From: Argopecten irradians
Taxonomy: Eukaryota; Mollusca; Bivalvia; Pectinida; Pectinidae
Assembly: GCF_041381155.1 (NCBI RefSeq)
Contig: NC_091134.1
Span: 41,747,338-41,811,337, forward strand
DNA length: 64,000 nucleotides
Direction: 5' to 3'
Every line of letters begins with the position of its first letter. Position 1 is the stretch's first letter. Position numbers and translations under genes: made by a program. Below, piece after piece: positions 1 to 64,000 of the stretch. The notes below the pieces were generated by a model, which ran no database searches, was not told the DNA's origin, and worked only from the letters and a program-made list of their open reading frames with translations.

Positions 1-879
1 TGAACAAAAAGGAAAAAGGAATATATATGCGGACAGAACGAGAAATGCGAAAGTTAGAAGTGATGTTAACACTGGAGACACTGTTCTTCTAAAGCAGGAG
101 AGACAAAAATAAACTAACTCCAACATTTGAGGAGGAACCATATAAAGTTGTTACCAGGTCAGGTAACATGGTAGTTGTCGGAAACGATGATGTACAATAC
201 CGTAGAAACATTACAAAAGTGAAAAGGTACCATGAGCGCGAGAAGGATGTTGGTGAGAGTCAAGAGCAGCCCAATATTCATAGGGAATACAACGCGACAG
301 AGATGCGCGCTCCAATTGAGATTGAGAATCGGGCAACATCGCGCCAAGACTGTGTAATACCCGGCGATGATTGTGCAACACCTCGCGATGATCGTGCAAC
401 ACCTCGCGAAGATCGTGCAACACCTCGCGAAGATCGTGCAGCACCCTATGAGCGCCCAGTGAGGTCTACAAGACTTCCGTCGAGGTTCAAAGACTTTGAA
501 GAGACCATAACATGAACTTGGTTAAAAGTTATTAATCTTACTCGATACATTTACACGTATATTAGTATTGTGTTGCTAAAAGCAGTGTTATATTTTCAGT
601 TTGTTTTCAAAGACTGTTTAAAAATAAGTTTTGAAGTTTTAGGTGTTCAAGGTTAATGGTTCATAACCAATATGAGAATTGTGAAGGGTGAAGTTATTTT
701 TCTGGAAAAGGAGGGATGTAGTGTTTGTATCATTTGATAACAATTCATAAATGCTCCCTCGGTATACTTGAAATATAGCATGCTCCCTGAGCATGCGCAA
801 AGAGTGTAATAAAAGCAAGCGGACACCAGCTTTGTGACATTTGTTTAATCACGACTGATTAGAATCTGAAAACATCTCA
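1..879 (+). mobile_element. Fossil 3' end of a Ty3/Gypsy-type LTR retrotransposon
   Basis: The region up to about 515 reads as the C-terminal tail of a pol/integrase protein: a Leu-Lys-rich stretch, then the TFEEEPYKVV and KVKRY type segment usual just before the end of Gypsy-class integrases, then a low-complexity Arg/Asp/Pro tail with repeated ATPRED-like units. After a short 3' untranslated stretch comes a purine tract (GGAAAAGGAGGGA, ending at 716), followed directly by TGTAGTG, the expected start of a 3' LTR. The element enters from the left window edge, so its 5' parts are not visible. It looks broken and old rather than whole. The family is inferred from layout and motifs, without a database search. 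Confidence 0.65.
717..879 (+). repeat. Probable 3' LTR of the fossil Gypsy-type element
   Basis: The repeat starts with TG directly after the polypurine tract and carries an AATAAA signal at 808-813. It ends in a CA between about 874 and 879. The right boundary is uncertain because the matching 5' LTR lies outside the window. Confidence 0.45.
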
Positions 880-880
880 A

Positions 881-1140
881 ATTGGAATCTTAATTTCATG
901 GTTATGAAAATTGTATACATTTTCAACCATTCAATAGCTTCAACGTGAAGTGTAGAGCTTTATTTAGGTTCTGTAATGATCTGGTTAAGATGATAGCAGA
1001 TTAGGGTCATATGAGCTTGGTGACGTGTGACGGGGATTAATTAGATCATATTCAATGAAAGGTATATTCTGTAAGTTATGTATCTTCTGGATTTTCTATA
1101 TTTAAAGCAAGTGTTTAAGCTATTTAAGTTTATTTTATGA
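881..1140 (+). repeat. Dispersed repeat copy A (plus orientation)
   Basis: This block begins GGAATCTTAATTTC and runs through GAGCTTTATTTAGG and CATATTCAATGAAAGGTAT to GGATTTTC. Its reverse complement recurs at about 2400-2645 at roughly 70% identity, and more weakly at 2700-2950. No coding potential is visible and I do not recognise the family. It could be a non-autonomous DNA element. Confidence 0.55.
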
Positions 1141-1159
1141 GATAATCTCAAGCTATATT

Positions 1160-1360
1160 CTAATTTTTAATTAATTAGGACTTAAAAACGTTAAATAAAA
1201 ACGTCAATTTTCACCCTTTGACCTTTGACCTCTGAAATAACCATGAGCGCTAAAACATCGGATATTCTGAATAGCATACAATATGCAGCTGATCCTAATG
1301 TATCTTCATGCAAAATATTTTGCTTATCACTGAGTGGCCGTTAATCGGCCCAAAGTGATA
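1160..1360. repeat. Mosaic repeat block with a 96-bp invertible module
   Basis: Positions 1160-1250 (TTAATTAGGACTTA to CTCTGAAATAACCA) recur in direct orientation at about 3100-3175. The next module, 1265-1360, recurs as its reverse complement at 3190-3287. It includes ATGTATCTTCATGCAAAATA and the GGCCGTTAATCGGCC stem. So direct and inverted parts of the same repeat are joined. Confidence 0.6.
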
Positions 1361-1930
1361 CCCCTCCTTTCTCCACCATTTCAAAGCTTTAGAGTTATGT
1401 TTAGCACTTGATTTGTATTTTGTCACAATCAATTTCAGACGTTTACATCCTAGGGAACATGCATAAATTAGTTCAGATTCAATTAATAGTATCGTTTGTC
1501 AACTAAGTATGACCCATCATCTGGATTTTCCATGTTCAAAGCAAGTGTTTAAGCTATTTAAGTTTGTTTAAAGAGAAAAATTAAGCAACACCTGTATTGC
1601 AAGTATGATGTTAGAATTGTGCATGTTGCCTCATTGCATATCAGAAAAAAGACAACTTAATCTGGAATCTCAATTCTAGTGGCTACCTAGATTAAAATAT
1701 ATTGGATCTCAGTCTCAAACATCATTGAGAAGTTTTTAATCTTTCCTTCCACTACAAACCAGTTATTGTGAAGATGATACTCTCTGATGGTTGGCCCTGC
1801 AGATTGGACACTAGTATCTACTGCCCCTTTTGCATTATCGTAAGAGGCGACTAAATTAAAGATATTATAATTTTTTTTCTTCTTCCTAACTTACTTTCCT
1901 GTTCCTAACGTCTCCCTTGACACCGCCTCA
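1361..1930. other. Non-coding stretch with a partial repeat copy
   Basis: No gene is seen. Positions 1525-1575 repeat the GGATTTTC...AAGCAAGTGTTTAAGCTA segment of copy A (1088-1135). AAGAGGCGACTAAAT at about 1843 is the reverse complement of the TTTAGTCGCCTTT motif found at 2331 and 2647. Confidence 0.5.
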
Positions 1931-1934
1931 CTGA

Positions 1935-2265
1935 GGATATTCTGTTGAGCGATCGTCCCTGTGAAATAGGCTCTGGGTTTAGTCCCCTGGACGAGACATA
2001 CTCAAGTCTATAAAAGTTGAAGTTTCTGCTCCTGTATCGCGCTCAGCATACCAGAAGTTGGACGACTGGTTCGCCAGCAGCTGTCAGTATAATATGACTT
2101 GATGGGGTATGTTGCAATTGTCTTCGGTTGCATGCTTCGGTGATATAGCAGTCTCCCAAAATACGCACCTGACATTTCACACACGCAAGACACCACATAA
2201 ACGGGAGACCGTCCTTTCAAGACCCTGGCTGTTAATAGGACGTTAGTATAATAAACCAAACTCTT
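1935..2265 (+). repeat. tRNA-derived mollusc SINE, copy 1
   Basis: The left part is tRNA-like (GAGCGATCGTCCCTGTGA, then a B-box-like GGGTTTAGTCCCC). The body includes GACTGGTTCGCC, GTCAGTATAATATGACTTG and TGCTTCGGTGATATAGCA. The 3' tail is CCCTGGCTGTTAATAGGACG, the ending I associate with bivalve tRNA SINEs. The same order of segments occurs at 7650-7990 and, reversed, at 3360-3480 and 3870-3990. Confidence 0.65.
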
Positions 2266-2324
2266 ATAGTGAACACTAGATATCAAATACATGATATTGT
2301 TTGCTAAAGCGATGTTAGAAAAGT

Positions 2325-2960
2325 TCCATATTTAGTCGCCTTTTACGATCATGCAATGGGGCATAATTCTAACAAAATTATTGGAATGTAGATTCTGCTT
2401 GAGATTATCTCTTAAAAACTTTCAGTTGCTAATGGAAAATCCAGAAATACATAGTTGACAGAAGATATCTTTCATTGAATATCACCTAACTCACCCCCAT
2501 CAGCCAGCTCATGTGACCTTAATATGTAATCACCTTAAGCAAGATCATGACAATATCCAAATAAAGCTCTAAACGTCACTCTTAAGCTATGAAATGGTTG
2601 AGAAAGTATTTTCATCCTGGTGACAACGAAATTAAGATTCCAAATTTAGTCGCCTTTAACACTGTTGCATTGGAGTAGCATGCATACTTTTAACAGCCTA
2701 TCTTCAATGAAAATGTTGCTTGAAATTAGCTCATAAAATTTTAAAACCTTTTCAAACATGGGAAAACAGTGGATGCTTAGTTGACAGATGATACCATCAA
2801 TTGAATATGACCTAATTTATGAACGTGAGCTAGCCAATATGACCCTACGTATACGATGTAATCATCTTAAGCAGGACTAGTCAAGCTACACATACAGTAC
2901 TAAAACCAATCTCAAGCTTTAAAATAGAGGAAAAATCTTAGTTTTCAGCAAAAGTATTTA
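2325..2960 (-). repeat. Two tandem copies of the dispersed repeat, reverse orientation
   Basis: TTTAGTCGCCTTT marks the start of each unit at about 2331 and 2647, giving a period near 315 bp. Both units contain the reverse complement of copy A (881-1140), for example TTCATTGAATATCACCTAA against CATATTCAATGAAAGG. Together with copy A they form a large, diverged inverted arrangement around the SINE at 1.9-2.3 kb. Confidence 0.6.
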
Positions 2961-3089
2961 AGTTTCTAATGCTAAAATAGAACAGATACTTAATTAAGTC
3001 ACTTTGTCCTACTTTATGATCTTTTTCATCAGCTTTCTGAATTGAACTTCACAAATAAAGATTTGCAGGCAAAAACTGAAAAAAATCAC

Positions 3090-3290
3090 TATTCTAACAT
3101 TTGATTAATTAGGACTTAGTTAGTACTTAAAGAATAAAAATGTAAATTTTCCTCACTCTTTGACCTCTGAAATAACCAGGAGCCCATGGGATATCACTTT
3201 TGGCCGTTTTACGGCCATTCAGTAATAAACAAAATATTTTGCATGAAGATACATTAGGGTCAGCTGCATATTGTATTGTATTCAGAACAA
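3090..3290. repeat. Second mosaic block; partner of 1160-1360
   Basis: The direct part (GATTAATTAGGACTTAG to CTCTGAAATAACCAGGAG) matches 1160-1250. The following part, from TATCACTTTTGGCCG to GTATTGTATTCAGAA, matches 1265-1360 in reverse complement. Confidence 0.6.
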
Positions 3291-3359
3291 CCAAATTATG
3301 TGGGGTTTTCGTGATTAGGAAGGCTGCAGTATGTTCGTGTTATACTTTTTTTGTAATAG

Positions 3360-3480
3360 TCGAAAAGTTTGTGTGCTCTATTTATAGTGCTATCTCACTG
3401 AAGCATACGACCCGATAACAAGCGCATCCCACTTGGTCACATTATACTGATAATAAACAAACCAGTCGTCTTACTCCCTT
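3360..3480 (-). repeat. SINE fragment, reverse orientation
   Basis: Read on the minus strand it contains GACTGGTTTG, CAGTATAATGTGACCAAG and ATGCTTCAGTGAGATAGCAC. This is the same central block as the SINEs at 1935-2265 and 7650-7990. Both ends are missing. Confidence 0.6.
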
Positions 3481-3869
3481 TCTGATATGAATTATGCTTG
3501 TCCATAATGTAATTGATTTGGAACGGATCCACATAGTTCTAACTCAGAATCAGAGCCAATCATCATGGCTGTTAATATCTAAATAAACCAAACCAAAGCT
3601 ATCCAAATCAAGGGAGATATGAGGAACAGGAATTTCATCAGTGAAAAAAGATGCTAATCGAAACTTTTTCATCTTTATATAATTAATATATAAGGCGGTA
3701 ATTGAAATTGGTTTGTTGATTGATTAGGTTTACCGTTATATTAACAGCTAATGTCATTTAAGTACGGTCTGGCATCTCTTGTATACAATGTGTTGTGGTA
3801 TGTGAATATCTATGTTTTGGGATGGTGCGGTATATTGGGGTATTGTGATTTCTTGTGATAGCGAGAGTA

Positions 3870-3990
3870 TAGCTATGTTTATAGTGCTATCCAAATGGCG
3901 CATGTCGCCAGAGACATCAAATAATACCTGTCAAATTATACTGACAATGGCAAACCAGTCAACCTACATCCTTTATGCTGAGCAGGAGTA
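3870..3990 (-). repeat. Second reverse SINE fragment
   Basis: The minus strand carries TTGACTGGTTTGCC, TTGTCAGTATAATTTGAC and GGATAGCACTATAAA in the SINE order. It is more diverged than the fragment at 3360-3480, with which it lies in the same orientation about 500 bp apart. Confidence 0.55.
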
Positions 3991-4116
3991 GAAACTGCAG
4001 AACTTGGCTTTTCTCATAGAAAAATTGTTGTTTATTTTGTATATATTTAATATATTTTGACAGATGGTTTATGTTGTTGACGATTCCTTTGACATTTCGA
4101 CATTAATTGTTTTCAG

Positions 4117-5671
4117 ATGGCAATCCCGTGGACATGGGTAGATATATTTACCCCCACTTCTTTGATGGTTGAATTGATTCGCGTGTCAACGTTCCGACAT
4201 GTATCGACCAGGTTCTGGGTGTTGGATCTTGCAAGGTGGTACTTTGTGGACCATGACGGTGCTTCCTTCGAATGTGTTGTTTGTGGAAGAATGGAGGAAT
4301 ATAGAGGTATTTATAGCTGTCTGTTTTAATTATGTGAATTAATGCTAATTGTTGTAAAGGACCATCTCTCTCGGGTTTCAATGTTTCTATACTTCAAAAC
4401 CAGGAGACACGAAAGTTCTGAATTTTCCTCAACCAGTCACTTCAGTGAACTTTAAAAAAATCAACTTATAGAATAAAATTTTCTCCCGTACATCACAGGG
4501 ATATCTCGTGGTTGCTAGGGAAAGATAACTCTAATCTAATTCAGGAGATGTAAGACAGCTTACACGCGCTAGACAATTACGCAACGTTATCAAAACATGC
4601 GGCATAGCCGCGACGTGCATTGTAGATGCCGTAATAAACTCTGACGCATTACGTCGTTCAAGTAATTATAATGAAAAAGCTAGAAAGCAACTTAAATTTC
4701 ACATTTTTAAAATACATATTGAAGAAAAGAAATCTTACATGGTTATGTCAAGTGGATAGGATATCACCACCTTCATAAAGGATTTTGGCCGTCAACCCTA
4801 GGTAAGGCTCGGGTTGACCTGCCAAAGTCTTTTACTAGGATTGGGATATACCTGGCCACTTGACAGACCCATATAAAATTGAGTCTTTTCTCCTTCTGGA
4901 GGATAATTGTATTATGATAAACCGTATTTTATTTCAATATTAGTAAATAAATAACAAAATGTTTCCATGTAAGGATTCACAAAAATGGTATTAATGTTTC
5001 TACATTTATATAACACTATAGTGACACTAAATTGAATAATAATAAGATCTAGCGTTGAACATTAACAAATATATGATAGGTGTTTCATCATTTTAGTTCC
5101 TACCACACCCCTGAAATAGAAATTTAATGACTGGACAGGGTGAACATCAAGTGACTGACCAATATACAATACCGAAAAAATATATCCATATAAAAAGCTT
5201 ATGTTATTCGTAAAAAATACAACCTTTAATTTTATATAAACTTTAATTGTGGCGTTTATGGATAACACAAAAGAAATGCTTAACTGTATGCAGCACTCCT
5301 TAATTGATATAATTGGTGCTAGCATAATAGGAGTACACAAATGAGGTAGAATACATTTGTCATTTTGCACCCAAAACCAAACAGCCGATCTAAACATAGT
5401 TAAAAAAAACTGTAAAAGTGGTCTAAACGAGTATCATGAACAACAGAAATATCTATGATAAAAATGATCGGCCAATGTTTTGAAAGATACCATATGCACT
5501 GAAACTTTGAAACTATGGAACCAATTTGGCTTCATCATAATACATGTTTTTCTTGATATATAGCATATTATTATTTGTGTTTCAGAAAGTAGATTCTCTG
5601 AGAGCGAACTAGAGTGTATTCATCATACAGGTTGTGTAGCAAGAACACAAGGGGTCCGCCAACGTCATTGA
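4117..5671 (+). CDS. BIR-like zinc-domain gene 1 (last two coding exons)
   Basis: Two exons are supported by comparison with two paralogues in this window. The first is 4117-4306, preceded by TTGTTTTCAG and followed by GAG|GTATTT. The second is 5586-5671, preceded by TGTGTTTCAG and ending in TGA. The first starts with ATG in frame and gives 63 residues with RVSTF, LDLARWYFVDHDG and FECVVCGR. The second gives SRFSESELECIHHTGC and a basic tail. R-x-x-T-F, LA-x-x-x-F, CxxCG and the final Cys are laid out as in BIR domains of inhibitor-of-apoptosis proteins. The His pair lies three to four residues later than the usual BIR His, so the family call is an inference. No upstream exon like that of gene 3 was found to the left. 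A strong donor (GTAAGT at 5679) follows the stop, suggesting a 3' UTR intron to an acceptor at 5990. Confidence 0.6.
4487..4885. mobile_element. Insertion of unknown type in the gene 1 intron, with 8-bp flanking repeat
   Basis: The matching intron of gene 2 lacks this segment. TTTTCTCC occurs at 4479-4486 and again at 4886-4893, which fits an 8-bp target duplication as hAT-type elements make, but no terminal inverted repeat is obvious. The right half holds a long imperfect hairpin at 4747-4864 with a perfect inner stem GTCAACCC/GGGTTGAC. No reading frame of note. Confidence 0.5.
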
Positions 5672-5678
5672 TTCATGG

Positions 5679-7640
5679 GTAAGTGACCTGAATCGCTCTG
5701 GTGAGAACAATTTTATCAAAACGAAAGTAATAAAGTAGCATGTTAGCATGCTTATATAACAATATGAAGATATACAACTGAGTAATTATCAAGAAACCAG
5801 AAACCAATCTTATTTAAGATTTGTATTAAGTAGAGATGAACGGACACTTTTAGTCTAATACCATTCCTCATAATACATGTATAAATAATTCCCTGCTTTG
5901 ATTTGATATGCACTGTATTACACAAGCAAGAACATTAACAATGACTTTGGTAGTGTCAGAAAACAATATTCTATGTCCTTATTGTTCTAGGTAATGTGTT
6001 CATTGAATGAGACGGGAGGCATCATTTGGATACTGCTGGTGTAGACATGGGACACTCACTGAAAATAATTACTAGAAGTCAACACGGCATTTGCAATATT
6101 TGAAATGTTCAGACATTTTATCTTTAAAGAAATTTTGTCAAGAATGTTATTTGAAATAAATGATATTTCATCTTTTTCTCCCAAAGCTGACTAAGGACAG
6201 TTTTAACGTTTAATAGTAAGTTAATTATCATTAATGAAATATAGGTGTTAGGTTACGTATTGTATTCATAGATTAAATTTTATATTGTTATAATCGTGCA
6301 GATATACATTATTACTGAAAAACAGTTTCTTGATAGGACATTTTAGAGTTATTAAATAGTTTGAACATCAATACATACCTAAAACTGTACATGTAAACAT
6401 GTGTGCTAAGAGAACAATGTGCTAATAAAAACATGTTTTGGTCCCAACAATAGTAACTTTTTGTTTTTACTTAAAATATACATATGTAACAAAATGACAA
6501 CGACAAAAATACATATAATATGATAAACATATGTAATTTGATAGTAACCGCCATGCTTAGGGCTGGCTTGTATAAACTAATCGAATATAACACTGTCCTC
6601 ACGCACAAGCGCTCTCGTTCCACATAAACTAATTATGACTTAATTTCTAGACTGGCGATAATTATTCCAATGTTACATTTTCAAGTGGAAATTAAAAGGA
6701 CTTGAAAGGATAATTTTGTTTATCTGACAGATGTCATTGAATATATATATGTATATTTGATAAGTATTTTCATGTTTTCAATATCAGGCAACTATTAGGA
6801 GCAAAACATGTAATCTTATTTTTCAAAACATCATCGGCTATGATACAAGTACAATAAAAGGGAGATAACTTCAATGATTAATATGAATGTTTGATATCCT
6901 GTATTTTTAAGAGGCTTAGTTATGAATAACTTTTAAAGACATGAAGATATTTGTTAGTTTGTTTAGTGAGACGTATTGTTAGACAAAACACTTTAATTGA
7001 ATTTACAATTGCTTCAATGTTTGTTATAAGGACATTACAATATTTTACTCAATAAAATATATTTAAAAAAAGAACACACAAAAATATATTGACACTTTTC
7101 AGTATTATATTTGGTATACCAATACCTCAATCAAACTATCTAGATTTATGTTTTGTGCTTTCCTAGATACAAAACATATATATATAATATTAGACTTCAT
7201 ATAACATTTTTATAATAAGATCATTATTTATAAGTCAACTATATTAGTATTTTCATAATTTTTTCTTTTTATTTTTACCATACTAGAAAAATGTTCTATG
7301 ATTTCAATTTTCTATTACAGATATAAATAATAGGTTGTTTTTCAATAATTAAAAAAAGTTATTATTTATAGCACGTATACGGTTTTGTAGCCGATATTGA
7401 AGCCATTGCATTTTTAAATCTTTTACAGTTTGGAAAAGAAAAAACATTGAGTTTGTTTTTCCAGTTTTTATTTCTAAAGACAACTTTGGTTTTCCATTTC
7501 TAATTTGACGTCATAAACATTTTTCTATTACACATAACTACATTGTAAATGTCTTCACATCACTTTATACTCTAAAATAAATCAATACATTTATGATAAT
7601 GTATGAATGGCCTAATTTATTTAACACCTTTCAGTCGAGC
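5679..7640 (+). other. Duplicated 3' UTR and flank of gene 1
   Basis: No further coding exon is seen. AATAAA lies at 5729-5734, 58 bases past the stop. A block at 5981-6075, starting with acceptor-like TTGTTCTAG|GTAATGTG, is well conserved at 23860-23955 downstream of gene 2 and may be a non-coding last exon. Positions 6590-7590 align with 24530-25440 and again with 26741-27222, so this whole flank belongs to the duplicated unit. Confidence 0.6.
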
Positions 7641-7649
7641 ACTAGCCCC

Positions 7650-7990
7650 TGTGAGGACGGTACTGGGTTCTGTCCCCTGACCAAAACACCATAATTCATT
7701 TAAGTTTCTGCAACTGCTTTGCGCTCCATTTAAAGGGGGCTTGACAACTGATTTGCCCGTTGTCACTATAATGTGACCGGGTTAAGTGGTTATTCGGTGA
7801 CTTTGGTTTTAAGCTTCAGTCAGATAGCACTATAAAAGGCAAGAGTTCCACTATTGCAAGGAGACACAACACGAATAAATCACAGACTCCTAAAACATAG
7901 ACATTCACACACCGCAACACATACACTGACTACAATGAAAGCCGTCCTGAGATCACCATGGAAGTGAAACCTAACAAATCAAACTAAAGT
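7650..7990 (+). repeat. tRNA-derived mollusc SINE, copy 2
   Basis: It starts GTCGAGCACTAGCCCCTGTG with a B-box-like GGGTTCTGTCCC. It continues with GACAACTGATTTGCCCGTTG, CACTATAATGTGACCGGG and TTCAGTCAGATAGCACTATA, then a CACA-rich stretch. The same insertion begins at 25468 downstream of gene 2, so it predates the gene duplication. Confidence 0.65.
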
Positions 7991-9370
7991 CACTAATTAC
8001 AAGAATGCATTATCTTTAGATTACAAAACATGTTTGGGGGTTGCACTGAAATAGCAAAGAAAGAGGTATCAATTTAAGACAAAACAAAGTACCAGTCACA
8101 AAGGTATATATGGACCATCAACAAAATCAAGAAGGATACCAAGCTCAGATCTGTAAGGTCAGTATTAAAATCTGTATTTATGTATAGATTATTACAAATT
8201 TTAAAATAAATTAAGAGAAATTCGAAGATAGACATATTGCATCACATTTGTCTGCGAGGAACTTTGAACGTACAAAAACAAAATCATATTACCAAAATTG
8301 AATGTGAAAGTCTTGAAATGCGCTGAAGTGGAGAGAAAGAACGAAGATATTAGAAAAATGCCATGGCTCCACAGGACCGCTGCTTAAGCCACCTTACGAA
8401 CTTATCAATGAATTATCAGAATCGTTCTGATAATTTTTTCGAGTTTCACAGAAACAAAGAACAAAGCAATACCTATGAATCGAAACAGATCGCAAGAGAA
8501 GAGTTCGTCCTCAAATAGCTGAACAAAGAAAGTTGAGCCAAAAACCGTAAAACCAAAGACAATCAGAAGAGGTTTTTCAAGACAAGTTGATGACTGCAGA
8601 AATTGCCCTTATTGTCGTCTAAGACTGCACAGGGACACGTTTAAAAACAATATGTCTGGATGAGATTTTAGGACGTAAGAAAATATTATACGTATAAGGT
8701 ATATCGGTAGAGAGATTGGTCTGGACTTAAATTCAATAGTACTTACTTTCTATACATGTATTTTCTGTAGAGTTCTCTGTTACCATACAGTTGACCATAT
8801 AGATTGTGTATACCTTAGATACCGAAAATGCCTGTCGTCATCTGTTTCATTAACATGATCAATTTTGTATCATGATTTCTCGAGAGTTGGATAATAATGC
8901 TCATTCGGAAAAGTTTATAATCAATAGATATGGGACAAAAAAGTAATTTCAACCGTGTGGACAAAAATTGTCAAATTTTCAAGGCGATCTTCCACTTTAT
9001 CAAGACACACAAAACGAACACGTTTGATGGGATCCCTTGTCATCTGGAAAATCCTGTTGATATTACTTCTTCGACTCTAATTTATAGATATAAATAGATA
9101 ATTTAGTATCACAAAATTATTCAAGAACACTTGAAGGTACTGACATAATAGGAGACCCTTGCATCAGAATATGAGGTAAATGGGGTGTCTTATTGACGAG
9201 TGGGCGATACCTTAAGGAGTGTCTTTGCGAAGAGGACTTAACTACTTATGTCACCCTTATAATAAGATATTTAAAGTTTTTTAAACGTTTTGACCCCTAA
9301 GACTATTGCCTTGATGAATTATTGACAGTCAATGTCATTCTTTGAACAAACTCATCCTTTCATCCAAGCA
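7991..9370. other. Non-coding flank, partly duplicated
   Basis: No gene is seen. About 8230-8900 aligns with 33960-34540 (CACATTTGTCTGCGAGGAAC, then CTTGAAATGCGCT-AAGTGGAG, then GTATATCG-T-GAGAGATT). The other copy of this flank was separated from gene 2 by the Academ-like insertions. Confidence 0.5.
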
Positions 9371-9379
9371 AACTACATA

Positions 9380-9565
9380 CCCAATATCAGGTCTCTATAG
9401 GACACTGGGCTACAAGTTTGAATCCTATGTAGGGGAGTTGGCAGGTACTAACCACTGGTGTGTGGTTTTTCACTGATACTAGGGTCTCCGGCTCCAGCTT
9501 TTCTCGACAATCTCCTTAAATGACCCTGGCTATGAATAGGACAATCATATAATAACTTACCGGAG
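9380..9565 (+). repeat. tRNA-derived SINE with short central domain
   Basis: A B-box-like GTTTGAATCC is followed by TGGTTTTTCACTGATACTAG and TCTCCGGC, resembling the conserved central domain of bivalve SINEs. The tail is CTTAAATGACCCTGGCTATG with AATAGGAC, the same ending as the SINE at 1935-2265. Confidence 0.55.
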
Positions 9566-9674
9566 TATCCGGATACAACACAGCTGACCTAGCTAACAGC
9601 AATGTACACAATATCGATAGTGTCAATTGAATATACAGTAACTGCAATTTTTGCACTTTACGCTTATCGAAACC

Positions 9675-9897
9675 CCGATTGGGGTGATCGAGTGGTGTAG
9701 TGGTTACGCAACTCCCCTTTAACCTAGCCGACCGGAGTTCGATTCAGTACATGTACAGACGTGGAAAGGTAAGGTGTCACCTGCCCGATCACTTGGGTTT
9801 TCTCTGAGTATTCCGGGCCATTGGAAGTGATTTGTATTAGGTGTTTAACTTGGTGTGAAATTGACGTAAAATGAAAAAATTAAAATAAACAATTTTA
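9675..9897 (+). repeat. tRNA-derived SINE with clear A and B boxes
   Basis: The pol III A box reads TGGTGTAGTGG within GAGTGGTGTAGTGGTTACG and the B box reads GAGTTCGATTC. A central GGGTTTTCTCTGAGTATTCC is typical of widespread invertebrate (Meta-domain type) SINEs. The tail is AAAATTAAAATAAAC. This is the best-preserved SINE in the window. Confidence 0.75.
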
Positions 9898-10324
9898 AAA
9901 ACCAAAATAGTGTCTATGCTTGAACTTGACGTGAAAAACAAAAATCCACATCTTGTCATTGTATATTTTTAAAAGGTACATTTTGATTGTTTTTTCTCTC
10001 TAACAAGGAAGAAGAGGAGTTATTGCCAAAGAATAGAAGAATTCCTGCTACTTGTAGAAAAACTTCATCAATATTTGTTAGGGTTTTTTTTCCCCAAAAA
10101 AAAAAAAAAAAATTCAATAGACATATAAATAACATTATGTTCCTTTCACAGAAGGACTTGCACACAAATGTGATGTCATAGTTGTACTTTGACATAATCA
10201 GTAACTATGACATCAGTATGTACCTATGGCATCACAAATACGCAATGGCATCACAAAAACAGCAGAAATTCTCCTTAGACTGTTGTTCTGCAATAGATAA
10301 ATCAAATCTGATATATTTTCAATA
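9898..10324. other. Spacer before LINE; no gene recognised
   Basis: It contains a T-run/A-run at about 10083-10112 and short repeated CATCACAAA motifs at 10220-10260. A 64-codon open frame across the homopolymers is not convincing. The true 5' edge of the LINE may lie here. Confidence 0.4.
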
Positions 10325-12361
10325 GTGACAGAACATCAACGATTTTTAGGGATTACCATCACTAGTTCTTTAGGGAAATTATTCAATAACATTCTAAACA
10401 ACAGACTCGACAACTTTTTACAAGAAAATAACACTATTAATCCCTGCCAAATAGGGTTCACAAAAAAGCCAGGACAACTGACCAAATACTGTAAAGTCAG
10501 CAAGCAACACATCTATGCATGTTTTGTTGATTTTCGCAAAGCATTTGACAGCGTTATACATAGTGGACTTAAATTAAAACTACTGAACCTCGGTCTCAGT
10601 AACAACTTCTACACTCTAATTAAAAAGATGTATATACATAGTAAGTCACGAGTGAAGGTAGGCAACATTTTAACCGACTCCTTCTCTTGTAAACTAGGTG
10701 TCCGACAGGGAGATAATTTGAGTCCTAACCTGTTCAAAATATTTCTAAATGATCTACCTAAATATTTGGAAGACTCTCAAGATCCAGTCTACCTTCAGTC
10801 TTCACCTCTTAATTGTCTGATGTACGCAGATGATGTTGTCCTTCTTTCAGCCTCAGCTGCAGGCCTCCAGAAGAAACTCGATCTTTTAAATTCATACTGC
10901 ACAGACTGGTGTCTTAATGTGAATGTTCAAAAAACCAAAGTGGTTGTATTCAATCATTCGGGTCGTCTGATCAAATTACCTTTTTCATTCCAGAACAATA
11001 CAATTGAATGTGTCCACACTTATAAATACTTAGGATTGATCTTCTCTGCCTCTGGCACTTTTTCAGCAGCCAGAAAAGAATGTTGTAATAAAGCCCGGAA
11101 AGCATACTTCAAACTCCGTAAAGACTTCTTATCATTTAATCCTTCAGTAAAAACAAGTCTGAATGTGTTCGACCATACAATCAATCCGATTTTGCTATAC
11201 GGTTCTGAAATTTGGGGCTGTTTTGATACGAATGCACCAAGATTTAAAAGAAAATCGCCCACTCTAGATGATATCTACAACAATTGGGAAAGCGAGCTTC
11301 TGCATTTAAAACTTTGCAAATTTCTCCTTGGTGTACACAAAAAAAGTACGAACTTCGCTGTACGATCGGAACTTGGACGCTTTCCGATCCATTTTAATAT
11401 AATCAAGGGGATGGGCATGTACTGGTATCATCTTGAACATACAGCGCACCAATTTCCCCTGCTACATGAGGCTGTATTATGCTCTAAATTATTATGTGAA
11501 AACGGTAAATCTTCATGGTTCAGTTGTATCAATTCTATCTTTTCAATGACTAACACAAATAAGAGCATAATCAATAAATCTGAATATCAATTCAAACGCA
11601 TTCTTATTAAAAGTCTTCGTGAACATTATATTAAAATGTGGCACACAACACGCAGTATGTTGAAGGATAGCAAGCTCTCAACTTATTGTCATTTAAAAAG
11701 TAATTTTGGTACAGAACAGTATCTCTCATCTCTATCCAATTTCAATTCGAGACGATCTCTCATCAAACTCCGCATTTCCGCGCATAGACTGATGATAGAA
11801 GCTGGACGTTATTTTAAGATCCCTCGGGACGAAAGGCATTGTAAAAATTGTAATGACGGACACATAGAGGCCGAAGTCCATTTTCTATTTGCCTGTGATA
11901 AATATAGAGCACAACGTCAGAAATTAATCAATGTATGCCATGACGTATGTCCAAATTTTTTACACTTAGATTCACTTAACCAATTTATATGGCTCATGAA
12001 CAACGAAAACATGAGTATCCTCGTGCCTCTGTCTGATTTTATTTCACAGAACCTTCGTCGGTAATTATATAACTCAATTTCCCACTGAAACGACACAGCC
12101 ACTTCTCGTTGTCGCTAACAGTTAGGAAGCTAACTATCAAATTGTATACATTTTAACTATCTATCTACTGTTGGTTGTATATCTACTATCATATAACCTT
12201 TATAGTTATCTAGTTATGAATCTCTAGTCATATTAGTGCGTTTTCACTTTAAAAGTTGTCCTGTATGATATCTACTTTATGTAATCATAAATGTTTTGTA
12301 TGTAAATGCCCCGTGCGGGACCTTGATTGGCTAATAAACATTGTCTATTGTCTATTGTCTA
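10325..12361 (+). mobile_element. 5'-truncated LINE with a 579-codon reverse transcriptase frame
   Basis: The open frame 10325-12064 begins inside the reverse transcriptase domain with GITITSSLGKLF, so the endonuclease half is gone. Visible motifs are VDFRKAFD (residues 68-75), GVRQGDNLSP (125-134) and MYADDVV with the catalytic Asp pair (169-170). The C-terminal zinc knuckle (CKNC...H...C) lies near residues 515-540, followed by a long 3' UTR. The finger segment near residues 48-62 looks shortened against usual LINEs, so activity is doubtful. After CCTTGATTGGCTAATAAACA the sequence ends in a short ATTGTCT tandem repeat, a tail style seen in I/Nimb-type LINEs. The clade is a guess; the LINE identity is firm. 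Confidence 0.85.
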
Positions 12362-12599
12362 TATGTTAATGTCATCTACATCACGAATATATTTATATTT
12401 TGTTTCCTATTTCAAAGTAAAACATAATTTAGGTTCGAGTGAACGTTTGGATTTCCCGCTTCAACCATCTAACCTGTGATAAAAAATAGTCCCGACAAAA
12501 AATTTTAATTCAGAAAAAAAAATCACTATTTTTCAATAGCTTCAGACATCAGAAAGAATGTTTTAATAATTTCAAAGTAAACTGGATCATTCAACTAAA

Positions 12600-14000
12600 A
12601 TATCATTTATTTCCAGCGCGGACTAACTTGGTGTCAGTAAACAGGACTCTCATTCATGCATATAGGAATTACTACACAAAGTATAGGCTGCATTTATTGA
12701 ATCGTGCATATCATGTTTATCATTAAAATAAAAGGAGTCTATGTGGCAAAAATGTCTGTATATAATCGATATGTGATCCTTCCTAAAGTGTATTAACATT
12801 TCGTTATGTATATATACGAATTTTATCAAACACATTGTATTGTCAATTTAAGTATAGACCTTCTGTTTATCGATTTGTAGATAAATACAGAAGGACAGGA
12901 ACACGTATAGAACAAGGACATTGATTGTTTAGAAGCGAAAAACATGATTAAATTTTAATCCACATGAATTAGTTATGCTCGTTTGATCAATAATCGATTC
13001 GCTATGACATTGTTATTTCAAAAGATTTAAATACATGGATGTTTGAACAATCGTATATGAATATCGACAAATATATATTTAACATGCGCAATTTACCCGT
13101 AGATATTTGGCAGAGCCCCAAAACAGTATTGGTTTTTGGAACCTTGGACATATGTGCAATACAGTTATTACTTACAATTATACCTCTTGATCACGAGTAT
13201 AGGTTATTTTAAATCGATTCACGAGTCATGTAAAATGTATATCGTATGGTGCGTTTTTGATTTGTCATCGTTATACTCTCCGCAGTTTAAAACAGTGAAG
13301 GTACAGTGAGTATTTATCATTCAATTGCTTTTATTCATACTAACAAATTATATTTTGTATACAATCGACTTTTAAATGAATATATATGTTAATTATGAAA
13401 ACTACCTGATTATTTACGTTTAAAATTATGTAAAATATGTTTTCAGCGCTGACGCTTGGAAAGAATATAATTGTTTTTTATAAACCATTCTGTATGTACA
13501 GTCTGAGTAAATGATTTCATGATTTCTACATGAACAGACAGACAAGAATGAGGTGCCCTGTGGATTTAATGATTACAATGAATGTCATTGGCTATACCGG
13601 GAAAATGAAATTGGATAAGGGAGGTAGGTAATGATTTTTTCTTTTAAAGATTATGTTTAATTTAAAGAAATAAAGTTAAAATAGAGATCCATCACAAAGA
13701 AAAAATATTATCATAAATATTACAACATACGAGTTGTAACTTCCTTTACATTATAGGTGAAATCGATATTATTTTCCATTGACCTAAATCGCACTGAAGC
13801 AAAGAGAACCATAGACGATAGATTTGTTTGTATTCAATGTCTGTAATCTCGTTTAAGAACGAGAATTCGGACCTATTTCAATATGGCAGCGTCCATGAAA
13901 ATTAACTTCCTGCTTTATTTTTCAATGATTCGGGATTTTTCGGGAAGTGCAACAATTAAAAATTCTGAATGTGTAAGCGATTGCTTTCACTAATAAGATA
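12600..14000 (+). other. Duplicated 5' region of gene 2 with exon remnant
   Basis: This block aligns with 56.2-57.3 kb of gene 3. Matching landmarks are GTAGATAAATACAGA, TTTGGCAGAGCCCC, CATATGTGCAAT, a donor ACA|GTGAGT at 13306, GTCTGAGTAAATGATTTCAT, the exon at 13538-13625 and AATATGGCAGCG at about 13885. Gene 2 is therefore probably spread from here to 23.6 kb, its introns enlarged by LINE insertions. Confidence 0.6.
13538..13625 (+). pseudogene. Gene 2 counterpart of gene 3 exon 2, frame changed
   Basis: It is flanked by TGAACAG and GGAG|GTAGGTA. The reading that matches gene 3 gives NECHWLYRENEIG and then a stop, because GAAATTGGATAAGGGAG lacks one G present in gene 3 (GAAATTGGGATAAGCGAG). 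A different frame from ATG at 13549 stays open to the donor but would not join the BIR-like exon in frame. Either gene 2 starts translation at the ATG of the exon at 22286, or this copy is decaying. Confidence 0.5.
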
Positions 14001-15170
14001 GTGAACTTAAAATAAATATTACACTTAAAATAATATAAATTAAAATCGCGTTGTTCATATAAATAATGAAAATAGTATAACGCCATCTAGCGTCTCTTTG
14101 TGTTTTGTCTTCCGGCGTTTTACATCAACTTTGAAGGTAAGATGTAGCCCTATCTGTATGATACTTTCACGGGCTCAATATCTGCAAGTTGATTGTCCAG
14201 AAGGGAGAAAATGTCAACAAGTGTCTAATTAGGATTCAGTGGGCAGGGGGTCGGTTATATACCTTATTCGTCATGGAATGCAGTATAGAGAGCAACCAAC
14301 TAAATGATTTTACATAGACCACATTGTTAAACTGTGTTAAAGTTTTGTACTGTATTATTAAAACAAAGAAATATTAGTTAGGTATTGTGTTCTATAATTA
14401 AAGTCTAGGTTCTCATATAACACTAGATAGAAAAAAAAGTTTGGGTCCTTCTGCTCAAACTCCAACCAGGGTAGCTTTATTGAAATCAGGCGCATTTTGC
14501 ACTGAAATATCCGGAAATTCTAATGTTTTTACCTATTCATTATCAAAATTGATATTTTGAACCTAAATCTCAATATGCATTTCCAAATTGATATTATGGT
14601 TATCTAGGAATAATTACCTGTCAGAAAACATTTTTTACTTTTGAAATTCATAATTAGCCAGCCAATCAGCGGCCGGGTTAAAATTCTATCCTGGGCTCAA
14701 TCTTGTATACACAGGCGCCATTTCGAAGGTCTTTTTTTTATTTAGTTGGTTGATCCCAGTAGGGTAGGCGGAAACATATAGAAATGAAAGTTGAATTAGG
14801 ATAGTTGATTCCTAATCTCCTTTGAAGTGATCAAGAAGGATTATCACTATGTTTATTCAGCATTATAGTAAAATGATAGGAGGGGACTAAGTCCATGTAT
14901 CTATTCCTATAGAAATTCCATTGGGATTGACATATATGGTTGTGGATTCGTCTTCCCCACTGATCTCTTTGTTAATTTACATTTACAAGAGTGATGTACA
15001 GTCAGTATTTCACCGCTACCCCTGCCAACCTTTTAAACCAACAACGTCATATTATTATTTAACTTTCCAAAACCCATCACCTGAGTTATTATACAGAATG
15101 ACACAAAGACATATAAACACTGTAGATTAGCCCATCGGGCTCTTGACATCAGTCAGTGATTCTATCAATT
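14001..15170. other. Intronic/intergenic DNA, nothing recognised
   Basis: AT-rich sequence without convincing exons. The 69-codon frame at 14921-15130 shows no similarity that I can name. Confidence 0.4.
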
Positions 15171-15515
15171 TGACCTTTAATTTATGAAGATAATTTGATT
15201 CAATCACACCTTTGAAATCATAATTTGTTTAGACTTGAGTCATTTTGACTCATTTTGTTCCCATCCCTCTGGGGTCTGAGGGTCAGTCAAGATCAATATG
15301 ATATGATAAATTGCTATCTATTCTAGGCTATTAATTATGACCAACTTTTTATCTATGGAAATTGAACAAATAATGCTCATAAAAATGTTTTCTCAATATA
15401 TAAACTATAATAGTAAATTTAACCCCCTTCCCAAGGGAAAATATGAGTCCATAGGGCCAAAGAATTCACATATTTTGTATAGGGACTTAAGACCATTCAA
15501 CCCATGAAGAGAATA
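15171..15515 (+). repeat. Paralogous copy of the LINE target region (empty site)
   Basis: Positions 15330-15510 (TAGGCTATTAATTATG, then GAACAAATAATGCTC, TATATAAACTATA, AAGGGACTTAAGACC-like ending) align with 22000-22180. The segment just before aligns loosely with 18200-18300. At about 15334 the LINE found at 18310-22001 is absent, so this is a paralogous empty site. Confidence 0.5.
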
Positions 15516-16104
15516 TTGATTGTACCAAAGTTGTAAAGTAAAAAAAAAGATTTTTGAAAAGACCTGTAATAACTACCACTGATTTTTTTATTTTCTTTTT
15601 TTCCCCTTCATTTTTTACTTGGCTCTCAGCAAACGCTTTTTTAATTTATAATTTATTCATTTACCTTAAATAATCTTTTTTGTATATATTTTTTTCAAAG
15701 TTTTTTTTGCAAACATACATAATATAGCATATACAAACGTACAAATTTCATTCCTTACAAATAAAATGCATGTAATTCGTTTTACAATGAAAAACATTGA
15801 ATTTAAATTAATGATAGGAACAAAAAATGAATAGTCCGCTATAAACCTTAATTTGTATCACAATTATAATACATTAGTATTTCCCATTTAATATTACTCT
15901 CACACACATTTACACTCACAGACTCATACCATGACAAGACACTATAGACACATACATATTCAACCATTGTTCATAAAACCAAAGACACTTACACATAGGA
16001 CACCCGCACGTGACAACAAACAAATAGAGAAGAAGAAGGAGTTGAAAGAATGGAAAAAGATGGGGCGGTGTAGTTAAAGAAAAGGGAATTATGGAGAGGT
16101 GGTA

Positions 16105-16132
16105 AAAAAAAAAAAAAAGGGGGGGGGGGGTG
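16105..16132 (+). repeat. Poly-A/poly-G homopolymer junction
   Basis: A run of about 15 A is followed directly by a run of about 12 G. On the minus strand this is C-run then T-run, near the 3' side of the LINE remnant at 16455-17720. Confidence 0.7.
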
Positions 16133-16454
16133 TAGGGGTGCTAGGAGCGATAGGGGGGCTGGGTTAGCGAGAAAAATGTTTTACAGATTATAGGATAAAT
16201 ATTTTATATTATCAAAAGGTTTGAAATTATTTTGCATTGACAAAATATATATATATGTATATATATTATAGTTAACTTTAATGTGCTAGCTCTACCAGAG
16301 TCATCCATTTTTCCGTTCGTAAATAAAGATCTACTGATTACATTGGCTATTAGATGTAGTTTTTGAATATTATAGTATTCTTGATTTCCCTGCTTGCTAC
16401 GTATGGATTTAATCTTTTCTGGAGACATATGCACTTGTATATATTGTGTAGTAC

Positions 16455-17720
16455 TTAATCAAAGTGAGAATAATATTGCCTATTTTGTTTGAAATCCGGT
16501 TGTGATTTTGTGAAAATAAACCAAATTCTTTCTTTATTACAGGAAAATGGAATAATTAATGGATCAAAGAGTATTTCCAAACTTTGTAAAAATTCTACTT
16601 CGTGACATTTCCACATAATGTGAATTATTGTTTCTTGTTCATGTTTGCAAAGAGGACAGAGAGGCGAGGCAGACAATCCTATTTTAAACATGGAAGAATG
16701 TGTGGTCAAGATATGATGTATTAATCTATATTGGAACCACTGAATCTTAGAATTTCCCGTTACTATAAAGGGAATTGTAGAATTGTATAAACCCATTTCA
16801 AATGATTTAACTGAACTAAGTCTTCCCATCCCCCCTGTAGGAGTATTACTTTTTTCATTATATTGTACAGATTCCTAGCTTGAGCCTTTTACATTACTCA
16901 TAAAATATTCGATATCAGTAGGAATAAAAGGATATTCTATTTGACATTTTTTTCCGAATAGGCTTTATTCAGATATTCTCTGAAAAGTAAGTGTATCAAC
17001 TATCCTTCATTTAGTCATTTACTACAGTAATGTTTTTCCTGAACCAAGTCTTATAAAAACATTTTTACCGCCAATAGTCAAATTAGTATTATTTTATAGC
17101 ACAGAGGGAATTTCCTGATGTTCTTTTTCTGTGTTTTTATTATACCATACTTCAGAATAAACCATGTCCACGCTAGAAAAAACAACAGAATTTATTTTAA
17201 CACAATTTTTACAAAGCTGTACAAAATTAGGTCCACAGTGTGAAAACATATATAAATCAATGTAACTGTATTTTTTGCCATTTTCCTTTCATGACTCTCT
17301 TTTCCCTGTCAGTTTTACTGTTTCACAAAAAAAATATAAAAAATAGTGTTTAGATTTTTTATAAACTGATTATCAGGATTTGGTAATATTATAAATAAAT
17401 TATTAAACTTTTGTATCAATATTATCAGGAAAATCCGGAGTCACAACTCTCCTTCTCTAAGTCTTAATAAGTGATTTTATCAAAATTCAGTATTGGAATT
17501 TCAGATAGATTAACACTCAAGTCTTTTCCAAGAAATGTAAATTTACTCTTACCCCATTGAAAATTTAACCCAGGTAAAAGTTTTTAATAAATATTTTGTT
17601 TCCTATCTTGACTACCTGTGTCTTATCAATATTTAATTTTAACCCTGAGATTCTAGCAAATATATATAATTCTTCAATTGATTCTTTCAACAAAAGACGG
17701 AGATTTTTTTAAAATCTAAA
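16455..17720 (-). mobile_element. Decayed L1/Tx1-like LINE, C-terminal half
   Basis: On the minus strand 16829-16455 encodes IQWFQYRLIHHILTT followed by CPLCKHEQETIIHIMWKC, the C-terminal zinc-knuckle region of Tx1-type L1 elements. Further upstream, pieces of the post-catalytic reverse transcriptase remain: SGLKLNIDKTQVV-like text near 17640 and FQWGKSKFTFLG near 17550. The frame is broken several times between them. The element at 53950-55170 has the same domain order on the other strand. About 15540-16454 may be its 3' UTR. Confidence 0.7.
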
Positions 17721-18297
17721 ACCGGTAAAATTGTTATCTTAGGATAAAACTGTTGGGTGGGCTATGTTTTTAGAAACTTCAAGCAAATGCTACGAGTTTG
17801 TCGCAATTCATTATTAAGTAGCATTATAGTCCAAATAATTACAAAATATATTTGGTGTAAAGGAACAATTTGAAAATGATATTGCTAAAAATATGCCTCA
17901 AAATTTGGCTTTTCTGGTTTCAAGACTGTAAAAAAGTTTGCCAAATTCTTAGAGCCACACATATTCGGTCAAAATTTGCAGAAATATATACTTTTGAAAA
18001 TATCATATCGTTTTACGAAATAGAATATCAATTTGATATAGTTTTGGACCAAAAAAGGAACCCTGGTGTACACCTTGGAAGGACAATATTAGATGATTCC
18101 AAGCACTGGCCCCTGGTGCCTTTTGAATGTTTTAGATATCTTACAGTTTCTCTGTCATTATACTATAAAATGCACATGGGTTTCGTTAAATTGGTTCATG
18201 GGCAAAATTCAAAAACTATAACAGGTCCTTTTTGACCCCTTTTGGCCACTGGGGGTTCGCGAGGACCACTTTGGATAACTTGTTGAAACGTTATCTC
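17721..18297. other. Non-coding DNA between LINEs
   Basis: A 121-codon plus-strand frame (17870-18235) shows no recognisable domain. Its end (TTTTTGACCCCTTTTGGCCA) is part of the duplicated stretch that also surrounds the LINE empty site near 15.25-15.33 kb. I do not call a gene. Confidence 0.4.
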
Positions 18298-18309
18298 AGG
18301 CTAATAATT
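18298..18309. repeat. Target-site duplication, left copy (AGGCTAATAATT)
   Basis: Identical to 22002-22013 and immediately abutting the LINE 3' end. Confidence 0.75.
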
Positions 18310-21300
18310 TTCATTTCAACAAATTTTATTGACAAAGATGTTACAAGTCAAATGGATTAAATAACAGGCAAAGCCTATATAAATTCTCTCCAATGGTGGC
18401 AAAAGTAATAGTTTAAACTTACATCAATTATAGATATTATATTTAAGTTTTGAAATGAAATTTTACAACAGATAAAGGGAGATAACTCTTTTGCATACTC
18501 CATTCACACAACACACATAATACAAATACAGCTATTATTTTAATACAAGAACATGTTATATTACTAATTAGACCAAATGTTACTCAGATATTGACAGACA
18601 ATGACCAACAGTCCATGTGTATATATATATACACTTGTCATTGCTCTCAATACTGTTAAATTTCCTGAAAATAATTGAAAATATACATGTATATTCTTTT
18701 AATAAGATAAGTGTATGCTGTATATAGAATAAAACAAAGTAACCGTATTAAAACAACCATGCTCAACAAAATACTCCAAGTATATCTTTATCAGAGGATA
18801 ATTAGAGTAGAATTTATACAACGTTATTCAAATGTTGTTTTTTTTTTTTTTTAAAGAGAATCTTTAAATTTCAAAAGCTTATTTCAAAAACTTATGTCAA
18901 AAACTTATGTCATGGCTAATTTAAATCATATAGAGATTAAAACGTCTAGATTTACCTATATATAGGTGAACATCGTGAAGTAACTGTCTGTTTATAGTTT
19001 TATCACAGTCAGGACAGCCTTGAAGAAGAATATTGATATCAATATGGTTATGATTTGCATAACTACTAATGGAGGTGAACAGGGAAAGTCTATGTTGGTC
19101 ATATAAAGGACATTCGAGAAAATAGTGGGATATAGTTTCATTTTCAAAAGAACAAGCACAAGATGTATCATCAGATAGATGGTCAGTATATAGGTGGGAA
19201 TTAAGATTACTACACAAATTTCTAAGTTGACAAAGAATAATATTAGCTCTTCTATCACCTTCTGTTTTAAAAATTTGGGTTGATTCAATTACAACTGGGA
19301 CATCTTTATTAAGTTGGTGTTTAAAGGCTGAGAGAGAAGGAGAGTTAAAGAGATTGTTATCAGAAGTGTTTATAGTGCGACACATTAGTGGGATGAAACT
19401 ATCAAAATAATTATTAGTTCTGCATATTGGTGGATTAAATATTCTTGTTTGTCTGAGAGCATAGCCATTATTGTTTTGATTGTTAATGTTATTGAAAGGA
19501 TTTAGGATATCTTGTAAGTATTGTGGTGATAGGCCATGCATTATTTTGTACATCATTATTAGTTTGTGTTTGTGTCTTCTTACTGATAGTGTTTCCCATC
19601 CAAGTTCTGTATAAAGTTTATTGTGAGATGTTCCAGACCTAAGTCCTGTAATAATTCTGGCTGCTTCTAATTGGACAGATTCTAAAAGGTCTTTTGATTG
19701 TTGTGTGCAATTATCCCATATTATATCTGCGTATTCTAAGATTGGCCTAATAAATGCTGTGTAAATTTTAATTAATGACTGACGATTTACTTTATTTTTA
19801 ATGTAACGAAGAATGTTTAATCTACTGTATGCTTTTTCATATATGTTAAGGATATGTTGTTTCCATGATGCATCGTCCTTAAGTGTAAGCCCTAGGTGTT
19901 TGTGTTCAGATGTGTCAGTAATTTGATTGTTTTGGAAGTTTATTGGGGGGCTGTTTTTGTTATGTTTTCTGGAAAATAGTACTGATTTAGTTTTGTTAGG
20001 GTTAAATTTGATGCCCCATGTTTTTGCCCATTCACTAATGTTAGAGAGGTCAGTTGTTAGTGCTTGAGTTGCTTGTGCTGGGTTTTCATCTATAATTACG
20101 TACAAGGAGGTGTCATCTGCAAAAAGTTTGATATTAGTTGAAAGATTATCAGTGATATCGTTGATGTAGAGGAGGAAAAGAAGAGGCCCGAGTACTGATC
20201 CCTGGGGTACCCCAGCATTTACAACCTTGAACTGTGAATAGTAGCCTTCTGTGGTCACTCTTTGTAATCTATCAGATAGGTAATTGTCGAACCATAGAAG
20301 TAAATTTCCATTTATTCCATACATCTGGAGTTTATGTAAAAGACCTTTATGCCATACTCTGTCAAAAGCTTTACTTATATCACAAAAAATAAATCGAAGT
20401 TCCTTACCCTGGTCCATATTGCTAACAATTTCATTATAAATAAACAATAGTTGATTAACAGTGGAATCACCTGGTATGAAGCCAGACTGATGCTTAGATA
20501 ATATAGAGTTGTCCATAAGATAGTTGTAGAGATATTTAAATACTATTTTTTCCATTATTTTACTGAAACAAGAGGTTATCGAGATAGGTCTATAATTTTG
20601 AACATCATTAGATGACCCATTCCCTTTATATATAGCATTTACATTTGATTGTTTCCAACTAATTGGAATTATTCCTGAATCCAGAGTTTTATTAAATAGA
20701 AGACTGAGAGGGAGAATAAGTGAGTTACACAAATGTTTTACTATTTTAGGAACTATACCCGTCTGGTCCAGGGGGTTTATTTACATTAAGATTACTAATT
20801 TGGTCAGATACATCTTGTTGAGTGATTTGAATATTAGTAAGTGAGTAAGGTATATAGGGCTGTGCTAACTGAGGTAATTCAAGGTTTGGTGAAGATGTAG
20901 AAATATTACTAAAATGATTATTCAGGATTTCTGCTTTATCAATAGGATGATTGATGGTTTGATTATCAGATTCAAGAGGTGGAATAGAAGAGGATGTATT
21001 AGTGAAGTTAGTAATATATTTTGCTATCTTCCACCATTTGTCTGGAGGGACTGAGTTTTCATTTAGACAATTTTCAAGCCTTTTGATGTAGTTTTTTTAG
21101 CCACACGGATCAAGTGGATTGTTTCATTCCTAAGATAACGAAATCGTTCCCAGTAGTGGGGGGTATTAATTATTTTAGCTTTTCTATGTATTCTATTGCG
21201 TTGTCTCATTTTTAATCTGATGGTATTATTCATCCAGGGCTTATCATTTGGGCGCACAGTAATAATTTTGGTCGGAATGAAACTGTTGACTTGTTCGGTG

Positions 21301-22001
21301 ATTGAGTCTATAATAAATGAGTTAAATGTGTCTGGGTCTTGAAGTGTTGATAAGTTCAACCAGTCAATATTAAGGAGAGCATTATTCATACTTTCAAAAT
21401 CAGCTTCGTCATATTTTAATATAGTTTTTTTTATAAGTCACCTGTTTAAAAACAGTAAGAGAAATTTGAGCATGAACTGATGAATGGTCACTACAGAATG
21501 GTGGTGATACAAAAGTATTAGTTATTAGGTTGGGGTTGTTTGTAAGGATAATATCAATGGAAGTGGCACTATCAGGTGTTATTCTTGTAGGTTCATTGAT
21601 AAGGCTAGCAAGGTTATGTTTAATAAGGAGTCTTGATAAATGATCATTTAGTGGTAAATTTAGCATATCAACATTAATATCACCTGTAAGTATATAACAT
21701 CTAGTAAAGTATCGGTAGCTCTAGTTAATGTATCGTCAAGTTTACCCCAGTAATCAATATTACTATCAGGTCTATATATACAGCCAAGGAAAAATTTATG
21801 ATTATTTATTAGAACCTTTAACCAGAGTAACTCAACATCATCTCTTTCCAAATACCTTCTTCTCTTCAACACGACAGTATTTTTATAATAAACAATAACC
21901 CCACCCCCCGGCCCAGTTGTTCTATCCTTTCTGTAAGGAGCGACATTAAATGGTTGCATTTGAATGTCATTATCAGATATCATAGGATTTAATAATTTAA
22001 T
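18310..22001 (-). mobile_element. CR1/Jockey-like LINE with 12-bp target-site duplication
   Basis: On the minus strand the element starts at 22001 inside the endonuclease domain (21983-21660: GPGGGVIVYYK, LGCIYRPDSNIDYW). The domain continues at 21666-21409 (TSIDIILTN, CSDHSSV), then a linker at 21389-21063. A 603-codon reverse transcriptase frame follows at 20732-18921. Its motifs are NYRPIS (46-51), CDISKAFDRVWH (117-128), GVPQGSVLGP (174-183) and FADDTS (204-209). A C-terminal knuckle has Cys 525/527, His 536 and Cys 541. The RT frame is intact, while the endonuclease part has about three frame breaks. The 3' UTR ends GTCAATAAAATTTGTTGAAA at 18310. AGGCTAATAATT flanks both ends, so this is a single 5'-truncated insertion of about 3.7 kb. 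Confidence 0.9.
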
Positions 22002-22013
22002 AGGCTAATAATT
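22002..22013. repeat. Target-site duplication, right copy (AGGCTAATAATT)
   Basis: Identical to 18298-18309; marks the 5' end of the minus-strand LINE. Confidence 0.75.
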
Positions 22014-22285
22014 CTAAACAAGGTTAACTCAATGCCTGTTGAAATGAAACAAATAATGCTCCAAAATATGCTTTCACGTGCTTATATAAACTATAGTTAT
22101 TTTGACCTCTTCGCAGGGTAATATCTGCAACCTCAAGGCCATGAAATTCTCAATTTTGTAAAGGACCTTAAAAGACCCTTCTGTCTTTAAATAGTACTTT
22201 ATTTTGATTCAATCATGAGTTCATTTGACATCTATTTTTAATTGTTTACGATTCCTCTGATATTTCGTCGTTGGGTTTGTTTCAG

Positions 22286-23560
22286 ATGCCAGACCCTTGT
22301 ACATGGGTAGAAATATTTACTCTAACTTCTTTGAGGGTTGAATTAATTCGCGTGTCAACGTTCCGATATGTATCGACCAGGTTCTGGGTGTTGGACCTTG
22401 CAAGGTGGTACTTTGTGGATCATGATGGTGCTTACTTCGAATGTGTTGTTTGTGGAAGAATGGGTCAATATAGAGGTAATTATAGCTGTCTGTTTAAATG
22501 ATGTGAATTTAATGCAAATTCGTGTAAATGACCTTATATTTCGGGTTTCAACGTTTTGTATTGCGAAACAAGGCGACCCCCCAAAAAAATTGTGACCGCC
22601 TTTAAAAGATAATCATCTGACCTATTGGTGATTTAACCTGAACTAGTTACTAACATGAACTATAAAAATACAATTTAAAGCATAAAAATGTCCTTTCTCA
22701 TTTTGGAGGACAATTGTTTGAAAATATAAAAAAAATAGTATTCGTTTGAACCGTATTTCAATTTTAATACATAAATAACAAAATATTGCAATGAAAGTAT
22801 TCAGAAAAATAATATAAAACATTTATTAACAAACATCCAGCATATTTATATGTATACTTACATACCATTATTATAAATATTTCATGACTGGGTGAACAAC
22901 AAGTGACTGACCAATTAATATTTCTCTTATAAGAGTACTGATTACTGTGTTTCTGATAAACTTTAATTCTGTTGTTGATGCATACAAACATAAGAAATGC
23001 TAAAATACATGCAACACCCAAACATTGATATTATTGATTCTGGCAAAATAGGATAACCAAAAGGAGTTAGTGTAGATGTTTGATTTTACACCCGAGACCA
23101 AAAAAATATGATTTTAACAAAAAACTGAAATAATGATTAATTTACATGAATATCTCCATATCTCGTATGACTAAATTGTGATCCTTTTAAAAAATTTACA
23201 AACTTTGTGCGGATATCAGATCTAAACCTATTTCAAGAAAACCCATTCATATCAGAACATTAAACATTGTTTTCATAACAACCAATAGTTGTACGTATGA
23301 AGACGTATACGGTAGATATGGGGTAAAAACATTCGGCCAATGCTTTAAAAGATGAAATATATCATATACACTTGGGTTTTGAATCAATTGACCCAAATAT
23401 TGTGGCTTCATAACACATGATTTTTTGTTGTTGTTTTTGTCTGATGTATAATATATTATTATGTTGTGTTTCAGAGTGTAGATTCTCTGATAGCGAACTG
23501 CGTTGTATCCACCATAGACGTTGTCTAGAAAGAACACAGGGGGTCCGCCAACGTCGCTAA
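22286..23560 (+). CDS. BIR-like zinc-domain gene 2 (last two coding exons)
   Basis: Exon 22286-22475 (after TTTGTTTCAG, before GAG|GTAATT) and exon 23475-23560 (after GTGTTTCAG, ending TAA) have the same lengths and phase as in gene 1: 190 bases, then 86. The protein reads RVSTFRYVSTRFWVLDLARW, FECVVCGRMGQYR and CRFSDSELRCIHHRRC, with the same basic end GVRQRR. Conservation of frame, splice sites and Cys/His residues against gene 1 and the more distant gene 3 argues for selection on protein. Compared with gene 1, the strong donor after the stop is lost (GAGATAGT). AATAAA is at 23626-23631. The probable upstream exon lies at 13.5 kb, with a LINE remnant and a full LINE insertion in between. 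Function is unknown beyond a likely zinc-binding, possibly BIR-type, fold. Confidence 0.6.
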
Positions 23561-25467
23561 TTCATGAGATAGTGACATGGAACGTTCTGGTAGGAACAGA
23601 TCCGATTTTATAAAACAAAAACGAAAATAAAAAGAAGCATGATGTCATGCGTATATAACAATATAAAGATACAAATAAACTGCGTATATATCTTGAAATT
23701 AATCTGATGTGAATTTTAATTTAATGAATGATTATTATAGTCTAATACCATTCCACATTATACATGCATAACTTATTACCTGCTAAGATTTGTTATATTA
23801 CACACCCATAAACATGTACCATGATTTTGGTTATGTCAGAACAACATTCTTTGCTCCTATTGTTCTAGGTAATGTGCTCAGTGAATGTGACGAGCGCATC
23901 GTTCGAGTACTGCTGGTGTAGAAATGGGACGTTCACTGAAAATAATTACTGGATGACAAAATGGCATTTGCAATATCCGAAGTGTTCAGAAATTTCCTTT
24001 GCATTTACTATTTCATCAAGAATGCTAAACTGTATTTAAAAATACTAACTTATCAATGTCTCCTAAAACTGACTTGGTGCACTTTTCGATGTTAAATCAT
24101 AGTTAATTATCATGAATGAAATTTATAAATAGTATTGTGTGTTCATATATTAGATCTTATATTGTTAGAGTCGTGCAGATGGACATATAACTGTAACACA
24201 ATCATCTTGATAGGGAAATTTAGAGCTTTAACGAGCTATAAAAATGGTTTAAATAAAAACACAACTTGAATTGTACAAGAAAGTATGTGTGTTATGAAAA
24301 AAATGTGCAAATGAAAATAGCTTCTTATTCGGTCTCGATTTTAACTCTTTGTTTTACTTGATCTATTTGAGATTTGTATGTTTGGTGATCTATTAAAGGT
24401 ATGCATTATTTTCCAAAGTACATAATTTGTAATTTTCTAAGCTTGCAAAAGTGTATATAAGATGTACAAATACATATTTTAACATCTATAACTTGATGAT
24501 TAGGACGTGATTGTGTCAACTCAGTGAACAATATTGTCACGCGTTGGAGGTCGCTCGCTCCACATGCAAAAGATTTGAATAAATATAATTATGACTTAAC
24601 TTTATCAAAGTTGATCAAAATTATTCCAATCTTATTGAAAGGATCATATGGCTTATCTGACAGATTGAATGTACATATATTTGGATACAATGTATATCTT
24701 ATATATCTCAATATAAGGCAACTACTAGCAGAAGAATGTAATCTGATTTTTCAAAACACCATCAGTTATATATATACTAAGTACATATTAAAAGGACATA
24801 ACTTCAATGGTGAAAAATAGTATTTGGTATCCTGTTTTTAAGAGGCCTAGATTTAAAAAAGGAAATGAAGATTTTTGTTAGTAAGTGTGCTTAGTTAGAC
24901 GTACACTATTGTTCAAAACACAGCAATTGAATACTACATTGATTCAATGTTTGTGATAAGGAGAATAAACTATTTTTTGTAAACAAAGAATAACTTACAC
25001 AAAATGACACTTTTCAACATCATATATGGTATAAAAAACCTCAAACAAACTATCCAGATTCATGATTGTGGTGTTTTCATCGAAACAGAATACGTATATA
25101 CAAATTAGACTTCTATATAACGAATAATAAGATAGTTATTCATACAACTTTCTTTTTATTTTGCCAATACCAGAAATATGTTCGATGGTTTCAATTTTTT
25201 TAATTCATTTATTACAGAGAAAAAAATCGTTGTTATATAAAAAAAACTTGTTGTAGTCAATATTGAAACCATTGCATTTTAAATATTTGACAATTTGAAA
25301 AGATATTTAGTATATTTTCAAAGTCAGATTAAAGACCTAAAGACAGCGTGTTGTTTCCATTTCTGAGTGACCAAACATTTTTCAATTAAACAAAACTACA
25401 TGTCTTTACATCCCTTAATACTCTAAAATGAATTATGTAAATATGATCAGCTGATTGATTTAACACC
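23561..25467 (+). other. Duplicated flank of gene 2
   Basis: It aligns along its length with 5680-7640 downstream of gene 1: the GTTCTAG|GTAATGTG block at 23866, TTATGACTTAACTTTATC against 6630, and AAACTATCCAGATT at 25047. A 98-codon frame at 24524-24820 is not conserved in gene 1's flank and is not called. Confidence 0.55.
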
Positions 25468-25498
25468 TGTTAATTGAGCGCTCGCCCCTGTGAGGAAT
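25468..25498 (+). repeat. SINE start cut by transposon insertion
   Basis: TTGAGCGCTCGCCCCTGTGA is the 5' end of the same SINE insertion seen whole at 7650-7990. It stops at the AAT (25496-25498) that borders the Academ-like terminal repeat. Confidence 0.65.
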
Positions 25499-26740
25499 AA
25501 TGGGCGAGGAGAAATAGGTTCCCATGTACCCTCCTGGCAGTCTTTTGAAACAGGTTTTTTACTACCGGTATGATGTCTAGTTTCATTTTTTGCTTGCTGC
25601 CATTGACAACTGATGTCCCATGGGGGTCCTATGGCGGCCATATTGGATTTCAGTTACAAAAAATGGTCACACTTTCGCATATACGCACATGCATAAAGAA
25701 CCAGAAAACACACAGAGACAAATAAACACATTTTTAATATGATTGAAACATGCTGAATACGATAAAGTCACAGTTTTGTGAAATGGCGGGAAAATAATGA
25801 ATTTTTCAGCTTTTTTCATTAAAAAATCAATAAATGCCACAATTTTCATCACAAGAAAATAAATTGAATGATAAACCACCTTCTGACAGTCATTTCGAAT
25901 TGAAGTAACGCTTGTGTAAACATGTGTACTATGAGAAGATAGATCGCATATTTAAGGTGGAAAAAGGAGAAGAATCCCCCCCCACCGAAAAGATAAAAAA
26001 TGAAAAGAACTGCTATATTAAAACTCCATTTATTCAGGCAAAACACTTTGCAACAGTTATTCTGAATTGAACTCTTGGCTCTTGTCTAAACATATGTGCA
26101 TTATAAAAGGATAAATTTAGAATAATTATCATAATAAATATGTATTATAATAACATTAAAACTCCATTTATTCAGGCAAAACACTTTGCAACAGTTATTC
26201 TGAATTGAACTCTTGGCTCTTGTCTAAACATATACATATAAACATATAAATTTAGAATATTTATCATAATAAATATGTGTAATAGTACACTGTAATTACA
26301 ATAATTACATATTCCTGGATCCAGTTAACATCCAAAGGCTAGTTCACATGTTTTATCCATGATCAGACAGTTCCCAATTACAACTATAACGTGGTCAACA
26401 CGGTAATAATACAGATACTTGTAGTGAAAACAACTGGAAAATATAGAATATGTTTCATAAATTATCGACCCGTGCCATAACAAAAAGTACCACTGAGTTC
26501 GAAGTATTCTCCTTGAATGTTATGTCCTGAAGACACGATAGTATTGCACTGCTCATTACAACAAAACAAAATCCTTTCGGGCTCACGACTGCTGCTTTGG
26601 TTTTCGTCAAGCTGCTGCAAGTTGTCGTGGGGTCACTGCGTTCCGGTGGAATAGATGTCCACATATATTTCGACAATTCCCTCATGTTCCATCTAGTCCG
26701 AGAATCTTTGGTGCAGAACAACCTTCTGGTCATGAAACTT
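25499..26740 (-). mobile_element. Academ-like DNA transposon, terminal segment 1
   Basis: It starts with the terminal repeat AATGGGCGAGGAGAAATAGG. Through about 26000 it matches the reverse complement of 33120-33646: TTCCCATGTACCC, GGTATGATGTCTAGTTTCAT, GTCCCATGGGG, GGCGGCCAT, TTCGCATATACGC, then CATTTCGAATTGAA. A direct repeat follows (26022-26285). The CGGATC-type stretch GTTAACATCCAAAGGC at about 26316 recurs at 27556 in segment 2. A 92-codon minus-strand frame (26733-26455) is not recognisable. The segment stops at 26740, where host flank begins. Confidence 0.6.
26022..26285. repeat. Direct tandem repeat of about 135 bp inside the transposon segment
   Basis: AAAACTCCATTTATTCAGGC and the following CTTTGCAACAGTTATTCTG, GAACTCTTGGCTCTTGTC and ATAAATTTAGAAT occur twice, starting near 26021 and 26157, with few differences. 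Confidence 0.75.
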
Positions 26741-27222
26741 TAGTTTAGTGAGACGTATTGTTAGGCAAAACACTTAAATGATTCTCAATTGATTCAATTT
26801 TTGTGATTAGGAGATTAAAATTTTTTAATAAATAAAATATATTTTTAAAAAAAAGAAAGAAAAAAAGAACGCACACAAATATTATTGACACTTTTCAGTA
26901 TAATATTTGGTATACCAATACCTCAATCAAACTATCCAGATTAATGTTTTGTGCTTTACAGCACATATACGTAAAGTATTAAACTTCATATAAAGAATAA
27001 TAAGATAATTATTTATAAGTCAACAATACTAGTATTTTTGTAAATTTTTCTTTTCATTTTTACCATATTAGAAACATGTTCTATGGTTTCATTTTCTCTA
27101 TCACAGATATAACCACTATTTTAAAATCTTTTACAGTTTGGACATAATTACATTGTACATGTCTTCACATCTCTTAAAACTCTAAAATAAAGCAATACAT
27201 TAATCAACATGTTTACAAACAT
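26741..27222 (+). other. Third copy of the gene flank, trapped between transposon segments
   Basis: TTTAGTGAGACGTATTGTTA, GGTATACCAATACCTCAATC and CTCTAAAATAAAGCAATACA match 6960-7590 (gene 1 flank) more closely than the flank of gene 2 at 24880-25440. No BIR-like exons precede it; the junction with the transposon is at 26740/26741. It implies a third gene unit whose body was deleted. Confidence 0.6.
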
Positions 27223-27360
27223 ATTTGTTTATACATGATTATATTCTAGAAAGTTCTATAACCTAGACTAATGATATGACCTTTATAGGATGTATTGATA
27301 AAAAAAGCTATAGGAGTTATCTCCCTTATCTCATAACTACATGTATTTAGTGTCATACAT
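27223..27360. other. Junction DNA of unknown origin
   Basis: It lies between the flank copy and the first base matching the inner terminal repeat of segment 2. No match is recognised elsewhere in the window. Confidence 0.4.
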
Positions 27361-27737
27361 AACACAAGAAAAAAAATTATTGAAAAAAAACCCTGTAGCG
27401 GTCATTTCGAATTGAACTAACCTTTGTCTAAACATATGTGTACTATGAAAATATAGATCACATGACTGAGGCGGAAAAAAGATAGGGAAACATCCCCCCC
27501 AACATAACCGTTCATAGAGAAAAATCACATAATTAAAAAAATTACATATTCCCGGATCAAGTTAACATCCAAAGGCCACTTCACATGTTTTTCCATGATT
27601 CAGACAGTTCCCAATTATAACTAGAACGTGATTAGTACCGTAATAATCCATGTTTTGTTTTATTGAATACAACTGAAAAACAAAAAATAGAAATCAAAAA
27701 GTTCCATCGCGTTCGAATTATTCTCAATCACATTCTT

Positions 27738-30700
27738 TAATAGTCATCATCGTCGTCCATATCAACCTCAAAGTCGACCTCATCGACCTCATCGTCCTCA
27801 CTATTACTATCATCCTCGATTTCCTCATCAGTAGCCAGAAGGTCGACGAGAGATGGCGGAAAGATTGGACCACAAGACCAGACCGGTTCCAATGTCCCAT
27901 CCTGGTTTTTTTTCCCAACCCTGGTTCATGTCGTATGGTTTCGGTTTCCAGAAGATGGGTTCGGCCGAGCGTTTGTAACATGCCACCCTGTAATTTACAC
28001 GCTGAATATGTGGGGTAAGTGAATCTTTGCAGGGTGGTAAACGAGCGAAGTCTATTTTTGACTTACTGTTCAAGGCTTCATCTTCTCCAACCATTTTCAT
28101 GAGTATTTTGGTCCTGACCTGATTTACTCTTCCCTCGCGTCCCTGATTGTACATCATACATGTGAAGGCCTCGAGATTCTCTTCAACTTCATGACTCACC
28201 TCCCAGTCGTTACCAAGCTGACTAAAACAGGAACAGCAATGTGATAAGATAAAATTGAAAGTTTAGCCTGAAATGTGAGTTGAATGTCATCTGAAAACAA
28301 ACACATTTACATGGAGTAACATAATATATTATCAACAAACCTGAAGACTTTCTGGAATTTGGGATTCTTTTGCTTTTTAAGGTGACTTTGTATACCCTTG
28401 AAGGAACTGGTACAATCCTCGCCGCTGACATAGTATCCGAGCAACGGTACGGTTGTCCAAGGGATGCTGCTAATTCAGAGACATTAACAAGCTGACGGTA
28501 TTTACCGGTTCCCGTATCGAGGTAGATGTCCAGGTTGATCTTGTCAGCGTGATGCAGCATGATGAAGAATATGTCACTATCGGGTGTCCTAACTACTGCT
28601 GACTTGAATCCAAGCATCACGGCATGGTGTAGATACAGTATCACGCGACTATCAGTTTCCTCCTGGTCCGATCGAAGATTATGGATTTCGTTGACGTCGA
28701 TCTGAAGTGGAAAAATATAAGACAGTTTAGTTACACGGTTTACCAATCATCATTAATTTATTTTTCCTAGAACAAAATTAAAACAAATCCTTACTACCTC
28801 TCCTTCCGTTGATGTCAGACTATAAACTAATCCTTCTACGATAATAATAGCCGTCCCACACTTCGCCAATCGAGATGTAGCGTCGTTGCTTTTCCAGGTC
28901 CTCAGCAAGAGCTGGCAGAATTGACGCTTGTTATCGTCGTTTCCCAAGAATAGTTTGAAGTCCTGTGGCTTTCTCGTTGACGGCCCTTGTACAATAAACT
29001 TTTCGGACGAGCCGCGTCTTAGTCTCCTGGTCTTTGATGGAGTCGGGTTGGTAGGAGTCGGTCGAAAAGATAAAGTGTTTTCTGGCCACCATCTGATCCA
29101 AGAGCTGCAAGCAAATGGCTCCAAATGTTGGCGCAAGGTTTGTGAGAGCATGGAAAAGAGCGTTCCCATCTTGGATGAATAGTGCATCTTTGGGATAAGA
29201 TATCTCTTCCATCTTGTCATCCAGAATGAATGCATCATCGCGGCCTTGTTAGTTTTGGTGAAGAAACCATCAGGGGTACACAGTGCGTGTGGAACAGGTG
29301 ATAGAGAGTAGCGCATAAGTTCGTCTAGGTCAAGTGGTTCCTCCTGCGTCTGTGACTTCACAAGTAACTGGAATGCTAGGTTGCTCTGTTCCTGGTACTG
29401 GATCAGCCTCAAAACAAACACAGATGTTAGTTTAAGTTGTAAAATGAATGTAATGAATATTATATTTTTCCTAAAATATGTGAATGACTTAGTACTTATA
29501 TTACCTTCCCAGCTGTAGAGGTTAACTTCACTATCTTGTTGTTTGCCTCCATTGTCAAGAGTTTGCTTTTCTTGATGGGGTCGAAGTAGCTTGTATCACA
29601 TCCGCCTTTAATGCGATCTCTGATAAAGTTCACCTTAGCATTATGCCCAACAATCTCGGCGTTCAGAACATCGACTTCAACTTTCTCGGGTACAGGGGCA
29701 CCGGACGCGAGCGAGTATAGGCGGTCCTTGTCAACCATTTGAAAGAGATTAGTGAAACTCTGTATGGCAGTAATTGTGCGCTTGACGGCGTCTTCACTCT
29801 TCTGAATCTGTGCTTGGTCTAGGTCATGATGCTGTCCCGACTTCGGACTCTCGGGATCGTCGATGAGTCCACACATCTCCAAAAGGGCTTGATAGTACTC
29901 TGCCTGGGCAGAGGTCGTTCGACACCAACGCTGATAGGCCGGAAAATTGTTGAAGATACCAAACGAGCCTCCTGTTGAGACAAATTTTCATAGTGATGTT
30001 TTTATTAATAGTAATAATGAAACATAGCATTCGCTGATCTGATGTACTTTGCCTACCTGAAGACTTAGCAAACCGCATGAAAGTTTCCTCCATTGTCTTG
30101 TCAACAGCGCTGAGGGCTCCTGGGATAAGGGATCGGTCGACAGCGATGGCGCCTTTCCTGATGAGATCTGTGACTCCAGGATGTGTCACTTCCAGGTTAG
30201 TGAGGAAAATCTCGAACCAGGTCAAATACCTGAATTAAGAAGTGAACGTAATTTATACAAATACAGAAAGTACATAAATATCAAAATAATTGACAACATT
30301 TTCCTTTCGATGCTACCTGGAATAGTTGTGTCCGTCGTATGCGAAGAATAAGGGTGCCATGTCTCCGTTGCACTTGTGGAAAAGGGTCAGGTTGTTTGTT
30401 TTCACTGAGAGAAGAAGCATAAACACCAGTCTACTATGATCCATGACTGATAACCAGAAAACTGCCGTCTTGCCGAGATGTCCCTGTTCGCACCTTGTCC
30501 TAATACTCAAACAAACGACTAATGACATTGTGTGTGGACTCATCCCGAAGTGCTAGGTCGAGATTTTCTTGATCACATGACGAGATAAGATTCAGGAGCG
30601 CCTCAGGGGTGAGCTGGATTTCTTCCTCCTGGATGAAGCGTTCCAACAAGAGACGCTCAAGGGATTCACAGACAGTTTTCAGACAAAATAGAGCTTTGGC

Positions 30701-33000
30701 ATATGCTTTTCCACTTAACACGCTCTTCAGACATCCACTCGTGACCAACTGGGCCTCCAGGAGAATTTCTGAGTACCCTGAACCGCGACACTTATGATTA
30801 GTTAGCATCCCCATATAGTTCATGGCAGTGTAGAATTGGCCAATGAGGACCAGATGATTGCTGTATCTGTCCGGAAATTTCCAGAGTAGTGGGAGCGCTT
30901 TCATACAAACACCTAGGTCAAATGTGTTGATTGTGTATGTTTGTCCAACTTCTGCTGATGCTTCCTCGGATTTCCGCAGTAGTTCTTGCACAACTTCGTA
31001 TTGTGTGATGGGCTGATTAATTGGTACATAATAGTTTATGGTGGATTTCCTTTGAGGAGGAACACCGGTGCATGATATGAAACCCCCAAGGCCTGGAATC
31101 GTTTGCTTGTCTTGACTGGACATCGCCCTGAAATAATGAAAATAGGACCTGTAGTGTTAAGGACATTTTAAAACTAATTACTGTCACTTTCGTGAGCGGA
31201 ACAACCTTACCTGCTGAGCATCCAGATATAGTAAACATGAAGACCTTTCTTGAATGCGTCGTTATTTTCCACAGGAGTTGTGAATGATGCCTCTGCTGGA
31301 AACTTTGGGCCCACTCTTATACCCAAGTTCATTGCCGGGAGAGTCTCTGTTGTGTCCGATGTAAGGCTCTGTTCTTTGGTCCTGTTGAAGGTTGGTAGAG
31401 TCCTATGGTGGCTTACATCTACGTCGGGTTTTGTCTCCTGGATCATGATGCCGCCCGCACTGTTGATAATGTTAGATCCATGTACATTTGTTGTTATCTT
31501 GTTCAGATTATCCCATTCACTATGGAAAACTTCGTTTGCATCTCCTGTTACTATAGATGGTGTGATGTATGTCGAAACTGCGTCGGTAGCTTTAGCGACG
31601 GCCGTCTCAAGTTCCAGTCCAAAGTCATACGATTCACAGTGGCCAAGTCTCTGGAGAATGGTGGTCAGACCTTTGCTGCGATACAAATGACGGATAGTGG
31701 CGCAAAGCAGAATGTGTTTAGGGAGTTTCCATTCGCTATCCGTGGCTATTCTACAGATATCTTGGCCTATGGATTGAACATATCGATGAGCCCTTTTATG
31801 CTGACAGGATTCGGAACCGGTCAAAACTAAGGAATCTTATGAGTTCATCGGGTAACAGGTTTTCTCCTTGATGTCTCATATCATCTGCAGTCGATGGCCA
31901 CGGAAGAGCTTCTGAATCCATGAATGCCTCTCTGATGATACAACAGAGGGAAGTAGCAGACACCTTCATATAATCAGACGTTCCAACTTGATAGGCACAT
32001 GCCATGGCATCTTGCAGTGTGATACTAGTGTTGTAGACCAGAAAGAAGGAAAATGATCCTCTGTTTTTCAGTGTTACTTTAGAAAAGGCTAAGAAATTCC
32101 CAAGAGTTTTATCCTTTTGTAATTTGTTCATAAGTTTTCGGCTCTATATCCAGGACTTGGTTCGTTCTGATTTTGCATCTCGAGAACATACATGTCACGC
32201 AGTGAACTGAGTTTCAAAACTTGGCAGTCATTTATAATTTCTTTTTGTCCGTACTCTTTGATAACTCCGTAAGCGTTTCTATGCGCGTTCCTGTTTTTAA
32301 TATATTCTGCATCTACACTTTCTACACGGGAATGGTGATAGTACTCCAAGTTGAATGCATTACGACATGCATCATGATATCGAGCCTCTTTGGCAAACAA
32401 GTCCTCCCCCTTGATTTTACGGACAAGATCTTCTTTTCCAAGGACGTTAGCCATATGTTCAATGCGTTTCCATGCAGGCTCTTTGTTTTTCCATGTTTAA
32501 AATCTGATGGTCCTGGTGGTTTTTCCGTGTATTTTAATTTCAAACTTGTCACAGAAAATGCATTCTTTGGAGAAAAGGCTACCAGTGCTTGATGTAGATT
32601 TTTGATTCCGGAGCGAATATGCCTGTGATGCAGAAGGTTGATCTAATACACTTGATTTCAGTCGATCTAACTTCGATGTGAAATGTAAATAACAGTTCCG
32701 GTGATAGCCATTGTTATCTAAATCGACACCATCCAGTGTTTCCGGTAAAAGATCACAGATAGCCTCCATACGACCAGGCGAACCAACATCCTCCTTCAGT
32801 CTTCGATCACGAATGCCAAGTAAATGACGTAGTTGTTCGTTGGGATCGCGCTTCGCAGATTGGAATGATATAAAATGTCCACTAGATCCAGTTTCACGGT
32901 GCAAAACACAAAGTTCAGCAGGCGATTCCGATTTGCTTGAATGGCGAACCCGTTTTCTCTTTGCCGTCCTCTTCAGAGCGTCTCACATTTATCATTCAGA
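27738..33000 (-). pseudogene. Frame-broken multi-exon transposase (Academ-like, XPG/PIN-like nuclease region)
   Basis: Read on the minus strand, there is a basic N-terminus (KRTAKRKRVRH) near 32990, then CVLH and CIFC zinc-ligand pairs with YHDAC near 32380. A core follows with SIGQDICRIATDSEWKLPKH (31770), LELETAVAKA, SEWDNLNK and GIMIQE. After an intron (donor at about 31210, acceptor at 31131) comes ITQYEVVQELL and DLGVCMKALPLLW. Then FFAYDGHNYSR is followed by an intron and YLTWFEIFL, DKTMEETFMRF, AYQRWCRTTS, YSLSPVPHAL and FIQDGNALF. The XPG/PIN-like block is QEETDSRVILYLHHAV, VVRTPDSDIFF and YLDTGTGKYRQ (28690-28500). Last come IDFARLPPCKDSLTPHIQRV and WSCGPIFPPSL, with a strongly acidic tail ending in Asp-Asp-Tyr and a stop at 27738-27740. 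At least five frame breaks (near 32.5, 32.13, 31.8, 30.5, 28.45 and 27.9 kb) make it non-functional. The order matches long proteins common in cnidarian and mollusc genomes. Confidence 0.7.
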
Positions 33001-33119
33001 TCAGACTTCTGTCTAAACAGAATAAAATTGAACAATTATTCAAAAGTATCGTGCTGGAAGGATCAGTATCAACCAGTTCATTAATTAAAAAAGATATATG
33101 TATATTTGATTTTTTTTTT

Positions 33120-33646
33120 TTTTGCTGGGGGGGGGGGGGTTCCCTATCTATTTTCTACCTCAGTCATGTGATCTATATTTTCATAGTACACATATGTTTA
33201 GACAAAGGTTAGTTCAATTCGAAATGACCGCTACAGGTTTTTTTTTCAATAATTTTTTTTTCTTGTGGTGAAAATTATGTAGCTTATCGATTTTTTCAGT
33301 GAAAAAAGCTGAAAAATTCATGATTTTTTCGCCATTTCACAAAATTGAGAAGACGTAAAGTCATAATTATGATTTTATTGTATTCAGCATGTTTCAATCA
33401 TGTTAAAAAATGTGTTTATTTGTCTTTTTGTGTTGTCTGGATCTATATATGCGCGTATATGCGAAGGTGTGATTTTGGCCATCTTTGATGACTGAAATCC
33501 AAGATGGCCGCCATATGAACCCCATGGGACATTAGTTGTCAATGGCAACAAGCATAAAATGAAACTAGACATCATACCGGTCCTAAAAACCATGTTTCGA
33601 AAAACTGCCAGAGGGGTACATGGGAACCTGTTTCTCCTCCCCCACT
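33120..33646 (-). repeat. Right terminal inverted repeat of the Academ-like element
   Basis: The reverse complement matches 25499-26000 over about 500 bp and 27361-27500 over its inner part. The outer tip is AGTGGGGGAGGAGAAACAGG. The inner end has a T-run/G-run (33111-33140). Confidence 0.75.
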
Positions 33647-33649
33647 AAT

Positions 33650-34560
33650 GTACATATAAAGTAAATGTGATAAAGATTTGATTACTATGAAATTCAAACT
33701 TTATGAACAGGAGTGTATGTAAACTGTCTTGTTTGTCATAATGTAAGTGTGTAAGTATAAGGTGGTCTGTAAATGGGTATGTGTGTGATACAATTACAAG
33801 ATGTTTATACATGTGAGAAAGAATTGGACGATGTACGTGTCGGTAACTGTAGGAGCTTGTGTGATTTATTTATCTATTCATCAGATATAAAACAATTACA
33901 AAACGATGCTTGTGAAATCTGTATTTGTGAGTAGGATATGGAAATATAAATTGAGCAAAACAGATGCGAAGGTGGAAACATTCAATCACATTTGTCTGCG
34001 AGGAACATTTAACGTACTGTAACACAATCATATTACCAATGTAAAGGTCTTGAAATGCGCTAAAGTGGAGAGGAGGAGCGATTAGGCCTATATATGAAAT
34101 AAATAAAAACAATAATGCAATACCTATGCGTTATAACTAAAAAGTCCGTCCTCAAATAATCGTAGCTGAACAAAGAACGTTTAGTTAAGCACTGTAAAAC
34201 CAAAGGCAATCTCACTACTTTAACTGAAGACTTTTTTCAATACGAGTTGATGACTGAAGAAGTTGACTTTATTGTCTATGATTGCACAGGGACACGTTTC
34301 TAAGTGTGGATGACGTTTTAGGTCTTAAGAAAATATCATATAAGGTATATCGATTGAGAGATTGTTCTGGGTTCATATGGAATGAAACTTACTTTCTATA
34401 CAAATTTTAACTGTAGAGTTATCTGCTATCATGCGATAACACAGTTACTAAATGCTTATTGTGAGTATTCTGTTTTATATTGCAATAGTTATAAGCGATA
34501 CGGAAACTGCTATGTTATTTTAACTTACTGCCAACGATCAGTTTTAAACTTTTGCTAAAA
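33650..34560 (+). other. Host flank resumed after the transposon
   Basis: No gene. About 33900-34540 aligns with 8170-8900 downstream of gene 1 (CACATTTGTCTGCGAGGAAC at 33986, GACACGTTT, AAGGTATATCGATTGAGAG). This shows the transposon sits within the duplicated flank. Confidence 0.55.
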
Positions 34561-35043
34561 AGGTAAAGTGTTTCAATCACAGGGACCTGGCACGAAAAAT
34601 TTTAACCAACAGTATACATATATATATGTTATAGTATCAAGGGTATGAACTCGGCGGTCGAGAAAAACGGACCTATTTTTTTAAAACCGTGATTATTTTA
34701 ATAAATGGGTTCTATACAACATTGACGGATATCTTACCTTAAAGAAAAATAATTTATCTTTCCATTGAGTGCTTGATGAACAAAATTGGCCAAGTATTGA
34801 CGAAGTTATGGCTTGATGAATCGGGAAATTTACGAAAATTATGCTAGGTAGACATTTCCCTGTCCGGTCGAAATATCGTCTCGGCTTTAATGGGCTCCTC
34901 AAAAACCAAGCCATAATTTCACAAAATCTACGCTTGTGGTGGTAAACAGTACCCATAACTGTGTTCATCCAAAATCTCCTTTGGAGGTGTCATGACCCGT
35001 ACTTTGTAGAAACTCCATTAAAACATCGTGTAGCTCACTTACT
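34561..35043. other. Unassigned non-coding stretch
   Basis: It contains an AT microsatellite (about 34610-34630). The 91-codon minus-strand frame at 34968-34693 shows no domain. Nothing else is recognised. Confidence 0.4.
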
Positions 35044-36306
35044 TCCCCCAAGGATGTTTGTGGCCAAATTTGGTTACATTCCATTCAGAACTCTATGACT
35101 AGTAGCGATTTAAAGGATTTATCTCTATTTCCCCTATTGGGCCCCGCCCCTCTTGCCCCTGGGGGATCAGAGCCAAAATTTATACAAGTTCTGTTCCCCT
35201 TCCCACAAGGATGTTTGTGGCTAATTTTGGTTACAATCCATGCAGAACTCTAGGACAAGTAGCGTTTTAAAGGATTTACCTCTATTTCCCCTATTGGGCC
35301 CCGCCCCTCCTGCCCCCGGGGGGGTCAGAGCCAAAATATATACAAGTTCTGTTCCCCCTCCCCAAAGGATGTTTGTGGCCAAATTTGGTTACAATCCATG
35401 CAGAACTCTAGGACAAGTAGCGATTTATAGGATTTACCTCTATTTCCCCTATTGGGCCCCGCCCCTCCTGCCCCCGGGGGACCAGAGCCAAAATTTATAC
35501 AAGTTCTATTCCCCTTCCCCCAAGGATGTTTGTGGCCAAATTTGGTTACAATCCATATAGAACTCTAGGACAAGTAGCGATTTATAGGATTTACCTCTAT
35601 TTCCCCTATTGGGGCCCGCCCCTCCTGCCCCCGGGGGACCAGAGCCAAAATTTATACAAGTTCTATTCCCCTTCCCCCAAGGATGTTTGTGGCCAAATTT
35701 GGTTACAATCCTTATAGAACTCTAGGACAAGTAGCGATTTATAGGATTTACCTCTATTACCCCTATTGGGCCCTGCCCCTCCTGCTTGGGGGATCAGAGC
35801 CAAAATTTATACAAGTTCTGTTCCCCTTCCCCCAAGGATGTTTGTGGCCAAATTTGGTTACAATCCATGCAGAACTCTAGGACAAGTAGCGATTTATAGG
35901 ATTTACCTCTATTACCCCTATTGGGCCCTGCCCCTCCTGCTTGGGGGATCAGAGCCAAAATTTTACAGTTCTTTTTTTCCTTCCCCAAAGGATGTTTGTG
36001 GCCAAATTTGGTTACAATCCATGCAGAACTCTAGGACAAGTAGCGATTTATAGGATTTACCTCTATTTCCCCTATTGGGCCCCGCCCCTCCTGCCCCCGG
36101 GGGATCAGAGCCAAAATTTATACAAGTTCTGTTCCCCCTCCCCCAAGGATGCTTGTGGCCAAATTTGGTTACATTCCATGGAGAACTCTATGACTAATAG
36201 TGATTTAAAGGAAATGTTGACGGACAGACGGACGACGGACGGACGACGGACGGACAATGGACGACGGACGCCGCGCCATGACATAAGCTCACCGGCCCTT
36301 CGGTAG
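35044..36306 (+). mobile_element. Pearl/Helentron-like element A (left end missing)
   Basis: It has about seven to eight units of a 157-bp tandem repeat marked by AAGGATGTTTGTGGCCAAAT, CTAGGACAAGTAGCGATTTA and CCCTATTGGGCCCCGCCCCT. An ACGG/GACGGAC microsatellite (36218-36270) and CCGCGCCATGACATAAGCTC follow. It ends within the terminal hairpin (CACCGGCCCTTCGG). The opening segment found in elements B and C is absent. Apparent small proteins here are repeat artefacts. Confidence 0.7.
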
Positions 36307-37002
36307 TAAGTATGAAGTGACTTTCAATCTCAACTTTTATTCTACATGAATGACTTTGATAACAGCGTTTGGAGTTTGAAATTTTGATAAAATAAATGTT
36401 GACTTATTTTGACAAATGAAGCATGCTGTCATCACAACAAAAATACATACATTGAATGTGCATTGAAGTTACATAGATTGGGCCCAATGAACCAAACCTA
36501 CTACCTGGTGATCTATACTAAAATCCAAAGGTTGTGTTTTAAACATTTTAGCCTTTTCTGTGACTTTAATTGGAGATCAAAGGTCAAACTGATAGCTATC
36601 GTCCAATCACAAGCTACAGGCTCAAAATCAGGTTTATAGGACTCTTTCTTACTTTTAATGAATTTATTTTAAATTTTTGCTTATTTGGTCTCTGTGATCT
36701 TGTCTATCTTGACATCCATGCATGTTACAAGCCTACATCAGGTCTTTAGGCCTGTTAGATACTGACAAAAAATTGTTAGAATGATTTTTGCCCATATTAC
36801 TGTGCCAAATATCAATTCTTGACCTAAATAAATTACATTAAGTCAGTGAATATGATTATTTTGATCTTGGATGAAGGTCAAGCTCACCTATTTGAAGAAA
36901 TTTAGTAGCTCTTAATCCCAGGAATCTAAAAGCTTAATTTCAGGTCTCTAGGCCACTAAGTCAAGGTCATTTGTTTAAACAAAGTTGTTAGACCTTTATC
37001 CA
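36307..37002 (+). repeat. Degenerate tandem units related to elements E and F
   Basis: At 36540-36995 the text TTTTAGCCTTTTCTGTGACT, ATCAAAGGTCAA, CAGGTCTTTAGGCC and GTCAAGGTCATTTG repeats the monomer pattern of 45400-46480 with heavy divergence. 36307-36540 shows nothing recognisable. Confidence 0.5.
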
Positions 37003-37627
37003 ACAAGAGCTGTTGGAGAACAGCAAAGCTCGCCTATTCAGAAGAAGTTGATGTTCAAGTATTTACTATTTAAACATGAAATATGACAAATTAACAGACT
37101 CAAAAAACCCCTAAAGGGCCCCCAATTGGTTGTATTATTACGTTCAGCATCCATACACATTAGGAAAATAAAATCATAAACATTTATGATGACTTTTAAA
37201 CATGGAAATATGACAAATTAACAGACTCAAAAAAAAACCTAAAGGGCCCCAAATTGGTTGTATTATCACGTTCAGCATCCATACACATTAGGAAAATAAA
37301 ATCATAAACATTTATGATGACTTAAGCTTAAACAATAGACAAAATAGAAACTTGCTCAAAAACTTTAACATGGAAATATGACAAATTAACAGACTCAAAA
37401 AAAACCTAAAGGGCCCCAAATTGGTTGTATTATCACGTTCAGCATCCATACACATTAGGAAAATAAAATCATAAACATTTATGATGACTTAAGCTTAAAC
37501 AATTGACGAAGCAGAAACTTGCTCAAAAACTTTAACGTGAAATGGGACGCCAACGCTGACGCCAACGCCGACGCCGACGCCGGGGTGACAACAATAGCTC
37601 CCCCTATTCTTCGAATAGGCGAGCTAA
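37003..37627 (+). mobile_element. Small pearl/Helentron-like element D
   Basis: The left end ACAAGAGCTGTTGGAGAACA contains a short hairpin followed by GCTCGCCTATTC. The core is three tandem units of about 125-155 bp (AATATGACAAATTAACAGAC, CACGTTCAGCATCCATACAC). A GACGCC microsatellite leads to a right end with hairpin CCTATTCTTCGAATAGG followed by CGAG and CTAA. Left CTCGCCTATTC and right GAATAGGCGAG are inverted. This is the same architecture as elements B and C with unrelated monomers. Confidence 0.7.
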
Positions 37628-37629
37628 AA

Positions 37630-37946
37630 ATATGATTGTCATTCCCTGATGATGTTTCACACCAAATATGGATGAAATCAACCGAAGGACGAAGGAGGAG
37701 TGGGATTTTAATGCTTAAAAGAAGAACATTTGCCCTTTTGGTGCCCCACCCCTCAGCCCATAGGGGTCGAACCAAGCTCATTTATATAAAATATGATTGT
37801 CCTTCCCCAATAATTTTTCACACCAAATATGGATGAAATCCCCAAGGATGAAGGAGGAGTAGAATTTTAAAGCTAGAATTAAGAAAATTTGCCCTTTTGG
37901 GGCTCAACCCCTCAGCCCCTAGGGGTCAGACCAGGCTCATTTATAA
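37630..37946 (+). repeat. Two tandem units of another 160-bp monomer
   Basis: TATGATTGTC-TTCCC, TTTCACACCAAATATGGATG, GAAGGAGGAGT and CCCCTCAGCCC-TAGGGGTC occur twice with a 160-bp period. The stretch lies directly between elements D and B and has no ends of its own, so it looks like the core of a truncated element. Confidence 0.65.
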
Positions 37947-40017
37947 ACAAGAGACCCAGAGGGCCTGTATCGCTCACCTGGTTTGTAATGCCAAGTAATG
38001 TTCTAAATACAGGTTCATTGTTTCTTTTCTGAAGGAATTCGAATATTTACCTCTAATTCACCTACGGGGCCCTACCATCCTGCCCCCGGGGGGTCAGAGC
38101 CAACATTTATAGAAGTTCTGTTCCCCTTCCCCAATGGATGTTTGTGGCCAAATTTGGTCACAATCCATGAAGAACTCTAGGACAAGTAGCGATTTATAGG
38201 ATTTACCTCTATTTCCCCTATTGGGCTCCACCCCTCCTGCCCCCGGGGGGTCAGAGCAAACATTTAAAGAAGTTCTGTTCCCCTTCCCCCAAGGATGTTT
38301 GTGGCCAAATTTGGTCACAATCCATGCAGAACTCTAGGACAAGTAGCGATTTATAGGATTAACCTCTATTTCCCCTATTGGGCCCCGCCCCTCCTGCCCC
38401 CAGGGGGTCAGAGCCAAACTTTATACAAGTTCTGTTCCCCTTCCCCCAAGGATGTTTGTGGCCAAATTTGGTTACAATCCATGCAGAACTCTAGGACAAG
38501 TAGCGATTTATAGGACTTACCTCTATTTCCCCTATTGGGCCCCGCCCCTCCTGCCCCGGGGGGTCAGAGCCAAAATTAATACAAGTTCTGTTCCCTTCCC
38601 CAAGAATGTTTGTGGCCAAATTTGGTTACAATCCATGCAGAACTCTAGGACAAGTAGCGATTTATAGGATTTACCTCTATTTCCCGTATTGGGCCCCGCC
38701 CCTCCTGCCCCGGGGGGGGGGGGGGTCAGAGCCAAACTTTATACAAGTTCTGTTCCCCTTCCCCCAAGGATGTTTGTGGCCAAATTTTTGGTTACAATCC
38801 ATGCAGAACTCTAGGACAAGTAGCGATTTATAGGATTTACCTCTATTTCGCCTATTGGGCCCCGCCCCTCCTGCCCCGGGGGGTCAGAGCCAAAATTTAT
38901 ACAAGTTCTGTTCCCCTTCCCCCAAGGATGTTTGTGGCCAAATTTGGTTACAATCCATGCAGAACTCTAGGACAAGTAGCGATTTATAGGATTTACCTCT
39001 ATTTTCCCTATTGGGCCCCGCCCCTCATGCCCTCGGGGGTCAGAGCCTAACTTTATACAAGTTCTGTTCCCCTACCCCCAAGGATGTTTGTGGCCAAATT
39101 TGGTTACAATCCATGCAGAACTCTAGGACAAGTAGCGATTTATAGAATTTACCTCTATTTCCCCTATTGGGCCCCCGCCCCTCCTGCCCCCGGGGAGTCA
39201 GAGCCAAACTTTATACAAGTTCTGTTCCCCTTCCCCCAAGGATGTTTGTGGCCAAAGGACCTTTGGTTACAATCCATGCAGAACTCTAGGACAAGTAGCG
39301 ATTTATAGGATTTACCTCTATTTCCCCTATTGGGCCCCCGCCCCTCATGCTCCCGGGGGTCAGAGCCTAACTTTATACAAGTTCTGTTCCCCTACACCCA
39401 AGGATGTTTGCGGCCAAATTTGGTTACAATCCATGCAGAACTCTAGGACAAGTAGCGATTTATAGGATTTACCTCTATTTCCCCTATTGGGCCCCGTCCC
39501 TCCTGCCCCCGGGGGGTCAGAACCAAACTTTATACAAGTTCTGTTCCCCTTCCCCCAAGGATGTTTGTGGCCAAATTTTGGTCACAATCCATGCAGAACT
39601 CTAGGACAAGTAGCGATTTATAGGATTTACCTCTATTTCCCCTATTGGGCCCCGCCCCTCTCCTGCCCCCGGGGGGTCAGAACCAAACTTTATACAAGTT
39701 CTGTTCCGCTTCCCCCAAGGATGTTTGTGGCCAAATTTGGTAACAATCCATGCAGAACTCTAGGACAATTAGCGATTTATAGGATTTACCTCTATTTCCC
39801 CTAATTGCCCCTCCTGCCCCCAGGGGGTCAGAGCCAAACTTTATACAAGTTCTGTTCCCCTTTCCCCAAGGATGGCCAAATTTGGTTACAATCCATGCAG
39901 AACTCTATGACTAGTAGCGATTTGTTGACGGACGGACGGACGACGGACGACGGACGACGGACGACGGACGCTGCGCCATGACATAAGCTCACCGGCCCTT
40001 TGGGCCAGGTGAGCTAA
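37947..40017 (+). mobile_element. Pearl/Helentron-like element B (both ends present)
   Basis: The left end is ACAAGAGACCCAGAGGGCCT, then CGCTCACCTGG and a 120-bp unique leader. About twelve 157-bp units of the same monomer as element A follow. A GACGG microsatellite (39925-39970) precedes a right end with hairpin GGCCCTTTGGGCC, AGGTGAG and CTAA. CGCTCACCTGG and CCAGGTGAGC are inverted subterminal repeats. A hairpin just before CTRR and no terminal target duplication fit Helitron-2/Helentron-type non-autonomous elements. The tandem core plus ACGG microsatellite fits the bivalve 'pearl' elements. Confidence 0.75.
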
Positions 40018-40077
40018 AAACCATGTTTCGAAAAACTGCCAGAGGGGTACATGGGAACCTGTTTCTCCTCCCCCACT
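40014..40077 (-). repeat. Isolated 64-bp tip of the Academ-like terminal repeat
   Basis: Every base from 40014 to 40077 equals 33583-33646, the outer end of the right Academ-like terminal repeat. It starts at the CTAA that is also the 3' end of element B. Confidence 0.8.
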
Positions 40078-42176
40078 ACTATATGGTACTCACATGTGAA
40101 TCATTTACTCAGTTTAGTTTTCACTGTTCAACATGGAGGACCATAAATATGCAGCTCTGTATACAGATTTGAACACATAGTCCAGTAAAAATACGAAAAA
40201 TAGATGCCTAACCTCTAAATAATTGCAACAGAATTTGTTTTCTGCTTTTTATGTTGGAGGATCTTACTATTTTACCATGAAAAAAAGTCCTTAAAAAACA
40301 TATGTTCGGAAAGTCGTTTTTTCAACACCCGAAAAATAAGAAAATATATAGAAATTACACTTTTGACCACTTTTAAAGTACAATATCTGCTATTTTTGCA
40401 ATACTTGAAATATGAATTCGGGTATATAGTAAGACAAACTTTAGGTTAGTACAAATCAGTTGAATGATACAATAATTTCAGTCAATCTAAGAAATAAAGA
40501 AGGATGAAAACGGCTCAAAACCTTTTGAATTTAGCTAGCATTACCGTTTTTGTTCTTTTTAGATACAAACATTTATAAAATCTTACCCTGAACTATATCA
40601 GTTTATGCTTTATGCCTTAAAGAATTACATTTTCTTTGATATTAATGCATGATCGATAATATATTGGCTAGAAAAAACCTAAATATTAACATGTCAAGTT
40701 GACTGATCGTGCCAATTTGAAGTGTTTTTATACTTAGATTTTTGGCAAAACACCCAATTTGGTAGTTAATATTTCAGAAAATAAAAAAGCAAATGCTTCC
40801 ATATATGCTATATCCTTTTTTGCATATTTTGTACTTGTTATTTTTATCATTTGTTGTAAAAACGGTATAAATATGCACATCTTATTTAGTAGTAAAAACT
40901 TCCTTCACGTTAATTTGGCTAATACCAAAATATGTCAAAGTCCATAAATCTGCAATACAAAAATCTTAATTTTTCGAATATGCTTTATTCGTTTGTCATA
41001 AAATTTTGCCAGTAAATAAATCAGAACTGTGATGATTTTCAGCAAAAAAATTGAACTTGAACTTTTATCTTATTCCTTTATCTCGTTGAAAATTATATAA
41101 CCCCCATCCAGTTACATTATGGAAAAATGAAAAACTGACCTACATGTATGCAAATATTTGATCAAAAAGAAACTTCAATCTCATTTTATAAAGAGCGCTC
41201 CATTATGGTGGTAATATCTGCCAAAGGATTTTGCAATCTGATTAGTCACAGAATAGATATTCACATTTTTGACATTTCAACTTAAGGACTTAGCCAATTA
41301 GAGATGTTTAGTCAAATTGGCACTAAATGAGGATTTGATCGACCTCGCGTCTTTTATATTTGGTGATATCTTGATATAGTAGTCTATTTTGGGTGAGTAT
41401 AGCCTACATAGAATCTGAATTAATAACTATCTAAACACTTGAGACGGTACTTACTGAATAATTCTTGAATGAAAAAGACATTATTCAATTTGGACTTCAA
41501 AATGTCCTTGGAAAAGGCCAAAAGACCAACTTTGAGCAACCATATTATCACAGGTAGTGAAAGTAAAATGTTTTACTTTAAAAATATTCCACCAAAATGA
41601 GTATCAATGGTATTGTTGATAATAACAATTTTTTATCTGAACAATCCAACAAAAGTATAGTTGGCTGTTGCAAGGACATAATTATTCAAATCATGCTGTC
41701 ATACTTTTTCCCTGTGTTGATTTCAACTTTTGTTTTTGGCAATCTGTACTGCCCTTATAACGTTCTTGTCAAACATTATTTTTTTAGTATCTCATAATAA
41801 CCATGTAAGTTTATATTTGGCTTCAAAGTTGACAAATTATGCAAATATCCATATTTTTCTGATTTTTTAGGGGTCAAGAAAAACACTTTCCCAAATTTTT
41901 TATTTGTGGCGACTTTTCTTCCTGTATAAAACAAAGTCAGATCTGTATGAAAAACAAAGAAAAAATTCTGTTGCAATTATTTTGGGGTAAAACCCTATCT
42001 TTACTGGACTAACAATAGTGATGATTTTTGTATATATATTTCAAGTGATTTGGGCAAACATCTTTTCCCATGCAGCACAGGCCTTAGAGGGAGCTAATCA
42101 AAATTTAGAGAGAAAAAAAAAACAAGAAAATATTCCCCAATATTTTGGATCATAATACTACAAGTACATATACACA
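40078..42176. other. AT-rich non-coding DNA
   Basis: No exon, element end or tandem array is recognised. Short open frames (40759-40947, 41597-41797) are low complexity and unsupported. The missing last exon of the DTWD2-like gene was sought here and not found. Confidence 0.4.
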
Positions 42177-44277
42177 ACAAGAGGCCCAGAGGGCCTGTAT
42201 CGCTCACCTGGTTTGTAATGCCAAGTAATGTTCTGAATACAGGTTCATTGTTTCTTTTCTGAAGGAATTTTAATATTAACCTCTAAATCCCCTATTAGGC
42301 CCCACCCCTCCTGCCCCTGGGGGATCAGAGCCAAAATTTATACAAGTTCTGTTCCCCTTCCCCCAAGGATGTATTTGTGGCCAAATTTGGTTACATTTCC
42401 ATTCAGAAACTCTACGACAAGTAGCGATTTAAAGGATTTACCTCTATTTCCCCTATTGGGCCCCCGCCCCTCCTGCCCCCGGGGGGCCAGAGCCAAAATT
42501 TATACAAGTTCTGTTCCCCTTCCCCCAAGGATGTTTGTGGCCAAATTTGGGTACATTCCATTCACAACTCTTTGACTAGTAGCGATTTAAAGGATTTACC
42601 TCTATTTCCCCTATTGGGCCCCGCCCCTCCTGCCCCTGGGGGATCAGAGCCAAAATTTATACAAGTACTGTTCCCCTTCCCCCAAGGATGTTTGTGGCTG
42701 ATTTGGTTACATTCCATGCCAAACTTCTATGACAAGTAGCGATTTAAAGGATTTACCTCTATTTCCCCTATTGGGCCCCGCCCCTCCTGCCCCCGGGGGA
42801 TCAGAGCCAAAATTTATACAAGTTCTGTTCCCCTTCCCCCAAGGATGTTTGTGGTCAAATTTGGTTACATTTCATTCAGAACTCTACGACAAGTAGCGAT
42901 TTAAAGGATTTACCTCTATTTCCCCTATTGGGCCCCCGCCCCTCCTGCCCCCGGGGGGTCAGAGCCAAAATTTATACAAGTTCTGTTCCCCTTCCCCCAA
43001 GGATGTTTGTGGCCAAATTTGGGTACATTCCATTCACAACTCTATGACTAGTAGCGATTTAAAGGATTTACCTCTATTTCCCCTATTGGGCCCCGCCCCT
43101 CCTGCCCCTGGGGATCAGAGCCAAAATTTATACAAGTACTGTTCCCCTTCCCCAAAGGATGTTTGTGGCTGATTTTGGTTACATTCCATGCCAAACTCTA
43201 GGACAAGTAGCGATTTAAAGGATTTACCTCTATTTCCCCTATTGGGCCCCGCCCCTCCTGCCCCTGGGGGATCAGAGCCAAAATTTATACAAGTTCTGTT
43301 CCCCTTCCCCCAAGGATGTTTGTGGCCAAATTTGGTTACATTTCATTCAGAACTCTACGACAAGTAGCGATTTAAAGGATTTACCTCTATTTCCCCTATT
43401 GGGCCCCGCCCCTCCTGCCCCCGGGGGGCAGAGCCAAAATTTATACAAGTTCTGTTCCCCTTCCCCCTAGGATGTTTGTGGCCAAATTTGGTTACAATCC
43501 ATGCAGGACTCTATGACTAGTAGCGATTTAAAGGATTTACCTCTATTTCCCCTATTGGGCCCCGCCCCTCCTGCCCTCGGGGGGTCAGAGCCAAAATTTA
43601 TACAAGTTCTGTTCCCCTTCCCCCAAGGATGTTTGTGGCTGATTTTGGTTACAATCCATGCCAAACTCTAGGACTAGTAGCAATTTAAAGGATTTACCTC
43701 TATATCCCCTATTGGGCCCCGCCCCTCCTGCCCCTGGGGGGTCAGAGCCAAAATTTATACAAGTTCTGTTCCCCCTCCCCCAAGGATGTTTGTGGCCAAA
43801 TTTGGTTCCAATCCATGCAGAACTCTATGACTAGTAGCGATTTAAAGGATTTACCTCTATTTCCCCTATTGGGCCCCGCCCCTCCTGCCCCTGGGGGATC
43901 AGAGCCAAAATTTATACAAGTTCTGTTCCCCTTCCCCCAAGGATGTTTGTGGCTGATTTTGGTTACAATCCATGCCAAACTCTAGGACAAGTAGCGATTT
44001 AAAGGATTTACCTCTATTTCCCCTATTGGGCCCCGCCCCTCCTGCCCCTGGGGGGTTAGAGCCAAAATTTATACAAGTTCTGTTCCCCCTCCCCCAAGGA
44101 TGTTTGTGGCCAAATTTGGTTACAATCCATGCAGAACTCTAGGACAAGTAGCGATTTATAGGAAATGTTGACGGACGGACGGACGGACGGACGGACGACG
44201 GACGACGGACGACGGACGACGGACGCCGCGCCATGACATGACATAAGCTCACCGGCCCTTCGGGCCAGGTGAGCTAA
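42177..44277 (+). mobile_element. Pearl/Helentron-like element C (both ends present)
   Basis: The left end ACAAGAGGCCCAGAGGGCCT with CGCTCACCTGG, and the leader, are nearly the same as in element B. About twelve 150-160-bp units follow, many with GATTTAAAGG where B has GATTTATAGG. A long ACGG/GACGGAC microsatellite (44168-44225) precedes hairpin GGCCCTTCGGGCC, AGGTGAG and CTAA. B and C share ends but their units are homogenised separately. Confidence 0.75.
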
Positions 44278-45173
44278 AAAAGTGAAATCATGTGGCAAAA
44301 GAGTGTTTTTGAAAGTATTCCTTGTATAATTTGTTTTCATTGTAAAAGATGCCATTTTTATGGAATATGAAGTGATTTGGATATACGAAATAAGGAAAAA
44401 TCATGTCAAGAATCTGTAATTTCATTTTGGCATTTCAGCATTATCTCATGGAATTTAATCTTAATATTGTCAATCCTGGATCCTGTTCACCAGTCTTTAC
44501 ATTCACTTTTAGCTGTGGAATTGTCACACGGTTTATGACAGGTTCCTATTCGGACATTTGTAATGTTATTTATTTGTTTTAATCTACTCGAACATACTTA
44601 ATATTCTATGTTTAGAAGTAAAATACAAAGCTTCATTTTGAAAATAATAGCCGTTTCTTTATTGTGATGTATTGCTTTAACGTATTTAACTGTGTTTCTT
44701 TAAGCTAATCCTTCTTAGCAGTTCTCAATACCGGTAACGCTTGCGTCAGTTAATTAGCGACGATTGTATATCACGTTTAGACTAAGTGCTGTTTACATGT
44801 TTGTTCCTGTATATTTGGTATATTATCATTTTGTATTACTTGTATATTCATTTTAGGCCTAGGTTTTGAAGTGTAGAGTTGGATATTTCTCCGCTCCGCA
44901 CCCGACTGTAATAAATCAGTATATAGAAAATATCATCTTTGGAGCTGTAGCACTGTGATAGTATAGTCACCTTTTTCCGTGGAATAGTTCACAAACTATT
45001 TCACAGCAAAAGGTAACTACATGTATTCCATCGTAGAAGGTGATAATAGTAGACTTTGCTCCAACTATACCTCAAGCTATTACAGTACATGACATCACAG
45101 CCATTTTTTTAAACCAAATAAAGCTCTAAATGAATTAATGGAAGTTTTGATGTTGGATGATCATATGATCTTA
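44278..45173. other. Non-coding spacer
   Basis: Nothing coding is recognised on either strand. A short inverted repeat GAATAGTTCACAAACTATTT lies near 44982. It is probably 3' intron or downstream DNA of the DTWD2-like gene. Confidence 0.4.
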
Positions 45174-46608
45174 ACAAGAGGCCCATGGGCTTTAACAGTC
45201 ATCTGACTATTGGCACAAAGCAACACCTTAAAGAAAATAGTTATGAGAAACAATTAAAGCAATATAACAAAAGAACTCTTTTAATAGAAGAAGTTCAGGA
45301 TCTGATATATTTGATAAATTAGACCATGAATGAAGGTCTCTTGATCCTCACCATGCTACAAGTCCAATATCCATTCTCTAGCCTCTAAGTTATTTACAAA
45401 AGTCCTTTAAAGATTTTAGCCTATTTGATCCCAGTGATCTTGAATGAAGATCAAGATCTTTCCATTGAACAAACTTGGTAGCCTTTCATCCCAGCATGTC
45501 ACAGGCCCAATATTAGTACCCTGGGCCTTTTGGTACTTGAGAAGAAGTCGTTTAAAGATTTTAGCCTTTTGACCCCCGTGACTTTGAATGAGAATCAAGG
45601 TCATTCATTTAAACAAACTTGGTAGCCCTTCATTCCAGCATGTCACTGGCCAAATATCAGGTCTGTAGGCCTCTTGGTTTTTCACAAGAAGTTGTTTAAA
45701 GATTTTAGCCTATCTGACCCCTGTGACCTTGAAAAGAGATCAAGGTCATTCATTTGAACAAACTTATTAGCCCTTCATCCCAGCATGTCACAAGCCCAAT
45801 ATGAGTACACTTGGCCTTTTGGTTCTTGAGAAGTCGTTATAAGATTTTAGCCTTTTTAACCCCTGTGACCTTGAATGAATGTCAAGGTCATTCATTTGAA
45901 CAAATTTCGTAGCCATTCATCCCAGCATGTCACAGGCCAAATATCAGGTCTGTAGGCCTCTTGGTTTTTCACAAGAAGTTGTTTAAAGATTTTAGCCTAT
46001 CTGACCCCTGTGACCTTGAAAAGAGATCAAGGTCATTCATTTGAACAAACTTATTAGCCCTTCATCCCAGCATGTCACAAGCCCAATATGAGTACACTTG
46101 GCCTTTTGGTTCTTGAGAAGTCGTTATAAGATTTTAGCCTTTTTAACCCCTGTGACCTTGAATGAATGTCAAGGTCATTCATTTGAACAAATTTTCGTAG
46201 CCATTCATCCCAGCATGTCACAGGCCAAATATCAGGTCTGTAGGCCTCTTGGTTTTTCACAAGAAGTTGTTTAAAGATTTTAGCCTATTTGACCGCTGTG
46301 ACCTTGAATGGAGATCAAGGTCATTCATTTGAACAAACTTATTAGCCCTTCATCCCATCATATGTCACAAGCCCAATATGAGTACCCTGGGCCTTTTGGT
46401 TCTTGATAAGAAGTTGTTTAAAGACTTTTGCCTTTTTGACCCCTGTGATCTTGAATGGAGATCAAGGTCATTCATTTGAACATTCATCCTCGGTTGTTGA
46501 GAAAAAATCGTTTGAATGAAAAGTCTACGCATGGCGGACAGCTGATGGCGCACGACAACAGATGAAGCATGGTGACAATAGGTCATCCTGACCCTTTAGA
46601 TGACCTAG
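45174..46608 (+). mobile_element. Pearl/Helentron-like element E with a different monomer
   Basis: The left end is ACAAGAGGCCCATGGGCTTT with AACAGTCATCTGA. The units of about 150 bp contain TTTAAAGATTTTAGCCTA, GTGACCTTGAA, GATCAAGGTCATTCATTTGA, CCCTTCATCCCAGCATGTCA and CAGGTCTGTAGGCCTCTTGG, with a repeated two-unit block at 45640-46270. The right end is GGTCATCCTGACCCTTTAGA, TGAC and CTAG, again hairpin plus CTRR. It sits in the DTWD2-like gene downstream of the exon at 46748. Confidence 0.7.
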
Positions 46609-46747
46609 AAATCATAGAAATCCTTTAACTAATCCAAAATTTTAATTCATCAAATATTTTTACTCTGTATTCTTGTCAAATATAGCATGTTGGTTTTAAA
46701 AATACCAAACGAAGACATTTTTAGAGAAAGCTCGGATATTTAGTTAC

Positions 46748-49700
46748 CTCAAATATATCGGGTCGATTTTCCAACACTGATATAGCTACAGCAGCAGATT
46801 CCAGCGTAGAGAGAGCAGAGTCTGTGGGCTGTGTCCGGATCACATACTTACTGATAGGGTTGTCATTTATCTGTACCTACAATATCGACAGACAGATCGT
46901 TAATTAGATAATTTATTTGTACCTACAATATCAGACATATTGTTCATTAGATAATTTATCTGTACCTACAATATCAGACATATTGTTCATTAGATAATTT
47001 ATCTGTACCTATAATATCAGAAAGATCGTTAATAAGATAATTTATCTGTACCTACAATATCAGAAAGATCGTTAATTAGATCATTTGTCTGTACGTATAA
47101 TATCAGACATATCGTTAAAGAAGCTCCACCGCTGACAAATAGTATTTTTTCACTATCAAAAACAGCAGCAGACGATTTAGTACTTTTCTTCAGTTACAAA
47201 AGTTACTTACTTTACACAATTACCGCCCTTGAAAAGTTTGAGCTTCTAATTTTGCTTCAAGTTAAAAATATAAGAAAATAATTAATTGCATCCCGAAAAA
47301 ATTCCGTGGCACTATATACTATATGAAATGAAGTACTGATTGCGCATGACCCAAAGGCAAAATAAATTGTTTTATATTATTTTTTGTGTTAATTAGACTT
47401 ATGTATATACGATTAAACACCTATTATTGTTCAAATAATGAATATCATTTATATTGTGTCGGCGATGGAGCATCTTTAATTAAATAATTTATCTGTACCT
47501 ACCATATCAAACACATCGTTAATTAGATCATTTATCTGTACCTATAATATCATACAGATCGTTAATTAGATCATTAGACAGATCATTAATAAGATCATTT
47601 ATCTGTACCTATAATATCAGAAAGATCGTTAATTAGATCATTTATCTGTACCTACAATATCAGACAGATCCTTAATTAGATCATTTATCTGTACCTAAAA
47701 TATCAGAAAGATCGTTAATAAGATAATTCATCTGTACCTACAATATCAGAAAGATCGTTAATTAGATCATTTGTCTGTACCTACAATATCAGAAAGATCG
47801 TTAATTAGATCATTTGTCTGTACCTACAATATCAGAAAGATCGTTAATTAGATCATTTATCTGTACCTACAATATCAGACAGATCCTTAATTAGATCATT
47901 TATCTGTACCTATAATATCATACAGATCGTTAATTAGATCATTAGACAGATCATTAATAAGATCATTTATCTGTACCTATAATATCAGAAAGATCGTTAA
48001 TTAGATCATTTATCTGTACCTACAATATCAGACAGATCCTTAATTAGATCATTTATCTGTACCTATAATATCAGAAAGATCGTTAATTAGATCATTTATC
48101 TGTACCTACAATATCTGGCAGATCCTTAATTAGATCATTTATCTGTACCTAAAATATCAGAAAGATCGTCAATAAGATAATTTATCTGTACCTATAATAT
48201 CAGACAGATCGTTAATTAGGTAATTTATCTGTACCTACAATATCAGAAAGATCGTTAATTAGATCATTTGTCTGTACCTATAATATCAGACATATCGTTA
48301 ATTAAATAATTTATCTGTACCTACCATATCAAACACATCGTTAATTAGATCATTTATCTGTACCTATAATATCATACAGATTGTTAATTAGATCATTAGA
48401 CAGATCGTTAATTAGATCATTTATCTGTACCTACAATATCAGACAGATCATTATTTAGATCATTTATCTGTACCTACAATATCAGAAAGATCGTTAATAA
48501 GATAATTTATCTGTACCTACAATATCAGAAAGATCGTTAATAAGATAATTTATCTGTACCTACAATATCAGACAGATCGTTAATTAGATCATTTATCTGT
48601 ACCTACAATATCAGAAAGATCGTTAATAAGATCATTTATCTGTACCTAAAATATCAGAAAGATCGTTAATAAGATAATTTATCTGTACCTACAATATCAG
48701 ACAGATCCTTAATTAGATCATTTATCTGTACCTAAAATATCAGAAAGATCGTTAATAAGATAATTTATCTGTACCTACAATATCAGACAGATCCTTAATT
48801 AGATCATTTATCACACTTTTGTCTTTGATAATGAACGTTTTGCCCATGCGATACTGGTGCTGTCCGCGCCGTCATATCAGCGCCCGGGCTGATATCACAT
48901 TATGACGTCATAATTTGATATCAGCCCGGGCTGATATCAGTTATCAGCCCGGGCTGATATCAGTTATCGGCCCGGGCTGATATCAGTTATCGGCCCGGGC
49001 TGATATCACGTCATCCGGAGTTTTCAGTCCGGATTTTAGAGTTGCCGCTTCGATTCAGTTTCCTACAGACGATAAGCTGAATAACGGATACAATTTTCAA
49101 TATCAAAATAGCTCTCGGGTAAACGTATTGAGAAAGATATCAGAAATCAGAAATAGTCTGTTTCGTGATGATTTTACTGGAGATAAATGTCTTAACTAAG
49201 ATCAGGTTGAAATGAGTTTTGTCCACAGTGCCGGAAACAAAGCATCGCAATTCACATAATTATAACACAAAAAGAATGTATTCGGTATAAATAAATCAAC
49301 GACATGCGTTCGTCAACAAGAAGAGACACAGGAATAAATTAGACAGTTTAATACATGTACATGCAGTTTTCCCGTCGAATTCATGATTCCTATTTCTTGT
49401 CCGTCGTAAAACCGATCATTCTGAAATGAACCAGCTTTGCTGGAATTTGTTGAACATTATCATTTTAAAGTGATAGTTAACATTCACTAGGATCTTGTTA
49501 ATTTTCCTAAAAAATGTATGTTTCAGCTCGTCCATTGAACCGGGGATTATGTATTTGTCAAAAAACCTATACTGTGTACATGTACATGTAATGAAGTTTT
49601 TCCACTGTTTCAACATTAAATTGGCCTACAATATGACCAGTGGAATATCGGTCACTGATCAATACGTTTTTATACATGTTTTTAAATTGTTAAAATTTCT

Positions 49701-52067
49701 TTCTCCTTTTTTTCAAAATGTGTGATAAAAAGTTTATGATATGTCAATTTTGATATCGCACCCTTTATCAGCCCTTGACCTGATATCAGCCCTCGGGCCT
49801 GCGGCCCTTGGGCTGATATGGCGGTCACGAGCTGATAAAGGGTGCGATATCAAAATTGACATATAATAACCTCTAATTATCTGTACCTACAATATCAGAC
49901 AGACAGATCGTTAATTAGATCATTTATCTGTACCTACAATATCAGACAGACAGATCGTTAATTAGATCATTTATCTGTACCTACAATATCAGACAGACAG
50001 ATCGTTAATTAGATCATTTATCTGTACCTACAATATCAGAAAGATCGTTAATTAGATCATTTATCTGTGTCTGCAATATCAGACAGACAGATCGTTAATT
50101 AGATCATTTATCTGTACCTACAATATCAGACAGATCATTATTTAGATCATTTATCTGTACCTACAATATCAGAAAGATCGTTAATTAGATCATTTATCTG
50201 TACCTACAATATCAGACAGACAGATCGTTAATTAGATCATTTATCTGTACCTACAATATCAGACAGACAGATCGTTAATTAGATCATTTATCTGTACCTA
50301 CAATGTCAGACAGACAGATCGTTAATTAGATCATTTATCTGTACCTACAATATCAGACAGACAGATCGTTAATTAGATCATTTATCTGTACCTACAATAT
50401 CAGACAGACAGATCGTTAATTAGATCATTTATCTGTACCTACAATATCAGACAGATCGTTATTTAGATCATTTATCTGTACCTACAATATCAGACAGACA
50501 GATCGTTAATTAGATCATTTATCTGTACCTACAATATCAGACAGACAGATCATTAATTAGATCATTAATCTGTACCTGGAAAACAGAATCAGATTTAGAT
50601 TGTGTTTCTTTGTATTACAAACAACATTTTGAGATTTTGAGATTGTATGTTTTACATACAACCTTTTAAGATTGTATGTGTTTCTCTGTATTTCATACAA
50701 CCTTTTAAGATTGTATGGGGTTCTTTGTATTACATACAACCTTTTAAGATTGTATGTGTGACTTTGTATTACACAAAACCTTTTAAGATTGTATATGGTT
50801 CTTTGTATTACATACAACATTTTAAGATTGTATGTGTTTCTCTGTATTACGTAAAACCTTTAAAGATTATATGTGGTTCTTTGTATTATATACAACATTT
50901 TAAGATTGTATGTGTGTCTTTGTATTACATACAACCTTTTAAGATTGTATGTGTTTCTCTGTATTACATACGACCTTTTAAGATTGTATATGGTTCTTTG
51001 TATTACCTACAACATTTTAAGATTGTATATGTTTCTTTGTATTACATAAATCTTTTTTTATTTTAAAATTAATAAAGATAAGCTATACATCTTTGACATA
51101 ATATGAGAATATTTTGCAGTATTTATATAGACCCAGTCTGGTATCTTACACTTATATGTATATATGTTTTATACATGTACAATGTACATAATACAATTTA
51201 TTGAAGTGAAATGAGTAGCAGATTTAATTCTAAGGCCCTGTTATGGACAGTTAAGATAGTAAAAGATTTATCACACCTTTCTTGGGTAGGACAGTATTTT
51301 GTTTGCACAATAAATATTCTTTGCCTGTGCCCAGGTGCCGTCCAATATCACCAGGTTATAAGTGTGGTATTGGAGGGGAAGATTCTGGATGTCTGTAGCA
51401 TCATCTCCAGGGTAAAGGAGGAGAGTGTTGGCAGCTTTCAGAATCTCATTAACTTCAGGATACCTAAAACACCAAAATATTTACTTCTTTATTTCCAAAT
51501 CACTGGTGCCAACGATCCACTCCACACATGGGTGTTGACTGTCATCATGAGTAATGGCACTGGTGATAATAACTGCTACAGTACTGAATGCGTCTAACAT
51601 TCCCTCAAACGCGTTCCAGATTCGTTTGCGTTTCTTTTCGTTTAGTTTTGTTTGCGTTTTGTTTGGTCGACCGTTTTTCGTTTGCGTTTCGCGTTTTCGT
51701 TCGTTTGTGTTTTGATTCGTTTGAGCTTTCGTTCTTTTGCATTTGCGTGCGTTTGCGTTCCAATTCATTTACTGGATTTTATTCATTGATATTGGATAAG
51801 GAATGGTTGACTGTGCATGTGTTGGCTAATTAACTAAAAGTGGAGTCCATTGACGGTGTAGGCCAATAAATTTACATGTTCTAGACATTATAGCAAACAT
51901 ACACAAATAAAATTTTAAAAAAAAATTCCTTTTGTATCAAGACATTAATTAAATTTGGTACATGTAACGTACACACATTGTTTAATAGTAAGGATCATTT
52001 GTATACCTTTCTGCTCCAGGTTGATAGGTACATTGTACATGTGCACTTGTTAAACACACCCGCAGGG
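46748..52067 (-). CDS. DTWD2: DTWD2-like tRNA-uridine aminocarboxypropyltransferase (three internal exons)
   Basis: DTWD2-family enzymes transfer the 3-amino-3-carboxypropyl group of S-adenosylmethionine to a D-loop uridine of tRNA (acp3U). Three minus-strand exons splice in consistent phase. 52067-52007 ends ...GAER across a split Arg codon. 51463-51277 (after GTTTTAG, before AAAG|GTGTGA) encodes NTLLLYPGDDATD and YNLVILDGTWAQAKNIYCAN, containing the DTW-family signature DGTW. 46876-46748 (after ATATTGTAG, before GAG|GTAACT) encodes VQINDNPISKYVIRTQPTDS and ALSTLESAAVAISVLE. From memory, the order and spacing follow human DTWD2 closely (LYPG, IDGTWSQAK, YVIRMQPT, LSTLE-AAVALS). The 61-base first exon is the least certain. 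The N-terminal exons and the last exon were not found. DTWD1 or a bivalve-specific DTW protein is a less likely alternative. Confidence 0.8.
47119..47475. mobile_element. 357-bp MITE with TTAA target duplication (piggyBac-like)
   Basis: The ends are AGAAGCTCCACCGCTGACAA and, inverted, AGATGCTCCATCGCCGACAC, imperfect terminal repeats of about 23 bp. TTAA lies directly outside both ends (47115-47118 and 47476-47479). The uninterrupted unit elsewhere in the array reads CGTTAATTAAATAAT, so the empty site is known. No coding capacity. TTAA specificity is typical of piggyBac-type elements; the family is inferred. Confidence 0.8.
48872..49008. repeat. Array of perfect palindromes centred on CCCGGG
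   Basis: TATCAGCCCGGGCTGATA and close variants occur five times. CCCGGG centres lie at 48883, 48925, 48948, 48971 and 48994, the last four exactly 23 bp apart. Between the first and second is another perfect palindrome, ATTATGACGTCATAAT (48899-48914), which contains the cAMP-response element TGACGTCA. Confidence 0.85.
49739..49864. repeat. Perfect 34-bp inverted repeat with nested hairpin
   Basis: Arm 49739-49772 (ATATGTCAATTTTGATATCG and CACCCTTTATCAGC) is the exact reverse complement of 49831-49864. Inside is a second pair, ATATCAGCCC (49783-49792) and GGGCTGATAT (49810-49819), around GGCCTGCGGCC. The inner pair shares its sequence with the palindrome array at the other end of the insert. 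Confidence 0.85.
50640..51050. repeat. 39-bp minisatellite, about ten units
   Basis: CCTTTTAAGATTGTATGTGT, TTCTCTGTATTACATACAA repeats with a 39-bp period from 50662. Because 39 is a multiple of three, the array is open in several frames (for example a 139-codon frame), but those proteins are repeat artefacts. It lies in the same DTWD2-like intron, right beside the splice-site minisatellite. Confidence 0.85.
51604..51770. repeat. GTTTGCGTTTTC-type simple repeat
   Basis: Degenerate repeats of CGTTTGCGTTT with T-rich spacers. Open frames on both strands follow from the composition and are not genes. It is placed in the intron between DTWD2-like exons 51463 and 52007. Confidence 0.7.
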
Positions 52068-53949
52068 CTCGATAAAGTGGAATGAAGGGTTACAGACAGG
52101 TGTGAACTCACACCACAGGACGTCGTACTGCTGGTCATAATAACTCACTGGTGCATACATTATAAAATCAAAGTACTCAAAGTACTGCAAATACAACGCA
52201 GCATGCAGATACAGAAAAATTAGAATGAAATTAAATGAATTTGATGAATTCAGTACTGCCATCAAGTCCTGTTGATTATATGACATTTGATACACCACTC
52301 TGGTTTTGTGAAAAAAATAATTAATTCTTGATGAATATTTGACCAATCCGTATAAAAACATCAAGCTGTTAGGCAGATGCACCATTCTCCAGAAAACAGA
52401 TACTGTAGGTCCTGGAAAATTAAGTTTGATTGAAGGCTTTTTGCATATCTATCAGCAGTCTAATGTCTGGTGGTAGGGTGACCGACTTTGATATCAATTA
52501 TTTCAAGAATATTCAACTAATGTATATAATTTGTTTGAAATTCTTCTTAATAAAAAATTCCTACATAAATTAAACAATTTCAAAATAAAGAAAGCATTTA
52601 AGTCTTATATTCATCAAAAATGAGTTTTTGTCCTACACTCTTGACTTTTGTGTTGCACAGTTATGTATGTATTGTGAAACCATGCACACATGAGGGCAGC
52701 CTTATCAATAATCATTTTAAAACATAACTATAATGTACACAGAAAGAAACTCAGATAAGTTTACTTTTAACTCTGAGATCTAGATCTGTAAGCCTTAAGT
52801 AATTCCAATTTGTATTGTCATTAACAGTGTTTATGTAAGTTGGACATAGGAGTGTGTACACATGTAGAGTAGGTGTGTGTATATTCTACACAGAGGCTGT
52901 GTGAATTCCACTAATCAGAAAGCAGGCTTCCCATGACTGCATACACACAAATGCAGTAATGGGAATGCCACATTTTGATTGGTCCGAAGGAGGAGTCACA
53001 ACCAGATGTTGATTGTATGTACATGTATACAGATGTAGACACAGTTAGGGAGTATGTGTGTGTATATTATACAGAGGCTGTGTCAATTCCACCAATCATA
53101 AGGCAAGCTTCCCATGACAGCATACTGCAGTAAAGGGAATGCAACATTTTGATTGGCCAAAAGGAATATTGTTCAATAAATAGGGATTTTATGAATGGAA
53201 GTTTATGAATGGAATGGTTTAAGAGGTCACCACTAGATGTCATTATAGGGCATGTCCTACTCAGTTCTACACATCATGGTAAACCGGATAGCATTAATAC
53301 AAACGCTAGTCGCATTGTATTAAAAATCATATTCGACTCAGCACTGTAAGCATTGGATCACATTATTTTCTAGTGATACACACACTATTTTGATAATAAA
53401 ATAACACAATTAATAATATCTCAACCATCGCTTAATATAGTATTTAAAATGAATATTTTTTTTTACATATTTTATGAAAAATTAAGAACGGACCAAAGTC
53501 AATAGATATTAAATCATAATTGACGTATATATATACATAATCGTACAACATGAACTGACAGTTGATACATTCAACTGTATTTCTGTATTTATACACGTAT
53601 TCCTCAATGATATGATTGATCATTGTATTTTTGGTATGCGTGCACGTTGTGACTTAATACCTAGGTCATGCTTGAATGCCATTCTGCGTACATTAGATCT
53701 AGTGCTCAGGCACCCGGACTGATATTGTATAATGTTTTTTAATTCTGTTTCTCTTACGCAAGGCTGGGTGATTTTATAAATATTTATTAGAACCATAGCA
53801 AATACAGTCTATGGTCACTTGGGTTAGGAAGCGATAGTACAATGTATATGTATACTTATATAATTAGGACCTAGGATGATGTGAAATACTTAGGACCTAG
53901 GATGACTTATTTCACAATTGAATCATCTTTTTATCTCTCTTACCCAATC
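52068..53949. other. Upstream region of the DTWD2-like exons, no further exon found
   Basis: Earlier DTWD2 exons (with the HPAEE-type motif) should lie to the right but were not found. A 111-codon minus-strand frame (52385-52050) ends inside the 52007-52067 exon in another frame. A tandem duplication lies at 52860-53170; otherwise nothing is recognised. Confidence 0.4.
52860..53170. repeat. Tandem duplication of about 175 bp
   Basis: GTAG(A)-C(A)-AGT-AGG...TGTGTGTATATT, CAGAGGCTGTGT-AATTCCAC, GGCTTCCCATGAC and CATTTTGATTGG occur at 52868-52985 and again at 53030-53162. Each copy has ATTTTGATTGG, an inverted CCAAT-type motif. Confidence 0.65.
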
Positions 53950-55170
53950 CTGACGATAAGTTTATTAAACAATTGAACTCAGTTCTTTTTAATTTTTTGT
54001 GGAATAGCAACTGCGATAAAATCAAGAGGGAAATTATTACAAGAGGATATCTAGAGGGTGGCTTGAAAATGATTAACCTACGGGCATATATTGATGCACT
54101 TAAAATAAGTTGGATAAGGAGAATCTATAGAACAGAATGTAAGTGGTGTACTATTCTGAAAACTAAAGTTAATTTTAATCTATTAGCCAATTGTGGCAGT
54201 GATTATTTAAACTTAATCATGAAAAGGATAAAAAATGTCTCTTGGACTGATGTTCTGAAAGCTTGGTATAATTTAAGAAGTAAATTGTTTAAATCTAATA
54301 AGTATAAATTCAATGTGTTAAAATCAACCTATATGGTATAATGAAAATATAAAATTAGGGAACAAAACTATTTTTATCAAAGACTTTTTAATAAAGGAAT
54401 AATGTATATACAGGATTTGATTAAGATAACACTATTGAATCATTCTTCTCTTTTAACGAATTTTGTGAAATTCATGGTAGAATTTGTAATTTTCTCGAAT
54501 TTCATGGATTATCTTGAACATTTAAAAACTACCTTAATTACACCCTTTTCCTAATAGTAATACACAAGTTATTTTTCCATCAAACACCATTACATTTGGA
54601 AATAATTCTGAAAAGGACTCGTGGATCTGCAAGATTTCTTATAAATTCTTATTCAAAATGAAACGGAATATTACTGGCCAAGAGAAAATGGGGTGAATTA
54701 TTTGATTATGACCAGGAGACATGGAAAAAAGATTTATAATACTCCATTTCGAATTACTCATATACTAAATTGCAGTGGCTACAATACAGAATTTCACACC
54801 ACATCTTAACAACAAATTCTTATCTTTGTAAAGTAGGTCTCTCTAATAATCCTCACTGTGTGTTCTGCTCTGTAGAAAGGGAGACAATCACTCATATTTT
54901 TTGGGAATGTACCGAAGTACAAGCTTTTTTAACTGATTTTGAGTGTCTACTGGATATCCTTTACTTACCATTCTCTATCAATAAAGAAACAATGCTTTTG
55001 GACTTTTTAGACAAAATGGTATATACAACAGGATGACAAAAATCGCCATGCTGTTACAGAAACATATCGCAATTCGGAAAAGTTTAAGCTTATTATAGAG
55101 TATATTATATTTTTGAATGGTAAATGTTAGATGAAAATCAGTAACCACTGGGCTTAACCTTGTCGTTTGT
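53950..55170 (+). mobile_element. Decayed L1/Tx1-like LINE, C-terminal part
   Basis: 53973-54341 encodes FNFLWNS, GYLEGGLKMINL and ALKISWIRRIYR. 54770-55036 encodes MQWLQYRISHHILTTNSYLC and CVFCSVERETITHIFWEC. Both are typical of the region after the catalytic domain in Tx1-type L1 LINEs, with a C-terminal CxxC...H...C knuckle. The frame between them is broken several times. It is the same family type as 16455-17720 but on the plus strand. Confidence 0.7.
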
Positions 55171-56090
55171 TTTTGTTTCATATAACGTTTACCATCTTCG
55201 ACGTTTTTATTCTATGTTATTTACGTTACAATCACTTAAAATATTTTTGTTTGGAATAATTAATGGTTGTTGACGTTAATTATTTTGAACACAATTGGTT
55301 TAAGATGCACGCTTCTAGTGTCCAAAAACCATTATCCACCCTCCCAGCCTGCCTATGTGCTCTCTCTCTTTCATCCGTTCACAGTCCCCCTACCGCTCAC
55401 GCCATCTACTTTCTTGCGCTTTCCTCTAGTCTCCCAGTCTATATTAAAACTCTCAGGTATCTTATACATTAAGTATCTCTCCGCAAATCTTATTTATGAA
55501 TGTGTTGCAGATCAAATGGAAGTCTTGTTTGATACTTGTATTATGTCCACTTCACATTGTATAAGATATGTATAGTATTGATTGAAATGCCTTTTGATAA
55601 TAAAAACATAAAAAATAATAATAAATACTCACCTGCATTAGAGGGTGGTACCTCTAGGCACTGTTCATTCATATAGTGCCGGTTGTTAGTTTGAATTATG
55701 TACAATAGATAGTTTCGCATCCATAAATACATATAAATTGCTTCGTATCACTGGCCTGCCAATAAATTGTACAAGAAGGCTCAGACTGAAATGCGTGAAA
55801 TATAATTTATATTTTCCTTTGTGAATAATCTTTCGCGAAGGGACGTAACTCCTGTGCAGATTAGCGACCGACCGTCAGGTAGGCAACAGCCACAGGTAAA
55901 CACAGGGTATTGTTACCAATGTCGATTCATCACCTAAACTGTAGGGTTAATATATATAAAGGTATTTGTAACAATAAGAAGGTACTGACATGACCGAAGA
56001 ACATGTGTATCAGAATATTAAGGTAAACAGGTTTTTTTTAAATCATTATATCTATTTATTTTATTTATTATATTTATTTACTTATTTTTG
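55171..56090. other. Non-coding DNA upstream of gene 3
   Basis: Frames at 55263-55575 are low complexity. A donor-like CAG|GTGAGT pattern on the minus strand near 55632 has no partner exon that I can name. Confidence 0.35.
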
Positions 56091-56493
56091 CACTATGCCG
56101 ATCTACTATTGATACGATTGGTGATATTGTTAAACATGTATATTATGAACACCCGGCTGAGTGGTTGTTTAAGTCTGTGTATAGTCCATGGAGTGATCAA
56201 ATGATCCTTCATGAAGTATTTATAGATAAATACAAATTGGCAGGAACATTTCTAAAGGAAGGACTTTTTTGTAGTATGTTTTGGCAGAACTCCAAAATGG
56301 AAAAGAGTATTGGTATTTGGAAATACTTAACATATGTGTAATAAAGGTTTACTTAGAATAGCGTTAATGCCCGTTCACGAATATAGACTATTTAAATTCG
56401 GGAGTGTTGGGACAGTGTGTGTTAGGTATAGAGTTGTGTTGAATAGTCGTTTTACTCCCCGCACACTACGCAATTTAAGCCAGCGATGGGACA

Positions 56494-56499
56494 GTGAGT
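56494..56499 (+). promoter_or_regulatory. Conserved 5' splice donor of a possible non-coding exon 1 (gene 3)
   Basis: GGGACA|GTGAGT here matches GGTACA|GTGAGT at 13306 in the gene 2 duplicate, in otherwise diverged surroundings. Upstream frames have stops, so it would close a 5' UTR exon. Transcription evidence is lacking. Confidence 0.35.
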
Positions 56500-56735
56500 T
56501 GTTCATTCATTGTTGTTTTAATGTATGCCTACAAAATTATATTTTGTATAGAGTAGACTTTTGAATGAATGTATAATAATTATGAAAACTAATTCTTAGT
56601 TAACGTTTTAAAATATGTAGAAAGTATAAAAATGTATGTTTGTATGATTTTTAGCACTCAAACTTGGTAAGAATATAATCGTTTTTTACTATCTGTAAGT
56701 GCAGTCTGAGTAAATGATTTCATGATTTTTAACAG

Positions 56736-59700
56736 GAACAGAAACACGGGAAGGAGATGTTCTGGGATATTTATGATTCGAATGAATGTCATTGGCTGTA
56801 CCGTGAACATGAAATTGGGATAAGCGAGGTAGGTATATTGAAATAAAAAGTTCTGTACATTGTAATAAAAAATTCTTTTACAAAAAAAAATTAATTATCC
56901 TTTATCAAAAAATAAAATATTATTGACGATCAATTTCACCATGAAATATATTACAATGAATACTATCACATGCAAGCAATACTAATTATTATGTTCGATT
57001 CCGCTTCCTTACATTAATATAGGTGAAATCGGTATTAATTTTTCCAATGGGCTTAATTGCACTGAATCATTTAAAAAAGAACCGATTAATATTTTTATTG
57101 TTTTAACCTCCTAATAGATATCTGATGAGGATAATTTCCTCAGTAGGACAACCTGTAAAAATAAAGTTTGTTTTGATTTAAGTTTTGAAGTCTCGTTTAA
57201 CAGCACGAGATTTCGTTTCATAGATTTGATTGGTCGATGGTACACATACACACGTCAATATGGCTGCGCCCACGAAAAATAATGTTATGCTTACACTTTC
57301 CTTATAAAGAAAAGATTGTATGAATTAATTTGATCCTATAGTGTGAACAATCGCTTTCAAAAATCTCGTTTTTTCACAAAACGTCATCAAGTGTCCTGAC
57401 TCAAGCTGTTTGTTACTGAAATGTAATCGTCTTCAGCCATTTTGATTCTTCGTAAACAATCTATTTTCACACCGTACGAATCTTGATCCATCTGAATTCA
57501 AACATAGATGATAATTTTGGGATAGTGATTCTTTCAAACTCTAATAGATCCATACCATTTGAGGTAACATTAGCTTGCGCTTATAATGCAACTTGATATG
57601 TAAGATTAAATAAGTTTCACTGTATTTTCTTTGTAACTTTACAAATTAACTATTTAATAACAAAAAGATGTTTACAACGAAGAGTAACAAAGGGACTCAT
57701 TTTCAATGTATATATATATATATATCATCATATATATCTCATATATACGCAAATATCTATACAAAGCTTTAAATACGTCCAAATGTATATCTCGACTTTT
57801 TTTAATTGATGTGAATGAAGTTGAATTGTTCTACATTCATTTCATTTGATAGTTCTTTGCTGTTGTAGCAAAACCCATCTATATAGATGCAGATTGCGAC
57901 TATATATATAGGTATAAATATATAATATATATATATATACTGAGTAAGAGGTAAAATAAATAGGAATTATATGATAAATCATATACAGATACAACACATA
58001 TGTCTCAACATTTCATGACTTATCATGGTATCTTTACCAGAGGTTAGCTTTCACTTTAAGACATTTTTGAATTTCAGTGGTATCTCATTGGAACTTTATG
58101 ACTATCAAGGAGTTCGTCTGAAATTTCAAACAATGAAACATCATTTGGCATTAATTTGTGAAACAGTTCGTCTTTTGTTGTAGGTCATTAATAGGTATAT
58201 AGTGTGTTTTTAACAATACCATCGTTGTAGTTTAAACTAAAAGTTAAGTCCTAAATGACACAGGCTGTAGATGGGTCGTGAGACATAAACCAATCTGATT
58301 AACATACATATTCTTATCATCACTCTATCATAGATAATATCCCATTATGGGTGACGTTCCGATGACCTTTATACTCTCTGCTTCAGTTCAAATACATTTT
58401 AGCTACATAGTTACATCAACTGAAAACGATATTTCGCCATATCCTGCATACACATTCTTTGGTAGATTTGGCTATATACATGAAAATGATTTAAACAGTT
58501 CTTGCAAATTATTTCCTTTCCAAACTTCTTCCAGGATCATGGAAGAAGCAATTTAAGTGGTCAGTTTGAACGGTCACCGGAATATTTGGGAAGTTATCGT
58601 ATCTCTTATGGAAACGTTGTGTTAAGTCGTGGAAGATATTTTAATCAGTTTGAATAGAAACAAAACATTGGCTGTTAATAGAACGTTTAACCAAATTAAC
58701 AAATCAATACGCGAAATAAATTGATCATATTTGGGGTCTTCCATTATTTCTCTCTTCCTAAAATCAGGTCAATACCTCTCCTGAGACTGACGTGTATCAA
58801 GATATTGTCTCTCTGAATATGGTTAAAAGGCTCCATTGTCAGCGTAGATACACCGATATATTCAGCAAAATTATACACATAGAAACACTTCCCATATAAT
58901 GATGCTAACAGTTAATTCATCAATAAACGAATACTTTTTTTTCTTTTGCTTATTTAGAACACCAATGTTAATTTCCACGCATTCATTAACTTCTAGATCA
59001 GGCATTGTTTATATTTGAAAAAAAAAAATATTCACTGTTCGTATTTTTATCATTTCAGATGACTACCCCTTTGAGGCGGGTGGATGAAAGTCTAAATCAC
59101 AATGAAATGCTTCGAATACATACGTTTAAAGATGTAGTGTGGTTTTGGGTGTTAGATTTAGCCCGATGGAATTTTGTTAACATTGATGGAATTAGCTTTC
59201 AATGCGCTCAATGCGGCAGAGGTGACAGATACAGAGGTACAATAGTAATATTTTTGTGAAATATTAATATGGTATTGTAATGTTAGGAAATGAAACATTA
59301 ATGCGTAGGGCTATATCTGAAGAAATACCATTAGAAATAGAATTTTAAAAAAAAGTTGTTACCAATCAGAACCATATTAAATTTTAGTACTCATATGTTA
59401 TCTATTTTACTAAAATTCAAACAGAAAAACATATGTTTACTAATTAGACAGTGTGTAATTGGTGCTAATAAGACAGTGTGTAATTGAATGAGACCCAAAC
59501 TAAACGAGTATGCTGTAATAGAACATTATTCACCCTTTGTTAAAAATAACTTTTCTTTTATTAATAACATTTAATCTGTAATTTGATATTGATGACTTCA
59601 ACTACGCAATGTTTTATTGTATAAAGGAACATATCTTTAATATATTTTTCTTTCGTTCTAATGTAGAAGGAAGATATTCAGAGGAGGAGATGGCAAATAT

Positions 59701-59752
59701 TCACCACGAAGATTGTGAAATACGAATTAATAGTGTCAGAGCTCGCCACTAA
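56736..59752 (+). CDS. BIR-like zinc-domain gene 3 (three coding exons)
   Basis: Exon 56736-56828 (after TTTTTAACAG, before GAG|GTAGGT) encodes KEMFWDIYDSNECHWLYREH and ends in phase 0. The likely start Met is the one before FWDIY. Exon 59059-59236 (after CATTTCAG, before GAG|GTACAA) encodes LRIHTFKDVVWFWVLDLARW, NFVNIDGISFQCAQCGRGDR. Exon 59667-59752 (after TTCTAATGTAG) encodes GRYSEEEMANIHHEDCEIRI and ends TAA; AATAAA is at 59826. The total is about 112 residues. Against genes 1 and 2 the kept residues are T-F, F-W-V-L-D-L-A-R-W, F, D-G, F-x-C-x-x-C-G-R, S-E-x-E, I-H-H and the last Cys. C-x2-C to final Cys has 23 residues between, as in canonical BIR domains (C-x2-C-x16-H-x6-C), but the His pair is at positions 20-21. 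Role unknown; BIR-like zinc fold inferred. Confidence 0.65.
57707..57946. repeat. AT-type microsatellites in the gene 3 intron
   Basis: TA/TATC-rich runs lie at 57707-57760 and 57895-57946. The intron 56829-59058 otherwise shows no exon. Positions 57255-57290 (CAATATGGCTGCG) match 13883 of the gene 2 duplicate. Confidence 0.7.
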
Positions 59753-61019
59753 AACGAGAAAGCCATGGTACATTTAATTAAAATGTTCAATATTAAAACC
59801 TTTTAATAATGAAAACAAGCAAACAAATAAATGTTATTCTTGTTAGAAACATTATTCTGTTTATAAAATGTTTCATCTGCTTGCTTACTTACCATATAAG
59901 AAAAACTGTTTTTCTAGTTGATTCATCTGTACGTTGATTCACATATTACAATTTTGATTGTATCTGTTGAAAAAAAGTCAAATTATTTTCACATTTCTAT
60001 GCCTAACAGAAACATTATAGTTGTAAGATTACCAATTATATCATTTAAACAAATTAAGGTTTTATTACATTATAGGTAATTAAAAGAAATCGGCTGTTTA
60101 CGACATGCGTCATGAATGATGGGCAGAATGAAGATGTATGAAGAGGAATTAAGTATTATCTTTTGAAGCTATGGAATCTTGAATGTTTCACAAAGTAACC
60201 GGTTCTACACATTGTAAAGATGGCTTCCATTTACTCATACACTAGTCTGCAAAATTGTAGTAAAAATGAATTGTTGTGTGAGGATTGTCCATATTACTCG
60301 AAAAAGTACACGTCTTACATTGTTGACTGATGCTTTTGGAAACGTTATTTATTTCTTCAAATCTTGTGATATGGTTTGATTTTGTACTGTTTTATATTAT
60401 TTTCAGTTTACATAACATATGACATCTCTCTATTTTTTGTTCAATTCGACTCAAAATAAACACCTTTTAACCAATTTAAATATCAGCAAACACAAACAAT
60501 ACCTAGTTATCAAGGAACAAACAGGATAATCCTTATTATTCGTTGAGCAGGATTTCTTTTTTTTATTTTCTAATTGTTAGCATTTTTCTTTATGAACCTG
60601 GTTTATGTTGATATCCTCTACTGGCAATTAAAAGCTTACTTATAAAATTGTAATGACATTGTATAAAATTTAAATATATAAGTAATATACTAGTTCTGGT
60701 GTTGGACATCAGTCAAAGGGAGATAATTTATCAACAATGTCAATAAATCGGAAGCAATTCTTATTTAAGTTTGTTATTACTACATTCGAAGTAAATTTCA
60801 TTACATGTGTATGTTGAATCAAGGATAAATGTTGTGTTTTACAATTATGGAGGATTGGTTGGGGTCTTTGTGTGGTCATTATATTACAGAGAAATATTAA
60901 CATTATTTTTAGGGATTATCTATTGCCCGATCCTCTTTGTCCATTTTCTAAAAGCAAATAAAATATGTTTAAATTTTCTCCCCATTTCTTACAAAAAATA
61001 ATTAAAATATGACAAAGTA
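59753..61019. other. 3' flank of gene 3
   Basis: No coding exon seen. CATTATAG|GTAATTAAAAG at about 60068 resembles the acceptor-like block after genes 1 and 2 (5981, 23866), suggesting a shared non-coding last exon. Otherwise AT-rich DNA. Confidence 0.4.
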
Positions 61020-62312
61020 TATGATATTGAGCCTGTGGCATGCTGGAATGAAGGGCTACCAAGTTCGTTAAAATGAATGACCTTGATCTTCATTCAAGGT
61101 CACAGGGGTAAAATAGGCTTAAATTTTTAAACAACTTATTGTGGATAACTTAGAGGCCTAGCGACATGATATTTAGCCTGTGGCATTCTGAAATGAAGGG
61201 CTGCCAAGTTTGTTAATATGAATGACCTTGATTTTCATTCAAGGTAACAGGGGTCAATTAGGCTAAAATCTTTAAACGATACTTGTGAATACCTAAGAGG
61301 CCTGTGAATTGGATGAATGGCTACCACGTTTGTTCAATTAAATGACCTTGACCTTCATTTAAGGTCACATGGGTCAAATAGGTTAATATCTTTAAACAAC
61401 TTCTTGTGAATAACTAAGTGGCCTAGAGACCTGATATAGGGCCTGTGGCATGCTGGGATAAATGGCTAATAAGTTTGTTCAAATAAATTACCTTTAACTT
61501 CATTCAAGGTCACAGGGGTCAAAAAGGTTTAAATATTTAAATGCATTCTCCTCAAAAACCAGAATCCCCAGGGAACATATATTGGGCATGTAGCATGATG
61601 TGATGAAGGGCTACCTAGTTTGTTCAAATGACCTTGATCTTCATTCAAGGTCACATGGGTCAATTAGGCTATAATCTTTAAACGACTTCTTTTCAATAAT
61701 TAATAGGCCTAGCGACATGATATTTGGCCTTTGACATGCTGGGATGAATGGCTAACACGCTTGTGCAAATAAATGACATTCACCTTCATTTAAGGTCATA
61801 GGGGTCAAATAGTTAAAATTTTAAACAAGTTCTTGTGCATAACTAAAAGACCTAGAGACCTAATATTTGGTATCTGGCATGCTGGGATGAAGGGCTAATA
61901 GGTTTTGTTTAAGTCAATTACCTTCATCTTCATTAAAGGTCACAGGGTTCGAAAAGGCTAAAAGCTTTGAACCATAATGTCCATTGTAGTGATACTGGGC
62001 ATGTAGAATGTTGGGCTGAAGGGCTAACAAGTTTGTTCAAATGAATGACCTTGCCTTTCATTCAAGATCACAGAAGTCAAAAAAGTATTTAAACAACTTC
62101 TTGTGTAAATAAGTAAGAGTCCTAGAGACTGGATATTGAATTGTAGCGTGGTGGGGATCAAGGGACCTTCATTCATGGGCTAATTCATCAAATATATCAG
62201 AACATGAACTTCTTCTATTAAAAGAGTTATTTGTATTGCCTTAATTGTTTCCCACTACAATATTTTTTATTGACAATAGTCAGATGACCGTTAAGGCCCA
62301 TGAGTATCTTGT
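61020..62312 (-). mobile_element. Pearl/Helentron-like element F, reverse orientation, 3' end lost
   Basis: About eight diverged units contain GACCTTGATCTTCATTCAAG, GTCACAGGGGTCAAATAGGC, TTTAAACAACTTCTTGTGAA and GGCATGCTGGGATGAAGGGC, the reverse complement of element E's monomer. The right edge, CAGATGACCGTTAAGGCCCA then TGAGTATCTTGT, is the inverted counterpart of element E's left end. The left edge is abrupt with no hairpin or CTRR. Confidence 0.65.
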
Positions 62313-64000
62313 AAAAAATTCCAGTGACGTCATCCATTGTATACGCCAGATGTATAGTTTCACTATCCAATGGTGGCCAGTTGGATAGTTTACTATTCAT
62401 CAGTATTATCGTTGCATAGTCAAATATCCAACAGATGGTGTTAAATATGCATATTTTTTTAGCTTTGAGAACATTAACAGACAATGCAATTTCAAAGGTT
62501 CATTTCACTGTGGTATCCTTAAACAATTTTCTTTGTCTGCATAACACCTCACGTCTCAATAAGTGCATTGTCAAGGTGTATAAACATGTCCCATTTTAAA
62601 GTTATCTTTCGCAACTTTTCTTTAAAGGTGGGTTTCTTTCCCTATCATGGATTGGATTCCAAGATCACTTTTGCTCCTTTGGAATTTATAATTCTCTTAT
62701 CATGAATTTCACTGAAAATAGGGTACTTCAATATCTAAGTCTTCATTTGATATCCTCAAGAATAAAATTCAGGGAAACTTTTTGGGACCGTTGCGTGTAA
62801 CTAATGATTAGTTATCACTATAATTGCAAGTCAAATCCATTCTAATTTAATTGTTATGCAACTATGATATGGCGAATGGAATGCACGTGTACCTATATAT
62901 AAACCTTGCCTGTATGTTTTCATTAGACCATAGAATAAACATGATTTACCTGTGTAACCAATTAAGTTCTTTTCAACTGTCCAACAGTTGGATAGTTGGA
63001 TTGTTGCAATTGATGAGATTCATAAGTGGATTTTTTTAAGTTGGATAACCAACCGTTGGTGTAGTATAGGCCAGAGAAAACACCCTATATCCCTCTATAG
63101 ATTTGTTTTCTCGGGCCTATTTTACATCAATTCGTTGTTTATCATATACATGGATGCTTTGCTCTAAAATTCACATCAAATTAGCTATGTGCCGTGTGCA
63201 ATTTAACTTTTGGATCAATAGCTGTTTTAACTAACTTAATAAATACGTTTAATTGCCAAATATCACAACCAATTATCGTTGTTGTTTTTAATTATGGGTA
63301 TGGAGAAGCAATATAGCATTGAGATTTAATGTCGGTCGCAATATGCATGGAAAGAATTCATAATGATAAATGTATAATTTGGATATGATATCGTGTCAAA
63401 CGATAACCCTAATCTTATACAAGAAATAATTTCGTTTTATGTCACATATGAAGAAACAGAAACCATCTGTTTTGTGCAATTTGTCATATAATAAACGCTA
63501 ACACTGCGATATAAGCGTATGAACAGATAAAATAAATTCAGATATAGAAAACACAAAATAGTATGCATGAATGTGATGATAAGAAGCAAAATGCTATATG
63601 GTAAATACATTAATGGTAGCTAGGTATACTGTACAGAGACTGCAGCTAGTTTGTAGAAACAGGGGGGTGAAGGACTGAACTAGACTTAGGTTAATCAACG
63701 GGCTCCGTTTATATGCATAATAGATTATTACATTATATAAAGATTGAAGAGTGTCGTTTGATTTACAAAATGTTTTAGGTTAACAGATGTGCTTACAATA
63801 CAGTCATGCATAACTAGGTCATAGGTAATATTTGCATGCATGATTGGTATGAAGTAAATTTATGTGCAGAGTTACTTTTTTTACATACATATATGTATTT
63901 GTAAAGAATATATGAATCACGAATGTAGGTGTGATACATGGATGAGTTGATGTATGTTGTAAATATTGATACAATTGAGTCAGTAATGAAGGTCAACATA
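62313..64000. other. Right end of window, nothing recognised
   Basis: AT-rich DNA with short palindromes (CCAACAGTTGG near 62982, CCAACCGTTGG near 63047). No exon, RNA gene or element end is supported. Confidence 0.4.

Follow-up and report, generated by a model that had tools for sequence, protein, structure and literature searches.

The DTWD2-like locus

The window analysed here is a stretch of 64,000 nucleotides from the bivalve Argopecten irradians (NC_091134.1, positions 41,747,338 to 41,811,337). On its minus strand, two exons jointly match the Pfam DTW domain (PF03942, E=4.8e-23), and by this domain the encoded product is probably an enzyme of the tRNA-modifying type. Pfam supports the DTW domain alone, and the gene is presumably DTWD2. 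The intron between the two exons holds a tandem array that adjoins the downstream exon. The features are as follows, in window positions:

51277 to 51463, minus strand: exon A of the DTWD2-like gene, ending AAAG at the donor GTGTGA, with translation YPEVNE...LSYPRK
50601 to 51056: separate 39-bp tandem array of a different monomer, in the same intron
50576 to 50593, minus strand: far-edge acceptor TCTGATTCTGTTTTCCAG, the proposed original 3' splice site, with 11/14 pyrimidines
about 46877/46883 to 50575/50577, minus strand: acceptor array of 49 extra 43/47-bp units with TTGTAG followed by GTACAGATAAATGA, interrupted by two inserts
about 48813 to 49876: insert with GATATCAGCCCGGGCTGATATC palindromes, within the array, in the window copy only
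about 47119 to 47470: MITE-like insert with inverted ends (by eye), within the array, common to all three copies of the locus
46877 to 46882, minus strand: TTGTAG, presumed true acceptor of exon B, adjoining the coding frame
46748 to 46876, minus strand: exon B, by translation, phase 0, beginning GTACAGATAAATGA and VQIND...

The two inserts and the separate 39-bp array were absent from an earlier note on this DNA, and Rfam at gathering scores gave no match anywhere in the window. The exon B junction reads GTA CAG ATA AAT GAT..., with VQI as its first three codons. These residues lie inside the DTW domain and within an ungapped stretch aligned to 9kyt, a solved tRNA-uridine aminocarboxypropyltransferase, in a weak match (E=0.26). 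A second DTW gene (DTWD1-like, on contig C4) has VEL close to the start of the corresponding exon.

Anatomy of the acceptor array

The array sits between DTW-domain exons A and B and runs from 46877 to about 50577, directly upstream of the exon start at 46876, as the earlier note had placed it. A 17-mer across the unit boundary gave 50 matches at up to 3 mismatches, exclusively on one strand, against 0.25 expected by chance at the same threshold and a maximum of 3 in 100 shuffles. The true acceptor accounts for one of these matches, which leaves 49 extra units, in keeping with the roughly fifty copies first described; an exon-start copy at the far edge (50575) escapes the 17-mer and is additional to the 49. 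Anchors are mostly spaced by 43 (32 times) or 47 bp (11 times), which bears out the unit sizes given before, with a spacing of 67 occurring three times. The repeat unit spans the exon-intron boundary, with TTGTAG running straight into the opening 14 bases of the exon, and over these 14 bases (13 had been counted earlier) exon B and the array unit are identical. AG/GTAC is kept, with AGGT in register, in 47 of the 49 extra units (48 of 51 anchors with the true site, a set containing one chance match within an insert), and the units could therefore serve as donor and acceptor alike.

The presumed true acceptor has 8 pyrimidines in the 14 upstream positions, a value exceeded by 53 of the 198 AGs scored in the intron and by 38 of the 50 array anchors. 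The far-edge acceptor ranks joint top with four array units among the same 198 and is directly followed by the exon-start copy GTACAGATTAATGA, although its pyrimidine tract could be chance. The same far-edge layout is found in both other copies of the locus, on contig C10, with TTTGTTCCAG in C10b.

It had been proposed that splicing to an upstream unit would soon meet stops, such as the TGA in GATAAATGA. That TGA is out of frame, because the junction is in phase 0, and so is not one of them. The general expectation held: among the 48 of 49 extra units tested (those with GTAC), 47 reach a stop before exon B, 12 to 50 codons in, while the nearest decoy, 46 nt upstream, runs into exon B out of frame. 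Reading from the far-edge site meets a stop after 12 codons.

Copies in the genome

In two genome searches, whose counts are lower bounds, the array monomer was found solely at three DTWD2-like loci. Tandem copies of it at unrelated loci, which by the earlier note would have refuted its reading, were not found in these searches, and the searches give no support to a dispersed satellite or introner-like element. The assembled copies carry 49 (window), 16 and 18 (C10) extra units, and may be alleles, paralogues or assembly duplicates. Their exons and upstream flank are 99-100% alike, indels aside. The two C10 copies lie at inverted places, and C10b has many small indels within and below the array. 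All three copies have the array with identical edges and the same internal MITE-like insert (99.1% identity between window and C10a, 83% with C10b), whereas the palindrome-bearing insert is unmatched in the two C10 stretches compared. The exon corresponding to the first part of the DTW profile occurs on C10 only, the lone match on C1, at 32.85 Mb, being weak (E=0.1); C1 or C10 may therefore hold misplaced pieces.

Other boundary arrays

Donor-side arrays adjoin exons elsewhere in the genome. The DTWD1-like exon on C4 is adjoined by 37 successive 40-bp units of the form GTAAGT...CAG. Four arrays of the motif CAGGTAAGT were examined, and two of them adjoin, on the donor side, Pfam-confirmed exons of a mitofusin (PF04799, E=4.7e-9) and a cyclase (PF00211, E=1.5e-7). 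The third is near an open-frame exon that has its own donor array and is without a Pfam match, and the fourth has no exon in its flank. Two further arrays from the motif searches, viewed by eye, showed no evident exon. The AG/GT columns show no significantly higher conservation than the remaining columns in the DTWD2-like array (P 0.18, 48 of 49 units used), nor in the four arrays combined (P 0.08; DTWD1-like 0.05 over 37 units, mitofusin 0.16 over 28 of 31 spacings, cyclase 0.64 over 14 of 18 spacings).

Raw genome-wide matches, dominated by a few large arrays, numbered 8740 for AGGTAAGT (reversed 886), 3353 for CAGGTAAGT (reversed 90) against 1868 for its one-base control CAGATAAGT (reversed 5), and 1445 for AAGGTAAGT (reversed 187) against 246 for its one-base control AAGATAAGT (reversed 83). 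The T-rich acceptor motif TTTTCAGG showed no genome-wide excess (388 vs 836 reversed). Among the first 100 matches listed for each, distinct arrays counted by eye were 4 for CAGGTAAGT in the first 6.5 Mb of C1 and 5 for CAGATAAGT over the listed 75.5 Mb of C1, a 9-fold difference in density (P 0.0035) that assumes both strands to be covered to 6.5 Mb, and a 7-fold one (P 0.02) when the last array of the CAGGTAAGT list is left out. The matches do not come in plain position order: one list has forward matches only and lacks two reverse arrays, at 0.34 and 0.49 Mb, that two other lists include. If the forward matches of the whole contig came first, the CAGGTAAGT excess would shrink to about 1.5-fold. 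A combined density test with AAG motifs (P 1e-4 and 0.004) was withdrawn, as it made the same assumption on order. A genome-wide excess of boundary arrays is hence unsettled: raw counts lie above the controls, and array density is uncertain.

Relation to known systems

Introns have reportedly arisen from tandem arrays in human genes, with splicing signals inside the arrays (Zhuo et al. 2007). The earlier note knew of no satellite built at this scale from a functional splice acceptor, but the lancelet 'mirages' precede it (PMC3087553; also PMC3902484). These are tandem duplications of exon-intron boundaries, described for Adh (Adh3), the globins BflGb6 and BflGb9, TnC and PGBD5, and reported there not to disturb regular splicing or yield aberrant mRNA (PMC3087553, PMC3902484). 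Like them, the DTWD2-like array consists of minisatellite-like tandem copies across an exon-intron boundary, with AG/GT in many units. Mirages occur on the donor or the acceptor side, the latter in BflGb6 (PMC3087553), and the DTWD2-like array is acceptor-side. Their unit number varies between haplotypes, BflGb6 having 6 and 3 units of 150-160 bp in its two; here the three assembled copies differ, and the 49 extra units of the window copy measure 43/47 bp. Mirages belong to the lancelet, the present array to a bivalve, in another phylum. Among the mollusc papers listed, no boundary minisatellite was apparent by title or abstract opening; the parts available of a paper on abalone TSSK1-like describe a 27-bp intronic minisatellite and mention no boundary, and those of a Lucina haemoglobin paper hold no boundary minisatellite.

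In human, AGGT can function as donor and acceptor alike, and human introns that lie in tandem repeats show an 8.4-fold enrichment of introns spliced at such dual sites (PMC10809524). As in UBC (PMC10809524), AGGT occurs once per unit and units could be skipped as introns; the UBC repeats are coding, however, whereas those of the DTWD2-like gene are intronic. In the Rogers model, introns are gained via tandem duplication of AGGT segments, with ATP2A1 and potato RdRp as examples (PMC4974935). In both cases tandem duplication provides GT and AG or carries the parental splicing signals, but the DTWD2-like intron would have pre-existed, with its boundary multiplied (PMC4974935).

Proposed origin and working of the array

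We regard the array, with a probability of about 0.75, as a 'mirage': a minisatellite of an exon boundary, on the acceptor side, whose origin and working we infer as follows. The exon boundary is its most likely source, in agreement with the earlier reading as an amplified acceptor, because the monomer was found at DTWD2-like loci only in the searches made, VQI belongs to the DTW domain, and the far edge has a strong acceptor with an exon-start copy. VEL in the DTWD1-like exon, the donor-side arrays at the DTWD1-like, mitofusin and cyclase exons, the lancelet precedent and the double role of AGGT in human also speak for this view. The original acceptor, TTTTCCAG/GTACAGAT..., would have gained a duplicated exon start and about 30 bases of new sequence (exon start, new sequence, exon start; E-U-E). 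The E+U unit, which by chance contained a branch-point-like TTAAC, TTGTAG and AG/GT, would then have expanded via slippage or unequal exchange. The copy proximal to exon B joins in frame, and its choice would most likely follow from definition by the exon body. The remaining units would be mostly silent, or tolerated if used, since each begins with GT and ends with AG, and removal of whole units, we propose, would leave the mRNA unchanged. Good donors follow GTRAGT; GTACAG is a poor donor, and self-removal of units may therefore be inefficient.

The data bear out the anatomy, the restriction to DTWD2-like loci in the searches made, the differing lengths of the three assembled copies, and AG/GT in nearly all units. 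Against the favoured view, AG/GT columns are not significantly protected and T-rich acceptor arrays show no genome-wide excess. The choice of the exon-proximal site must overcome its having fewer upstream pyrimidines than most decoys, and plain tandem duplication alone does not give the E-U-E layout, so that a filler step must be assumed.

The units might instead rival the true acceptor, as in the tuning suggested by the earlier note: splicing to decoys would lead to premature stops, and array length would set the amount of productive mRNA. Such tuning would fit the branch-like TTAAC and TAG of the units, the pyrimidine advantage of most of them over the true site, the stop or frameshift that ends all 48 decoys tested and the array length that differs between assembled copies, and a C. 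elegans minisatellite has been linked with multiple alternative splicing (PMC4039745). It is unlikely all the same, given the lack of significant conservation in the AG/GT columns and the lancelet reports of mirages without aberrant mRNA (PMC3087553, PMC3902484). Slightly less probable is ratchet splicing, in which the far-edge acceptor would be used first, regenerating an AAAG/GTACAG donor from which the array would be removed in at least one later step. Few acceptors in the intron score as well as the far-edge one, AG/GT stands at the far edge as well as in 47 of the 49 extra units, and human introns are known to use AGGT in both roles; GTACAG, however, is without the +4A and +5G of good donors.

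Somewhat less likely still is that faulty assembly accounts for most of the array length and copy number. The near-identity of three copies, two of them inverted on C10, the small indels of C10b and the profile-start exon restricted to C10 speak for it. Array, edges and internal insert are nevertheless common to all three copies, and the existence of the array is therefore not an artefact, while its length may be. Very improbable is a mobile or dispersed satellite that inserted at the exon and supplied its acceptor, in the manner of an introner: the exon-start copy at both array ends does resemble a target-site duplication, and further repeats and inserts lie in and around the array, but the monomer has no copy beyond the three loci in the searches described.

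Significance

An acceptor-side boundary minisatellite has already been described in the lancelet, and the DTWD2-like array would add a further example. It is doubtful, but conceivable, that self-erasing satellites form a large class in the genome, started at exon boundaries and made of units with GT at one end and AG at the other, which would grow freely as splicing removes whole units, some of them (DTWD2) shifting the working acceptor from an old strong site to the last unit. Where a single true splice site lies next to tens of near-identical ones, nature offers an experiment on spliceosome choice between equivalent sites; such arrays also test whether repeats of AG/GT units are tolerated because they can be spliced away. 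If frequent in the genome, boundary minisatellites would not be peculiar to lancelets and may contribute more widely to the growth and gain of introns.

The DTWD2-like gene and its copies

The window is part of contig C1 in a genome of 846 Mb. Two of its exons, A and B, jointly match Pfam DTW (E=4.8e-23) and belong to a gene here called DTWD2-like, as in the earlier note:

51463-51277, minus strand: exon A
46876-46748, minus strand: exon B

In this copy the two exons are separated by a 4400-base intron that ends in TTGTAG, after which exon B starts GTACAGATAAATGA. The first codons of exon B, VQI, fall within the DTW domain and are ungapped in a weak alignment (E=0.26) to a solved tRNA-uridine aminocarboxypropyltransferase. 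Two further copies, C10a and C10b, are found on contig C10 in inverted order, approximately 150 kb apart, and are near-identical to the window copy in the exons and upstream flank:

C10:409103-419417, plus strand: DTWD2-like copy
C10:564683-575561, minus strand: DTWD2-like copy

Compared with the window, the two C10 copies show 99.4 and 100% identity in exon A, 99.2 and 99.6% in the flank upstream of it, and 97.5 and 97.4% in a stretch with a 39-bp array, and the alignment ends at 53905 with both. C10b looks decayed or else poorly assembled, because its exon B is gapped (94.6% identity, against 100% in C10a), as is the stretch downstream of the gene (79% with many gaps, against 99%). C10 alone carries the exon that corresponds to the beginning of the DTW profile, in two places, the sole match on C1 being weak and far away, and hence the window copy is incomplete on the 5' side in this assembly. 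The three copies may be alleles, recent duplicates or misplaced contigs.

Other repeats also occur in the window. Arrays of 157 bp in tandem, followed by GACG-rich tails (35042-36212, 38045-39923 and 42275-44163), resemble bivalve pearl elements, and one family of 145-bp tandem arrays flanks the gene region on both sides in opposite orientation (45364-46482 and 61311-61972).

Anatomy and proposed origin of the array

A 17-mer over the boundary between the intron and exon B has 50 matches, all on a single strand, against 0.25 expected; as one of these is the true site, 49 are extra units (46877 to ~50577). Their spacing is 43 or 47 bp in most cases, and 47 of the 49 contain AG/GTAC. The C10 introns, of 1887 and 2042 bases, hold 16 and 18 extra units, respectively. 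Two inserts break the window array, one common to the other gene copies and one private (48813-49876), the latter not found in the fetched C10 stretches. By eye, GATATCAGCCCGGGCTGATATC palindromes recur in the private insert, which also has an inverted repeat at around 49740-49865.

In two whole-genome searches, using the 47-bp and 43-bp forms and giving counts that are lower bounds, the monomer was found at three places only, the same three that carry exons A and B. Tandem monomers at unrelated loci, which the earlier note had named as evidence against its reading, were not found in these searches. Because the monomer was found only at DTWD2-like loci, VQI is part of the DTW domain, and a second DTW gene, on contig C4, has VEL within a few residues of its exon start, we take the block common to the exon start and the units to have been coding sequence first. 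The far edge of the array (50575) starts TCTGATTCTGTTTTCCAG/GTACAGATTAATGATC, and its acceptor shares the highest pyrimidine score of the 198 scored intron AGs, 53 of which outscore the present true site (46876). The far-edge site thus probably represents the old acceptor, with the working acceptor having shifted from there to the last array unit. Since copies of the exon start lie at both array ends, a first duplication with filler sequence would have preceded expansion.

Predicted effects on splicing

Exon A is phase 0, and joining it to any of 48 tested units leads to a stop after 12 to 50 codons, reached from the nearest unit only past a frameshift into exon B. The TGA in GATAAATGA, named as a stop in the earlier note, is out of frame. 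Read from GT to AG, each unit resembles an intron, with GTACAG followed by a branch-like TTAAC and then TTGTAG, so whole units could be removed without trace. By consensus, GTACAG is a poor donor. Conservation of the AG/GT columns does not significantly exceed that of other array columns. In being removable as introns, the units would resemble the dual-specific AGGT sites described for human tandem repeats (PMC10809524).

Boundary arrays elsewhere in the genome

The C4 DTW gene, which we assume to be DTWD1-like, was met through a family search and not selected for repeats. Its exon is in the expected place, with a DTW match of 24.1 bits (below the curated cut-off), and ends GACTCAAAG. Next to it come 40-bp units GTAAGT...CAG, at least 37 in succession and continuing as far as the fetched sequence reaches, a donor-side counterpart of the acceptor-side DTWD2-like array. 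The donor arrays, all on the minus strand, are:

C4:12005701-12008922: L037, DTW-gene exon and donor array of 40-bp units GTAAGTCATCTCAAGGATTGTACTGCCTATAGACTCACAG
C1:6462000-6469400: L075 and L074, mitofusin exon and donor array
C1:5147600-5151000: L073, guanylate/adenylate cyclase exon, with exon end and donor in 48-bp units
C1:4914900-4917300: L072, open-frame exon ending ...DLPREEFSVLPHTR, then 30-bp units GTAAGAGTTCTCTGTACTCCCACACACTAG

The mitofusin array extends over several kb, its 42-bp unit comprising the last 35 bases of the exon plus GTAAGTC, while the open-frame exon of L072 has no Pfam match. Among four CAGGTAAGT arrays with fetched flanks, two adjoin Pfam-confirmed exons, a third lies close to a further exon that has an array of its own, and the fourth shows no exon.

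Raw counts of triple AG/GTAAGT motifs, which are dominated by large arrays, lie above all controls used (3353 vs 1868 and 90; 1445 vs 246 and 187; 8740 vs 886). A genome-wide excess of boundary arrays is a lead rather than a result, because of this dominance, because the count of distinct arrays depends on the order of match listing, itself uncertain, and because no excess is seen for T-rich acceptor motifs (388 vs 836 in the control).

Relation to lancelet mirages

Tandem duplications of exon-intron boundaries in lancelet have been named mirages, and RT-PCR suggested that regular splicing was unaffected by them (PMC3087553, PMC3902484). They are a precedent for the present array, of which the earlier note knew no described case at this scale, and include an acceptor-side example, BflGb6, whose two haplotypes carry 6 and 3 units, each 150-160 bp long (PMC3087553). 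The DTWD2-like array, in a genome whose repeats suggest a bivalve, has more copies than BflGb6 (49 extra units), and, as lancelet mirages are likewise tandem boundary duplications, one of them acceptor-side, it is a further member of a kind already described.
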